From: Branchinecta lynchi
Taxonomy: Eukaryota; Arthropoda; Branchiopoda; Anostraca; Branchinectidae
Length of the DNA stretch: 64,000 bases
Assembly (NCBI GenBank): GCA_023053575.1
Contig: JAKZAP010000020.1
Span: forward strand, 14,875,998 to 14,939,997
Direction: 5' to 3'
Below, one piece after another: positions 1-64,000 of this stretch; within the stretch, counting starts at the first letter, position 1, and each line of letters starts with the position of its first letter. The position numbers were made by a program, and so were the translations under genes. The notes under the pieces were generated by a model. The model was not told the DNA's origin. It did no database searches and saw only the letters and a program-made list of their open reading frames with translations.

Positions 1-205
1 TGTCGACGGTTTTCTGCGAGAAGTTTTTCCATCAGAAAAACCGGCTATGTAACCTGTTTCCCTGTTTTCGCTACAGGGCAACGGGTCTCGGAAAAGGCCC
101 CTGGGTTATTTGTTGAAAGCACAGCACAGTTTAAAAGTATTCAAATATTTTAAAATACTGCAAGTTGAAGAGTAAATAGTGCGAGGGGTCCTTTCAGCGT
201 CTCTG
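1..205 (+). repeat. Family C interspersed repeat, partial copy cut by window edge
   Basis: This stretch aligns with 43121-43345 in the same orientation, and with minus-strand copies near 18060-18370 and 29310-29715. Shared landmarks are GACGGTT, CAACGGGTCTCGGAAAAGG and GTGCGAGGGGTCCTTT. No coding potential is seen and the class is unknown. The copy begins before the window. Confidence 0.75.
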
Positions 206-604
206 TAATACTATGGCAGAAAGCGTACCTCACAAGCTAAGGAATCTCTGATAATTCGCAAATATGAAAAAAATGGACTTTTCGTGGTTTCAAAGAATTT
301 GGTTTTGAGAGCCCCGACAAACCGAAAATAAAGCCTTTGTTGTAATAATGTAATAGAAACCATGTTGCACAAGCTAAGGAATCTCTGCTAATTTGAAAAT
401 ATCAGAGATGGTGGACTCGGACTCTGGACTCGTCTCGATACACCTTTTTCTGGGACTCGTCTCGTCTCGAAATCCCGCCGAGTCACCCGAGTCCAAGAGA
501 CGTCTCGGACCAGCAAATTCAAAGTGAAATTGACGTCTCCGGGGACCAATTCAAGAGATTGGCCAAGGGATGGTTATGTCATAACCTTAGCAAGAAGGAT
601 TAAG
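206..604. other. Non-coding, with a short duplication and a CTCG-rich patch
   Basis: The 20-mer CACAAGCTAAGGAATCTCTG occurs at about 232 and about 367. Positions 405-535 are dense in GACTCGTCTCG-like words, and a similar patch lies at 2700-2790 on the far side of the retrotransposon copy between them. No gene is seen. Confidence 0.5.
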
Positions 605-2525
605 TAAGTAAGTAATTTTATTACCCGAAAATTCACAAGGAATTAGGAACGGAGTATGAAAACGAAAAAGAAAAGAGAAATCACACTATGGAACATCATC
701 AACAGTATTTACACACTATGTACATAAACAAAACTACTGGCAGAGGATGGCTAGCCACGGGTTCGCTCCTCCCTTAGCCTTTTCCAGAAAATTCTGAACG
801 ACACGGTTAACACAAACTGTTGGATCTGATACACCGTACGTAAGCATGATATAGGAGTTCCTCGTCCACGGGGGAAGTCTCAGAAGGAACTTCGCGAATC
901 GAAAAAACAGAACTCTTACTTTTGCACACTGGGCGGACGACAAGTATTTCCAAAAAGGTGCTATATACAGTACATGTGGAAGAGCAACGGCATTATACAG
1001 CGACGCGAGGTATCTACGGCAGAACCGATGTCTGTTACGAATAATTGACCCGTACGCAATCCGGATTTTCGCCTCTTCGTGTCGTACAAGCAGCGTTGCG
1101 GTGGAATGGAGGCTTCGACCGATTGGTAAACCAAGGTAAGTAATACTCTCAGATGGTTTCACAACTGAATCGCCTAAAGAAATTTCTTCTTCGCAATACT
1201 CCGCGTGGAAAAACAATACCGCCGATTTTGACACATTAAACGATAAACCTACGTTATTGTATTCCCTATTCAACACGTCAAAATTCTTCGATAGTCGATC
1301 GGCAGACCTGTTCAAATTAAGCAGGTCGTCAGCATACGTCATCAACGAAACATCAATCCCTTTTGAAACACAAGACGTAGCTACCTGGGCTTGTGCTGGC
1401 AAAACACTATTGTTATACAAACTCGGAGACACAACTGAGCCTTGCCTTACTCCTTTAAGAACCGGTACAACAACGGATTCGGCCGGACTTGAAGGTATTT
1501 TGATTTGCGCTTTAAGGTTATTGTACATGTAACATAAAACTCTAACAATACACAGATTTAGCCCTTGTTTGTACGCTTCTAGAAAGATCTGCGCATGCAC
1601 TGACGAGTCAAAAGCCCGGTTTACATCAAAAGAACCAATAACTAGTGGGTCACCCGTTGCCTCAGAATCAGACAAAATAGCAGCAAGGGCGAAAAGAGCG
1701 TCAGCGCAACCAAGACCTACTGTAAAACCAAACTGGTGGTTTGGCAGTTGGCAACAGTGTCTAACATTCGACAATATAAGCATTTCAAGAAGCTTGCATA
1801 AAACTGGCGACACGGTAATTGGGCGATACGAGGAGCAAATGTTAGCTGGCTTCCCTTTTTTCAGGATGGGCGTAAGCTGTCCTGTACAGAAAACGTCGGG
1901 TACAATACCGACGACGAATATGATCTGGTACAATAATGTTAACATTTCATACAGAAGACAAGTACCATTCATAAGGTGAAGTGCACACAAACCGTCAACT
2001 CCGCGCGATTTTTTCTTTTTCAGCTTAAATACATTTGCAGTTACATCCGAAACAGATACGGTGAAGTCCGGAAAGCTCGAATTTGATAGCACAGATTCAA
2101 GTTGCTCGGTATAAGGTCTACACTGGGATCAGGGGCACTAAAATCCCTCGTAAAGTATGCTCGCCAGTCGCTGGGATCACAAGGCATGGACTTAGGCGTG
2201 TTTTGGCGATCTTTCACGCGGTCTTTCCATAAACGACTTGGATCGTTGATTATTTTCTCCGTATATTCATTTTTCACATTTGTGCGATGCTGCTTGAGGG
2301 CTTTCTCAAATTTACGTTTTGTGTGTACACGGAGACAATTCAAAACACCGGATTTAGGGCGATCGATTTCCCTCCACACAGAGAACCAAAACTTAGCATC
2401 CTGACATGCTTTCACTAGCTCTTGATTCTTTGAGAACCCAGGGATTTCAGTATCTTTACGAATTTTCCTGACGGGAATAGCAGCCTTTTCTGCGGTTAGT
2501 AGTGCGTGGGTGATTTCAGCACATT
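605..2525 (-). pseudogene. 5'-truncated non-LTR retrotransposon, RT copy 1
   Basis: On the minus strand, 2523 down to 734 encodes the linker and reverse-transcriptase part of a LINE-type ORF2. Visible motifs are a proline/arginine-rich RT block (SSYRPITVSPVLCKLLE), FDVNRAFDS, GVRQGSVVSPSLYNN, the catalytic YADD, and a conserved C-terminal FAKFLLRLPPWTRN. The reading frame shifts once near 2108-2120, between the linker ORF (2415-2041) and the RT ORF (2092-734), so it is not functional as one protein. The endonuclease half is missing. The 3' end carries TTTATTACCC on the coding strand's complement and a short TTAC-type tandem tail (605-615) rather than poly(A). Copies at 2925, 14546 and 30135 share the same 3' signature. 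The clade is not assigned. Confidence 0.85.
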
Positions 2526-2819
2526 AAGTCAAGTAATACCTTGGAGGTCTAAGGATTAAAATCAGGAACCGGGGTAAAAAGGTTGTAAAGCCTTTTAAAA
2601 AATCACAGTTGTGAAAATTAGTGATCCTATGATAGTCCGATTTGGATATTTGGATTAAAATTTTTTCTCTCCAGTGAATAAGCACTGTGGTAAATTGGTC
2701 ACAGAGACCTCGGTCTCGGACTCGGTCTCACCTTTTACGTGGACTGGGTCTAGTCTCGTCTCGAACGATTCTTTTTGCTGACTCGTCTTGACTAGCAGCC
2801 CCCCCCCCCCCCCACCTTT
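2526..2819. other. Non-coding; second CTCG-rich patch and a poly-C run
   Basis: Positions 2700-2790 repeat GGTCTCGGACTCG-like words. A run of about 15 C follows near 2799. No gene is seen. Confidence 0.5.
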
Positions 2820-3830
2820 TTGAGATTCGGTAAAATTCTGGTCCGGAGGCCCAAAGTTTTACTAAAAATTTTCGGTATTTTTTCGATTTACGGGGATTCG
2901 TTAGTTATACAGAATCCTAAATAGGCTATGTATGTATGCATGTATATATTTATTTCCCATCAAAAGAAAACAGATGGAGTACAAGATAAAAAGAAAACGA
3001 GAAACACACTACGAGAGAATACACTAATACAGAAAAACAAAGAACGAGATGGATACCTAAATACAAAAATACAAAAGACAGAACTACTGCCTCAAAATGG
3101 TTGCCCAAGGATGAGCAACAATACCAGAGTTGTATCTGGCAGTCTGAGCTATGATCGCTTCATCAGGGTCGATAATCCCATACCGACTTGTCACAAAACG
3201 GTTGCATGAGCAGATTATTTTAGATATGGGCCTAGTTGGTGTTGATCCATGTATGTTAGACCCTCTGTATGATATGTATCAAAATTTGAAAGCTGAGCTT
3301 AAGCTACCGGCAACACTAAGCCAGAGTGTGAATCCCGTGACAAATTCTGTACAAATCTCTTCGGTATAATGATCGGGATTCGGTATAATTGCCAGTAGTC
3401 GGTAGTTATCACGAATTTGGTGGGAGAATTTACTGAAATCATTTGGTAATTATTCGATGCCGGAACTATTCGGTATATTTATGGAGATTCCGTAGTTACA
3501 CAGACTCCCGAATAAGCTATTGGCTCAAAATTATTCGGTATCATGATTGGGATTCGGTAATTTATTAAGTATAATTTCCAGGATTAGGAAGTTAACCACG
3601 AATCCTGACTTTCTTCCTGTTTCGCAGAAAGTATACCGAATATGAATATTGTTCGGTAGTCTTTCGATAACAAAACAATTCGGTATAATAACCGGGATAC
3701 GGTGTTTATACAGAATCCACGCTATCGGTCTAAACTTATTCGGTATAATAACTGTGATTCGATAACTTATTCCTTGTAATTGCCAGGATTCGGAAGTTAC
3801 CACGAAACTCAGAAGAGGTCGAGTGAAGCA
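2820..3830. repeat. Degenerate tandem repeats with TTCGGTATAAT core
   Basis: TTCGGTATAAT or a close variant recurs about ten times in both flanks of an inserted retrotransposon (2925-3341), together with CCAGGATTCGGAAGTTACCACG and ACAGAATCC words. The period is irregular, so this looks like old tandem repeat monomers. Non-coding. Confidence 0.6.
2925..3341 (-). pseudogene. RT copy 4, retrotransposon with 5' inversion
   Basis: The minus strand from about 3206 to 3084 encodes a C terminus (SRYGIIDPDEAI, then HPWATILRQ and a stop) that matches the end of RT copy 1 (TYGVSDPTVCV and NPWLAILCQ). The tail is a TATGTATG-type simple repeat next to TTTATTTCCC. The adjoining segment 3207-3333 encodes an internal RT piece on the PLUS strand (GLVGVDPCMLDPLYDMYQNL, then KAELKLPATLSQSV) that matches GLNLCIVRVLCYMYNNLKAQ of copy 1. 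So the 5' part is inverted against the 3' part, as expected from twin priming during target-primed reverse transcription. Confidence 0.8.
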
Positions 3831-4660
3831 CTGGTCGCAGACAAAAGGAATGATCTGTGATATCATCGATAGTCCTTACTTTTATTTTGGATCCCAAAAA
3901 GAATATCTAATCATAAATATTTCGAAAATTCTGCCTGCAGCACTTTTCGTAATATTCTCTATTTTGTGGAAGGGCGCGTCATTTGACGGGGGTTTTAAGC
4001 CGGTTTTAGGATTGAGATTTCGAAACATTAAATGCTATACTTAGGATGGTAATTAAATTTGCCAGGAAAAAGCAAAAAAAAATTCTCCTGCGGCGCTCAC
4101 TTCATGTTATCATAGGTAGTATATTGACTAGATTACAGTTGCTGCTGCTGCCGGAGCGTCGCTCCATCCGTTTTCTGGAACTTCTTAGAGTCTTGGTATT
4201 TCATCAACGGTAAATGATAGAATTTGTAAGAGAAGCAGTTAAATTTTAGCCCACAAAAACAAAAGATAATGGAATTCGAAAATTTTCGCCTGCGGCGCTC
4301 GGTTTAATTTTCTATTGGCTATAATAGATAGTAGCTGTTACTGCAATCATGCCCGGCAACATATTCTCCATGTGGGCTTCGCCAAAACGCCGCCTAATAG
4401 TTGGCTTATCGTCGTTCATGCTGCCTTTTATTGTTACTCTTCCTACGTCATCGTTTCTGTTCCATAATTTAAAGCTCGAATTCTTAGTTCTAGGATTCGG
4501 TAAAATTTTTGAAAGATTCGGTAGAATTTTGGCTCTGCAACCCCCCCCCCCCCCCCCCCCCTCCCCACCGAAAATGCACTTGCGACGCCCCTGCACACTG
4601 GTATGGTATAAACATACGTACAATCCGTCCGTAGCAGAAACTGTAGAAAAGCGTCCTTTC
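3831..4660. other. Non-coding, hAT-like remnants and poly-C tract
   Basis: The words GCCTGCGGCGCTC and TTCTCTATTT recur here (3930-4310) and in the interior of the hAT-like element at 41590-41770, so this may be a diverged relative. A 20-nt C run near 4541 is followed by GCGACGCCCCTG (to 4593), which read on the minus strand is CAGGGGCGTCGC, a hAT-type terminus. No matching left end or target duplication was found. Confidence 0.35.
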
Positions 4661-5102
4661 TATGGCATGCATTTTGGGTCACATACGGCAGAAATGTTGC
4701 CGAGAATGCACGAAATGTCGCCGAGAATGCGGCTTTTGTCGCCAAGATATTTTGTGTGTATCTGAGACTGCAATGTTTGTTGCCGAGATTGCCACTGAAA
4801 ACCGTGTCACCGATAAATATAGAATGTGTTCGAAACCAAAAATCTAGTTCCCGAGACGGAACAAAGTGTCGCCGAGATTTCACGTAATGTCGCCGAGAAT
4901 GCAAGATATTTAGCCAAGCTTTTCAGTGACAATCTCGGCTACAAAATTGTCATTCTCGGCAACAAACACTGAAGTCTCGGATACTCAGAAGAAATCTCGG
5001 CGACAAAAACAGCATTCTCGGTTACATTTCATGCATTCTCGGCGACATTTCATGTATTCTCGGCAACATTTTTACCAATTTTGACCCAAAATGCATGCCA
5101 TA
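4661..5102. repeat. Foldback element with GCCGAGAATGC subrepeats
   Basis: The ends are inverted copies of TATGGCATGCATTTTGGGTC (4661 onward, and the complement ending at 5102). Inside, the left arm carries repeated GTCGCCGAGAATGC words and the right arm carries their complement GCATTCTCGGCGAC, giving arms of about 140-180 bp around a short loop. No ORF and no convincing target duplication. It lies just downstream of the host gene's stop codon. Confidence 0.7.
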
Positions 5103-5170
5103 TACTATCCGCTGCAATGTTGGATTGAAGCGTTTCGGTGGAGCAGGTGTTTGACTGTTCAAGCGCTATT

Positions 5171-5399
5171 TCACAGTGTCGAATCATCCACGCTCGGTTC
5201 GGGGATGTCGACTCGCACAGCCACTCCCCATAGTTCCATTTGATTGCCACCTGAGGTCTGTCTCAGTGGGGGGCGTCTTGATGGTTCGGGAGAAGATTCA
5301 ACAGTCTCATTTGGGATTCCAGTTGCAGGGCTACTGAACATGGAGGTAGCGGAAGAGGGGTGGTAGGCCACACTTCCTCGTGGAATGTTAGGCTCCGAC
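5171..5399 (-). CDS. TNF-receptor-like protein, last coding exon
   Basis: The splice acceptor CTATATTTCAG precedes position 5399. The first base completes a serine codon left open by the exon at 12419-12587, and the frame then stays open for 75 codons to TGA at 5171-5173. The encoded tail starts SEPNIPRGSVAYHPSS and is rich in Ser, Pro and Thr, with ETVESSPEPS and an acidic end (PEPSVDDSTL). No domain is recognised; by position it would be the cytoplasmic tail. The 500 bp after the stop hold a foldback repeat and no AATAAA on this strand; an ATTAAA lies near 4302 and an AATAAA at 3886-3881. Exon status is inferred from phase and splice sites. Confidence 0.7.
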
Positions 5400-5479
5400 C
5401 TGAAATATAGGAGGACGACGTAAACACACTGTTCTACCAATTGAGATTTATATGGATTTCATGTTAAACTAAACCTACG

Positions 5480-5565
5480 TTGCCTGGCAACGTGGAAGTG
5501 TTGCAGCAACCTTTGTTTGGCTTCGCCGACTAAAGTGTTGCAAGAGCAACACTTTTGTTTTGTTT
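5480..5565. repeat. Hairpin end of a third Helentron-like repeat (AGTGTTGC type)
   Basis: AGTGTTGCAAGAGCAACACT forms a perfect small hairpin followed by TTTGTTTTG. A partial relative is at 23388-23412 (TGTTGCGAGAGCAACACTTT). Position and shape resemble the 3' hairpins of families A and B. Only fragments are seen. Confidence 0.4.
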
Positions 5566-5696
5566 CTTCGCTAATAGTTAAATGCTGAATTTGTCAACCC
5601 ATCGAGGTTTTCAAAATAGTATGTTCCAATCCAACAAGATTTTTTTTCTGAACTGAGGTTACAATCTCTAATCACATGGCTATCTCTCAGCGCTGA

Positions 5697-7825
5697 AAAA
5701 GCAAGAGCTGCGTGCTCATATGGCACTTGTTACAAGTAACTGGTACAAGAAAGTAGATGAGAATGTCACAAAATCCCCCCTTCAACCCCCTGGGATCGGA
5801 CCTAGAAATAAGGTATCTGATTTCACGCAAGCCTGAGCATTCTCGGCATCGCCTCGGGTAATCTAGGACAAATTTTTCACCATACTAGTTTGATTCCTAG
5901 GAGTTTCGTATTATTGTCGGTTACGCCTCGCACTCAAACTCCCATATCAGGGACGGATCTGACTCAGCCACATATACAGATTATCTAAGGCACTTTTTCG
6001 TACCGGCTATCAAGTTTCACTCAGGTCAAAGCTTTTTCGGGAAACTCCGGAAACTCTCCCCCACCGTGTTCAGATGCGGTCGGGACCCTAAAACATGTCA
6101 TCTAGGACTCACGGTCTCTATTCTTTCCAGGTTTCCACACAGTTTTTTAAAAGTTATTTTTGCACCTAGAGGTATCTTTAGTGTTAAAAACGGTCAAAAT
6201 ATGCAAAAAAACAAGAAAAATGGATAAAGGGGTGGACTTCGGTCGCAGATTTTCACTGAGCTGTCGCCCCTCCCGAAAATAATCGGAATATACGCTACTG
6301 AGTTAAGGGAACAGGAATCCTGAAATTGCTGATTTGCGTAGTTCGCGAACAGGTGGTCCGGTTCGAGTGACAGCTTACGGGTGATAAGAACCAAGTAGCT
6401 AGATACGCAAAACATGTCTCCGAGACATGTTTTCAAGTCACACTACGACTGTGTTTCAAGTCACACTACGACTCAAAAACTGTTTCTAAGATCAATTACT
6501 GAACCATACTGTAAATAATTTCGATTTAGCTTCTCAATTTGTATTTTCGAAAAAAAAAAATCATTTTCCGATATTTCGGATGAAGATCGCACCTGTCGCC
6601 CGTATTTCGCACACGTTTTTACAATTAAAAAACATTTTTTCAAGAATTTCAGGGGGGGCGATCGCCCCCCCCCCCTAATATACGCTACTGCCCTAACTCC
6701 CCCCAAAATGGCCGGATACAGGACTCCATCCAACTCCCCCCTACTGTGGCCGAACAGGACTTGAAAACATAAACGTCGTATCTCTTGATTCCCTCTTCCT
6801 GTCCATCAAGTTTTACTGAAATTGGAGCATAGCCCATCTGCAAGTTTCCAGTACCCCCCCCCCCCCCCCTACCTTGGCCGAATCCGGCCCGGACGCCAAA
6901 TAACAAATCTAGGCCACATAAACTCGGCACTAGGCATAATGCTTGTTCTCTCCATTAACTTCCGTCCCAATCCCTCTGCTTTTAGAGTTTCTTGAGTTTT
7001 CCGGTCGCCCCCCCCCATGCCCCCACGGACTCGACCCATACTTGACACTGAACATCCGAGGCGATAGCTCTTTCCACCAGACACGTTTCATTCAAATCCG
7101 ATCACCCGTTCAAAAGTTATGCACGCCACTAGATTCCGGACTCCCCATCCATCCACTCCCCCCAAAATGGTCGGATCGGGGAAACGGCTGGTCTCAAGTC
7201 AATCTGTTTGGATCCCTGACATACCTGACAAGTTTCATCGCCCTAGCACATCAGGAAGTATGCCGAACTCGCAGGATCGCCAGAAACCCGGACCCCCACC
7301 CCAACTCCCCCACCGTGCCCGGATCCGTTCCGGTTATGTCAATGACGTATCTACGACTTGTGCTTGTTCTTCCCACCAAGTTTCATCTCGATCCCTCCAT
7401 TCTAAGCGTTTTTGAGTCTCTGATATGCCAGCCCATTTGCATCGCCGTAGTACATCAGGAAGTACCGAACTGACGGATAATCAGAAATCCGGTCCTAGAG
7501 CATTGTGTCAGGTCCTTAAGTCTATTTAGTCGAGTCGCTAATATGCCTGCCTAGTTTAACCGTCCTTAGCAAATATAGTTATAAATACCTCAAGATTCCG
7601 GATTACCCTCCCTTCACTCCGCCACGATGCTCGGATCGGAGAAGTGACTACATCCAACTTAATCACTTGGGGTCCCTGACATGCCTGCCAAGTTTCATCG
7701 TCCTAGCTTAAGTGGAAGTGCACGAACTAGCAAAAACCGGACCGACAGACCAACCAACCGACGGACGGACAGAAATTGCGATCGCTACATGGCACTTGGC
7801 CGAAGGGCAAGTGCCATAAAAACTG
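5697..7825 (+). mobile_element. Family A Helentron-like element A1
   Basis: It starts with the family 5' signature (GCAAGAGCTGCGTGCTCATA then TGGCACTTG) and ends with ACGG-type simple repeats (7738-7775) followed by the 3' hairpin ATGGCACTTG/CAAGTGCCAT (7790-7820). The core shows the recurring CCAAGTTTCATC motif and poly-C runs. Inside, 6180-6690 has extra non-core DNA. There AATATACGCTACTG ends twice (6302 and 6690), as if one end of a hAT-like insert were duplicated, and a 20-bp word TTTCAAGTCACACTACGACT is repeated at 6432 and 6455. The element lies in intron 4 of the host gene. Non-coding. Confidence 0.7.
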
Positions 7826-7933
7826 AATATCGGAAGTAGGGACTTAATTGACTTTGCTGCCAGTTGAACTTTATCCTTTTCGATCGTAGACATCGGAACT
7901 GGTGAAAACTTGGGACATTATCTTATATAACCT

Positions 7934-9810
7934 AGTTGGCCTGAGCAGTGGAATATTTCAATGATGGTTCCAGTTTTCAAAAAAGGAGATAGGAATAAGC
8001 ATGAGAATTCCAGGGGGATTATCCTAGGTAATGTATTGAGTAAAATTTTATGTAAAGTAATAGATGTTAGGCTGAAAAAATGGTTGAATAAAAATGAAAT
8101 ATTAAGTTATATTCAGGCAGGTTTTAAGGAAGGATACAGTACGTTAGACCAGATTTTCGCGTTGCATGTGTTAATTAGAAAATATACTCGAGGTAGAGGA
8201 AAGAAACTTTATGTAGCTTTTGTGGATTTGAGGGGGGCTTTTGATAATATAAATAGAAAGTTGTTAATGCAGACATTACTAGAAATTGGTCTTCCAAAAT
8301 TGTTTGTATTGTTGATTGTGGAGATGTATGTTAATACGAGGGTGGTGGTGAGAGTACTTGGTAAACTGTCAAGAGAGATTAAGTCTGTTCTAGGTGTTAA
8401 GCAGGGTTGCACGCTTTCCCCTAAGTTGTTTTCTGTTTTTATTAATGATGTTGAAAAGTTTATGGTAGACAATAATGCTCCTTTGATAACGCTTGACGTA
8501 GTGTCTCTTTGTTTGTTGCTTTTTGCAGATGATCTAACCCTGGTGGCAGAATCCCATACAAAATTGCAGAAACTATTGGATATTTTGAAGTTATACCTTG
8601 AAAAGAAAGAGCTAGATTTGAATGTCAAGAAAACGGTGGTAGTGGTATTTAGAAAGGGTGGAAAGCGGAAAGAAGGAGAGATTTTTAAGTACGGTGAAGC
8701 TGTATTGGAGGTGAAGGAGGAATGTGTTTATTTGGGATGCAAATTTAAAGCGTTGGGGGAATGTTTGGTAAGCAGGTGGAACAGAATGTGAGAAAGGGAA
8801 AAAATTGTGGTAATTTGATTTTAAGAAGTAGTCTAAAGGAGGTAACGAATCTGAAGCTGCATAAAGAAATATTTTCAACGAGAGTGGTGCCAGTAATGCA
8901 TTATGCTTCAGAGATTTGGGGATTTAGTAAGGCAGAAAAAATAGAACAAGTACAACTAGGTTATTTTAAGAGGTTACTAGGGTTAAGCAATAGGATTAAT
9001 GGATTAGTGGTGAGAGGAGATCTAGGTCTAGTTTCGTTAAGAAATAGAAGGTTGGTTAATATGGTTAGTTTTTGGGAAAGAATTATTAATATGCCGCGAG
9101 TACGGGTGCTTAAAGCAGCATATATGGAATCATTACGGGATGAGTCGAGTGATTCTTGGGCGTCCCAAATAAAACAAATTTTGGACCAGTGTGGGGTTAG
9201 CTCGCTTTGGAATAACGGGGAGGGGCAAGGTCATGAAGTAGGAGATGTTGCAGGTGTGGTTAAAAAGGTGTTGATGGATCAGGAAATACAGCTGTGGCAG
9301 TGTGATGTCGGTAAGTTTAGCTCGTTGAGGTTTTACAGAGATGCTAAAGAGACATGGGGGGAAAGTATTTATTTTAAAGCAGGGTTGAATAGGGAGGAGT
9401 TAGCGTGGGTGATAAGTATGAGGGGTGATTGTTTACCGCTAGGGGATAGGAGGAGGTATGTGGGAAGGGGTTTAAGTCGGATTGGTCCTTACTACTGCCC
9501 TATGTGTGGGGAGATGAATGAGAATGTGTTGCACCTGATGTGTGAATGTAGTGAATTGGATGGGTTGAGGGATGAAGTGTTTGGAAAAAGAGTGTACAAT
9601 GAGGAATGGTTGGGTAAAGTAATGAAGGATGAATGTTTTTCGGGAGTTCGCCAGTTGGGAAGATTCCTTAAGCTTTCGATGAAGCATCGTGAAAGATTCA
9701 TTTAGGTTTATTAGTAATTTAGTGAAAATTTATTTTTATTTTGTTTTGTATTGCCATGGCCCTCGGGCTTTTTGTGTAAATATATATCATATATCATCAT
9801 ATCATCGGTG
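7934..9810 (+). pseudogene. 5'-truncated LINE with FADD reverse transcriptase
   Basis: The RT region is open from about 7934 (SWPEQWNISMMVPVFKKGD) and runs to 8791. Motifs are AGFKEGYSTLDQ, VAFVDLRGAFDNINR, GVKQGCTLSPKLFSVFIND and LLFADDLTLVAES. A second frame takes over at about 8761 and continues to the stop at 9703-9705. It includes a C-terminal zinc-finger-like cluster (CPMCGEMNENVLHLMCEC) of the kind found after LINE reverse transcriptases. The frame change near 8760-8790 makes it a pseudogene, and the endonuclease half is absent. The 3' UTR ends in an ATATC-type simple repeat (9780-9805). Codon use is AT-rich, unlike the GC-richer ORF at 32009, so this is a different family. Confidence 0.85.
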
Positions 9811-11460
9811 TCCGTCGGCAACATCGCAAGATCTGGGGCAGTCACCGAAAGCCCACTTTTCTCCTTGCCGGGCGGTCATATGTATGTTCCAGAAGCTCAT
9901 ATTATAATTGACTGGCAAAACGGGTTGTTTAGGAAGTCCAGAGACATAAGCGAGCCAATTTTCTTAAAAATTACTTCCACGTCCCCAAGAGGAAAAGGGA
10001 AAGCATCCACGCTTCTGCGCTCAAAGAAATTGAGGCTCTGCTTTCAAGCTGAGGTTCTAAAAGCCAGGTGCCGAAACTATCTACAACACATGGGAGGAGA
10101 CAAAGGCGAAGCTTCTGGAAGTAACCAGCTTACTTGTACTTCTACTAGTTTGGCGTCCCATACGTCAATATCCTGTGCCAAGTTTTGGCAGAAATCTAGC
10201 CATCAGGTTTCCTCCTTCTGTACCAGCTCGAAGTCTTTTCTTCGTGTCGCCACCACTTCTAAAGGCAATAGTCTCCTCCGCCAAGACAGGAGGGGTTCAG
10301 CTAAGAGAACTTCCCTCACCAGGCGGTCATTTGGCTCTGGAGGACGCGGCCAAGACAACGTTGGCGACGAATTCTAGTGAGTGCTGGAGCTCTTTCTATG
10401 AGCAGCCGACTTCAGCATTAGAGACCGTCGGATAATTCGCACGAACACAGGGGACTGCTCGACAGCTTGCTCCTGGGCGGGCGGCTGTAGGACTCCGCTC
10501 CTTCAAATAGGATTGAGCGGACAACCACGTCGTACATGCTGATGTTCTCTTCGTTTTGTTCGTCTCTTGTTAGTACCACAGCTGTGGTACCGTAACTGCG
10601 AAAGCACTGGATGTGCTCTGTTAATCTTCTGTACATCAAGGTCCCATGGTCCTCTGCTAGCCTACAGATCTCAGATCCGGTGTAGGATAAGCTATTGCAT
10701 TTTTCCAAGGCTCCACCATATAGACATGTTTGGTAGCATGATAGCATCAATCCACCCTTTACAGGTGGGTGGATTTGACGAAAGATAAGAAGTGGCACTT
10801 CTCAAACCTGACTGCAGTCTACAACAATGGTTATGAAAAACGCATGTATGCGAGCCATAAAGATGTCGATCCAAACTTTCGATGCATGTCAAGTACACCA
10901 TCTTTGCGCATACTAATGGCAGACTAGGCAGTAGCCCTATTTAGGTTTCTCGAGGTATTCGTGTTGGGCTGAACGAACTCTTCTTAAATGTAGATGCAGC
11001 TGGGTAGGTTATGCTTGTTCAAAGAAGAGCAGGCCATTCCAACTTTTTCTTCGATGTTGAAACATCCAGACTTACTTACGGCCAAACACCAATTTACTGG
11101 CAAACACAGGAAGATTTGAGAGACCCCAAACTAATCAGGGCATCATCGTGCTGCACCGACGAAGATATTCATACTTGGGTGACATGGTCGTCTCTGCAGA
11201 CACTGTATGAGCGTTCCAGATCCGCTCAGACATAAGTGGAGGACGTTTGATGGTGGGGTTGACGCAGCAGTATCAAGCAATACTGGAACTGAAAGCAAAA
11301 GTCTCGAGCCCGACTCCAAGTTCGGAAGAGACAAAAGCAAAAAATGGCTATAGCTTTTTGGAGATGAAGAGATGCTGCAACTGTTGCCGAGAGTAAGAGC
11401 TGACAGAAGGGTTTTACTATAGAGGTTGGCGAAACCGATGGAAAAAATAAAACTGTACCC
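9811..11460. other. Unassigned; eroded sequence with mid-size frames
   Basis: Frames of 70-208 codons occur on both strands (for example 9751-10377 plus and 10798-10418 minus), but none shows a domain I recognise or clear splice borders. A plus-strand stretch near 11140 reads RRYSYLGDMVVSADTV in one frame, faintly like a LINE C-terminal YLG motif, so an old retroelement is possible. Confidence 0.25.
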
Positions 11461-12418
11461 AACCTTTGAAAAAAAAGTGTCCCCTATGAAGAGTCCGTCA
11501 CGCCTTTACATTTAAACGTTATGTTACATTTAAATCACCGGGGCCCAAACCCAAACCCATCCACAAAAGACACCGTTATAGAGATTTCGGATTATTTCAC
11601 TTTACCATCCAGGCAACTGAGCCTAGCATAAAGGGAAAGTTAAGATATTAGAAGGATGGCGTCACACAGATCAAAATAACACTAGAAAGTAGCGCCAAGG
11701 TCTATGCTGTCCATACTTTACAAACGGGCAATACTGGTAGTGCCGCCCACCACACTTACCCAATTTAAAGCGAGACAAACTTGCGGGTTTAGAAATTTCT
11801 AGTAACGCAAAGGTGCGTCTGCAAACACCAAGGTAACAATGGAGTGCTGGTGAACGACTGAGTGAGTTTCAGTAGGGAAGTTCTCTGTCACTAGTGATGC
11901 TAGTATCGCAGCTATTCGAGTGAGTGTGAATTTTGTCAAGTCTTGGCGCTACTCTCGAGTGTTATTTTGTTCTGGCGTCACAAAAATTAATGAGAAAACT
12001 ACAACACAAATCTAGACCTCGAGCCTTACTTTATAAAAATAAAAATTCTCCCTCGTTTAGAGCCGCCATGCGATTTAATTCTTATTATTCCCCAATGGTA
12101 ATCCCTATCGTTAAAGCGTAACTGAAACTTAACTAGGATAGCCTACTGCAGTTCGCTATATTACTTCGACAATGAAAAAGGGGCGAATCCTCGACGATAA
12201 GAGTTTTGCCTTATCCTTCAGTTTAACCGTAATTAAATTTAGACAGTTTCTGTTCATCAACTTACATCAATAAAATTATTCATTAACCGTATCTACTCCA
12301 CTATCTCTATGTCGTGGATGCTGATAATGAAGCTGGCGCTGCGTCCATTCGGGGATTTACTTTACACACATGCGCCCGCCAGCAGGCTATGGTCAATTAA
12401 TATATTACTAGAACTTAC
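11461..12418. other. No feature seen
   Basis: Part of intron 4 of the host gene. No gene, repeat or motif that I can support. Confidence 0.4.
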
Positions 12419-12587
12419 GACATTGAAAACGGTTCTTCATCCTTGGTAATCAGAGGTACGTTGTCGGAATCCGCGCTTACGTCTAGATTGTCTGAGGATG
12501 GTGCACACACTTCCTCGGTCGGTGCGCTTGTTTCCATGCAGCTGGTGGGTGTGGATACTGAGGTTCTCCTACCGGCCCACTTCTTAA
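12419..12587 (-). CDS. TNF-receptor-like protein, fourth coding exon
   Basis: The acceptor TTGTTGTTCCAG ends at 12588 and the donor GTAAGT follows 12419. The 169-nt exon opens with two bases that complete a valine codon begun in the previous exon (G + TT), runs 55 codons (KKWAGRRTSVSTPTSCMETS onward to DEEPFSM) and leaves TC, which the last exon completes as serine. A read-through without splicing would stop at the TAA inside GTAAGT, so it can be mistaken for a terminal exon. The KKVKKWAGRR cluster made at the junction looks like a stop-transfer signal, placing the Ser/Thr-rich remainder in the cytoplasm. Confidence 0.72.
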
Positions 12588-12717
12588 CTGGAACAACAAT
12601 GGGTTTCAATCGCATTAATCATTCCTAGATGGCTCTTGTTGACGCTTAGCAGCAGTCCCAGAGGCCATCCCAGTTTAGCTTGTTTGTGCCTGTTTCACGG
12701 GAACTCGTTTGTGCCTT

Positions 12718-13761
12718 TTTTTGGGATCCCAAAACTTAAGTGAAGGGATACCTATGACATCGCAAAAGTTGTTCGTCTGTCCGTCCGTCTGTCAGCACGA
12801 TAACTCTCAAAGGGAATGAGATATTTTGATGAAACTTGGTGTAAAGATTCTTTGGGTCAAGTGCCGTACATTTCGGGGTGGGGGAGGGGGTTCAAATTAA
12901 GAGGCAAACAAAATATTTAAAAAAAGCTAATGTGATAGTCGATTATGGGGTAAGAAGAGATGCTGAAAACGAATATGCAAAACATTTTCTCGTCCGACAA
13001 GTAACCCGGCAAAAACCGGAAAGTTGGTTAAAAGTAAAAGTTTCATTTGAAGATGATTAAATGTTCGATTTAGGGGTAAGAAGACATGCTGAGCACGATG
13101 GTGGAAACCATTTCCTCGCCCGACAAGTAGTTCGTCCGAAATCCGGCAAAACCGGAAAGTTGGTTAAAATTATAAGTTTTATTTTATGTTGATTAGAAGA
13201 GAAATTTAGGAGTAACAAGGCATGCTGAAGACTTATATGAAAAGCATTTTCTATCCGGACACATAGTTCGCCCGGAATCCCGGCCAAGACCGGAAAATTC
13301 GTTAAAAGTAAAAGTTTTATCTGAAGTTGATTAGATGACAGATTTAGGGCTAAGGAGACGCTGAGTCTGTATATGACATTCACTTTTCAGCTGGACATAT
13401 AATTCGTCCGGAATCCGGTTGAAACCGGAAATTTTTTTGTAACTAAACTTTTACTTCAAGTTGATTAGATGTCCTTTATAGGGATGGGATAAGAAGATAC
13501 GCTGAATTCGTTTCTGAGTTTTCTTTTTCTGCTGGACAAGTAGTTCGCTCGGAATCTGGCCGAAACCGGAAATTTGGCAGAAGTAAAGCAGGAAGTTTCA
13601 GTCAGTATTGTCAAAATAGATATGCCTGATAGAGGTATATCTGAGCTTGGTTTTCTCAGATGATTTAGCCTGGCGAAGACTGGATCTGGCGAAGACAAAA
13701 CCCAGTTGTCTGGATCAAATACTAGATTTTTGGGATCACATCGAAACCTTAGGTCTTGTTT
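12718..13761 (-). mobile_element. Family B Helentron-like element B1
   Basis: Read on the minus strand it starts at 13761 with AAACAAGACCTAAGGTTTCG and a GATCCCAAAA-like word. It then has several 130-137-bp monomers marked by TTTCCGG...CCGGATTCCGG and AACTACTTGTCC, then CCAAGTTTCATC, a TCCGTC/TGTC microsatellite (12777-12793) and the TTTTGGGATCCCAAAA palindrome at 12720-12737. Complete by these marks; non-coding. Confidence 0.75.
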
Positions 13762-14149
13762 ACTTCGCTGTTCCCTATCTCTCTCTCTCTCTCCGGCTCG
13801 ATCTAGAGCGTAGTTCCTCATCGGCTTTAATTCAGTGTTTTCTATTTTTATTCCTATGTTGCACTGTCAGAAGTTTCATAACAGATACCACGAGGATGCG
13901 CGGTTTCAACAGATAATGCGCAACAGATAACAGTTCGGGTGTTATCTGTTGTGTTTTAAAATGTTATGCATAATAAGCGTTACCATCAGGAAGAACCGAA
14001 AAACCGCCAAAAAGAATCTGCTGAGTTTTCCGACATCATGACGATAAGGAATAAAGTTAATGGATGCTTTTTTGTCTCTCCTGACAAAGCTTGTTACGCT
14101 TTACATTTCTTGCCTAACGTTTTCAAACACAACAGATAACATCCGAAGT
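13762..14149. other. Non-coding; left arm of an inverted repeat
   Basis: Positions 13862-13945 (CAGAAGTTTCATAACAGATA and GATGCGCGGTTTCAACAGAT) match the complement of 16296-16375. AACAGATAAC recurs nearby (13924, 14131). No gene. Confidence 0.5.
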
Positions 14150-14545
14150 GTCTTCAATACGAAGTGTCTTCGATCCGAAGTGTCTTCAAACTCTTCTTAA
14201 AAGAGTTTGATTTAGATACACTTGCAAATCGACGACGATTTGTAAGTGTATCGACAGCTTTTGGTATTAAAATCCTTGAGAATCCCGTCTTCCGTGACAT
14301 CCTCCCTCCGGACTTCAGCGCTGAGAGGGTGAGGCCAGCAAGACCAGTCGCCTTACCAGTACCGAAATCCCACTCCCACACGCACAGCCACACTCGTTAC
14401 GTCAACAGCTTTGTGCCTAGCTTCGTAAAATTGTATAATACTAAGAATGAATTGTAAATGATTTAGTGTTGTTGTTTGTTAGCTTTCGTAATAATATAGT
14501 TTTCGTATAAAGTTTACTGCACGACCATGTATTTTTATGCTATAA
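14150..14545 (+). pseudogene. LINE C-terminal fragment
   Basis: The plus frame to 14457 encodes DTLANRRRFVSVSTAFGIKI, then DILPPDF, and a SFVPSFVKLYN-like end. That is the usual closing block of CR1/jockey-type reverse transcriptases (RRRF, LLPP, RSF-P-LWN). The 3' UTR runs into a TAATAATAA tract shared tail-to-tail with the minus-strand copy that follows. Confidence 0.6.
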
Positions 14546-15625
14546 TAATAATAATAATTAATAATAATTTATTTTTAACCCACTAAAACATTCAAGAAAA
14601 AGTGGAGTAATAAGCTAAATAAACAAAAAAGAAAACAAAAAGAAAGAAAATAACTCAACTACGAGAAAAACATTGTAGAAGACCATGGAAAGGCTCAAGG
14701 TTCGAAACTGCAGACCCGGATAACCCCTCGTGTAGCAAGGCCAGCTTTGCCGTGACATCCGAAGCGTTAAAATTCTGGATAATTTGTCTATTCTTATACC
14801 ACGGTGGCAAATAAAGTAAAAATCTCAAGTACCGGAAATACGCGGATCGGAGAGCTTGGATATCTTTTTTAAGAAAAATTGGAAACAACCCAGACAAACA
14901 TAAAACAGAGTGGTCCCAATAGGTCGGGTACAGTTTCGCTAATGCATTACGGTTATATTTACTTCTGTTAGCAACAATTTTTGAGTAACCAATCTGGAGC
15001 TTAAGCTTAGCGTCAGAAACTGTACGCGAAGGAAGTGACCGTAGATTACTAGTAATCGAGATTCCCAACCACCTAATAGATTCAACCAAAGGTATAGACA
15101 AATTTAGACAAGTAAGTGATGATCTAGAGGAAGACTTAACGTTGAAAGTAAGGAACTCACATTTATCAACATTTAGAGAAAGTCCCAACCTGAAGAAAGA
15201 AGAAGCAACAAAGCCCACAGAATCTGAGAGCCCCTTCCGGGTACGACTAATTAAGAGAATGTCATCCGCGTAAGCTAGGTATGAGACGTTAGAATTTCCT
15301 AAAAAACATGTAGTCGGAAGACTATTCAATACATTAGAAACACACAGTTTGAAAATAGAAGGAGACAATACACCACCTTGTCTCACACCTTGCCTTACGC
15401 GAATTAGAGAATCTGAATAAAGACCATCACCAGTTTTAAGACGGAGGAAAGAATTCCCATACCAGTACTTTAGGAGATGAATGACAGAGAAATTAATACC
15501 ACTGGAAGACAAAGAATAAAGAGCATGAGAATGTACAACAGAGTCAAAAGCTTTAGAAAGGTCAAGAGCGCATATATAAAGGCCATCACTGTTGGGAAAA
15601 CCTCTCTGGCACGCCAATTCCTCCA
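14546..15625 (-). pseudogene. 5'-truncated non-LTR retrotransposon, RT copy 2
   Basis: The minus-strand frame 15617-14655 encodes the RT from palm motif A onward: ALDLSKAFDSVVHSH, GVRQGGVLSPSIFKL, catalytic YADD, RWLGISITSNLRS and the family end motif YFRYLRFLLYLPPWYKN. The stop is at 14655-14657. The frame is open through the whole retained region, but everything upstream of motif A is missing (5' truncation at about 15625). The tail is an ATT trinucleotide repeat next to TTTATTTTTAACCC, like copies 1, 3 and 4. Confidence 0.85.
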
Positions 15626-17087
15626 GTGCAACGTTAAATAACGTTTATTGTCACAACGAGTATTTACAGATGTACAATGTCAGCAATGATTGTAGTCAGG
15701 AAAGTCAGGAACCCTATAAAATAATAATGAATCTTTTACTTTATGATTTTACTTTAAGAATGAATACTTCAGTTCAGAATTAATAAATTATATCTTAATT
15801 ATATACTAATATAATAATCCGAAAAAGATTTACCTTAAAATTACAGCAAATCCACTTTAATTGTTACAAGCCATTAATCTGGTTGAAGGCAGTCTACCAA
15901 CTGAACTGGTAGCGCTTCTATGAAGATACTTTACTTTACTCAACACTGCTAGATGGCGTTATATACGGGAAAAGCGCGGAATATTCAAATAAGGTGAGAA
16001 ACGGAATCGGACGATTCCCAACAATCACCTTTCTTCGAAGCATCGACTAGAAGAGAAGAAAGAACCCTGTGCGCGTGCTGACAACCAAGACCCCTCTGGA
16101 ACCCGAACTGATTTGCACATATATTTATACTATCGGTTTAACTTTTTATTTCGACTATCGCAAGTGGACATATTTACTGACCGAGCTGTTGTCAGCTGAA
16201 TTCTAAATCTGTTTCTTACTTTGTTGCATTATGTTGATGTGACACGAAACCTACTAGTCGGCTTGTCCGTGTTATGGCTTCCTTGAATATAATTGAACTG
16301 AAGTGTTATCTGTCACGCAATATCTGTTGAAACCGCGCATCCTCATGCTATCTATTATGAAACTTCTGAAAGTGTACTGATTTGTTCTTCGACCGATAAA
16401 CCTCCTATTAGAACAGTCAGGACTGCATAAAATGTTTGAGACTTAATGATGGTAAAATCTGACATTTCTTTACTTCTTACCAAATTATTGCACACAAATA
16501 GTAACCTACATCTGTAAGTCACTTTGACGAACAAAACTTGAAGAAAATCATAAGTACATCATAAGTAGGCTATGGAAGGTCCAACTGCGTATTTCATTGA
16601 GCTTGTAGGCAATGCTGTGTGGAGCTACAGTGAAATTTGAAACTGGATTCGTCCATATTCCGTTTTTTTACACAAACCATAACAGTCTATTGTTTCTATA
16701 GAAGACTATGGAAAAGAATGAGAGACTTCGGAATGTAATCTTTGATTAATACTTATTTCCGGTGTATTTAATATTTATTTAAGATAACTGAAGGACATTG
16801 GCACTATATATGTTTATTGAAGTTTTCGTTAACGCAATCATTTCCAAGATAGACAAACATACGTCTACACAAGTATGGCGAAGGTCTTCTTAAAACTATT
16901 GTAAATAGGCTACATAAGCCAAGGCGTATAGTAGTAAATAGATAGTATATGCCTAGAGTATCAATGACAGATATTATCAAGGTTGTCTGCGTAGGAGTAA
17001 AGTCACTGGGCTATATTAAGAGCGTGTTCCACTCTTCTAACAATCGTAACTATTAGTTACTATTTCCGTGCAAACCTCGTATAAAAG
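15626..17087. other. No gene seen; AT-rich intron 3 sequence
   Basis: It contains the right arm of the inverted repeat (16296-16375), and near 17045 a GTAACTATTAGTTAC palindrome also found at 35510-35560. TAGATGGCG occurs near 15951. Confidence 0.4.
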
Positions 17088-17889
17088 TCTCAAAGGGAAC
17101 GAGATATGATGAAAATTGGTGTGAGAACTCTTTGGGTCAAGCTAGTAGATGGGCTCTGTAGCCCTAGATTTAGGGGTGGGGGTTCGAATTAAGGGGCAAA
17201 CAAAATATTTTTAAACAGCTAATGAGATAGTCGATTATGGAGTAAGAAGACATGCTGAACACGTATATGCAAAAAGACTTCTCGTCCGAGAAGTAGTTCG
17301 CCCGAAATCCGGCAAAAACCGGAAAGTCGGTTAAAAGTAAAAGTTTCATTTGAAGTTGATTAAATATTCGATTACGGGGTAAGAAGACAAGCTGAACACG
17401 ATGATGAAAACCATTTTCTTGCCGGACGAGTAGTTTGTCCGGAATCCGTCAAAAACCGGAAAGTTGGTTAAAAGTAAAAAAAAAATGATTTTGAAGCTGA
17501 TTAATGTTCGATTTAGGGTTAAATAGACATGCTGAAGACTTATGTGAAAAGCATTTTCTACCTGGACAACCAATTCGCCCCAAATCCGGCCCAAACCAGA
17601 AAATTTGTAAAAAGTAATAAGTTTTATTCAAGTTGATTAGATACGGTACGCTGAATTTGATTCTGAATTTTCTTTCTTTGCTGGAGAAGTAGTTCGCTTG
17701 GAATTCGGCCGAAACCAGAAAATTTGGTAGAAGTAAAGCAGGAAGTTTCAGTCAGTATCGTAAAAATAGATATGGCTTACAGAGGTATATCTGAACTTGG
17801 TTTTCCCTAATGATTAGCCTGGCGAAGACGGGATATGGCGAATCAAATATTAGAGTTTTGAGATCACATCGAAACCTTTGGTCTTGTTG
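17088..17889 (-). mobile_element. Family B element B2, lacking 3' end
   Basis: The minus-strand 5' end is at about 17888 (AACAAGACCAAAGGTTTCGA) and is followed by about five core monomers with CCGGATTCCGG-like and AACTACTTCTCC words. The CCAAGTTTCATC-like block is present (17100-17125), but the microsatellite and GGGATCCC palindrome are absent, so the 3' end is truncated. Confidence 0.7.
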
Positions 17890-18059
17890 TCTTGGAGTCT
17901 GCATGTGCAAACCTCCAGAAACGAACATCCCTATTTTGAAAACGTCACGCTCAGGAGAAGAATGCTCTCCGTGGCCATGTCTGTAAATGCATTCTCTATG
18001 GTGTGTTCAAGTATGGTTTCATTGTTCAGGTGTCCTTTAAACCCTTGCAGTATTTACTG

Positions 18060-18370
18060 TTCATGTTCCAGCGCTTTAAAGTAGAACTATTTAAAACTAG
18101 GCTCTGCTTTCATTAAATTACATTAAAGGACTTTAACTATAGAAAGCCTTTTTTTCAGGCCCCTTGACCTCTAGTAAACAGGGACAAATTCACGTACCGG
18201 TTTTTCTAGTATATAAAATTCTCCACAAACAACCGTCGACTACTGGATACGCATCAAGGTAGCGAAGTAAGGCACGTGAGAAAATACTGTACTTCGGGTC
18301 TCCGGTTTAAGAATAGATGGAGCGATTACGAAAGGATGTTACATTAATACTATAGGTAAGATAGTTCCAT
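18060..18370 (-). repeat. Family C interspersed repeat copy
   Basis: The complement of this segment matches 42965-43345: GGAGACCC, TTTTCTCACGTGCC, GTCGACGGTT and GTTAC words in the same order. Non-coding. Confidence 0.55.
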
Positions 18371-18900
18371 TAACTTCCGGTTTCTCCCGGATTCCGGATG
18401 AACTAATTATCAAACGAGAAATTTAAGGCTCACAAATAAATTCAGCATGACTCTTGATCCTATTTGGGATGTTACATTAGTACTATAGGTAAGACAGTTC
18501 CATTAACTTCCGATTTCTCCCGGATTCCGGATGAACTAATTATCAAACGAGAAAATTAAAGCTCACAAATAGATTCGGCGTGACTGTTGCTCCCATTTGG
18601 GTGTTCCAATCGACGTAAGAATACATTTTTACTAATTTACAAATTTCCGGTTCCGCCAGATTCCGGTCAGTCTACTTGTCCGCCGGAAACATAAATTTCA
18701 AATATAGATTCAGGATGTATTAATCAACCAAAATTTAACCTCAAATCAACTTCGGATAAGAACCAAATTTCAGGTTTTCACCAGAGTCCTGCAGACTCTT
18801 TAGCAAAGTTGAAAAATAGATTCAACATGTATCTGTACCCCTATATCGAACCTTTCTTCAACTACTGGGCGAAATTTTTATCTGGTGTGAGAATGTAGTC
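18340..18900 (+). repeat. Family B-type core monomers in tandem
   Basis: A unit of about 129 bp beginning GTTACATTA and holding TCCCGGATTCCGGATGAACT is repeated at 18340 and 18470, followed by more diverged units to about 18880. Neither the B 5' motif nor the hairpin is present. Confidence 0.6.
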
Positions 18901-19212
18901 ATTAATAACGTATTCATGTTTGTGTACATTGTTTTGTATAGTGTTTTAATATGTGTATTTTATTTTGTGTATTTTACTCATACTCCGCTGCAATACAAAA
19001 AGCGGATAAAAAAAAAAAATAAAAAAAAAAAATTAAGTTCAATTCTGGATTCGAAAATAAATAGTTTTGATTGGATTCACTAATTTATACCTGCCCTCTC
19101 TACCCCTATAGAGTTACGGGGCTCATCTACGATCCCTAAACTACACTTTGACCCAATGGATCCACGCTCCAAGTTTGAACAAATTGTTCTCACAGAGGAC
19201 AACTTCTACTAA
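18901..19212. other. No gene; A-rich tract
   Basis: Contains an A-rich run near 19010-19032. Nothing else supported. Confidence 0.4.
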
Positions 19213-19617
19213 AGGCGTATTCTCGCCCTTCTCCGAGACTCCTCGGGGAATCGAAGGGAACTGCGAGAACAGAGGGAGTTCACGCGGACTCCGCGTACAG
19301 AAACAGCGAGAACACGGGGAATGCTTCCAAGATGGGTTTTGTTCCAAAAAAAAATATGCGGTTGACGAAATTAGTCTGGATCCATAAGTTTGGTTTTGTT
19401 TCTTCTGATTGTTTTTAATTAATTTTACATTGCACCAGCACCAGCAAAATCGATTCCCCTTCGAATCTGAAAGGGAGTCCTTTCTGATGATGGTGATGAT
19501 AGTAGGAGCATTCCCCGCCGGTGGGGACCCGCGAGAATACGGAGGGTGAGTCCTCGGGACAAACAAAACGCTGGGACTCCTCAAGTGGAATCCTCGGGGA
19601 ATGGCGAAAATACACCT
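19213..19617. mobile_element. TAA-duplicating TIR element E1 (MITE)
   Basis: The ends are AGGCGTATTCTCGCC and, on the complement, AGGTGTATTTTCGCC. The homology continues into CCCCGAGGACTCC. It is flanked by TAA (19210-19212) and TAG (19618-19620). It is 405 bp with no transposase. A second copy in opposite orientation is at 38395-38809 with perfect TAA flanks. A 3-bp T-A-A duplication suggests the PIF/Harbinger superfamily. Confidence 0.7.
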
Positions 19618-19722
19618 TAGTCCCCCGTTCTAGGATCCCAAGAAGTAAAATATCGGATGTAATGATGGGATATATCTACAATACGTGGAACTAGGGGGGG
19701 GGGGTGAAGAAGCTGCCTTTAC

Positions 19723-19925
19723 CTTTTTTACAGATGAAAGTTGCGAAAGCGATTGCTACGGTATTCCCAACTGTTTCAGCAAGTGATAGACATCTTGTCA
19801 CCAACCAATCAAAATTCCCGAAGCTGCTGTCCTGGACGTCATCGTCGGCCTCAACGGATGGCAAAAGTGGGATTCGGCTGCACTTGTCACAAATGACATC
19901 ACCAGGGCATCGCTTAAACTGATAA
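19723..19925 (-). CDS. TNF-receptor-like protein, third coding exon
   Basis: The acceptor CTTTTCTTCAG ends at 19926; the donor GTAAAG starts at 19722. The 203-nt exon begins with T, which completes a glycine codon (GG + T) from the CRD exon, so the join reads C-x2-C-L-P-G-Y, a hallmark of receptor cysteine-rich modules. It continues YQFKRCPGDVICDKC, an acidic stalk (SVEADDDVQDSS), then a moderately hydrophobic stretch LSLAETVGNTVAIAFATFI followed by CKK, and leaves one G for the next exon. The hydrophobic stretch has an average hydropathy of about 1.45 over 19 residues by my hand count, weak for a membrane helix. A further phase-1/phase-1 membrane exon in intron 3 could be missing. Confidence 0.72.
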
Positions 19926-20079
19926 CTGAAGAAAAGATGTTACGTAGAAAAAGAATTCTCTTGAAAGCTGTATCTGAAGGAGTTACTAGCTAGGGCATTT
20001 TGTCTCCTCTCAGCAGTTTGTTGTCTCACAATCTCCGGGTGACTAATTACATAAGCCTGCCTTCCAACCAGGTTCTGGC

Positions 20080-20386
20080 CAGGGTTGCCATATGCCGCAC
20101 AATAGTGTCAATTGTCACTCGATTTTTTTGTTCTCACTCTTGACCTACGTAGGGCATACAAATCACTCTATTTGAGATTACGCCCAAATGTGTCCCTTTT
20201 GCAGCAAGGATTCCGAAAAGAAGTAACTATTTCACGTTTTTTCGTGAAAATAAAATTCAGATGCGTCGTTTTTGCAGAGGCAATTCCAACCAAAAGTTAC
20301 CATTTCAGGTTTTTCGTAAACAAAAATTTCACTGTCTGTTTTGGGCCAGAAGTCACTCTCTAAATGTTTTCGTTGTGGCAACCCTG
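20080..20386. mobile_element. hAT-like MITE with perfect 8-bp target duplication
   Basis: The termini are CAGGGTTGCCA and its complement TGGCAACCCTG. The flanks are GTTCTGGC at 20072-20079 and 20387-20394, an exact 8-bp duplication. The element is 307 bp and non-coding, inside intron 2 of the host gene. Confidence 0.8.
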
Positions 20387-20574
20387 GTTCTGGCAAATCG
20401 GCACTACTCACATAAAACTAAACTATTCCAAAAACGGTTTGAACCTTAGGGATCAAATTTCGAGGCAATCGTAATATTATATATATTGTGTTCGGTTTTA
20501 CCCAGCAGTAAAGAAAGCAGCAACTCATCTGTTTCCCGGGAATGTTGTCTGTGGTGAACTCCAAGGTGTATGCG

Positions 20575-21033
20575 AGCCTGTACCCTGTCTACATGCTTGA
20601 AGCGTATACCTGAACTTCATCATCTGATAAACAATAGTTGCGTTTCTGCTGATACCATGGTATCTGTTACCACGGTAACTGGATCTGCAATTAGTCGCTT
20701 TGCAGTTATCGTGTGGTATCTGATACCCGGTGCTCTGCAAAAACGACTATTGCCGAAATTGCACTTTTCGAAGTCATCCCAAAAGAAAACTGATATTCAG
20801 TAACATCACTAAGTGCTAAACTTCTTTCTCACCAGTTTGACAAAAACTGATGAAAGTGAGATGACTTTTTCAGATACCACGATACCACGATCAGTTACCA
20901 CGGTCGAGCCGTGGTATCTGAATCTGATACCGCGATAACACGATAACTGGAAAAACGCCTTTTGACCGTGGCATCAGATACCACGATAACTGCAAAAACG
21001 ACTTTAGACCGTGGTATCAGATGCCATCGTAGT
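20575..21033. repeat. Cluster of GTGGTATCTGATACCAC palindromic repeats
   Basis: GATACCACGATAACTGCAAA, its complement and variants recur about ten times in both orientations. The block is broken by element A2 and a LINE, and a fragment (ATCTGCAAAAACGCAA) reappears at 23107. Non-coding. Confidence 0.6.
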
Positions 21034-22416
21034 TTTTATGGCACTTGCCCTTCGGCCAAGTGCCATATAGCGATCGCAATTTCTGTCCGTCCGTCGGTCT
21101 GTCGGTCTGTCGGTCTGTCGGTCTGTCGGTCTGTCGGTCTGTCCAGGTTTTGCTAGTTCGGGCACTTCCACATAAGCTAGAACGATAAAACTTGGCAGGC
21201 GTATCGGGGACCCCAAATGATTAAGCTGGAAATAGTCACTTCCCCGATCCGAGCACCGTGGGGGGAGTGGAGGGAGGGGGAATCCGGAATCTTGAGGTAT
21301 TTTTAACTTTTGAACGAGTGATCGGATCTCGATGAAACTTGATAATTGGAACGACCTCATGCCTCAGACGACCCACTTAAAATCCGGACCGGATCCGGTG
21401 ACTTTTGGGGGGAGCTGGAGGGGGCAACCGGAAATCTTGGGAAACGGTATGAGTGGAGGGATCGAGATGAAACTTGGTGGGAAGACACCTAGCAAACACT
21501 AGATACATCATTGACATAACCAAGCCGATTCGGGTACTGTGGGGGGAGTGGAGGGAGGGGGAATCCGGAATCTTGAGGTATTTATAACTTTTGAACGGGT
21601 GATCGGATCTCGATGGAACTTGATATTTGGAAAGACCTCATACCTCAGACGACCCACTTATAATCTGGACCGGATCCGGTGACTTTTGGGGGGAGCTGGA
21701 GGAGGCAACCGGAAATTTTGGGAAATGCTATGAGTGGAGGGGTCGAGATGAAACTTGGTGGAAAGACACCTAGCAAACACTAGATACATCATTGACATGA
21801 CCGAACCGATTCGGGCACTGTCGGGGGAGTGGAGGGAGGGGGAATCCGGAATCTTGAGGTATTTATAACTTGTGAACGGGTGACCGGATCTCGATGAAAC
21901 TTGATATTTGGAACGACCTCATGCCTCAGACGACCCACTTAAAACTCGGACCGGATCCGGTGACTTTTGGGGGGAGTTGGAGGGGGGCAACCGGAAATCT
22001 TGGGAACCGCTATGAGTGGAGGGATCGAGATAAAACTTGGTGGGAAGACACCTAGCAAACACTAGATACATCATTGACATGACCGAGCCGATTCGGTCAC
22101 TGTCGGGGGAGTGGAGGGAGGGGGAATCCGGAATCTTGAGGTATTTATAACTTTTGAACGGGTGACCGGATCTCGATGAAACTTGATATTTGGAAAGACC
22201 TCATGCCTCAGACGACCCACTTAAAATCCGGACCGGATCCGGTGACTTTTGGGCGGAGCTGGAGGGGAGAACCGGAAATATTGGAAAACGCTAAGAGTGG
22301 ATGGATCGAGATGAAACTTGGTGGGAAGACACCTAGCAAACACTAGATATATCATTGACATAACCGAGCCGTGCTTACTCGTAACAAGTGCCATATGAGC
22401 TCGTAGCTCTTGTTTT
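21034..22416 (-). mobile_element. Family A element A2 with four ~281-bp monomers
   Basis: On the minus strand it begins AAAACAAGAGCTACGAGCTC then ATATGGCACTTG (22416 down) and ends with a TCGGTCTG microsatellite (21090-21140) and the hairpin ATGGCACTTG...CAAGTGCCAT (21039-21066). The core is four tandem units of 280-282 bp (marker ACTTTTGAACGGGTGATCGG at about 21307, 21589, 21869, 22151). The near-identical element A11 at 61396 has three units. Non-coding; repeated short frames here are repeat translations. Confidence 0.85.
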
Positions 22417-22429
22417 ATTAGTAATTTTA

Positions 22430-23112
22430 AGCGTGTACATATTTTACAGAAGAAGGCAATCCGTTTGATAGGTGGCTACGTTAAAGAGACTATTAATACA
22501 GTAGCATGTTTTAGGAAGTTAAAGGTGATGGATGTGGGCCAAGTTCGTGACTACCAGGCAGCCATTTTTACTTACCAGTGTTTGCATGAAGTGTGTCCGT
22601 CTGTGTTTTTAGATTTTTATAGACATAATAATGATGTGCATGATTACTTTACAAGGAATGCTACTAGCCTGGTGACGGAGTATAGGAGTGGTAGACGAAC
22701 TGGTTTTTTAATTAAACATTTGGGCCAGGCGGTATGGAATTCACTCCCAGATAGTGTTAAGGCGGCTGAACACCAACAATTGTTTAAAAAAAGAGTACAA
22801 AAGTTTTTGTTGGAGGGGTGAGGAGTCACGATTCAGAGAATGAAGGTATAAGTTATCATTTCTTTTTTTTATTACCATTATTTATTTATTTTTCCTTTTC
22901 TTCTCTTTTTTCTTCTTCTTTTTTCTTTTGTGTGGTATATGGAAAAAAATGATTAATTTGTGTTTAAATGAAATTAAGTTATTGTTTAAGTTAAGTTAAA
23001 GTAGTTTGTGGTAGCCGCCCAGTGCCAGTGCATTTATGTCTTCTCATGGGCGGTTACCTATCATGATGGGTTATTATGTAATTTAGCAATAAAATAATCT
23101 AATCTAATCTAT
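22430..23112 (+). pseudogene. 5'-truncated LINE, C-terminal remnant
   Basis: An open frame from about 22430 to TGA at 22819-22821 encodes HILQKKAIRLIGGYVKETIN, then YFTRNATSLVTEY, GQAVWNSLPDSVK and a FKKRVQKFLL end. This is the standard end of CR1/jockey-type reverse transcriptases (QKKAIR, HDYFTRN, WNSLPDSIK, FKKRLK). A 280-bp T-rich 3' UTR ends in an AATCT pentamer tail (23094-23110). It inserted beside the 5' end of A2. Confidence 0.8.
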
Positions 23113-23425
23113 CTGCAAAAACGCAACTCATGACTATCCGTCAGTCGGTGGGAGTGAGGACCGCTTCAATTCCAATATCTTCAGAAGAATGTTTTAGAGG
23201 CTTGCACGTATTTCGAGGGGTTACATCCCCGGCACCTGCTGTACAACCTTTCCCGGCACCGGCCGAAACCAGCGGTTCCGCCACGTTCACCGGCCATAAA
23301 TTAGGCGATTCATTTATCAAACGCTTCTAAAGATGCTGACTTAATGTTCTACCACGCGGCAACTGGTCACTCTCTCCGGGCACTTCATTGTGTTGCGAGA
23401 GCAACACTTTGGTTTGTCCCCGTTT
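23113..23425. other. No gene seen
   Basis: Only a small TGTTGC...GCAACA hairpin at 23388-23410, related to the one at 5530. Confidence 0.4.
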
Positions 23426-24960
23426 TTTATGGCACTTGCCTTCCGGCCAAGTGCCATATACCGATTACTTTTCCGTCGATCGGTCTGTCGCTCTATCGGT
23501 CGGTCAGTCCGGTGATGGCGAGTTAGGGTGCTCCCCGATGAAAAATTTGTAGCCTGCGTAGTAGTACGAAAATGTTGCATGTGACACTATGTAATAGCAA
23601 ATAATACTATCATTTCATGTGCCTCAGACTGGTCCAATAATATGTAATAGTATCCTGTCTTGCCATAGTAGCATCCGGTTTTGCTAATAGTACCATATAG
23701 TAGTATGCAGTAACACGGTAGCCTTGAATTAGAAGCATGTAGTAGCATCGTTAGTACTGCATGCTACTTTTTCGTACTACTTCATAGTAATATTTTGAGA
23801 TAAATTTTTAATCGGGTCCAGATGTGCTAGGACTACGAAACTTGGCAGGCATATTAGGGACCCGACCAAACTATATCACTACCCCGATCCGACCACAATG
23901 GGGGAGTGGAGGGAGGGGGAATCCGGAATTTGAGAACTTTTGAACAGGGAATTCGATCTTAATGAAACTTGATATTCGAAAAAACCTCGTGTCTCAGATG
24001 TCACACTTCAAGTCCGGAATGGATACGGTGACTTTGGGGGGAGTTGGAGGGGGGTACCGGAAATCGTGAGACACGCTCAGAGTGAAGGGATCAGGATGAA
24101 ACTTCGTGGGAAGAACAAGAACAAGCTTTAGATACAAAGTTGACAAGACCGGACCGGATCCGAGCACTATGGGGGGAGTTGAAGGGAGGGTTCCAGAATT
24201 CTGGTGAAGGTTAAGGTTAAGATGCTTACACATGTGCTAGGACGATGAAACTTGGCAGGCATATCAGGGACTCAACAATTTTAACTTAAGAACAGTCGTT
24301 CTACGATTTGACCATCGTGGCGGGAGTGGAGGGAGGGGGGATTTCGAATCTTGAGATGTGTCCAACTTTTGAACGGGTGATCGGATCTTTATGAGACTTG
24401 ATATTTGGAAAGAAGCCATATCTCAGATGTCCCATTTTCTCAAGTGCGGATAGGATCCGATAAGTGCAACAAACAGTTACAAATTAATTTCTAATCCGCT
24501 TTAAGGGCGTATCTTAACTGCAAAGTAAAAAAAAAAAAAAGTAATTTAGAGCAGTTCCAGAAAACTTATGACACGAACCGGATCGGCGCACTGTGCGGGG
24601 AGTTGGAGGTGGTTTTCTAGAATTCCAGTGATCGCGAGTTAAGGTACTTCCAGATGCGATAAAACTTGGCCGGCATTTTAGGGCCCCGGTCACATTGGCA
24701 TGAAAATAGTATCTTCCATCTTAGGGATGTGGAGGGAAGGGGAATCCGCAAAGCTGTGTCATGCATAACTTTCGAATGGGTAATGAGATCCGGATGGAAC
24801 TTGATTATTGATAAGAGGACGTGTTGCTGATCAAACGATACAGTTTCCAAGGCGACTGTTCATTCATAACACAGTACAGGAACGACCCAATCACCCTCCT
24901 CAGGCTTAAATCCATGCTATCAAGCTTGCAAGTGCCACATGAGCTTTTAGTTCTTGTTTT
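23426..24960 (-). mobile_element. Family A element A3 (interrupted)
   Basis: The 3' hairpin ATGGCACTTG/CAAGTGCCAT is at 23432-23458 with a TCGG-type microsatellite (23470-23510). The minus-strand 5' end is at 24960 (AAAACAAGAACTAAAAGCTC then ATGTGGCACTTG). Diverged core blocks carry GATGAAACTTGG. It is interrupted near its 3' end by a 286-bp MITE-like insert (23534-23819). Confidence 0.75.
23534..23819. mobile_element. MITE-like insert with TAGTA-rich interior
   Basis: The ends are CCCGATGAAAAATTT and the complement CCCGATTAAAAATTT. It splits a family A sequence that elsewhere reads GTACTTCCAGATG. The target duplication is only 2-3 bp (TC or TCC) and ambiguous. The interior is made of TAGTA/TACTA words in both orientations. 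Non-coding. Confidence 0.55.
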
Positions 24961-25919
24961 CCACCAGTTTTAGACTGAAGATGGACTAAAGTCTATAAGT
25001 GTTTACATGTGCGTCGATTACCCAGCCCCACAGCCAATATATCTTCTTCGATCGATAAATACAAATTTACTGAAACATAAAAGTGACATTTTCTCACGGG
25101 TCCGAAGTGCTAACATCTATTGTTTCTACCCATTTCTTTTCGTGACTTTAGCTGAGTTTGTCATTCGTTTTTTTTGCACTTGGGATTGCGGTAGAGAAAC
25201 GGTTAGATGTGCATCGTAACTTCAAACGTTCTCCCATTGCTAAAGAAATTAGAGCTTATCCTCTGCTCCTTTCTAAGCGGCGATGTTAGAAAGTTGGCCT
25301 ACGCAAAAAAGTCAACTTTTGAACTAAGACAGATAAGATTTTCCCGACGGTAGTCGATAGCTCTTGATGAGCTGATCAAAATTTATGTCACCCATTTTTT
25401 GGTAGAAAAATTCCTTCATGAGACACACCAGTTTGAAAACTTCGACGGGTTGACAACTTCAGTAGTATGGTACACAATGAAATAAAAAATAGGCCGATAC
25501 CAATTGTGAGACATGTAGAGGACTTGTAAGAAACAGTCGGTTGTTAGATTACAATCATCTTCGGCATATAGGGGTTTGCAACTTATATTAGTTGGTGTAC
25601 CTATTATTTGTTTCCGGTGTATTTGATGGTAAGAAGAATTTGTTTCCCAATTGAAATACATGTCGGGGACTTGTAAGTAAATTATCGGCTGTTAGGCGAT
25701 AATCATCTTCAACGATGAGGGGTTACAACTTTTGCTTGGTATACCTAGGAACTTGTAAGTTGTAAGAATCAATTGCTAGAGTGGGTTCGGAGGGGCTAGA
25801 AATCTGTTCAGATTAGTGCCCATTTTATTCGATCTCTATAAATCTGAGGGAAAGAAAGTTCGTCTCGATGGTCTATCGCTGTAACCTAGAATTAAGTGTT
25901 TACCCAACAGGTACAAATG
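24961..25919. repeat. Non-coding; ~150-bp tandem duplication
   Basis: Segments starting GGACTTGTAAG at about 25517 and 25667 share CAATCATCTTC and GGTTTACAAC-like words over about 95 bp. Otherwise unassigned intron 2 sequence. Confidence 0.45.
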
Positions 25920-25920
25920 A

Positions 25921-26166
25921 CATTTGATGGTGCAAAACGGATACGTCAGCTGAATTTTATTGGAGCTATATTTCGGCCCTTCATGGCAAGGGTCCTTTTC
26001 AGGCTCAGAACCGCTCAAGTCGGAAAAACGAATTTGTGGGAAACACTTGTGTTTGTTTGTTATCCGTCTCAACTCGAAAACAGCCTGGAGAGGACCCTTG
26101 CCAAGAAGGGCCGAAATATAGCTCCAATAAAATCCAGCTGATGTATCCGTTTTGCACCATCAAATA
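25921..26166. repeat. Foldback D1, near-palindromic 246 bp
   Basis: The left arm from 25921 (CATTTGATGGTGCAAAACGG) pairs with the right arm ending 26166 over about 90 bp each, ending at the centre in GGCAAGGGTCCT / AGGACCCTTGCC. A relative with the same central word (GAGGACCCTTGCCAAGAAGG) is D2 at 49223-49360. Flanking 11-mers GGTACAAATGA occur at 25910 and 26209. Confidence 0.65.
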
Positions 26167-26472
26167 TGATTCGCAGTCAGCTTGGGCTGAAGGAATATTT
26201 ATCCTCCGGGTACAAATGATAATATAAAATAATGAGGTAGTTCCGTAATAGTTAATGCAGTATCATCTATGGTATTTTCATCCTGAAAAGTTACGGATAG
26301 CTTTATAGTACCAACCAGATTCTATAAGATAATGTTCCTAGTTTTCATCTGTCCGCTCGGATAGGTTATTTTCAATGACCGTCTCGGTGTTATTTTCCGA
26401 TATCAAACTCGACGTCAAGTCAACCTTTAACATCGTCATCTTGGGCTGAAGGAATACGGAAGATTAACTTAC

Positions 26473-26633
26473 CCTGGCAGGCAGTTCCCGCAGTCACCTG
26501 TTGACTTGGCACATTGCCGAAGGACATCTGAATCCAGGAGTCGGTTGAAGTCCTTGCCGCAGTCAAAGCAGTTGACGCACTTACTGCTTTCAGAGCAGAA
26601 CTCATCTGCTACACACTCGCCGTCATCGCCACA
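26473..26633 (-). CDS. TNF-receptor-like protein, cysteine-rich exon
   Basis: The acceptor ATTTCAG ends at 26634 and the donor GTAAGT starts at 26472. The exon is 161 nt: 53 codons plus GG. It encodes CGDDGECVADEFCSESSKC, then VNCFDCGKDFNRLLDSD and CAKSTGDCGNCLP. That gives nine cysteines in a C-x5-C-x5-C-x5-C-x2-C-x2-C-x15-C-x6-C-x2-C pattern, which continues in the next exon. The spacing and the closing C-x2-C-L-P-G-Y fit an extracellular TNFR-family module as in arthropod Wengen/Grindelwald-type receptors; which one cannot be said. Phase 0 at its start matches the signal-peptide exon at 35842-35934. Family B element B4 starts only 50 bp away in the intron. Confidence 0.78.
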
Positions 26634-26683
26634 CTGAAATGGTAATTTGTTTGTTATCCGCCTCCACTCGAAAACACCTTGAA

Positions 26684-27590
26684 CAAGACCGAAGGTTTCG
26701 ATGGGATCCCAAAAGTCTAACATTTGATTCAAACAACTGTTCATGTCTTCGCAGTTCAGTCTTCATTAGATTCCTTGAAGATTTTTACTGTTCAAATAAA
26801 GTTCAAAACTGGGTTCAGCATGTCTCCCTGTCCCGATACCGAATCTCTAATCGATTTCAGAAACAACTTGGAGCTTCAACCACATTTCCAGTTTCAGCCG
26901 AATTCGTGATGAACCATTTGTCTAGCAAGAAAACTAAGTTCTTATGTGGATTCAGCGCTACCTCCTTACCCCCTCAATGAATATCTTATTGGCTTATAAA
27001 ACATACATGTTTTTACCGTAAATTTGAAACCCCTCCTCTGCCTCTAAAGATAGGACTAAAGGACCCATCTAGGAACTTGACCTGTACTTTACCAGTAAAT
27101 CCTCGACTTTCGATTACACTAGATCTCTCCGAGGTCCATAGAATAAGCAAATGAATGTCGTCATCCACAGCGCAGAGCTATACTAGTTTTAGAATAAAGG
27201 GGTAGGGACTGCCATAGCCAAAAATTGGTCGACAAATTTTGTGTCCGGTTTTCGCCAGATGCCGGGTGAACTACTTGTCCGGCGAGAGAATAACCTTCAT
27301 ACTCGGATTCAAAATGTCTCCATACCCTAAACAAACTATCTCAATAGCTTTTAAAAAATATTTTGTTTTGCCCCTTAATTTGAAACCCCCTCCTCTACCC
27401 TTGAATATAAGGCTACAGACACCATCTACGAACCTGACCTTTCTCTTGACCCAATGGATCCTCCCACAAAGTTTCATCAGAAAATCTCATTCCCTTCGAG
27501 TGTTATCGTGCTTACAGACGGACGGGCGGACGGACGGACAACTATCGCGATGTCATAGGTATCCCTCCACTTATGTTCTGGGATCCCAAA
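26684..27590 (+). mobile_element. Family B element B4
   Basis: The 5' motif AACAAGACCGAAGGTTTCGA with GGGATCCCAAAA is followed by core monomers, AAAGTTTCATCAG, ACGG microsatellite (27511-27538), GCGATGTCATAGGTATCCC and the 3' word CTGGGATCCCAAAAA. It is closely similar to B5, including a private internal block (GAATAAGCAAATGAATGTCG). Confidence 0.75.
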
Positions 27591-28159
27591 AACTGCTTAC
27601 ATTTCCATTTTTATATCACCATACTTTTCTATTGAAATCCTCTCTTTAATTTTTAATGAACTTTATTTTTTCAATTATTTTTCTCTTCGTCGCTCTAGAG
27701 ATATGTATCCATCAAGACTAACGAGCCAGCCTTACGAGCCAATCTGGCCCCGACTGCCCCTGAATCGGTTGAGTTTGGGGATGGGACCGCAAAGACATAA
27801 ACAGACCCCAAGGCCAACAAGTATACAAAGTTCGTCCTTGATACCAGTCATGGTTCGCAAGTTACGAAGTGGGCCCATCCAGTTGCCCTTCAACCGGAAG
27901 GTGGGGGGGGGGGGGACGGGACCCCATAAAACGAAAATCTGGACCGGACTGTCCAGAAGTGTAACGGCATTTGAATTTGAAATTTGTCACGCGGTTCTGA
28001 GAACTCATGGACACGATGGTCTACAGCGGCCGCAAGGGTGGATTGTTCAGAAATGAACTAATCCGCTAAAAACAAGCCAATCTATGCCTCCGGTTATTGC
28101 ATTCGAGGGCTTCTGATTAGTTTTCGGTTATCACCGTTTTTTTGTCATTCGAAACTCGT
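27591..28159. other. No gene seen
   Basis: AT-rich start, then sequence with a G run at 27903-27914. One stretch (27840-27900) resembles the satellite that follows. Confidence 0.35.
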
Positions 28160-28800
28160 GAAAATGACAGGTTTTTAGTTTGAAACTTGGCGTACTTGTG
28201 GGCACTGGGGTCTAGTTGTGCCTTTCGGGGGTCTCATCCCACACATCCACTCGGTTCAGGGGCAACTCGGCCCAATCTGCTCAGTGAGTAATGTTCCCAA
28301 CTTGACTACAGTTGACCGAGCAGTTGACAATTCCTGGTGCTTTTAGACTTTTTGTGCTTTTAGATCTTTGGATTGTTTAGATATGTTTGGTTTTTCACCC
28401 CCCTCCTCGTTCGTGGGCTTAACTGGGCTCGGATTGTTCGAGAGTAAAGTTCTTGACCTACGATAGGTACCGACAGGTATAAAGTTGAAACTTGGTAGGG
28501 TAGTGTCTCTTTATACCTTTTGGAAGTCGTAAACCTCACACCCACTTTTTTCAGGGACAATGGGCCCAATCCAGTAAATAACATTCCCAGCTTGACGACA
28601 GCTGGAGACAATTCCCTTCGACTCCCTTGTGATTTTAGATTGTTTGGATACTTTTGGAGTTTCACCACAACCCAGCTCCCCGTTCATAGCCAACTACTGG
28701 GTCCACATTGCTCAAGAGTATGGTTCTTCACCTATGACAGGTATACAACAAACTTGGAAGACTCGTGCGAGGACTCGTGGGCTTTGGGGTCTCTTTATGC
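28160..28800 (+). repeat. Diverged ~270-300-bp tandem units
   Basis: The marker GACAGGT...GAAACTTGG occurs at about 28165, 28469 and 28736. The intervening text shares GGGCCCAATC, GACAATTCC, TTTTAGATTGTTTGGATA and TTTCACC words. It looks like a core of another pearl-type repeat; no ends identified. Confidence 0.5.
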
Positions 28801-29309
28801 CACTGAAAATCGGAGCGCCACACGAAATGTTTCCTGTCTTGCTGTCTTCCGGTTTACTGGTTTAGACCCAAGACCCGCGAGATATTTTCTTACGACGCCT
28901 AGTAGATCATTTTTATGTCGATAAGCTTGCATAACAGCATTCAAACAGCAGTCGGGTAAACTGCATTCCAACCTGATTCTGGAGCCATTGAACAAGCTAC
29001 TTTCACTGCTAATTATTTCTCACTTTTCAAAAACGAATAACACGTGTTGTCGGGTGCTATTGAACTTTCCGGCGCCGGTCAAAGTACAATCTCTGATAAA
29101 AAATCTTCGCCGAAGGGGCTAAGAGAGAGACGAGCTTAGCGGGCATTTCAAGGCTCTGAGGGATTGACAACTTCAGTATTCAAGCGCTGTAAAAGAAACT
29201 GAACGTAAGTGTCAGTTGAGTGTCAATTGAGCGCCCCTAGCGGACTAAGTACGCTTGGAAACACTACTCCGAATTAAGGCCTGGATCTCTTTCTACAGGG
29301 CTAAGGTTT

Positions 29310-29715
29310 GAAATGATGGTTATTATTATTTATTCACAAAGCACAGCTCGCACAATTTACTGTTTATGTTCGAATATTCAAAACGAATCTGCTAACTATT
29401 TAAACTTTTAACGAATTATGCAAGGCTTTGGCTGTTTTAAGCCTTTTCCCAGGCCCGTTGACCTGTAGCAACAACTCGGCATAAGTCAAATAACCGGTTT
29501 AACACATCAATAGCATGATATGCGAACTATCGTTGGGAGCATGATGCGCATGGAAAACAGTGAATCGTGGCTAGTGCAAATATTAGTGACATGTCGTTAG
29601 CGGGTTTAGAATGTAACATATGAAATTTGAGTCTTCGGGTTAAAGAATTGATGAATGCAATTACGGAAGTAGTTTGCATTGGAATTTTAGGTTCTTTAAA
29701 GGTTTACTTCTCACA
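29310..29715 (-). repeat. Family C interspersed repeat copy
   Basis: The complement contains AAACTACTTCCGTAATTGCA, GTCAACGGGCC, GGAAAAGGCTTAAAACAGCC and a TGCGAGCTGTGCTTT end, collinear with 42965-43345. Confidence 0.6.
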
Positions 29716-29738
29716 CCATGGTTGATCTCAGAAAATAA

Positions 29739-31382
29739 CAAGACCTAAGGTATTGACGGGATCCCAGAAATCTAACATTTGATTCAAACAATTGGGTCAT
29801 GTCTTCGCCATTCAGTCTTCGTCAGACTCCTTGAAGATTGATACTGTTAAAATAAAGTTCAAATTTGGATTCAGCATCTCTCCTTGCCCCGATACCAAAT
29901 CTCTAATCGACTTCAGAAACAACTTGGAGCTTCAACAAAATTTCCAGTTTCAGCCGAATTCGTGATGAACCATTTGTCCAGCAAGACAACTAAGCTCAGA
30001 TGTGGATCCAGCGGACCTTCTTACCCCCTCAATGAATATCCTATTAGCTTATAAAACATATATTTTTACCGTAAATTCGAAACCCCTAACCTGCCTCTAA
30101 AGATATGACTAAAGGACCCATCTACGAACTTGACATGTGACGATGATGATATATTTATTACCCATTTGTATGACAAAACATTCGTCCTAAATGGAGTATG
30201 GAAAGAAGAAAAGAAATAAAAACAATAATTGATCTACATCAGCTAAATACACAAAACACACAAAGACTGAATTACGATATAGCAAGATATAAACTATGAC
30301 TAATGTCCAAGCCCGGCGCAAAACGATCACGCCGGTCTTTTATCTGCTGATTTGGATTTGCGATACCGTATTTTCTCGCAACGTGTGTATTTGTGATCCA
30401 GAGTGGCAATTTCAGTAAAAACCTAACGTACTTAAAATACATGGGACGGATGCATTTCTTATCAGTCGCTGTAAATATTGGCCAAAAAGGGGATAGTGCT
30501 AGAAGATGGGGGGTTACAAATATCGAATAGAGGCGGGCTAGGATCTGGCGGTTATTCAATTTGCACGGTACAAGTTTTCCATAAGCTTTGCGTGTTCGAA
30601 GCGAAAACTGGCTAATAAGTCCATCTGGAGTGGACTTCATTTCTCTACAAATAGGAAGTCCAAGATATGTGAGAGACATCGAGGACTCCACCTCTTGATC
30701 GCCGAGCTTAAGTTTGTCTACACCGTAAGATCTGTATGCGCCACGGAATGTCAGCACTTTTAGCATTGAAAGACAGACCTGTAGTTTTGCATTCATCATT
30801 GAAAATCCGAAATTTTGTTTCTGTACTTTACCAGTGAATCCTCATTGAACAACATCCTCGCTTGAACAACATATTCCCTTGTTTGAACATTATATATCAA
30901 CCCCTTCGACCTTCGATTACCCTAGGTCTCTCCGACGTTCATAGAATAAACAAATGAATGTCTTCATCCACACCGCAGAGCTATACTAGTTTGAGAATAA
31001 AGGGGCAGGGACTGCTATAGCTGAAAATTGGTCGACAAATTTTGTGTCCGGTTTTCGCCGGATTCCGGGTGAACTATTAGTCCGGCAAGAAAATAACTTT
31101 CATATTCTGATTCAGAATGTCTCTTTACCCTAAATTAACTATCTAAATAGCTTTTAAAAAATATTTTTGTTTTCCCCTTAATTTTAGACCACCTCCCCCA
31201 CCCTTAAATATAGGGCTACAGAGCCGATCTTCAAACTTGACCTTTCTCTTGACCCAAAGGATCCTACCACCAATTTTCATCAAAATATCTCATTCCCTTC
31301 GAGAGTTGTCGAGCTTACAGATGGACGGACAACTTTTGCGATGTCATGGGTATCCCTCCACTTACGTTTTGGGATCCCAAAA
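29739..31382 (+). mobile_element. Family B element B5, split by RT copy 3
   Basis: It starts AACAAGACCTAAGGTATTGA and ends ACGTTTTGGGATCCCAAAA (to 31382) after a short GGACGGAC microsatellite (31322-31332). It is collinear with B4 except for a 0.7-kb retrotransposon at about 30135-30830 (B4 reads GACCTGTACTTTACCAG across the site) and a 60-bp extra block near 30845. Non-coding. Confidence 0.8.
30135..30830 (-). pseudogene. 5'-truncated non-LTR retrotransposon, RT copy 3
   Basis: The minus frame 30799-30272 encodes the RT end: SLTYLGLPICREMKSTPDG, RQILARLYSIFVTPHLLALS and YFKYVRFLLKLPLWITNTH, homologous to copies 1 and 2. Most of the palm, including YADD, is missing. The tail is an ATATCATC simple repeat beside TTTATTACCC. 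It is inserted in family B element B5, so it is younger than that copy. Confidence 0.85.
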
Positions 31383-31554
31383 TCGATGTGAACGTTGAGG
31401 CGAGATGGGCTATGAAAGTATACCCCGACGGAATCAGGTTCATATGTTTATCTCAGCGTCAAGATTAGCATTCCCATATTAAGTATCGACCAAGACGGCG
31501 GAAGTTATGTGTTATAATTTCCCAAACAGAAAGTCAAGTTTTTACAATTCTAGC

Positions 31555-32008
31555 TGACGCAATCTTTCAGAGTTGGTGCCCATCTAATTCCATCTTCGCC
31601 GCTGCGCATATCAGAGGAAAAACTGCAACAGGCGTGCTGAACCGCTCTGCTGTACGTCACATGTGACGTCACAATCGTAGACAACCAATCGCTTTTACTT
31701 TCGAAATTTCTTCTCCGGGGCTTCACTGCGATATAGCTGTTAGTGGAGGTAACGAATTGTGATGTTCCGCGTAGCTTCTACTCTCCGCTCGTTTGCGTCG
31801 GGCAGGGTAAACGGGGTTAACTCCGCCTGCATACATGCAGCCAGTCCCAAGCCTGGATAAAGGAGGAGGGTGAGCAGAAACTTTGCAAGTTTCTCTCAGA
31901 AGCGTCCGCGCTGAAAACATCTTGCTATTGAAACATCCCCGAAATAGTTTGCTTGTTTTCCGAAGCTTTGTTGAATTTTTCGAAGCTCTCTGATAAATAA
32001 CGACGAAC
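31555..32008 (+). promoter_or_regulatory. Probable 5' UTR/promoter region of the RTE-like element
   Basis: CAGTCCCAAGCCTGGATAAA just upstream of the ORF is a phrase common in 5' leaders of this type of invertebrate element. The more distal part (31555-31820) is homologous to 57460-57690, inside a short TIR element, with shared words GCGATATAGCT, CCGCTCGTTTGC and TCGGGCAG. Whether it drives transcription is not known. The true 5' end was not located. Confidence 0.45.
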
Positions 32009-35000
32009 ATGGACCATCCCCGGACACGATTTCAAACGAAAACGAAAATGGACCGCCCCCGGACACGATTTATGAAAGAAAACGTACCCCTGAAAATCGG
32101 ATTTTGGAACGTCAGAACCATGTCACAACTCTCAAAAACTGAACAGGTGTTAAAAGAAATGTCACGCTACCGGCTTGATTTGTTGGCAATCTCAGAATCG
32201 CGATGGACAGGCAATGGCTTAGAGAGACTGAATGCCCTCGGCCAAACAATCATCTATAGTGGAGCCGAAAAAAGAAGGGAAGCAGGCGTAGCTCTTCTGC
32301 TATCCAAGCAAGCGTCCAATGCGCTTCTGACATGGAAACCGGTAAACGAGAGAATTCTTTGGGCTCGCTTTGTAGGGGCCCACGCCAAACTCTCTGTGGT
32401 AGTCTGCTATGCCCCAACCAACGAAGCAGACGACAGCACCAAGGAAGAATTCTACAACACTCTCCAGGCCGTAGCCAAAGACATCCCACGTCACGACGTT
32501 ACCTGCTTCGTCGGTGATTTCAACGCAAAAGTCGGGTCCGACAGGTCTTACTGTCCAGAAGTTCTGGGCCCGTATGGACTCAGTGACCTAAACGAAAATG
32601 GTGCTCTGCTTGTGGATTTTGCGCTGACGAACGACCTGATTGTAGGAGGGACCCAGTTTCCTCACAAGCGGATTCATATGCACACGTGGAACTACCCGGA
32701 TGGTAAAACCCACAACCAAATAGACCATTTCCTTATAAGCCGGAAGTTCAGATCAAGCCTAAGCGATGTCAGGACTTTCAAAGGAGCCGACGTATACAGT
32801 GACCATGCACTTGTGGTAGCAAAAGTGGCCTTGAAGTTGAAGTCGAAGCCTCGCAAGACCGAAAATCAACGGCCTTACAACTCGGAGAAGCTGTCTGAAA
32901 TCCCGACAAAAGCCGAATTTCGCCTAGGCCTCAGAAACAGGTTCGAAGCTCTCGATCTCACCCTAGGTGAGACAGGAGAGTCGCTGTGGACCTCTATTAA
33001 GGTCACTTTCGAACGCACGGCCTCCGAAGTACTCGGTCGAAAACCTTGTGCGAAAGATCAGTGGATCTCCCCCCGGACTTGGGTTCTCTTCGAGGAACGT
33101 CGTCAACTAAAACAGGATCTTCTGTCAAAAGGCACCGAAACCTCCGACATCACGAAGAACCACCTGTACCAGGCCAAGGACAAGGAGGTGAAAAAAAGCG
33201 CAAGGTCAGATAGGCGGACCCACACAGACAACAAAGCCCAATTGGCTGAAAAGGCTGCAAAGAGGGGCGACTCCAGGACGGTGTATAGAGTCACAAACAA
33301 AATAATTGGCAAAAAGAAGAACTCCAACAGCGCCATCAAGGACGAACAGGGCAATTTGGTGTCCGAACCTGAAGCTGTCGCCGAAGTCTGGGTACAGCAC
33401 TTCGAAAGAATCCTGAATCGACCCAGCCCTGCTGATCCCCCTGCTATACCCGAAACTCCATTCCTAACCCTACAAATAAGCGAAGACCCCCCATCAGCTG
33501 AAGAGGTCAAAGCAGCATCGCAAAAACTGAAGAATGGAAAAGCGACAGGAGACGATCTCATATCCGCCGAGATGATAAAGACTTCGTTGACCGACTGCAT
33601 GGGTATTTGGCTTCTTCTTTTCGCAACAATATGGACGACGGCAAGAGTACCAGTGGACTGGACGAAGAGCACCCTCATCAAACTCTTCAAAAAGGGTGAT
33701 GCCATGAAATGCGACAACTACAGAGGCATAAGTCTGATGTCCATTCCGGGAAAACTCTTCGCTCATGTCATACTGAGACGCATCCAAACAGCGATAGATG
33801 AGCACCTACGAGAAGAACAGCATGGTTTCCGACCCAAAAGGTCATGTGCTGACCTAGTATACGTCCTGCGCATGATCATAGAGGAGTCCAACGAATGGAA
33901 CCATAAGATCTACATGGCTTTCATCGACTTCGAGAAAGCTTTCGACTCCATAGACCGCAATACGTTATGGAAGATCCTCGGTTTCTACGGAATCCCGCCG
34001 AAACTTGTGGCGCTCATCATGGCCCTATACGAGGACACGGAGTGCTGCGTGCGACTAGAAGACGGCAACACAAGATACTTTCGCATAATGTCCGGAGTCA
34101 AGCAAGTGTGTGTTCTTTCCCCATTCCTCTTCGTTCTTGTCATGGACTTCATCCTACGGGACTGCACTGGCTACGGAATCGAGTTTTCCAACAACCGACG
34201 CCTCGCTGACCTTGATTTCGCCGATGACGTTGGACTCCTGGAATCCAGTAAGACAAGGCTACAGGAGTTGATGAACACAATCGAAGAGAAAGCCAGCCAG
34301 TTGGGTCTCCGGATTAACTCCGACAAAACGAAGAGCATGGCAACCAGCGACTCCCCTTTAAATCTGAGATGTGCGGGAAAGGACATCGAGCAAGTCCTGG
34401 AATTCAGATACTTAGGAAGCACCGTCGAAAAGGACGGCTCAAACGCCAGAGAAATTCAACTTCGCATTGGCCAAGCAAGCGGAGCCTTCAACCGCTTGAG
34501 ACCCGTCTGGAGATCCAGGAAATACTCCACAAAGCTGAAGCTGCGCCTGCTGAACAGTAATGTCCTGTCCATTATGCTGTGTCACAGTGAATGTTGGAAG
34601 CTCAACATGCAGCAGGAGAAGAGGATTCTTGCCTTCGAGACGAATTGTCTCCGGAGAATCCTCAACATAACTTGGCAGCAGCGAGTATCGAACCAGGAGG
34701 TACGCCGTCTCACTGGTCAGCCGCTGATAACAGACGTTATCCGAAAAAGAAGATGGCGATACTTGGGCCACGTCCTTCGCATGGACGAATCCAGGTTGCC
34801 AAACAACATCTTCCATTGGCAACCAAAAGGAAGACGTCGAAGGGGACGACCGAGAAATACGATCCGTCGCACCTACCAGAGGGACCTTGCAAACGTCCAC
34901 GCAAGTCTGCAACCTGAGTGGGAAGATGTCCTGGCGGCAGCCGACCAGAGGGAAGACTGGCGCCTATTCGTGGATGCCCTGGGTGCCTCTGGTGGCACAG

Positions 35001-35017
35001 GAGGATCTAAGGTCTAA
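32009..35017 (+). CDS. RTE-like retrotransposon ORF2: endonuclease and reverse transcriptase
   Basis: A single 1002-codon frame. An apurinic-type endonuclease fills about residues 28-275, with SESRW (Glu about 63), CYAPTN, GDFNAKVG (about 168), NQIDH (about 236) and YSDH (about 263), all expected catalytic positions. The reverse transcriptase follows: GFRPKRSC (about 606), FIDFEKAFDSID (about 637), GVKQVCVLSP (about 696) and catalytic FADD (about 736). The end holds a basic GRRRRGRPRNT stretch. The usual QGC of the fingers/palm motif is QVC here, a one-base change (GGG to GTG) that may harm activity. The start ATG at 32009 is the first of three in-frame ATGs (also 32048 and 32072); the conserved domain needs only the last. 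The ORF is antisense to the host gene, in its intron 1. Confidence 0.9.
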   Translation: MDHPRTRFQTKTKMDRPRTRFMKENVPLKIGFWNVRTMSQLSKTEQVLKEMSRYRLDLLAISESRWTGNGLERLNALGQTIIYSGAEKRREAGVALLLSKQASNALLTWKPVNERILWARFVGAHAKLSVVVCYAPTNEADDSTKEEFYNTLQAVAKDIPRHDVTCFVGDFNAKVGSDRSYCPEVLGPYGLSDLNENGALLVDFALTNDLIVGGTQFPHKRIHMHTWNYPDGKTHNQIDHFLISRKFRSSLSDVRTFKGADVYSDHALVVAKVALKLKSKPRKTENQRPYNSEKLSEIPTKAEFRLGLRNRFEALDLTLGETGESLWTSIKVTFERTASEVLGRKPCAKDQWISPRTWVLFEERRQLKQDLLSKGTETSDITKNHLYQAKDKEVKKSARSDRRTHTDNKAQLAEKAAKRGDSRTVYRVTNKIIGKKKNSNSAIKDEQGNLVSEPEAVAEVWVQHFERILNRPSPADPPAIPETPFLTLQISEDPPSAEEVKAASQKLKNGKATGDDLISAEMIKTSLTDCMGIWLLLFATIWTTARVPVDWTKSTLIKLFKKGDAMKCDNYRGISLMSIPGKLFAHVILRRIQTAIDEHLREEQHGFRPKRSCADLVYVLRMIIEESNEWNHKIYMAFIDFEKAFDSIDRNTLWKILGFYGIPPKLVALIMALYEDTECCVRLEDGNTRYFRIMSGVKQVCVLSPFLFVLVMDFILRDCTGYGIEFSNNRRLADLDFADDVGLLESSKTRLQELMNTIEEKASQLGLRINSDKTKSMATSDSPLNLRCAGKDIEQVLEFRYLGSTVEKDGSNAREIQLRIGQASGAFNRLRPVWRSRKYSTKLKLRLLNSNVLSIMLCHSECWKLNMQQEKRILAFETNCLRRILNITWQQRVSNQEVRRLTGQPLITDVIRKRRWRYLGHVLRMDESRLPNNIFHWQPKGRRRRGRPRNTIRRTYQRDLANVHASLQPEWEDVLAAADQREDWRLFVDALGASGGTGGSKV

Positions 35018-35036
35018 GGTAAGGTAAGGGTAAACG
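35018..35036 (+). repeat. Simple-repeat tail of the RTE-like element
   Basis: The TAA stop is followed at once by GGTAAGGTAAGGGTAA with no real 3' UTR. A very short 3' UTR with a microsatellite tail instead of poly(A) is typical of RTE-clade elements. Confidence 0.65.
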
Positions 35037-35159
35037 GAAATGTATTCGACTCCGCAAAATCGCATTACAGAGACAGGGAAAGATTTTGTTGCTTATTTCT
35101 TCTTGATACAACCTAGAAAACTTCTGATGAAGTGAGAGAAACTAGCACTTTTACTAACC

Positions 35160-35600
35160 ACAAGAGTTAAATAGTTAAACAGCGCGAGCACACGAATGGG
35201 TCGGTGCTACCGGACGGGAACTCCTGCCCGAATTTTCAGCACCATCATCACTTTCATATGGAGAGCATGTTCCACCCTACTTACCGTAGTTACTACACAT
35301 GACATCACGAATTCCGGCTTTTTGCCGTCAAGGCTGGAACGATTTTTCTATTTTCCAGCGGGATCTCACACCAGGGGCGAATCCGACCAATCACGTTACA
35401 CAGATGAGTTACTACGCTTACTACGCTCCCGAGCATGGTAAGCAAATAGTAACTATAAGTTACTATTCCGACAAGGTTGGAACGGTCAGCGTAGTAACTT
35501 TTCGGGAGGATGGGACGGAAATAGTAACTAATAGTAACTATTGTTGGAAGGGTGGAACGCGCTTGGAGAAGTTGAAACTTTGTTCAACTTCATGATGAAA
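35160..35600. repeat. GTAACTA/TAGTTAC palindromic region
   Basis: Words such as AAATAGTAACTA, TAAGTTACTATTCC and TAACTAATAGTAACTATTG alternate in both orientations, and TTACTACGC repeats at 35408-35427. A related piece is at 17040-17075. Non-coding. Confidence 0.45.
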
Positions 35601-35841
35601 GTGAAGAAAATCCGCTGGCCGGGAAACCCTTAACGTATGCTCGGAGGAGCTGAATTAAGCGCTGAATTGGAAAAGGTTGAACTGGATCTAAAATAATATG
35701 AACTTATCTGGACTGATATTACATGCATATTTAATATCAATAAGAAACAAGGATTCAGAGGTACGAAAACAGGACTGGTCTTAGACAAGAAAACGTTAGC
35801 CAAAAATGTGAGCTAGGAAAAATACAAAATAAAACACGTAC

Positions 35842-35934
35842 CGACTGCAGTTCGCTATCTTCTCCGACAAAAACACTTCGTCCTGGTATACTGGTGACGG
35901 CAATCAATGCAACAATCGGTATAATCATAATGAC
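35842..35934 (-). CDS. TNF-receptor-like protein, signal-peptide exon
   Basis: The acceptor TTTGGTTTTACAG ends at 35935 and the donor GTACGT starts at 35841. Six bases of 5' UTR precede ATG at 35928-35926 (A at -3). The 29 codons read MIIPIVALIAVTSIPGRSVF then VGEDSELQS: a hydrophobic core followed by a plausible cleavage region, i.e. a secretory signal peptide. The exon ends on a complete codon, matching the phase-0 start of the cysteine-rich exon at 26633. An upstream ATG in the same frame (MVLQ...) lies in the intron, across the splice site, so it was not chosen. The acceptor implies at least one upstream non-coding exon. Confidence 0.7.
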
Positions 35935-36071
35935 CTGTAAAACCAAACGAATGCGGTAGTAAGTAACGACGAAAGCGGCAACAGAATCTATAGCGCTGAA
36001 CAGTAATAATAATTTAAGCTGCAGCTAAGACGAACCCTTGCCAAAACGAGTCAAAATCTCAGCTGACTTAC

Positions 36072-36125
36072 TCGTCTAGCGCCATCTAGTCTGACTCATT
36101 TTCATTGGACTTCTCTGGTGCATTT
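36072..36125 (-). promoter_or_regulatory. Candidate 5' UTR exon end/CTCF-like motif
   Basis: On the minus strand CTAGATGGCGCTAGACGA is followed by GTAAGT (donor at 36071). AGATGGCGC resembles the core bound by arthropod CTCF. Either reading is weak; the donor would leave an intron of only about 135 bp to the signal-peptide exon. Confidence 0.25.
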
Positions 36126-36278
36126 TACAGCACTAATATCATTTTATGAAGAATAGGGAGAGACGGGGGAGCCAGAATAGTAACCTGTCTGGAACTTTAA
36201 CTATTAATTTTCATTATATATTTAATTTTTATTTAGAGGGGTCAATATAATTACGGCCGCTGTTGCCTTGTCTTTATC

Positions 36279-37973
36279 AACAAGAGCTGGAGTTCATATG
36301 GCACGTGCTTGCATAAGTAGTAGTCAAGGGTATCTGCTAAAATTGAGGCACATACGATTATGGGCTTTTCGGATTTATGTCATGCAAAGGTATGGTTTAG
36401 TAAAAAATATGCATTGCACTTCGCGGTTACAATGCGCACTTTAAGGGGCTAGGAATCCATTTGTAAGCAAAAGCACTGGTACACAAATGATCATGGGCCC
36501 TTGGGTCATGAAAGTAAGTATTTTTGCGCTAAGATGCGCACTTTACGGTTTGTTTCTAGAACTGAATTTGTAAGCAAAATACTTGGGGCACAGATGATCA
36601 TGGTCTTAAAATTTTTCGTTTCTTAGAAATGTTTTTTCTACTTTGCGGTAAGGTCGGCGCTTTAGGTATGATTGAAAGTCATTTGTAGCTTGAGGCAAAA
36701 ATGGTCATTGGCCCTTCGGAATCACGAAAATATATCTTTTGGTCAATTTTTTTTTTCACTTTGTAGTTAAGATTCTCACTTTAAAGGGGCTAAAAACTCA
36801 TTTTGTAAGCACATACTTGAGGCACAAATGACCATGGGCCCTTGGGGATTGCGGAAGTGTATCGTTAGACCAGAAACATGTCTTTGTCAATTATCAAGTT
36901 TTCTTCGGATCCGACCAACCGTTCGAAAGTTACGAATGACACACAAATCTGGTAATCTGGATTCCAATACCCTCCACTCCCCCGAAGATAGACGAATGGG
37001 GGAAGTGACTCCTTCCTAGTGAATTTGGTCGGGTCACTAATATACATGTCGAATTTTGTCGTCCAAGTGCGTCTGTAAGTACCTAAACTCGCGATCACCG
37101 GAGTTCCGAGAAACCCCCTCTACCCCCGCGCCGGTCCGGTCCTTTCTATCAAAATGTATTTACTATTTGTCCTTATTCTTCTACTAAGCTTTATACCGAC
37201 CCCTCCAATCTAAGCCTGTCCCGAGATTTCCGGCACCCCTCCAATCCCTCCCCCCCCCCCCCCCCGGGAGTTTTCGGACATCCACGACCTGAGCTCTTTC
37301 CAATTGTCAAGGTTCGTTTGTGTCCGATGCCCCGTTCGAAAGTAACGCTTGCCTCAAGATCCCGGGATTCCCCTCCCTCCTCTCCCCCCGCCGATGGTCG
37401 AATCGGGAAAATGACTATCCTTAAGTCGATCTGGTCGGTTCCCTAATAAGTCTCCCAATTTTCATCGTCCTAGCGCATCTGGAAGTACAGTAACCCGTGA
37501 TAACCGGAATTCAGGGACCACCCTCCAACTCCCCCACAGCGCCCGGATCCGATCCGGAAATGTCAACGATGTATCTAAGATCTTTACTTCTTCTTCCCAC
37601 TATGTTTCATCCCGATCGCTCTACTCTGAGCGTGTCACGATATTTCCGGTACCCCCCCCCCCCCTCCGACTCCCCCCACAGTTGTCGGATCCGGTCCGAA
37701 CGTAGAACGGGACATGTGAGGCATGCGTTCTTTCCACTTGTCAAGTTTTCTTCAGATCCGATGACCCGTTCGAAAGTTACGCATGCTTCAGTATTCCCGA
37801 TTTCCACTCCCTCGACGATGGTCGGACCGGGGAAGTGACTATTTCCAAGTCAGTTTGGTCGGGATTCATCGTCAAGCACATCTGGAAGTACCCTAACTCG
37901 TGATCACCGGACCGACCGACAGACGGAAAAGTGATCATATATGGCACTTGGCCGGAAGGCAAGTGCCATAAAA
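36279..37973 (+). mobile_element. Family A element A4
   Basis: The 5' end is AACAAGAGCTGGAGTTCATA then TGGCACGTG. About four ~120-bp units (TTTGTAAGCAAAA, ATCATGGGCCC, CACTTT) occupy 36420-36850. The CCAAGTTTCATC-type monomers follow, then an ACCGACAGACGG run (37912-37926) and the hairpin ATGGCACTTG...CAAGTGCCAT (37951-37969). Complete by these marks. Confidence 0.8.
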
Positions 37974-38196
37974 GACAACTCAGCACAAGAACTTTCGTCT
38001 CCCGACCTCTGTAACACGACTATGCGCAAGGTTGCCAATTGACTCAAATAAAATGTACTGCCCAAGTAGCAAAAAAGTACTACCAGAGAAGAAAATGTCC
38101 TACTACGAAAATTTCACGAGCGTTGTTTTCCACTGTTGCTGATGCAAATTCTTTTTGCAAGACCCTACCAATATGACCTGAACGAACCATTAACAA
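37974..38196. other. No gene; TAC/TAG-rich spacer
   Basis: GTACTACC and CTACTACG words near 38050-38110 recall those at 42170-42320 and in the MITE at 23534. Confidence 0.3.
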
Positions 38197-38394
38197 GACC
38201 AAAGGTTTCGATGGGATCACAAAAATTCAATATCTGACCCAGACAACTGGGTCTTGTCTTAGCCAGATCCTGTCTTCGCCAGACTCCTTGAACATTTTTA
38301 CTATTAAAATTCAGAAAGAGATTATGGCCAAAGAGTTAACCATCTGAGAAAACTAAGTTCAGATGTGGATCCATCATGTGTGTTTACCCTATAA

Positions 38395-38809
38395 AGGTGT
38401 ATTCTCGTCGTTCCCCGAGGACTCCATTTGAGGAGTCCCCGCGTTTTTGTTTGTCCCGGGGACTCACTCCCCGTATTCTCGCGAGTCCCCACGGAAGGGG
38501 AATGCTCCGATTATCATCATCGTCATCGAAAAGGACTCCCTTTCAAATCCGGAGGGAAATCAATTTTTGCTGGTGTTGGAATACTGTAAAATTAATTTAA
38601 AACAATCAGAATAAGCAAAACCAAACATAAAGTGGATCCAGACTTATTTCGCCAGTAGCATATTTTTTTTTCGAACATAATCCATTTTGGAAGCGTTCCC
38701 CATGTTCTCGCTGTTTCTATAAGCGGAGTCCGCGTGGAGTGACTCCCTCTATTCTCGCCGTTCCATTCGATTCCCGAAGGAGTCCTCGGGGAACGGCGAG
38801 AATATGCCT
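38395..38809. mobile_element. TAA-duplicating TIR element E2 (MITE)
   Basis: The ends are AGGTGTATTCTCG and, on the complement, AGGCATATTCTCG, with shared CGTTCCCCGAGGACTCC. TAA flanks at 38392-38394 and 38810-38812. The element is 415 bp, in opposite orientation to E1 (19213-19617), and sits in family B element B6. Confidence 0.8.
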
Positions 38810-39643
38810 TAAGTCATATCTCTTTTGACGAAAACTTCCTGCCACTTCTGCCAATTTCCCGGTTTCGGCCGACCTCCGGAACTACTTGTCCGGCAAAAAA
38901 AGAAAGCTAAAAAATGTCTTTTTTCCCCAATAATGAACATCTAATCAACTTCAAATAAAAATTTAACTTATAATAAATTTTCAACTCCAGCCGGATTCCG
39001 ATCGAACTATATGTCTGGGTTAAAAATGATTGTCACACACGGATTCAGCATCTTTTCTTACCCAGGATTAAATCGGATATCTAATGAACTACAAATAAAA
39101 CTTTAACTTTTAACAGTTTTCCGGTTATGGCCGGATTCCGGGCGAACTACATGTCCGGGTAGAAAATTTTTTCACATAAGTGTTCAGCATGTCTTCTTGC
39201 CCTAAATAGAACATTTAATCCACTCCAAGTAAAACTTTTAATTTTGACAAACTTTCCGGTTTGGGCCGGATTCCGGGCAAACTACTTGTCCGTCGAGAAA
39301 ATTGTTTTCACCATCGTGTTCAGCATGCCTTCCTACCTATAAATCGAACATGTCTTCTTACCCCATAATCGACTATCACATAAGCTGTTTCAAAATATTT
39401 TATTTGCCCCTTAATTTGAACCCCTTCCCCCACCCCTATATCTAGGGCTACAAAGCCCATCTACGAGCTTGACTTGTCCGACGACCCAACGAATCCTCAC
39501 ACCAAGTTTCATCAAAATATCTCGTTCCCTTCGAGAGTTATCATGCTTACAGACGGACGGACAGACGGACAACTTTTGCGATGTCATAGGTATCCCTCCA
39601 CTTACGTTCAGGGGTGGCCCGAAGGGGGGGGGGCAGTAGCAGA

Positions 39644-40137
39644 CGTTTATTTTGGCCTCGCCGAGGGACCCGGGCATTCTTTTAATTAAAAACAATCCGA
39701 GTCGTTTAAAAAAATATTGTTACTTTTGGTTCTGCCCAGCTTCAGTCGTAAAAACCCGTCCCTAAAGACCAGCCGAGTCGTTTAAACCAGGTTGCATAAC
39801 CCCATTAGGTCGGAGACATGATTCAGGGTGGCAACTATTCGGCTACCTGTTCTACTCCCATGAGATTTCTATCCGTCTCACCTAGGTATCAGTCGTTTAT
39901 TTTGGCCTCGCCGAGGTCCCTGGCATTCATTTTAATTTAAAACAATCCGAGTCGTTTAAAAAAAATTTGTTACTTTTAGCTTGGCCCAGCTTCAGTCGTA
40001 AAAAACCGCCCCTAAAGAACAGCCGAGTCGTTTAAACCAGGTTTCATAACTGCATTAGGTCGGAGACATGATTCAGGATGGCAGCTATTCGGCTACCTGT
40101 TCTACTCCCATGTGATTTGTATTTGCCTCACTTAAGT
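39644..40137 (+). repeat. 250-bp direct duplication in the hAT-like element
   Basis: CGTTTATTTTGGCCTCGCCG begins both at 39644 and 39894, and the copies stay aligned through CCGAGTCGTTTAAA, TTAGGTCGGAGACATGATTC and CTATTCGGCTACCTGTTCTA at well over 85% identity. Confidence 0.85.
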
Positions 40138-40543
40138 CTTTCAGATTTTAGCCTGTCAAAATTGCAATAGGTTAGTTGCTAAAGTGAAGTCTGACTAGAA
40201 ACATTGATATAATGATATTCCTTATAAACCAAAAGTGAGAGAAAGGTTATGGGCATAGATTTTTGGTCAAAGTTTGACTACAAGTGAAAAAAGAAGGAGT
40301 AGATTTTTTTAACATAATGAAAAGCCATCAGAAATCAAATGACAGGAGATCCGCGAAATAAGTATGCCAAGAACAGATGAAAAAATGTCGATTACTAAGC
40401 GAGGTTGAGCTGGGAACACGCTTGAAAAGGGCAAGGAAAATTTTAGTATACACCTGAAAGCCGTTTCCCAGGACAGGAGGGGTTCTGCAGACGCTGGAAT
40501 AGCTCATTCTAGTCGGGAGGTAAAGTTTTAGCCTCTATGCTAG

Positions 40544-40829
40544 CAGCGGCGTTACTGTCCAAAACATTTTTTTGGGGGGAGCAATGTATTTACCGACTGA
40601 CTGGTAATTTTTACCGATTTTTTTTTAGAAAAAAACGACTGTTTTAACGAGAAAATCGACTGATTTCAAGAAAAACCGACCGTTTTTAAGAAACGACTTT
40701 CGAAAAACCGACTGTTTTGAAGAAAAATTGACTGTTCTGAATCGTGGCGATTCGCGCCGATTCAGCTATTTTTTTTACCGACTGTCCGAAAAAATTGGGG
40801 GGGGGGGGGGGGTGTCCCCCCCAAAAAGT
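40544..40829. mobile_element. Nested 286-bp hAT-like MITE
   Basis: A perfect 8-bp duplication TATGCTAG at 40536-40543 and 40830-40837 brackets ends CAGCGGCGTTAC and, on the complement, CAGGGGCATCAC. The interior repeats CCGACTGTTTT-like words. It lies inside the 2.48-kb hAT-like element. Non-coding. Confidence 0.8.
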
Positions 40830-42110
40830 GATGCCCCTGTATGCTAGTGTCAAAGCACATCTGAATAGCCTGCCTAAAATTTAGGATACGCATATTACTC
40901 GAAAATGATCACTTTTATGTTAAAGTTATTCTAAAAGCGAACTTCATTTGCTGTGTATAGCACTCTGTCGCGTACTGAGACTCGAACCTAATTTCGTGGT
41001 ACAAACGCAGATACAAACCTTTCAGATGTGCTTGAATATGCTGCATTGGGGAGAGACATAGTGTTTCTATCGGGCGAAAGACGAAAGTTTGTTTTGTCAA
41101 TGAATCCGGTTTGTTTTTACACAGAACGAATCAAACTCTACAAACCAGTTTTAAGTTGCAATTTTTCAGATGTAGCGTTACCTGTTTTAGTTTTCGTCAT
41201 GAAAGTAGTGTGTCGAATGACAGATAAAACGGTACGGTACACGGTACTTTCGTAATGAAACAAAAGCAAATCAAAACTACACCCGAAAAAAAAAAACGCA
41301 ACTCAAGTCTCGTCGGCGAACCGACGTCTTTTCCTATTTGTAAACTCCTGTCGGGCGAAGACCAAAAGTTTGTTTCGTCCGTAAATCTGAATTTTAAACC
41401 TGTTTTCCTCGTTTTGTTTCTGAATAAGAGTGTCTTGAACGTGAAAATTACTTTTTTTTATTAATTCGCAACAAATCTACTTTGTGTCTGCTTTGTTTTC
41501 TGTGGCCAATATTTTGAAACTTTTTTCGATGGACAGATCTGTGATTTCATAGCTATCTTTTCCTTCTCAGTGGGGTCACAAAATGACGCTCTGCTCCTCG
41601 GCGTGTCACAAAATTTCGCCTGTGGCGCTCATATTATTCTCTATTTAGAGGAACGGTGTGTCATTTGCTTGGCGATTTGGCTTGGATTTTTTAGATTTGA
41701 AACACGTTAAAGGCTAGAATCTTTCAGATTAAAAAAATTTGCCTGCGGCGCTTGCTTTCGTTTATTTTTTTTTGTCAATCAATCAAGTTTAATTTGTCCC
41801 GGGTACATGCGTTGAAAGCTTTCCTCTTTAGCGGAAGCTGAAATGTAAAGCTGAGGCTATGAAGGCATGTGTACACAAATTTTGATTACAAGAATAATTT
41901 CAGCTGATGCATTGCAGCTGATTTTACACCGGATTTATTATTTGTTGGTGGGGAACGTGCGCCATTGCCGCGTGGTGGCAACAGTTCTATTTTTGTCGGT
42001 ACTTGAGTCGTATATTAGGATCCAGGAGTCGTTGAAATGAGGGGTCTCACCCCTCCCCCTGGCCTGAGTGCTTTGGGCCACCCCTGCTTTCGTTTTGGGA
42101 TCCCAAAAAC

Positions 42111-42396
42111 AGAAATTTCCTTCAGAACCAGATTAGAATCAAAGTAATCTGATAAAGTATTTCAGATAAAATAGGAAAATAGCACTAGGCCTACATGAAC
42201 TTTGACAAAAAGGGTATAATTTCTTCGAATAGTAGATTACTACCTTTCTTAAAATGTACTGCATAAGCACTACTTTTTTCAAATGTACTACCAACTCACT
42301 CCTTTGAAAAAACTTTACTAAAAGGAGTTCAATTGTACTGGTGACTATGCGGAGTCGATTGATTCCGGATGCAAACGAGCGGAGTAGGGACGGAGC
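42111..42396. other. No gene seen
   Basis: TACTAC/GTAGTA-like words at 42220-42320. The right part is the flank of the next element. Confidence 0.3.
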
Positions 42397-42436
42397 GAGG
42401 GGTTGCTCACTCCCAAAAACGATGTACACCAAGTGG

Positions 42437-42575
42437 CGCGTGCCGCGGTGCCGTGTCGGTGCCGAGCCGGTGCCGAGCCGGTGCCGTGCCGGTGCCGTGC
42501 CGGTGCCGTGCCGGTGCCGTGCCGGTGCCGTGCCGGTGCCGTGCCGGTCCCGTGCCGGTGCCGTGCCGGTGCCGC
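42437..42575 (+). repeat. 12-bp GTGCCGTGCCGG tandem array, left
   Basis: About eleven units of GTGCCGTGCCGG with a few GAGCC and GTCCC variants. All three plus frames are open because the unit length is a multiple of three and lacks stops. Confidence 0.9.
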
Positions 42576-42687
42576 GGTTTTTTTTACTTCAAATTACAGT
42601 ATTGTGATAAAGCACGATTTCTGATGTACATGTAAACAAATTTCATCAGATATTGGCCGAGAATGAAGTCGGCAATGTGTGTTGAAT

Positions 42688-43717
42688 ACAAGAGCTAGCA
42701 GCTCATATGGTACTTCCAAGGCTGGGTCCGAGGATGAAATTTAGGAATTTGTAAATTCTTGGGTTTCTTGTGTTTAATTATAAGCCATACCCTTGAAATA
42801 AGAATGATTGTGGGCCCTTGGAAATCAAGAGAATGATCTGTTGAAAAGTATTTTATTTTTGCACTTAAAGGGCACTAGAAATTCATGTGAAAGCAAAACC
42901 CTTTAGGCAAAAGTGACTATGGGCTCATGGGGATCACGTAGTTGTATATTTTGCTCAAACTAATGCAACCTATAATACTAATGCAACCTACTTCCGTAAT
43001 CATTACATATATTTCTAAACCCGGAGACCCACGTTTCGTGCGGTACATTCTAACCCCTCTAACAAAACCTCGCTGATTTTCTCACTTGCCGTGTTTTGCT
43101 ACCTTCGATGTGTATCACGCTGTCGACGGTTCGAGACGGTTGCGCGACGGTTGTCTGCGAGAATTTTTTCCATCAGGAAAATCGGTTATGCAAATTGTTT
43201 CCCTGTTTCGCTAGAAGTCAACGGGTCTCGGAAAAGGCTTAAAACAGCCAAAACAGTTAGTTATTTATTGAAAGCACAGCATAGTTAAAGTATTCAAATA
43301 CTTTAAAATACTGTAAGTTGAAGAGTGATTAGTGCGAGGGGTCCTTTGAGGGAGCTGGAAATTCATTTTGAAGCAAAACCCTTGTTTCACAAATAATCAT
43401 GGGCTCATGGGGATCATGAAAATATATGTTTTGCTCCAAAGTATTTTCTGTACTTTGTGGTTATGATGAGTACTTTAAGGAATGTGGTTGGCTCTATAAA
43501 AGAATTTATGAACCAATCTTTTCCTTCCTTGACTACCTACTTAGGCTAACTGGTACATATATTTAGCCACAGCAAGTGCATGAAAATGGCAAAGTTCGAA
43601 GCACGAACGTTCAAATAAGCATACCTCTATTGCACTCCCAGAGTGTCTGATGGGGAAATTGACTTTTTCCAAGTTAAATATGCCTGCCAAGTATCATTCT
43701 TAGCACACTCTACAAAT
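42688..43717 (+). mobile_element. Family A element A5, 3' truncated, split by family C
   Basis: The 5' end is ACAAGAGCTAGCAGCTCATA then TGGTACTTCC. Core ~120-bp units (AAGCAAAACCC, ATGGGCTCATGGGGATCA) lie on both sides of a family C insert, and CCAAGTTAAATATGCCTGCC ends near 43717. Hairpin and microsatellite are missing. Confidence 0.7.
42960..43345 (+). repeat. Family C interspersed repeat, best copy
   Basis: It runs from TAATGCAACC to GAGGGGTCCTTT, inserted between TTTTGCTCAAA and the resumed family A core (AGGGAGCTGGAAATTC). Contains GTCGACGGTT and a short GACGGTT triplication (43127-43150). Confidence 0.65.
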
Positions 43718-43789
43718 ATGAAAAAAAGATTGGTCGCCACTGAATTACCTTCACCAGAAGCAAAATATACTGAAGCTGACTCAAGTTTT

Positions 43790-44410
43790 GGGCGATATTC
43801 GATACCGATAACGATATATCCATGTATCGGACAAAATATCGATATCGAAAGTAAATATCGATATCGATAACGATATTTGTTCATTCGTAAAGATTGCAAT
43901 TAATCCAACATAACCCACACTTATATATACGAAATTGGAGCAATGTGTATTTCGCAATTCCTTTCTTATTTATCCGGAGTTCGAGATGATCCAGTATGCG
44001 ATATATCGGATATCGATCGATCGATATATCGCACCAAATATCGATATCGAAACGTAAATATCGCTATCGAAAACGATATTTGTTCATCGTAATTATTGTA
44101 AATAATCCGAACTAACCTACACTTATATATCCGAAATTGGACAATATGTTTTCCCTAATTCATTTCTCATTTATTCTGAGTTTGAAATGATCCAAGATGC
44201 TATTTAATGAACATTTGGTTCTTAGATTTTGGCGAAACGAAGCATGGTAAGCAAATATCAATATCGATATATCGATTATCGAATATCGAAAGTGAAAATA
44301 TCGATATATCGATTGTTGAATATCGAAAGCGGAAATATCGATATATCGATTATCTAATATCGAAAGTGAAAATATCGATATATCGAAAAATCCATGTATC
44401 GCCAAGCACC
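43790..44410. repeat. TATCGATATCGA-rich tandem repeats
   Basis: A unit of about 190 bp (ACGATATTTGTTCAT, CACTTATATAT, CGAAATTGG) occurs at 43870 and 44060. It is followed by three units of about 55 bp made of ATATCGATATATCGATTAT and CGAAAGTGAAAAT (44255-44390). Non-coding. Confidence 0.75.
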
Positions 44411-44609
44411 AGTACCAAACCATGGTTGACCACTTTGCGCATTTGGTCAACAGCATCTCCTCATATCTAGTTCAGCTTCTTCTTCGGTTGCATGTTTTCA
44501 ATAATTCTTTCATTCAAGTACCTTCGTTATTGGGCGCCAGATACCAGATACCAGATGGCGAAGAGTAATCTGCAGAAAATTTGTCCGTGGCCGGCGTATC
44601 GTGCTAGAG

Positions 44610-44772
44610 GCGCGCCGGTGCCGTGCCGGTGCCGTGCGGTGCCGAGCCGGTGCCGCGGTGTTGCGCCGTTGCCGTGCCTTTGCCGTGCCGGTGCCGTGGT
44701 GCCGTGCCGGTGCCGCGGTGCCGTGCCGGTGCCGTGCCGGTGCCGCGCTGCCGTGTCGGTGCCGTGTCGAGG
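44610..44772 (+). repeat. GTGCCGTGCCGG-type array, right
   Basis: More degenerate units of the 12-mer (GCCGGTGCCGTGCC, GTTGCGCC, GTGCCGCGGTGCC) next to the right end of the 42397-44805 element. The unit runs in the same direction as the left array although the outer ends are inverted. Confidence 0.85.
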
Positions 44773-44999
44773 TGTACACCGGTGGCGGAGAGAGAGCAAC
44801 CCCTCGGGACGGAGCTATACGTTTTCTCGTTACCGGAGAAGAAATGTCTAGACTAACAGACTATTGGATGTCTACGTTTTGACGTCACACGTGACGCATT
44901 GCAGAGAAGGGTCATGCACTCCTGCTACGGTGGCGAAGAGAGAAGTAGACGGGCATCAACTCAAACGTCAGCAAGTAGCTCCAGCTCTGTTCAGTGTTC

Positions 45000-45310
45000 T
45001 CGGGGTGCATGGTACCAAAGACTTTTGGCCATATTCCCGTTCAGCACTTCCAAGCGGACTAGTTTCTGTCAATCCCCCCATGCCTCACCGTCATTACTTG
45101 GATCAGACATGGTAAAATAGATCCACAGGTTAGTGAGTGGAAAACCTGTCATCTGTGTTCCAGGTAATGGAGGTTTTGCAGACGCCTCAGCAGCAGAAAG
45201 TGAAAGTGACCCCCTACCCTATGGATCCGACTTTTTACTATGTGTTGGTTATGAGGCAATGGGGGACTAACAGAAACTAGTCCACTTGGAGCGCTGAACT
45301 GTAATAAGGC
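45000..45310. repeat. Inverted repeat, ~130-bp arms
   Basis: GGACTAGTTTCTGTCAATCC at 45056 and the complement of 45250-45285 (GGACTAGTTTCTGTTAGTCC) are inverted copies, with similar flanks (CAGCACTTCCAAG / CAGCGCTCCAAG). Non-coding. Confidence 0.55.
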
Positions 45311-45693
45311 CAGTTGGCTTATTTGCTCTTGCTTATTCATACACACTGTTGACATGACTCTAGTTCTCTAGAGTAATGACGCATCGATTTAAACCGCCTA
45401 AATATCATGTAAGATCAAATATTAACAAATTAAATATTACTCAAACTACATTCTTCTGCAATGATGCCGTTCAAGTATTACTAAATACTATCTCAGTCTA
45501 ATTTCTTTACTCCCAGTTACCCCTCTATCCCTCTTACCTTCCAACGCTACCAACTTTGGCAACTTGCAAGAAAGATCTGATCTTATTTGTGACGAGATTT
45601 GTGAAAAGCAAATTCCCGTTCAAAATGCCTGACAATCTGGAAAGAATCAACCCAGTAAGCTTACTACACGCCCATTCACAACGGGTTTTTAGC

Positions 45694-46235
45694 GGGTCGC
45701 TGTCACTACCGCAACACGTCAGTTGGCATAAACGTCAGTTCGCCTAAACGAAAAATCCGACAGTACGTCAACACGTCAGTTCCCCTACACGTCAGTTCAA
45801 CTACACGTCAGTTCGTCTACACGTCAGTTCACCTAAACGTCAGTTGCACTACACGTCAGTTCGCCTACCGTCAGTTGACATAAACGTCAGTTGACATAAA
45901 CGTCAGTTCAGTCACCGTCAGTTCACCTATTTTAGAAATCCGTCACTTCGTCAACACGTCAGTTCAGCTACACGTCAGTTCCCCTACACGTCAGTTCGCT
46001 TACCGTCAGTTGACATAAACGTCAGTTGACATAAACGTCAGTTGACATAAACGTCACTTCGCATACAAAATCCGTCACCACCCCCAGAGATTCAGACCCA
46101 CCTATTAGTTCGAAGTCGACTGGGTCACCGAAAGCAATTAAGCAGAGGGAATAAAACCCAGGGGCTTAATAAAAAGAAGCCGACATTTGCGCATATTGAT
46201 GAGGGTAAAATTAGTTAAGAATCACCGGGAGCTTG
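45694..46235 (+). repeat. Left terminal repeat of the foldback (CGTCAGTT array)
   Basis: About eighteen copies of ACGTCAGTT separated by 7-9 variable bases (GACATAA, CGCCTAC, CCCCTAC), to about 46075. It is followed by a 150-bp unique part ending near CACCGGGAGCTT. Confidence 0.85.
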
Positions 46236-46447
46236 CAATCAGATGCGGCAGACGGGGCTAGTCAAACGAAAACTGAAAAATATGAGGTGAACGTATAATT
46301 AAACACAAATAAGGGCTTAACAACCATCGCAAGGTGAAGGACCAAAATGTGCCAGTGATTCTCAATCTTTTCCGAAAGGGTACCGGAAACAGTGAGGGAC
46401 GAACTCTTTTCTCTTGGCTCTTGGCCAGTGCTTCCTCTATTGTCTTC

Positions 46448-47487
46448 AAACAAGACCAAAGGTTTCGACGGGATCCCACAAATTTCATATCTGATCCAGA
46501 CAGTTGGATCTTGTAGATAAATATCCGGTCTTCGCCAAACAATTTTAACTGGAATTTAGAAACAGAGAGACGTGGATTCAGCTTGCGTGTTTACTCCTAT
46601 AAGTCGGATATACTTTGACGAAATTGATCAAAACTTCCAGCTGCCTTACTGCTCACATATTTTCCGGTTTCTGCCTGGTTCTTGGCGAGCTTCTTGTCCG
46701 TTATGTACTATATACTACCTTACAATACACTACAGATAAAACTTTAACTTTTAACGAATCTTCAGGTTTTGGCCGGAGCCCGAACTATTTGGCCGGCGTG
46801 GAATATTGACACATAGGTTCAGCATGCTTCCTTACCACTACACCCATCCTCTAATCAACTTCAGATAAAAACGTTTACTTTTTCAAAACTTTACTTTTTC
46901 AGCCGGATTCCGGGAGAATATGTCCGGGTAGAAAATAATTGCCATATGCGGATGCAGCATGTCTTCTTAAGCCTGAATCGAACATCTAATCAAGCTCAAA
47001 TACAACTTTTATGTTATACAAATTTTCCGGTTAGGGCCGGATCCCAGGTTAGGTTGTCTACTTGTCCGGCGAAAAAAAAAATTGTTTAATACGTGTTCAG
47101 TGTGTCTTCTTACCCCTAAATTGAACCTCTAATTTACTTCAGATCAAACATTTCTTTTTCAGAAATTTTCCTGTTTTTGCCGGATTCACGGTGAACTACT
47201 TTTCCGGCGAGAAAATAATTTTCATATTCGGATTCAGCATTTCTCCTTATCTCTGAATCGATTATCTTATTAGATTCTAAAATATTTTTTCGTCCTTTAA
47301 TTTGACCCCCTCCCGACCCCTAAATATAGGGCTACAGACCCCATCTTCGAAATTGACCTGTACTTTGACCCAAAGATTCTTTATGCCAAATTTGAACGAA
47401 TATATCTCAACCCCTACGAGAGTTATCTTGCTAACAGAGGAGAGACGGCCAACTCTTACGAAGTCATAGGTGCGGGATCCCAAAAAG
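46448..47487 (+). mobile_element. Family B element B7
   Basis: The 5' end is AAACAAGACCAAAGGTTTCG, GGGATCCC. Six or so core monomers with GCCGGATTCCGGG follow. The microsatellite is decayed (ACAGAGGAGAGACGG) and the end reads TGCGGGATCCCAAAAA. The CCAAGTTTCATC block is reduced to GCCAAATTTGAACG. An older copy by decay. Confidence 0.75.
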
Positions 47488-47763
47488 TAGTAGCCCTCCA
47501 AAATAGTAGATAAAACTAGAATTTTCTGTTAATTGATAGTAATGCAATCACCAGTCCCATTCACAAGTTAGTTCTTAATGAGCCTTTTACTTTCAAGCTC
47601 CCCCTTCAGAATAAATTAAAAAAGTAAAAAAAATATATTTCTGTCTGCTAAAATAAAAAGTTTCTAATATAGAGCCACATTATCCACATTAGAGCCTAAC
47701 ATCAATAAATTTTCTCCCCAGAAATAGCTATTATTCCAATAGTTCCGAAAAATTCATAAAAAC
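47488..47763. other. Foldback interior, no gene
   Basis: AT-rich sequence between B7 and A6 with no motif supported. Confidence 0.3.
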
Positions 47764-49177
47764 AAAACAAGAGCTGTAAGCTCATATGGCACTTGCAGGG
47801 GTCAAGATATATTTTTCATCAAAAGAACTTTGCGGTTAAGATGCGCGCTGTAAGGGGGCTAGAACTTCATTTGTAAGCAAAACCCTTGAGGCAAAAATGA
47901 CACTTGGCTGATGGGGACCATGAACATACATATTTTGCTTAAAAGTATTTTTCTTACTTTGCGGTCAAGGTTGATACGGTAATAGTCGGATTTGGGAAGT
48001 AGCTATTTATAAGCAAATCTTTTTGAATATCTAATATTCCAGCGAAGTTTCGTCATCCTAGCTCATCTGGAAGTACCTTAACTCGCGATCACCGGAATCC
48101 CAGACCCCCCCCCCCTCCAACTCCACCAACAATACCCGGAGCCAATCCGGTTCTGTAAATGATGCCCAGAGCATCTGTTTGTTATTCTACAATGTTCGAT
48201 CCCGATCACACCAGTCTAAGCGGGTCTAGTATTCCCCCCCCCCCCTCAACAGTTGTCGGATCCGATCCGGAAATGACGAAGATCGCCACAGGGATATGTC
48301 CTCTGTTCATTTATTAAATTTCACTCGAATCCGATCGCCCGTTCCAACGTTGCGCATGACTCAATATTCAGGATTTCCCTCCCTCCACTCCCCCCTAAGA
48401 TTATCATATCGAAGATTTTTTTTTATATTTCCAAGTCAGTTTGAACGGGTCCCTGATATGCCTGCCAAGTTACGTCATGAAAATCCCCAGAAACTGGAAT
48501 TCCGGGAAACCCCCTACACCCCCACCCCCGAAGTGTCCGGATCCAGTCCAACTGTGTAAAAGATTAACCTGGAGCAGATGTTTGTTCTTCCCAGTAAGTT
48601 TCACTCCGATCCCTCCATTCTAACCGTTTCTCGAGATTTCCGGTCTCCCCCCCAACTCCCCCCTAGCTATCGAATATGGTCAAGACCTTAAACGGGATAT
48701 CAGACATATAGAATCTATTCAGTTACTAAGTTTCATTCCAATCCGATTACCCGTTCGGAAGTTACACACTGCTCAATTTCCCGGATTCCCCCGCCCTCCC
48801 CCCCCCCCCGAGATGGTCGGATCGGAAAACTGATTATTTCTAAGTTTGTTTGGTCGGGTCCCTGATATGCCTGCCAAGTTTCATGGTCCTAGCACATCTG
48901 GAAGTACCCGAACTCGAAAAAGTGTGACAAACTGCCCTCAATTTTCAAGTTCGCACAGCCCTCCACTCCCTCAATATGGCTGGATTGAGAAACTGATTAT
49001 TTCCAGGTTACTTTGGTTGGGTTGCTGATATGCCTGCCAAGTTTCATTGTCCTAGTACATCGGGAAGTACCCTAATTCGAAAAAATGGACAAAAAAACCG
49101 GACCGACCGACAGACCGACGGACGGAATTATGATCGGTATATGGCACTTGAGCCAGAGGCTGCAAGTGCCATGAAAA
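47764..49177 (+). mobile_element. Family A element A6
   Basis: The 5' end is AAAACAAGAGCTGTAAGCTC then ATATGGCACTTG. Poly-C-containing core units with CCAAGTTTCAT follow, then ACCGACCGACAGACCGACGG (49102-49121) and the hairpin GGCACTTGAGCC...GCAAGTGCC (49143-49170). Confidence 0.8.
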
Positions 49178-49222
49178 AAAAATATTCCTTGAGCCCAAGC
49201 TGACTTTGAAAAATATATTCAA

Positions 49223-49360
49223 ATAATGCATACAACGGGTACGTCTGCTACGATTCATTGGCAGGGATGAACATTGACAGCCTGACGAGGACCCTTGCCA
49301 AGAAGGGCCAAATATCGCTGCCAAAGCATCGTATCTGACGTACCCGCTGTATGCATTATT
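49223..49360. repeat. Foldback D2, near-palindromic 138 bp
   Basis: The arms begin AATAATGCATACAACGGGTA and end with the complement (TGTATGCATTATT). The right arm holds the same word as D1 (GAGGACCCTTGCCAAGAAGG). Non-coding. Confidence 0.6.
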
Positions 49361-49716
49361 AACAAAAAAAAATGGAAAATAAATATTTTTCTACTTAAAT
49401 ACAGACAGTTTTAATACAGAGTGAACCAGACTGTTTTAAAACTTTATGCCGCAGTCAAAAATTTCGAAAATCAGACTCCTTCATGGTAAAAATCGACCAG
49501 ATTACTTTCCAAACAACAGTGTGTCGCAGACAAAATTTTTTAAGATGTATGTGTTTTCTGTAAAAACCCTAAGTCGCTTACTTACCCGATCCGACCATCG
49601 TGGGGAAGTAGTCAACTCATCGTGGATTTCAAAAGTTTATATTCCAAAAACATATTTTGTGTGAACTGATGACGCAATCATTAGTCTCATAGGCCTAGCT
49701 ATCTCTCAGCGATGAA
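49361..49716. other. Foldback interior, no gene
   Basis: Short frames without recognisable content. The last 40 bp (CTAGCTATCTCTCAGCG) match the sequence just upstream of A1 (5678-5696). Confidence 0.35.
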
Positions 49717-50789
49717 AAACAAGACCAAAGGTTTCGATGGGATCCCAAAAATTCAATATCTGATCCAGACAACTGGGTCTTGTCTTAGCCAAATCCAGTC
49801 ATCGCCAGACTCCTTGAACATTCTTACAATTAAAATTCAGAAACAGATTAAGGCCAAATAGCTAATCATCTGAGAAAAACTTCCTACCACTACCGCCAAT
49901 TTCCCGATTTCGGCCAAACTCCAGAACTAATTGTCCGGCGAAAAAAAAAGAAAGCTCAAAAATGAACTCTGGGTATCTTCTTTCCCCAATAATGAACATC
50001 TAGTCAACTTCAAATAAAAATTTAGCTTATAACACATTTTCCGAGTCCAGCCGGATTCCGGTTGAACTATATGTCCGGGTAAAATATGATTGTCACACAC
50101 GGATTCAGCATCTCTTCTTACCCCTTGTTATCTAATCAACTAGAAATAAAACTTTAACTTCTACCAATTTTCCGGTTTCGGCCGGATTCCGGGCGAATTA
50201 CATGTCTGGATAGAAAATTGTTTTCACATAAGTGTTCAGCATGTCTTCTTGCCCTAAATCGAACATCTAATCAACTTCAACTAAAACTTTTAATTTTAAC
50301 AAACTTTCCGGTTTGGGCCGGATTCCGGTCGAAATACTTGTCCGTCGAGAAAATGGTTTTCACCACCGTGTTCAGCGTGTCTTCCTACCCCTAAATCGAA
50401 CATCTAATCAGCTTACAATAAAACTTTTACTTTTAACAAACTTTCGGATTTGGGCCGGATTCCGGGCGAACTACTTGTTCGATAACAAAATGATTTTCAC
50501 CATCGTGTTCAGCATGTCTTCTTACCCCATAATCGACTATCACATTAGCTGTTTCAAAATATTTTGTTTGCCCCTTAATTTGAAACCCCTCCCCCACCCC
50601 TAAATGTAGGGCTACAAAGCCCATCTTCAAACTTGACTTGTCCGACGACCCAACGAATCCTCACACTAAGTTTCATCAAAATATCTCATTCCCTTCTAGA
50701 GTTATCGTGCTACAGACGAACGGACAGACAGACGGACAACTTTTGCGATGTCATAGGTATCCCTCCACGTACGTTTTGGGATCCCAAAA
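49717..50789 (+). mobile_element. Family B element B8
   Basis: It starts AAACAAGACCAAAGGTTTCG with GGGATCCCAAAA. Core monomers of 131-137 bp have CCGGATTCC at 50051, 50182, 50318 and 50455. CTAAGTTTCATC is at 50668, then an ACGGACAGACAGACGG microsatellite, then ACGTTTTGGGATCCCAAAA ending 50789. A good reference copy. Confidence 0.85.
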
Positions 50790-52015
50790 GTAAGAGCTGG
50801 AAGCTCAAATGGCACTTGCAAGGCTGGGTCAGATGAAAGTGATGGTCAGAAGTATTGTTTCCACTTTCTGGTTAAGATTCGCACTATAAGGGTGCTGAAA
50901 ATTAATTTCTAAGAAAAACCCTTGAGGCAAAAAGGATCATGTACATGGCGATCGTGAAAAAGTAAATTTTGCTTAAAAGTGTTTTTTGTATTTTGCGGTT
51001 AAGATGAGTTCTTTAAGGAATGGTGATCTCTAACCCAATGATGTCAAGTTTCTAATACCCCAGCAAAGTTTCATGGTCCTAGCACATCTGGAAGTACCTT
51101 AACTCACGATCATTCCGGACACCCCCCCCCCTTCCCCCTCGAATCCGGTTCGATTCTATCAGTAACGTACCTAGGACTTGTGCCTGTACTTCTCACCAAG
51201 TTTCATCGTGATCGCTCCACTCTATGCGCGTCACAATATTTCCGGTTCTCCCCTCCGACCCCCCCTCCCAGTTGATCGGATCTAGTCCGGACTTGAAACG
51301 GGACATCTGAGACGTGGGATCTTTCAAGATATCAAGTTTCATTAAGATCTGATAACCCGTTCGAAAGTTATGCATGCCACTAATTCCCAGATTCCGCCGT
51401 CTCCCCCTCCCCCACGACTGTCGGATGGGGGAGTGACTGTTTCCAAGTTAATCTGGTCAGGTCCCTGATATGCCTACCAAGTTTTATCGTCCTAGTCCAC
51501 CTAGAAGTGCATTAACTACGGATCGCCGGAATTCCGGAACCCCACTCCAGCTCCCCCCATAGTGTCCGAATCCGATCCAGTTCTGTCAGTTGTTTATCTA
51601 GAGCTTGTTCTTGTTCTTGCCACTAAGTTTCATCCGGATCGCTCCACTCTAAGAGTTTCACACGATTTCCAGTTCCCCCCCTCCAACTCCCCCCCCCCCC
51701 GATTCATCGGATCCGGTCCGGACTTGATATGAGATATCTGAGACACAAGGTCTTTCCAGATATCAAGTTTCATTAAGATCCGATCACCTCTTCGAAAGTT
51801 ATGCATGCCCCTGTTTTCTGGATTCCGCCACCTCCCCCTCCCTCCACGATGGTCGGATCGGTCAAGTGACTATTTCCAAGCTAGTTTGGTCGGGTCCCTA
51901 ATATGCTTGCCAAGTTTCATCGTCCTAGAACTTCTGGAAGTACCCTACTCGAGAACAGTGGACCGACCGACCAAAAAGTGATCGGTATATGGCGGAGCTG
52001 CAAGTGCCATAAAAA
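50790..52015 (+). mobile_element. Family A element A7, abutting B8
   Basis: The 5' end GTAAGAGCTGGAAGCTCAAA then TGGCACTTGCAAGG follows the last base of B8 directly. Poly-C core monomers run to 51940. The 3' hairpin is partly decayed (GGCGGAGCTGCAAGTGCC), ending CATAAAAA near 52015. Confidence 0.75.
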
Positions 52016-52214
52016 TCTAATTGTGTTTTAGTTGCCCAGCAATTAGTATTTATATCTTGAAGTTGTAAGCTAGCTCTCTTCAAAATACATTTATCAGAAC
52101 CGACTGTCCTTATTCGCCTCCCTAACCCCAGCTTAGCGAAGCTATCAATTACAATGAGAGTTTTCCCTGGTGTCTACCAACCGTATTCTTTCTTTCGTAA
52201 CGTGAACCAAAACT

Positions 52215-52794
52215 GTCAGAATTGACAAGAGCCTCCTGGCTTAATTTTTGCCCTCATTAAAAGTGAATTGTCGGCTTCTCTTATTAATCCACTGGGCGAG
52301 CTTCCGTAACTATCCCGTCGACAACAACATGTGAGCAAACTTCCGGAAAATGTGTGTGAACTGACGTTTATGCCAACTGACGTTTATACCAACTGACGTT
52401 TATGCCAACTGACGTTTATGTCAACTGACGTTTATACCAACTGACGCTTATGTGAAATGACGGTAGCCGAACTGACGGTAGGCGAACTGACGTGTAGCTG
52501 AACTGTCGGATTTTAGGATTAGGTGAACTGACGTGTAGGTCTACTGACGTTTATGTCAACTGACAGTAGGCGAACTGACGTTTGGTCAACTGACGTGTAG
52601 GGCAACTGACGTGTTGGCCAACTGACGTGTTGGTCAACTGACGTGTTGATGAAGTGACGTGTTGATCAACTGACGGATTTTTGGGGGTCAACTGACGTGT
52701 AGGCGAACTGTCGAAAAATGTTGGCGTACTGACGGAATTCTGTGGCGAACTGACGTTTATGTCAACTGACGTGTTGCGGTACTGACGGGACCCC
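52215..52794 (-). repeat. Right terminal repeat of the foldback (AACTGACG array)
   Basis: About twenty AACTGACG words from 52368 to 52785, the complement of the left array. The inner part (52215-52330) matches 46140-46235 in inverted orientation. Confidence 0.85.
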
Positions 52795-52802
52795 TTTTTA
52801 GC

Positions 52803-53333
52803 GAATACTCGGCACCAGCTAGTTAAGAAAATCGATCTCGAGACCAGGGCTTTGCAAGGTTTCTGCCGTTCGCAATGGATACCGGTGCCAGTTTCGGGTA
52901 CCAGCCAGTCTCGAACCCAAGTTGAACCCAGTTCAACTTTTCAGGGTACTAGCCAATCAGATTATTTTGGAAAATAAGACGAATATTCTGATAGGCTAGT
53001 TTCGAACCAAGCCCAATAGCTAACATCACATCCACTCCGTGCTTTCTTGAAAACTGAAAGTGAATTTAGGTCATCGTTATTTGGTCTGACGTGATCCAGG
53101 ATTAGCCAATCAGAATTTTCCTCAGTATTCCCCTAAGTAATCTGATTGGCTAGTACCCTCAAAAGCTGAATTGAGTTTAACTTGGGTCCAAGACTAGCTG
53201 GCACCCAAAACTGGCACCCTCGCTGGCACCAATAAGCAATTGCGAACGGCAGACACCTGGCAAAGCTTCGGTCTTGGGAGAGATTTTCAGAGCTAGTTGG
53301 TACCGAGTATTAGCTATGCAATAACCCGTTGTG
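52803..53333. repeat. Smaller foldback, split by the 7.1-kb foldback
   Basis: The left arm from 52803 (GAATACTCGGCACCAGCTAG) pairs with the complement of 53140-53318 (TAATACTCGGTACCAACTAG) over about 170 bp, sharing CTGCCGTTCGCAATG and GTACTAGCCAATCAGATTA. The outermost piece of the right arm (complement CACAACGGGTT at 53323-53333) has its partner at 45677-45687, on the far side of the 7.1-kb element. Confidence 0.75.
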
Positions 53334-53572
53334 TATTGGTCTTACCCTGAAGCAAGGTTACCAGACTCTCACAGCCTCCCATGTCTCGTTTTCAGCACAC
53401 TTTCTATCATATTAGGACATCCTTCCGAATACATTTACGAATCATTTGTAATACTTTCTTATTCCGAAACCCGAAGCGCTGCAACCCAGACTGGTTCAGT
53501 CGCTTCCCGAATCTAAGCCGGGCTGGATAAATGAGCGTTATTTTGCTCTGGATCAGTGGTAGTGGCAGAGAG

Positions 53573-54605
53573 AAACAAGACCAACGGTTTCGATGGGATC
53601 CCAAAAATTCAATATTTGATCCAGACAATTGGGTCTTGTCTTCGCCAGTCTCCTTGAACGTTTTTACTATTAAAATTCAGAAACAGATTAAGGCCAAATA
53701 GCTAATCATCTGAGAAAACCAAGTTTAGATATGGAGTCAGCATGTGTCAGCTACTTGTCCGGCAAAAAAATAAAAGCTCAAAAACGAAATCAGCGTATTT
53801 TCTTTCCCCAATACTGAACATCTAATCAACTTCAAATAAAAATTTAACTTATAACAAATTTTCCGGCTCCAGCCGGATTCCGGTCGAAATTTATGTCCGG
53901 GTAAAAAATGATTGTCATACACGGATTCAGCATCTCTTGTTATCCCTAAATCGGATATCTAATCAACTACAAATAATACTTTAAGTTTCAATAATTTTAC
54001 GGTTTCGGCCGGATTCCGGGCGAACTACTTGTCTGGGTAGAAATTTGTTTTCACAGAAGTGTTCAGCATGTTTTCTCCAATACATTGAATATCTAATCAA
54101 CTGCAAATAAAAGTTTTACTTTTAACAAACTTTCCGGTTTTGGCCGGCTTCCAGGCGAACTACGTATCCGGCAAGAAAATGGTTTTCACCGTCGACTTCA
54201 GCATGTTTTTCTACTCCCAAATCAACTTCAAATAAAACTATTATTTTTAACAGACTTTCCGGTTTTCACCACTTTCAGACTTCCGTACTTGTCCGATGAC
54301 AAAATGGTTTTCACCATCGTGTTCAGCATGTCTTCTTACCCCATAATCGACTATCAAATTATCTGTTTAAAAATCTTTCATTTGCCCCTTAATTTAAACC
54401 CTCTCTCCCACCCCTAAATGTAAGGCTACAGAGCCCATCTACGAACTTGACCTTACTCTTGACCGAAAGAATTCTCACACCAAGTTTCATCAAAATTTCT
54501 CATTCCCTTCGAGAATTATAGTGCGCACAGACGGACGGACGGACAGACGGACAACTTTTGCGATGTCACAGGTATCCCTCCACTTACGTTTTGGGATCCC
54601 AAAAA
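53573..54605 (+). mobile_element. Family B element B9
   Basis: AAACAAGACCAACGGTTTCG at the 5' end, core monomers with GCCGGATTCCGG, CCAAGTTTCATC at 54480, ACGGACGGACGGACAGACGG at 54531, and TTTTGGGATCCCAAAAA at the end. Complete. Confidence 0.85.
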
Positions 54606-55037
54606 GCGCATTGCGCCAAGATGGATATTGGAAGGGTTTTGTTGGGAAGTTTGATTTGGACTTAACTGAAGGAGGCTTCATCTTGAAGAGATAGACTGGG
54701 ATCAAATCTATAACCTCTCGAGAACACCCAAGACGTAAAACACTGTCAGGAGATTTACTATATTTGAGAAGTGTTTGCCCATCCTACAGTTAAATTTTAG
54801 GTTGAATACTGAAATTTATGTTAAATTTTCTTTGTTATATGCTTGTGATTTGTGAGTTGTTGGTTTTTCTCTTTTGTATTTCATCTTTTCCTGTTTTAGT
54901 GTTATGTGTTATAGTGTTATAGTGAAATTAACACATACAGGACTTGTCTTAGGGTCAGCTAGAAACCTGTAAGTGCGTTACGCAGATTTTGATATGAATA
55001 CCTTATGCATCATTAGAAACTATGCTACGTCACTAAA
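54606..55037. other. No gene seen; AT-rich
   Basis: Contains GTTATGTGTTATAGTGTTATAG (about 54900). Nothing else supported. Confidence 0.35.
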
Positions 55038-55940
55038 AAACAAGACCAAAGGTTTCGACGGGATCCCAAAAGTTTAGTATTTGATACAGGCAATTGCATC
55101 TTGTAGAAATCTAGTCCTCGCCAGACTCCTTGAGGATTTTAACTATTAATATTTAGTAACAGAGTCAATGGCTACTTGACTGAGAAAACCAAGCTCAGTT
55201 ATCGGTTCAGCATGTCTGTCTACCCCTTTACGTCATATACAGTTTGTTCATGCCTTAACTTCATGCCTTACTTCTGCCAAATTTTCGGTTTCAGCCGGAT
55301 TCCTGTCAACTTTCCGGCAAAATCCTAAGGCTCAAAAATGAATTCAGAATGTTTTCTTACTCCTAAATCGAAACTATAATCATCTTCAAAAATTTCAGGT
55401 TTTGGCCGGATTCCGGGCGAACTATTTGTCCAGCGAGAAAATACGGATTTAGCGATTCATATACAGATTCGGCACGCCTCCTTACCACTACACCGAACCT
55501 AAGATAAAAGTTGTACTTGTAACAAATGTTCCGGTCTCAGCCAGAAACCGGGAGAAGTATTTGTCCAGGTAGAAAATGAGTGTCATATGCAGATTCAGAA
55601 TGTCTTCTTACCCCTAAATAGATTATGTAATCAACTTCAAATAAAACTTTTACTTTTAACAACTTTTCCGGTTTTGGACGGATTCCGTGCAAACTACGTG
55701 TCCGCCCAGAAAATGCGTGTACGTGTTCAGCAGGTCTTCTTACCCCTAAATCGACTATATCCTTAGCTGCTAAAAGTATTTTGTTCGCCACTTAATTTGA
55801 ACCCCCACCCCTAAATGTAGGGATACAGAGCCCATCTAAGCCACGAGCAGGACCTGTCCCTTGACCCTCGCACCAAGTTTCATCAGAATATTTCATTCAG
55901 TTCGAGTGTTATCGTGCTGACAGACGGACGGACAACTTTC
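55038..55940 (+). mobile_element. Family B element B10, 3' truncated
   Basis: AAACAAGACCAAAGGTTTCG with GGGATCCCAAAA, then core monomers, CCAAGTTTCATCAG (55873) and ACGGACGGAC (55924). The terminal GTCATAGG...GGGATCCC block is missing. Confidence 0.75.
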
Positions 55941-56264
55941 ACAGATCTGGTGTCCACAAAATCCATGATACAACAGCTCAAGACTCATATTTGCATACAG
56001 TTGGCATGTTAGGCTTGCAATAGTTAACGTCGGATCTCTCTCCGAGATTCCTTTCATCAGAAGACGGGGTTGATATAGCAAATCTTGAAAGGTTATTCTA
56101 CTCGCTGACTACTGTTTCAAAATACGTGGTAATCTGATTCTGACGGTGTGATTTTGGTTGTTGTGCCTTATTAGACGGTAGAAGCAAATACTGATAATTG
56201 TATACCCGAAAAGGATCTGACCACGAAGCAGATGGAAAGGTCTTCACGAGATTTCCAGTGACTC

Positions 56265-56425
56265 GCTTCCGGCTCCCCACACCAGTATCGGAACTGGCCC
56301 GGACTTGAAATAGAACATCTAAGACATTAGCTCTTGCCACTTGTCAAAGTTTATTCACATCTGATAACCCATTCGAAAGTTATCCATATGGCACTTGATA
56401 GCCTATGCTCAAGTGCCATACAAGC
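56265..56425 (+). mobile_element. Family A 3' fragment A8
   Basis: A short stretch of core (GAACATCTAAGACATTAGCTC) is followed by an imperfect hairpin TATGGCACTTG...CAAGTGCCATA at 56388-56422. The 5' end is absent. Confidence 0.55.
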
Positions 56426-56859
56426 TTGAGACAGTTGGAACAACACATGGACCTCTCTGATTTTTTATCTACTTATTTTGATATATTTTTTTTTTCCAAT
56501 GTAGTTTATTTTAATTTTTTGTGTGTTGATAGTTCGTGATACTTTAGTTGTTATTTTGAATTAATTTTTCCGACTTTCCCGTTTCCCTTTGTCTCTTTTC
56601 TGTTTTTTTGTGAAACGTCTATAACCAACGCACACATACACATAGTGAATGCCGCCGCAAGGGGAGGAATACTTAAAAGAAAAAATACTGCCCAGGGAAT
56701 AAATCTTTCATATCTTCTTCGCAGAAACATGAAGCTTTGAAACGACTTTGTCAAGTCCAGTCCCCCTCCCACATAAACACCTACAAAAACAAACCCTTAT
56801 TCTGAAGACGCCAAGCTACGAACGCCGCATAAAAAATAACTCCCCGCACTTAGCTCTAA
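56426..56859. other. No gene seen; T-rich
   Basis: T-rich tract near 56470-56550; no supported feature. Confidence 0.3.
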
Positions 56860-57372
56860 AGAGAGGTCCGTCGGGAATTGTCCAGACGCAAGAGAATCAG
56901 GTGCTGGAAACACTCCAAATTATTCAACAGATGATAACATCAACAAAAACTCTACCTATTGAGATGGCTCCCTGCCAAATTCTATCGAGCTGCGGTCGCG
57001 CTGTATGGAACACTAGTTGAACATTCCAAAGGGTTAATCCCCGTCGTTAAGGTCCGTCGGGAATTGTCCAGACGCAAGAGAATCAGGTGCTGGAAACACT
57101 CCAGATTATTCAACGGTCACGGGTGAAATTATAAATCCCAGATTCCTTTAAATTTGATGCATACCGGACGAGACCGACGAAGACGCCTGTCGCATCGGTT
57201 TCCGAGCGAGGAGAGGACACAATCAGATCTCAGCCAGTTTTTATCTACTCAGCAACAGAAATAGATGATTAACCCTTTGGAATGTTCAACTAGTGTTCCA
57301 TACAGCGCGACCGCAGCTCGATAGAATTTAGCAGGGAGCCATCTCAATAGGTAGAGTTTTTGTTGATGTTAT
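56860..57372. repeat. Rearranged block with direct and inverted copies
   Basis: GGTCCGTCGGGAATTGTCCA starts copies at about 56866 and 57050 (direct, about 65 bp). 56937-57035 (ACATCAACAAAAACTCTACC to GGAACACTAGTTGAACATTC) recurs inverted at 57268-57369. Origin unknown. Confidence 0.75.
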
Positions 57373-57373
57373 C

Positions 57374-57753
57374 GAGAACAAATAATCAGATAGAACCTTC
57401 GTCTTTGGTCCCATTCAGCGACGACGAAAGTGAGCGGAGCTAGAGGTACTTGCTCTAGCTTTGAGTTGATACCCGTCTACTTCCGTCTTCGCTGTTCATC
57501 GCCGCAGAACAATAAGTGTAGGAGGCACGCTGACCCGCTCTGGGGCGCCTCTACAAAACAATCGGCTCTGACTGAAAATTTCTTCTACGCGCCTTCATAG
57601 CGATATAGCTATTTGTAGAGGCAATGAAACGTGATGCACCGCGTGATGTACCTCCGCTCGTTTGCATCGGGCAGTGTGCGGGCAAATATTCGACTTCGTA
57701 TGGTCATATTACAAAGATAGGGAGACGGAGGTTCTATCTGATTATCTGTTCTA
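57374..57753. mobile_element. 380-bp TIR element with 9-bp target duplication (MULE-like)
   Basis: The flanks GATGTTATC are at 57365-57373 and 57754-57762 (perfect). The ends are AGAACAAATAATCAGATAGA and, on the complement, AGAACAGATAATCAGATAGA, both followed by ACCT-CGTC. A 9-bp duplication fits Mutator-like elements. Interior 57460-57690 is homologous to 31555-31820. Non-coding. Confidence 0.8.
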
Positions 57754-57849
57754 GATGTTATCATAACGTATTCCTTCAGTGTAAGACGACTGCAAACCGT
57801 GTTTGGTAGAATATAAAACGATCAGCAAGCTGAGACTCTATTTTGGCCA

Positions 57850-58848
57850 CTCGAACTTGCACAACTTTGATGTAAAGTTTCTAATACTCCAGCGAAGTTT
57901 TATCGTCCTAGCACATCTGAAGTACCTGAACTAACGATCACAGGAATTCCGAATACCCCCCTACAGCTCCCCCGCCCCCTCGGTACCCGAATCCAGTCCG
58001 ACTCTGCCGCTGATGCACCTAGGACTTGTGCTTGTCCTTCCCACTAAGTTTCATCCTGATCGCTCCGATCTAGCGTGTCAAAAGATTTCCGGTTCTCCGC
58101 TCCAACCCCCAGCCCCCAGCTCATCGGATCCGGCCCGGAATCAAAACGGGACATCTGAGGCATGACGTCTTTCCAGATATCAAGTTTCATTAAGATCCGA
58201 TTACCCATTCGAAAGTTATGCATGCCCCTATTTTCCGAATTCCACCAACTCCCCCTCCCCCCACGATGGTTGGATCAGGTGAATGAGTCTTTTCAAGTCA
58301 ATCTGGTCGGTTCCATGATATGTCTGCCAAGTTTTATCGTTCTAGCCCACCTGGAAGTACATTAACTACGGATCGCCGGAATTCCAGAACCCCCCTCCAA
58401 CTCCTCCCAAAGTGTCCGAATCCGATCCAGTAAAGCCAGTTAGGTATCTAGAGCTTGTAGAGAAGTTTCATCCCGATCGCTCCACTCTGTGAGTTTCACA
58501 GGATTTCCGGTTCCCTCCTCCGACTCCCCCCCCCCCAGATTAATCGGATCCGGTCCGGACTTGAACACAAGGTCTTTCCAGATATCAAGTTTCATTAAGA
58601 TCCGATCAAGCATTCGAAAGTTATGCATGCCCCTATTTTCCGGATTCCGCCAACTCCCCCCCCCCCCCCACGATGGTCTGACCGGGCAAGTGACTGTTTC
58701 CAAGTTAGTTTGGTCAGGTCCCTAATATGCCTGCCAAGTTTCATCGTCCTAGTACTTCTGGAAGTACCCTAACTCGAGAACAGTGGACCGACCGACCGAA
58801 AAGTGATCGGTATATGGCACTTGAGCGGAGCTGCAAGTGCCATAACAA
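57850..58848 (+). mobile_element. Family A element A9
   Basis: The core monomers carry CTAAGTTTCATCC, TATCAAGTTTCATTAAGATC and GCCAAGTTT. Then ACCGACCGACCG (58787) and the hairpin GGCACTTGAGC...GCAAGTGCCAT (58817-58845). No clear 5' signature. Confidence 0.7.
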
Positions 58849-60093
58849 GAGCTGTAATCTCGTATGGCACTTGCAAGAATACGTCGTAGCTAATGATAAA
58901 AGCTAAGATTTGTCCCGGTCCCACCACTCTATGCTTGTTCCGAGATTTCCGATCCCCATCCAATCCCCCCCCCCCGAGTTATTGGATCCCGTCCGGACAT
59001 GAAACGGCAAATCTGCGACACGAGCTCTTTCCAACTGTCAAGTTTTGTTTGTGTCTGATGCCCCCTTGGAAAGTTACGCTTGACTCAAGATCCCGGAATT
59101 CCCATCCCTCCGCCCCCCCCCCTCCCGATGGTCGGATCGGGGAAATGACTTTTCTTAAGTCAATCTTGTCGGGTCCCTGATAAGTCTGCCAAGTTCCATC
59201 AAGCACATCTGGAAGTACCTTAACCCGTGATAACCGGAAATTCGGGACCCAGCCTCCACCCCCCCCCCCACAGTGCACGGATCCGATCCGGTTATGTCAA
59301 CAAAGTATCAAGGATATGTGCTTGTTCTCCCCGCCAAGTTTCATCCCGATCCTTCCACTCTAAGCGTGTCACGATATTTCCGGTTTCCCACTCTAACTCC
59401 CCCATGGCTGCCGGATCCGGTCCGGAAGTACAATGGGACATGTGAGGCTCGTCTTCTTCCCACATATCAAGTTTCATTCAGATCCGATCACCCGTTCGAA
59501 AGTTACGCATGCCTCAATATTCCCGATTCCCCTTCACTCCACTCCCCCACGATGGTCAAATCGGGAAAGTGACTATTTCCAAGTCAGTTTTGTTCGCTTC
59601 CCTGGTAAGCCTGCCAAGTTCATCATCCTAGGACATCTGGAAGTACCTTAACCCGTAAAAACCGGAATTCCGGGATCCAGCCTATAACACCACCACCCCC
59701 CACAGTGCCCGGATCCGATCCGGTTATGTCAACGACGTATCAAGGATATGTGCTTGTTTTTTCCACCATGTTTCATCCCGATCCCTCCACTCTAAGCGTG
59801 TCCATGATATTTCCGGTATCCCCCTCCAACTCCCCCCACAGCTGTCGGATCCGGTTCGGACATAAAACAGGACATGCGAGGCATGTTTTCTTCCCATATA
59901 TCAAGTTTCATTCAGATCCGATCACCCCTTCGAAAGTTACACATGCCTCAATATTCCGGATTCCCCCTCCCTCCACTCCCCCCACGGTGGTCAGAGCGGG
60001 GAAGTGACTATTTCCAAGTCAGTTTGGTCGGGTCCCTGATACGCCTGCCAAGTCATGGATATCCCTCCACTTACATTTTGGGATCCCAAAACA
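58849..60093 (+). mobile_element. Family A element A10 with family B 3' end
   Basis: The 5' end AACAAGAGCTGTAATCTCGT then ATGGCACTTG joins the hairpin of A9 directly. A-type core monomers run to GCCTGCCAAG (60051). The sequence then switches to the family B terminal block (GTCATGGATATCCCTCCACT, CATTTTGGGATCCCAAAA) without microsatellite or A hairpin. Confidence 0.75.
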
Positions 60094-61199
60094 AGAAATA
60101 AACGAGGTTCTCTGAGGACAACTGCCAAAAAAAGTATCACAAGCTTCGAGATTTTGCTGATAGTCGTGCAGGCCATGGGAGTAGCTGGCGATAATTCTTA
60201 TTCTCGGTATAATTCTAAGAACATAACGAAGGGTGAACAAGTTTGAAGAAAAGTAATCTTAAACTTCTGATTGGCTAAAATCCCAACAGTATATTAGGAA
60301 GATTCCAAATTTTACTTATTTATGCATCCTAAAATACTGTACTAATTACGTTATAATACAATAAAGCTTGAACTAATTTGAAACTGTCGAAGGTTTCTTG
60401 AACTCTTGGAACGGTGCAATCAAGAAACTAAACTATTTTAAGAAGGCTTAAGATGCAAGTGAAGATTTCAAATTAAATTAATTCAATTATATATCCTAAA
60501 TAACTTCCAAAAGGATTAGCGTCAGACAACAAAAAAAAACAACTTACCTTTGGGTCGTGTATGTGGAGTAAGAAGCTAGCAAGAGATGTGCGCAAATGCC
60601 CTCCTCAAAATTCCTTCCAGATTAGTTCTTTTTTGGCCGCTAGATGCGCTAGTCTAAATTAAAGAATGACATGTTACTCCTTGGTGTACGTTTATCCCTG
60701 TTTGTCTATGTTCAATTCCTTTTAGGCTTAGCCATGTTTAAAACTGTTTAAAACTCTTCTGCCTCTATTTCTGCTCTACCCAAGTCTGTTCTGTCAAACT
60801 TCATCAATTCTGGCTTCCGACTGCAGTGCTGCATGCTGGTTGGCTTTTACACAGGGCTAATGTGCGACTCAGTATGAAGAGAAGACTAATCACTTATTCA
60901 CCCTTCAGATAACTTATACCAAGACATCACGTGTGACAGTTATTGTTTCTCAAGCACATCTGGCGGCAATTCGTCACTGGATTTTATGAGGGGCGTATTT
61001 CGGTAAGGCTGCAATCGCGACCTGCAGCGCTGCGATGGGATGTCAAACCCAGGTTCACACTGCTTTGCACTATGCGACCCGATTTTTTCTTTGATTTTCC
61101 GACGTGGTTTCCTTACGTTTCTGACGACGTGATTATGATGTTTTAATTCAGAAAAAGGTAGAGCAACTTATAGCTTTCAAAATCACCTAAACTTCTTTT
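60094..61199. other. No confirmed gene; candidate upstream exon donor
   Basis: On the minus strand CACGACCCAAAG is followed by GTAAGTT (exon end 60548), a textbook donor that could close a 5' non-coding exon of the receptor gene or of another gene. Nothing else is supported. Confidence 0.3.
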
Positions 61200-61395
61200 T
61201 TTTTTCAATGAACATGGGCACGATGTTCTGTTTTGTTCTGTTTTTGGGGGTACCTGTTTCTGTTCTGTTTTTGCAAAAAAAAAAAACAGAAACAGAACAT
61301 GTCAGCTATTCTTCTTATTTGTCTGTTCTGTTTTTTGGGATGTCTGTCTTAGCATGTTTCTAAATTTTTGTGTACCTGTTTGCAGCCTGTTTCTG
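61200..61395. repeat. TGTTCTGTTTTT simple-repeat cluster
   Basis: TGTTCTGTTTT and TTTCTGTT words recur about ten times around a central A run with the complement (AACAGAAACAGAACA). Non-coding. Confidence 0.6.
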
Positions 61396-62465
61396 TTTTT
61401 ATGGCACTTGCCCTTCGGCCAAGTGCCATATAGCGATCGCAATTTCTGTCCGTCCGTCGGTCTGTCGGTCTGTCCGGGTTTTGCTAGTTCGGGCACTTCC
61501 ACATAAGCTAGGACGATACAACTTGGCAGGCGTATCAGGGACCCCAAATGATTAAGTTGGAAAGAGTCACTTCCCCGATCCGAGCACCGTGGGGGGAGTG
61601 GAGGGAGAGGGAATCCGGAATCTTGAGGTATTTTTAACTTTTGAACGGGTGATCGGATCTCGATGGAACTTGATATTTGGAAAGACCTCATGCCTCAGAC
61701 GACCCACTTAAAATCTGGACCGGATCCGGTGACTTTTGGGGGGAGCTGCAGGGGGCAACCGGAAATCTTGGGAAACGCTATGAGTGGAGGGATCGAGATG
61801 AAACTTGGTGGGAAGACACCTAGCAAACACTAGATACATCACTGACATAACCGAGCCGATTCGGGCACTGTCGGGGGAGTGGAGGGAGGGGGAATCCGGA
61901 ATCTTGAGGTATTTATAACTTTTGAACGGGTGATCGGATCTCGATGGAACTTGATATTTGGAAAGACCTCATGCCTCAGACGACCCACTTCAAATCCGGA
62001 CCGGATCCGGTGACTTTTGGGGGGAGCTGGAGGAGGCAACCGGAAATCTTGGGAAACGCTATGAGTGGAGGGGTCGAGATGAAACTTGGTGGGAAGACAC
62101 CTAGCAAACACTAGATACATAATTGACATGACCGAGCCGATTCGGGCACTGTCGGGGGAGTGGAGGGAGGGGGAATCCGGAATCTTGAGGTATTTATAAC
62201 TTTTGAACGGGTGACCGGATCTCGATGAAACTTGATATTTGGAACGACCTCATGCCTCAGACGACCCACTTAAAATCCGGACCGGATCCGGTGACTTTTA
62301 GGGGGAGCTGGAGGGGGCAACCGGAAATCTTGGGAAACGCTGTGAGTGGAGGGATCGAGATGAAACTTGGTGGGAAGACACCTAGCAAACACTAGATATA
62401 TGATTGACATAACGGAGCCGTGCCTACTCGTAACAAGTGCCATATGAGCTCGTAGCTCTTGTTTT
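61396..62465 (-). mobile_element. Family A element A11 with three ~282-bp monomers
   Basis: Nearly identical to A2: hairpin at 61401-61430, TCGGTCTG microsatellite (61455-61470), three units (ACTTTTGAACGGGTGA at about 61637, 61919, 62201), and minus-strand 5' end AAAACAAGAGCTACGAGCTC at 62465. Confidence 0.85.
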
Positions 62466-62612
62466 TTAGTTTCAATTCCCAGAATTAAAACTAAGGGAAA
62501 AGGGGAACAAAATACGGGAGCTGGGAGCGTAAGAATACTTGGGATTTCCAAAATTGTCTTTTGGGCGAATCAGGTAATATTTAGCCGCGTTTGATTTGGT
62601 CTACCTCGACTC

Positions 62613-62876
62613 CGGAGCAAAATAACTCTAGAGAGTAATGCGGGAACTTTGAAAAAGTGACACACTGTCAAACCGCAGCGACACTAGCTCCCCTAGAGGA
62701 CACGAACATCCCTACTGAAACTCAACCAGCACCGCATCTTAGCCTTGCTAGAATTGTCTACGTCCGCCACTGCACACACGAACAAAGTGAGCTGGGCGGC
62801 GCTGCGACGGAGACCCATTTTTTATGGATGGGAAGGATAGGTCTTCGCATTTACTCTCTAGATTTATTTTGCTCTG
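62613..62876. mobile_element. 264-bp hAT-like MITE
   Basis: The ends are CGGAGCAAAATAACTCTAGA and, on the complement, CAGAGCAAAATAAATCTAGA, both followed by GAGTAA. The flanks CTCGACTC (62605-62612) and CTTGACTC (62877-62884) are an 8-bp duplication with one change. A 74-codon frame inside is not considered a gene. Confidence 0.75.
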
Positions 62877-62909
62877 CTTGACTCGAAATTGTCTTTAAAT
62901 CCAGTCATT

Positions 62910-63402
62910 AGTTGCGTTTTTGTTCGGCTTTTGCCTTTCCCTTTTCAGCTTTGGCTTTTTATCGTTTTCAGGCCTTTTTTAACATTCTCGCTTTTTCACA
63001 AGTTGCCGTTACTACTAAGGACTTTTCACTTTTCTCGGGTGAAAACGCTATTTTGACAAATGCCATTTTATTATTATTTTACTTGCACTTCAAATTTTTC
63101 ATCTTTAAAATCCGAGACAGTTTCGAGGTACTGATTTTCACTTTGAATCAAATTCCTCTTTTATTGGATTTTGGGACAAACTGGTTAAAGTAGCGAGGCA
63201 AAAAGCCAAAAGGAGAGCGTAACTTGGTCCCCTACCAAGTTTGCCTTTTTGCAAAAAGCCGAGGGAAAAGGCGAAAGTCGGCGTTTGCCTTTTTGACAAA
63301 AACGGGAAATTGTCAAACAGTGCTTGGGACCATTTTACGAAAACGCAAAAAAAGTAAAAAGCCGTCGAAAAGGCGAGTGAAAAGTCGAACAAAAACGCAA
63401 CT
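62910..63402. repeat. Inverted-repeat element with CTTTTTGC subrepeats
   Basis: The ends are AGTTGCGTTTTTGTTCGGCT and, on the complement, AGTTGCGTTTTTGTTCGACT. The interior is rich in GCCTTTT/AAAAGGC words in both orientations. No clear target duplication; non-coding. Confidence 0.6.
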
Positions 63403-63521
63403 ATGTCCACCGGGTTTTATCCGCTGCCTGGAGGCATCGAGGAGACAAGACGGGTAAATAGAACGCAGCTTAAATTCACAAGTTTTACGCCACAGGAAAC
63501 GCAGCCTAGAGAAAGCATAGC

Positions 63522-64000
63522 CAAGAGCTACAAGCTCATATGTCACTTGATACGAGCAGGTGCTGGAAGGAAGTACATGAGAATGTCACAAAATACTGAA
63601 GGGGTGCAGTCCCCCTAGCTTTGGACCTAGAAATAGTATTTCTGGTTTAACTCGAGTCTGCATTTATGGCATCGCCTCGAATCATCTAGGGCAAACGAAT
63701 GTTCTACCTTCCAAGTTTAGACCCACTAGTTCGATCCCTAGACATGCCACACCATTTCTGGTACCCCCCTCTAGCTTCTCCTGCAGTGGCTGAATCTTGT
63801 TCGTACAGATAAATGGATCGTCTAAAGCACTTTTTGTCAACGCATGTCAAGTTTCACTCGTATCTGAGAGATTTTCGGGAATTTACGGTACCCCCACACC
63901 GTGCTCGGATCCGCTCCGGACCCTAAATAAATAATCTAGGGCATTGCTCTCCCTACTTTCAACTAAAACAACAAATCTAGGCCGCATAAACTCGGTACTA
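63522..64000 (+). mobile_element. Family A element A12, cut by window end
   Basis: The 5' end is AGCCAAGAGCTACAAGCTCA then TATGTCACTTG. It is collinear with A1 (AGTACATGAGAATGTCACAA, ATCGCCTCG, AATCTAGGCCGCATAAACTC), i.e. the same subfamily. It continues past the window. Confidence 0.7.

Follow-up and report, generated by a model that had tools for sequence, protein, structure and literature searches.

The Foldback (FB/NOF) elements of Drosophila have a Mutator-related transposase and 9-bp target-site duplications (TSDs). The TU elements of sea urchins reportedly carry outer tandem units of ~15 bp followed by an inner domain, and they are said to have 8-bp target duplications and modular middles composed of other dispersed repeats. 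Tm1 of root-knot nematodes belongs to the Phantom subclass of the Mutator/Foldback elements; the available part of its report describes long TIRs of 13–15-bp tandem units that vary in number, outer end motifs that are unequal, MITE-like forms, TSDs of mostly 9 bp (8–10), and a MULE-domain transposase with an N-terminal FLYWCH, whose gene shows signs of introns (PMC3169594). Galileo, as far as the accessible parts of two reports go, combines long, internally repetitive TIRs of variable structure with a P-type transposase (PMC3573991, PMC4168063).

The stretch of DNA analyzed here (the window) comprises 64 kb of the Branchinecta lynchi genome and holds a foldback element of 7.1 kb, with long inverted termini of short tandem subrepeats and fixed ends. 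This copy is likely a non-autonomous member of a foldback MULE family that is mobilized in trans, the enzyme responsible probably being of the Mutator type. The family is best read as new, set apart from known systems largely by their descriptions. The features of the element, together with a related empty site for another copy (L023), are as follows.

4268–4412, + strand: related empty site for the L023 copy, 94% across the joined flanks, with a single GCTGTTAC
45686–45693, no strand: left TSD TTTTTAGC
45694–46085, + strand: left arm, with the terminus GGGTCGCTGTCACT followed by mostly 15–16-bp CGTCAGTT units, 18 exact 8-mers
46086–46447, + strand: left inner domain, without a repeat match elsewhere in the window
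46448–47471, no strand: middle block 1, a dispersed repeat with other copies in the window, related to the ~137-bp tandem unit (two BLAST blocks, 46448–46540 and 46729–47471)
47852–49185, no strand: middle block 2, a dispersed repeat in three BLAST blocks, with GGCACTTGC-type ends by eye
49605–50789, no strand: middle block 3, a second block-1-type copy, with a 137-bp tandem array at 49994–50536
51039–52015, no strand: middle block 4, a second block-2-type copy
52016–52358, − strand: right inner domain, common to older copies
52359–52794, − strand: right arm, an array of CGTCAGTT units with 18 exact 8-mers, ending in GACGGGACCCC
52795–52802, no strand: right TSD TTTTTAGC

The span and the flanking 8-bp duplication given in a preliminary description of this DNA are exact, and its termini GGGTC(C/G)C read GGGTCGC on the left and, inwards, GGGGTCCC on the right. 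The two ends are slightly unequal, and identical motifs occur in nearly all copy ends compared. Each arm has 18 exact CGTCAGTT 8-mers, whereas 500 shuffled versions of the left arm that preserved its dinucleotides had at most 3 (mean, 0.14). Outside the element, the window contains a single 8-mer of this type on the two strands together. The subrepeats had been put at 16–19 bp; in fact, the units are mostly 15–16 bp long, with some of 8 or 21–31 bp. Similarly, arms of 540–580 bp are obtained if the weaker inverted similarity between the left and right inner domains is included, but the arrays alone measure ~390 bp on the left and ~436 bp on the right. Arm-to-arm identity inside one element is ~76%.

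In this architecture, the element resembles Tm1 in its long TIRs of short tandem units and in its unequal end motifs and miniature forms, although the unit sequence of Tm1, as given in the available text, is not the present one. The FB likeness, compared by description, lies in the inverted arms built of subrepeats, and that with Galileo, in the accessible accounts, in the long, repetitive TIRs of variable structure. TU, by its description, shares the two-domain inverted repeats, the 8-bp duplications and the modular middle, its host being a sea urchin rather than Branchinecta lynchi.

Other copies, which the preliminary description had proposed to look for, are abundant: the left arm plus inner part gave at least 43 matches in the 576-Mb genome, window included, in a search that scored 40 of 839 candidates. 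Paired ends were present at 17 places among 20 fetched pieces and the window, with an exact 8-bp TSD at 14, a 7/8 match at one, and none at two (L013 and L024); L013 is nested within another copy, of which ~90 bp is missing. At none of the 15 duplicated places did the TSD extend to 9 bp, which differs from the 9 bp of FB and from the mostly 9 bp of Tm1. When five short elements were added, the duplication was exactly 8 bp at 19 of 20 places (filter, ≤1 mismatch). Complete miniatures of 231, 428, 621, 730 and 768 bp each have an exact TSD.

Related empty sites were found as well. In a comparison drawing on the window and the fetched loci, sequence continuing through the junction was matched for 10 of the 20 joined flanks, seven cleanly (L016, 99%; L064, 95.5%; L023, 94%; L020, 85%; L018, 84%; L068, 81%; L014, 79%) and three weakly (L011, 75%; L017, 73%; L040, 70%). 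With its fixed ends, 8-bp TSDs and related empty sites, the element is a real DNA transposon. The arms are minisatellite-like arrays, as would be expected if inverted minisatellites merely surrounded unrelated sequence; the fixed termini and the recurrence of an identical 7.1-kb interior at many places leave such an artifact next to no probability, and the TSDs and related empty sites led us to reject it.

The whole unit and an internally deleted form have spread recently. Fifteen copies have a mean pairwise identity of 97.86%, and the internally deleted copies L014 and L016, which sit at two sites and have different TSDs, share 99.84% identity. Two copies carry insertions: the one in L022 has no frame longer than 108 aa, and the one in L027 has a 761-aa frame that is LINE-like by eye. 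Elsewhere, a LINE ORF in the window has its closest named match in Artemia franciscana (58–65%).

Do the arms also occur on their own? Arrays in both orientations were present in 19 of the 20 fetched pieces, L022 showing a single orientation within its 9.9 kb, and an element with paired ends and duplications exists at many places, which supports the earlier interpretation. Among 40 pieces fetched at right-end 11-mers, 26 (12/20 and 14/20) bore arrays; five of these are complete short elements with exact TSDs, and in the others the far end lies mostly beyond the 1.26-kb piece. L059 has both ends but no TSD, and L039 (extended by 7.1 kb) and L046 (extended by 5.2 kb) have no matching left end; therefore, some arms are solitary or decayed. 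For the same lack of a left end, L039, with a 171-aa frame, and L046 were rejected as autonomous copies. L071 and L072 contain decayed or shortened relatives only.

The middle of the 7.1-kb form consists largely of dispersed repeats riding as cargo. Its longest reading frames reach 112 aa, and the internal transposase that the preliminary description had suggested seeking did not appear: ten ORFs gave no Pfam match over the curated cut-off. The window likewise had no match in Rfam or tRNA scans.

Could the enzyme be encoded by older copies? The right-end copies L032, L035, L052, L057 and L060 have in common an alternative interior, which in L032 continues into a RING-like exon. Element positions 508–558, in the left inner domain, are retained in L032 and L072 and are followed by CAG/GTAA, a possible splice donor judging from the motif. 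Furthermore, the 236-aa frame of L074 resembles a 3′ exon, because it lacks a methionine and is preceded by AG. At one locus, C15, from which the linkage of MULE and RING with a family arm is known, a MULE domain (33389355, + strand; 1.8e-9, over the cut-off) is followed, ~4 kb downstream on the same strand, by a RING exon within a 224-aa frame and then by a right arm 97.8% identical to that of the window over 369 bp. The MULE match lies in an open frame of only 68 aa. The left end of C15 was absent among 58 matches of the left inner domain (40 of 153 candidates scored) and the 43 left-arm matches. This arrangement, which ties a MULE domain to the RING exon and a right arm of the family, supports the Mutator side of the analogy first drawn with Foldback. 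The accompanying analogy with the P-related Galileo gained no support from the domains searched.

Among the matches located in the genome, a MULE domain followed within 5 kb by a RING exon, in the same strand and order, was found in four pairs versus 0.004 expected, and the left inner domain followed within 8 kb by a RING exon on the same strand in nine pairs at eight places versus 0.008 expected, both expectations assuming a uniform distribution of matches. C21 and C22 resemble copies of one element, so perhaps three of the MULE–RING pairs are independent. The left inner domain and a MULE within 10 kb gave no pairs (32 of the 58 matches used).

A P-type foldback, in which a P/THAP transposase acts in trans on the same arm architecture, would agree with the 8-bp TSDs, which P elements also have, and with the repetitive TIRs of Galileo. 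In contrast to the P-type enzyme of Galileo, the sole transposase domain linked to the family exon and arm, in searches for MULE, FLYWCH and RING domains, is a MULE, and we consider a P-type driver very improbable. The GGG termini do not resemble those of hAT elements, and the four MULE–RING pairs also speak against a hAT or other 8-bp-TSD superfamily as the driver, with the MULE as a chance or nested neighbor. Improbable as that is, the near-uniform exactness of the duplication is tighter than the 8–11 bp given for MULEs in the accessible part of PMC6446971, a range that 8 bp fits at its short end.

Is the RING, then, part of the transposase? Within the preferred reading of a MULE-driven family, the RING exon may instead be captured host-gene cargo unrelated to transposition, a variant compatible with the MULE part. 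RING is frequent among host domains, many of the RING matches are short or interrupted by stops, and MULEs often acquire host gene fragments, according to the available text of PMC6446971. On the other hand, the pairing recurs with diverged RING exons (C11, C22 and C21, 50–57% identical), which have frames of 236–269 aa and no stops in the match, and we regard cargo as a serious but rather unlikely account. A search among proteins of ~123–392 aa with the 85-residue RING tail gave 37 candidates, none at 1e-6. The accessible part of PMC6446971 places a RING ORF beside the transposase in the most complete Ghost MULE, but there it is a separate ORF of 420 bp and no TIRs were found; Spectre shares the 8-bp TSDs but has 74-bp TIRs. 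The Tm1 text, as available, does not contain the word RING (PMC3169594). As for the N-terminal FLYWCH that marks Phantom, five of 19 FLYWCH matches pair with other MULE matches and none with the four RING-linked MULEs, and no FLYWCH–RING pair was found within 10 kb, a search that a diverged or split FLYWCH could escape.

We propose that a transposase supplied in trans, by the C15 MULE gene or a sister copy, would recognize the CGTCAGTT-array ends, the arrays providing multiple putative binding sites. The whole 7.1-kb unit would be cut out, presumably by cut-and-paste excision, and reinserted through an 8-bp staggered cut. The MULE and RING exons may form one spliced gene, separate genes being conceivable too. 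More tentatively, this transposase gene may end in a spliced exon encoding a linker rich in Ser, Thr and Ala, with a C3HC4 RING at the C terminus, its product mobilizing composite repeat cargo between minisatellite arms. If fused, the transposase would have a putative ubiquitin-ligase domain built in; RAG1, which carries a RING, offers a parallel.

These results add a foldback family that is young and for which a transposase is likely. For the comparable family Tetris, the available part of the report gives no autonomous copy found (PMC4079207). They also indicate that several kilobases of foreign repeats can travel between subrepeat arms. The copies are clean material on how unequal tandem arms persist, with ~76% identity within an element and 98% between copies. 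Should the RING belong to the transposase, it would become directly testable whether ubiquitination plays a role in such DNA transposition.

The foldback element at window positions 45694–52794 is bordered on the left and right alike by TTTTTAGC, and both of its ends are arrays of repeat units led by CGTCAGTT; most units are 15 or 16 bp long, and the two arrays are mutually inverted. Exact 8-mers number 18 in each arm, left and right equally, and the left-arm count in 500 dinucleotide shuffles reached a maximum of 3. About 62% of the element consists of matches to repeats elsewhere in the same window, all between 46448 and 52015; they belong to two repeat types and form two sets that run roughly parallel. 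Since this middle matches dispersed window repeats, we conclude that the element transports foreign repeats as cargo.

Features of the window and one fetched piece
45694–52794: foldback element, begins GGGTCGCTGTCACT, finishes ACTGACGGGACCCC
46448–52015, 13005–13348, 17227–17643, 39088–39351, 53816–54359: ~137-bp tandem-unit repeat
21244–22371, 59062–60053, 61575–62420: 281- and 434-bp tandem units
31997–35014: LINE-type frame, 1006 aa, homologues with endonuclease and reverse transcriptase Pfam domains
42446–42574, 44614–44766; L071 (fetched piece) 68–468: CGGTGCCGTGC-type GC-rich minisatellite
4268–4412: related empty site, 94% match to the joined flanks of another copy (L023)

The ~137-bp repeat, with a GGATTCCGG-like core, is abundant across the window and also lies inside the element; judged by eye, the 281- and 434-bp units look to be of the same repeat type as blocks 2 and 4 of the element. 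The closest named relatives of the LINE-type frame are from Artemia franciscana (58–65%), and the frame adjoining the window's CGGTGCCGTGC-type array reappears nearly unchanged in L071.

The preliminary description had taken the paired arms and 8-bp duplication to mark a transposable element, and a genome search bore this out by finding the family elsewhere. Searched against the window's own 576-Mb genome, the left arm together with 215 bp of inner sequence produced at least 43 matches, the window included (40 of 839 candidates scored), a few of them falling at one shared place. For end analysis, ranks 2–20 were taken as 20 pieces (the C4 site was split in two) together with the window. Paired ends were found at 17 places, with an exact 8-bp target-site duplication (TSD) at 14 and one with 7 of 8 bp at another; none of these 15 duplications extends to 9 bp. 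The TSD was absent at the other two, L013 and L024, the former being nested in another family copy of which ~90 bp are gone. At the tolerance used, no simple end pair was found in L022, L025, L026 or L027. The last two (G000:C4:1899000-1916900) hold two family members whose left arms face each other with their outer sides across ~50 bp; one of these members is missing its outermost 77 bp, and another left arm, the third, lies close by.

Fifteen copies showed a mean pairwise identity of 97.86%, with the arms (98.2 and 98.5%) at least as similar as the middle parts (97.4–98.2%). Yet the two arms within one element are about 76% alike, which indicates a recent source for the copies and arms that are not kept alike. 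Furthermore, L014 and L016 share an identical internal deletion and are 99.84% alike at different TSDs, so the deleted form itself has moved. When the two flanks of 20 places were joined over a single TSD and compared with the window and fetched loci, 10 matched other sequence spanning the junction, 7 cleanly (79–99%) and 3 weakly; the L017 match was weak, with an 11-base gap at the junction. The remaining 10 had no junction-spanning match in this set.

The right-end 11-mer GACGGGACCCC occurs 278 times, versus 80 for the reversed control. Among 40 pieces fetched (the first 41 listed places outside the left-arm matches), 26 carry arrays of at least three units (12/20 and 14/20), and the remaining 14 seem to be fortuitous, roughly the number to be expected from the reversed control. 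Of these 26, ten agree with the window element at 91–98% across the whole 1.2 kb and are therefore further copies of the same family. Five of the 26 are complete elements of 231–768 bp with exact TSDs. L059 has both ends and no TSD; L039 and L046 showed no left end after inward extension by 7.1 and 5.2 kb. Target letters show weak bias only. Just outside a shortened family member, L072 (1–1531, minus strand) holds frames that by eye resemble a piggyBac-type transposase.

What could supply the transposition of this family? Five right-end copies (L032, L035, L052, L057 and L060) have the arm and inner domain in common and an interior different from that of the window element; in L032, it leads into a 95-aa RING-like frame. 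A relative in L071 matches RING models below cut-off, and its exon, as a protein query, gave 38 genome matches including itself (56/56 candidates scored), some stop-free in frames of 224, 236, 236 and 269 aa and a dozen containing stops. The 224-aa frame (L073, on C15) combines a Ser/Thr/Ala-rich stretch with a RING over cut-off (zf-C3HC4_3, 2.8e-11), and the 236-aa frame of L074 (C22) is its diverged sister. AG directly precedes both frames, and methionine is scarce (one in L073, none in L074), as would be expected of 3′ exons. The Pfam MULE domain gave 22 genome hits (38/38 candidates scored), 4 of which sit 2.3–4.0 kb upstream of a RING exon on the same strand, where 0.004 would be expected in a uniform genome; the C21 and C22 pairs look like copies of one element. 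On C15, a right arm 97.8% identical to that of the window over 369 bp lies beyond the RING exon, so that MULE, RING and right arm are linked at one locus. The left-inner query gave at least 58 matches (40 of 153 candidates scored); within the first 32, there are 8 places where a RING exon follows downstream. C15 is not one of these places, and in this set no MULE hit follows at a distance of up to 10 kb. The likely supplier is a MULE gene, perhaps with a RING exon.

The family likely belongs to MULE, an assignment resting on one arm. The TSD of Drosophila FB is 9 bp, and by this length the family, with its TSD of 8 bp, does not fit FB proper. FLYWCH is the usual Phantom finger; of 19 genome hits, 5 pair with other MULE hits and none with the four RING-linked ones, so that the family, as far as tested, does not fit Phantom. 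The five pairs (C1, three on C15, C18) are ordinary Phantom-like MULEs of the same genome. Sea urchin TU elements, with a modular middle and 8-bp TSD, are nearest in these two features. Among described cases, Tm1 comes closest in its architecture and in the class of its transposase (PMC3169594). In the portion available of another source, RING-bearing MULEs are few: Ghost has its RING in a separate ORF, and one Phytophthora MULE carries a C3HC4 finger (PMC6446971). A RING fused to the transposase is putative here. What is new is the foldback family as described, with its exact 8-bp TSD and array arms, and the repeated MULE–RING association. A MULE transposase would bind the array ends and excise the element, which would then join a target whose strands are cut 8 bp apart; anything between two suitable arms may then travel along.
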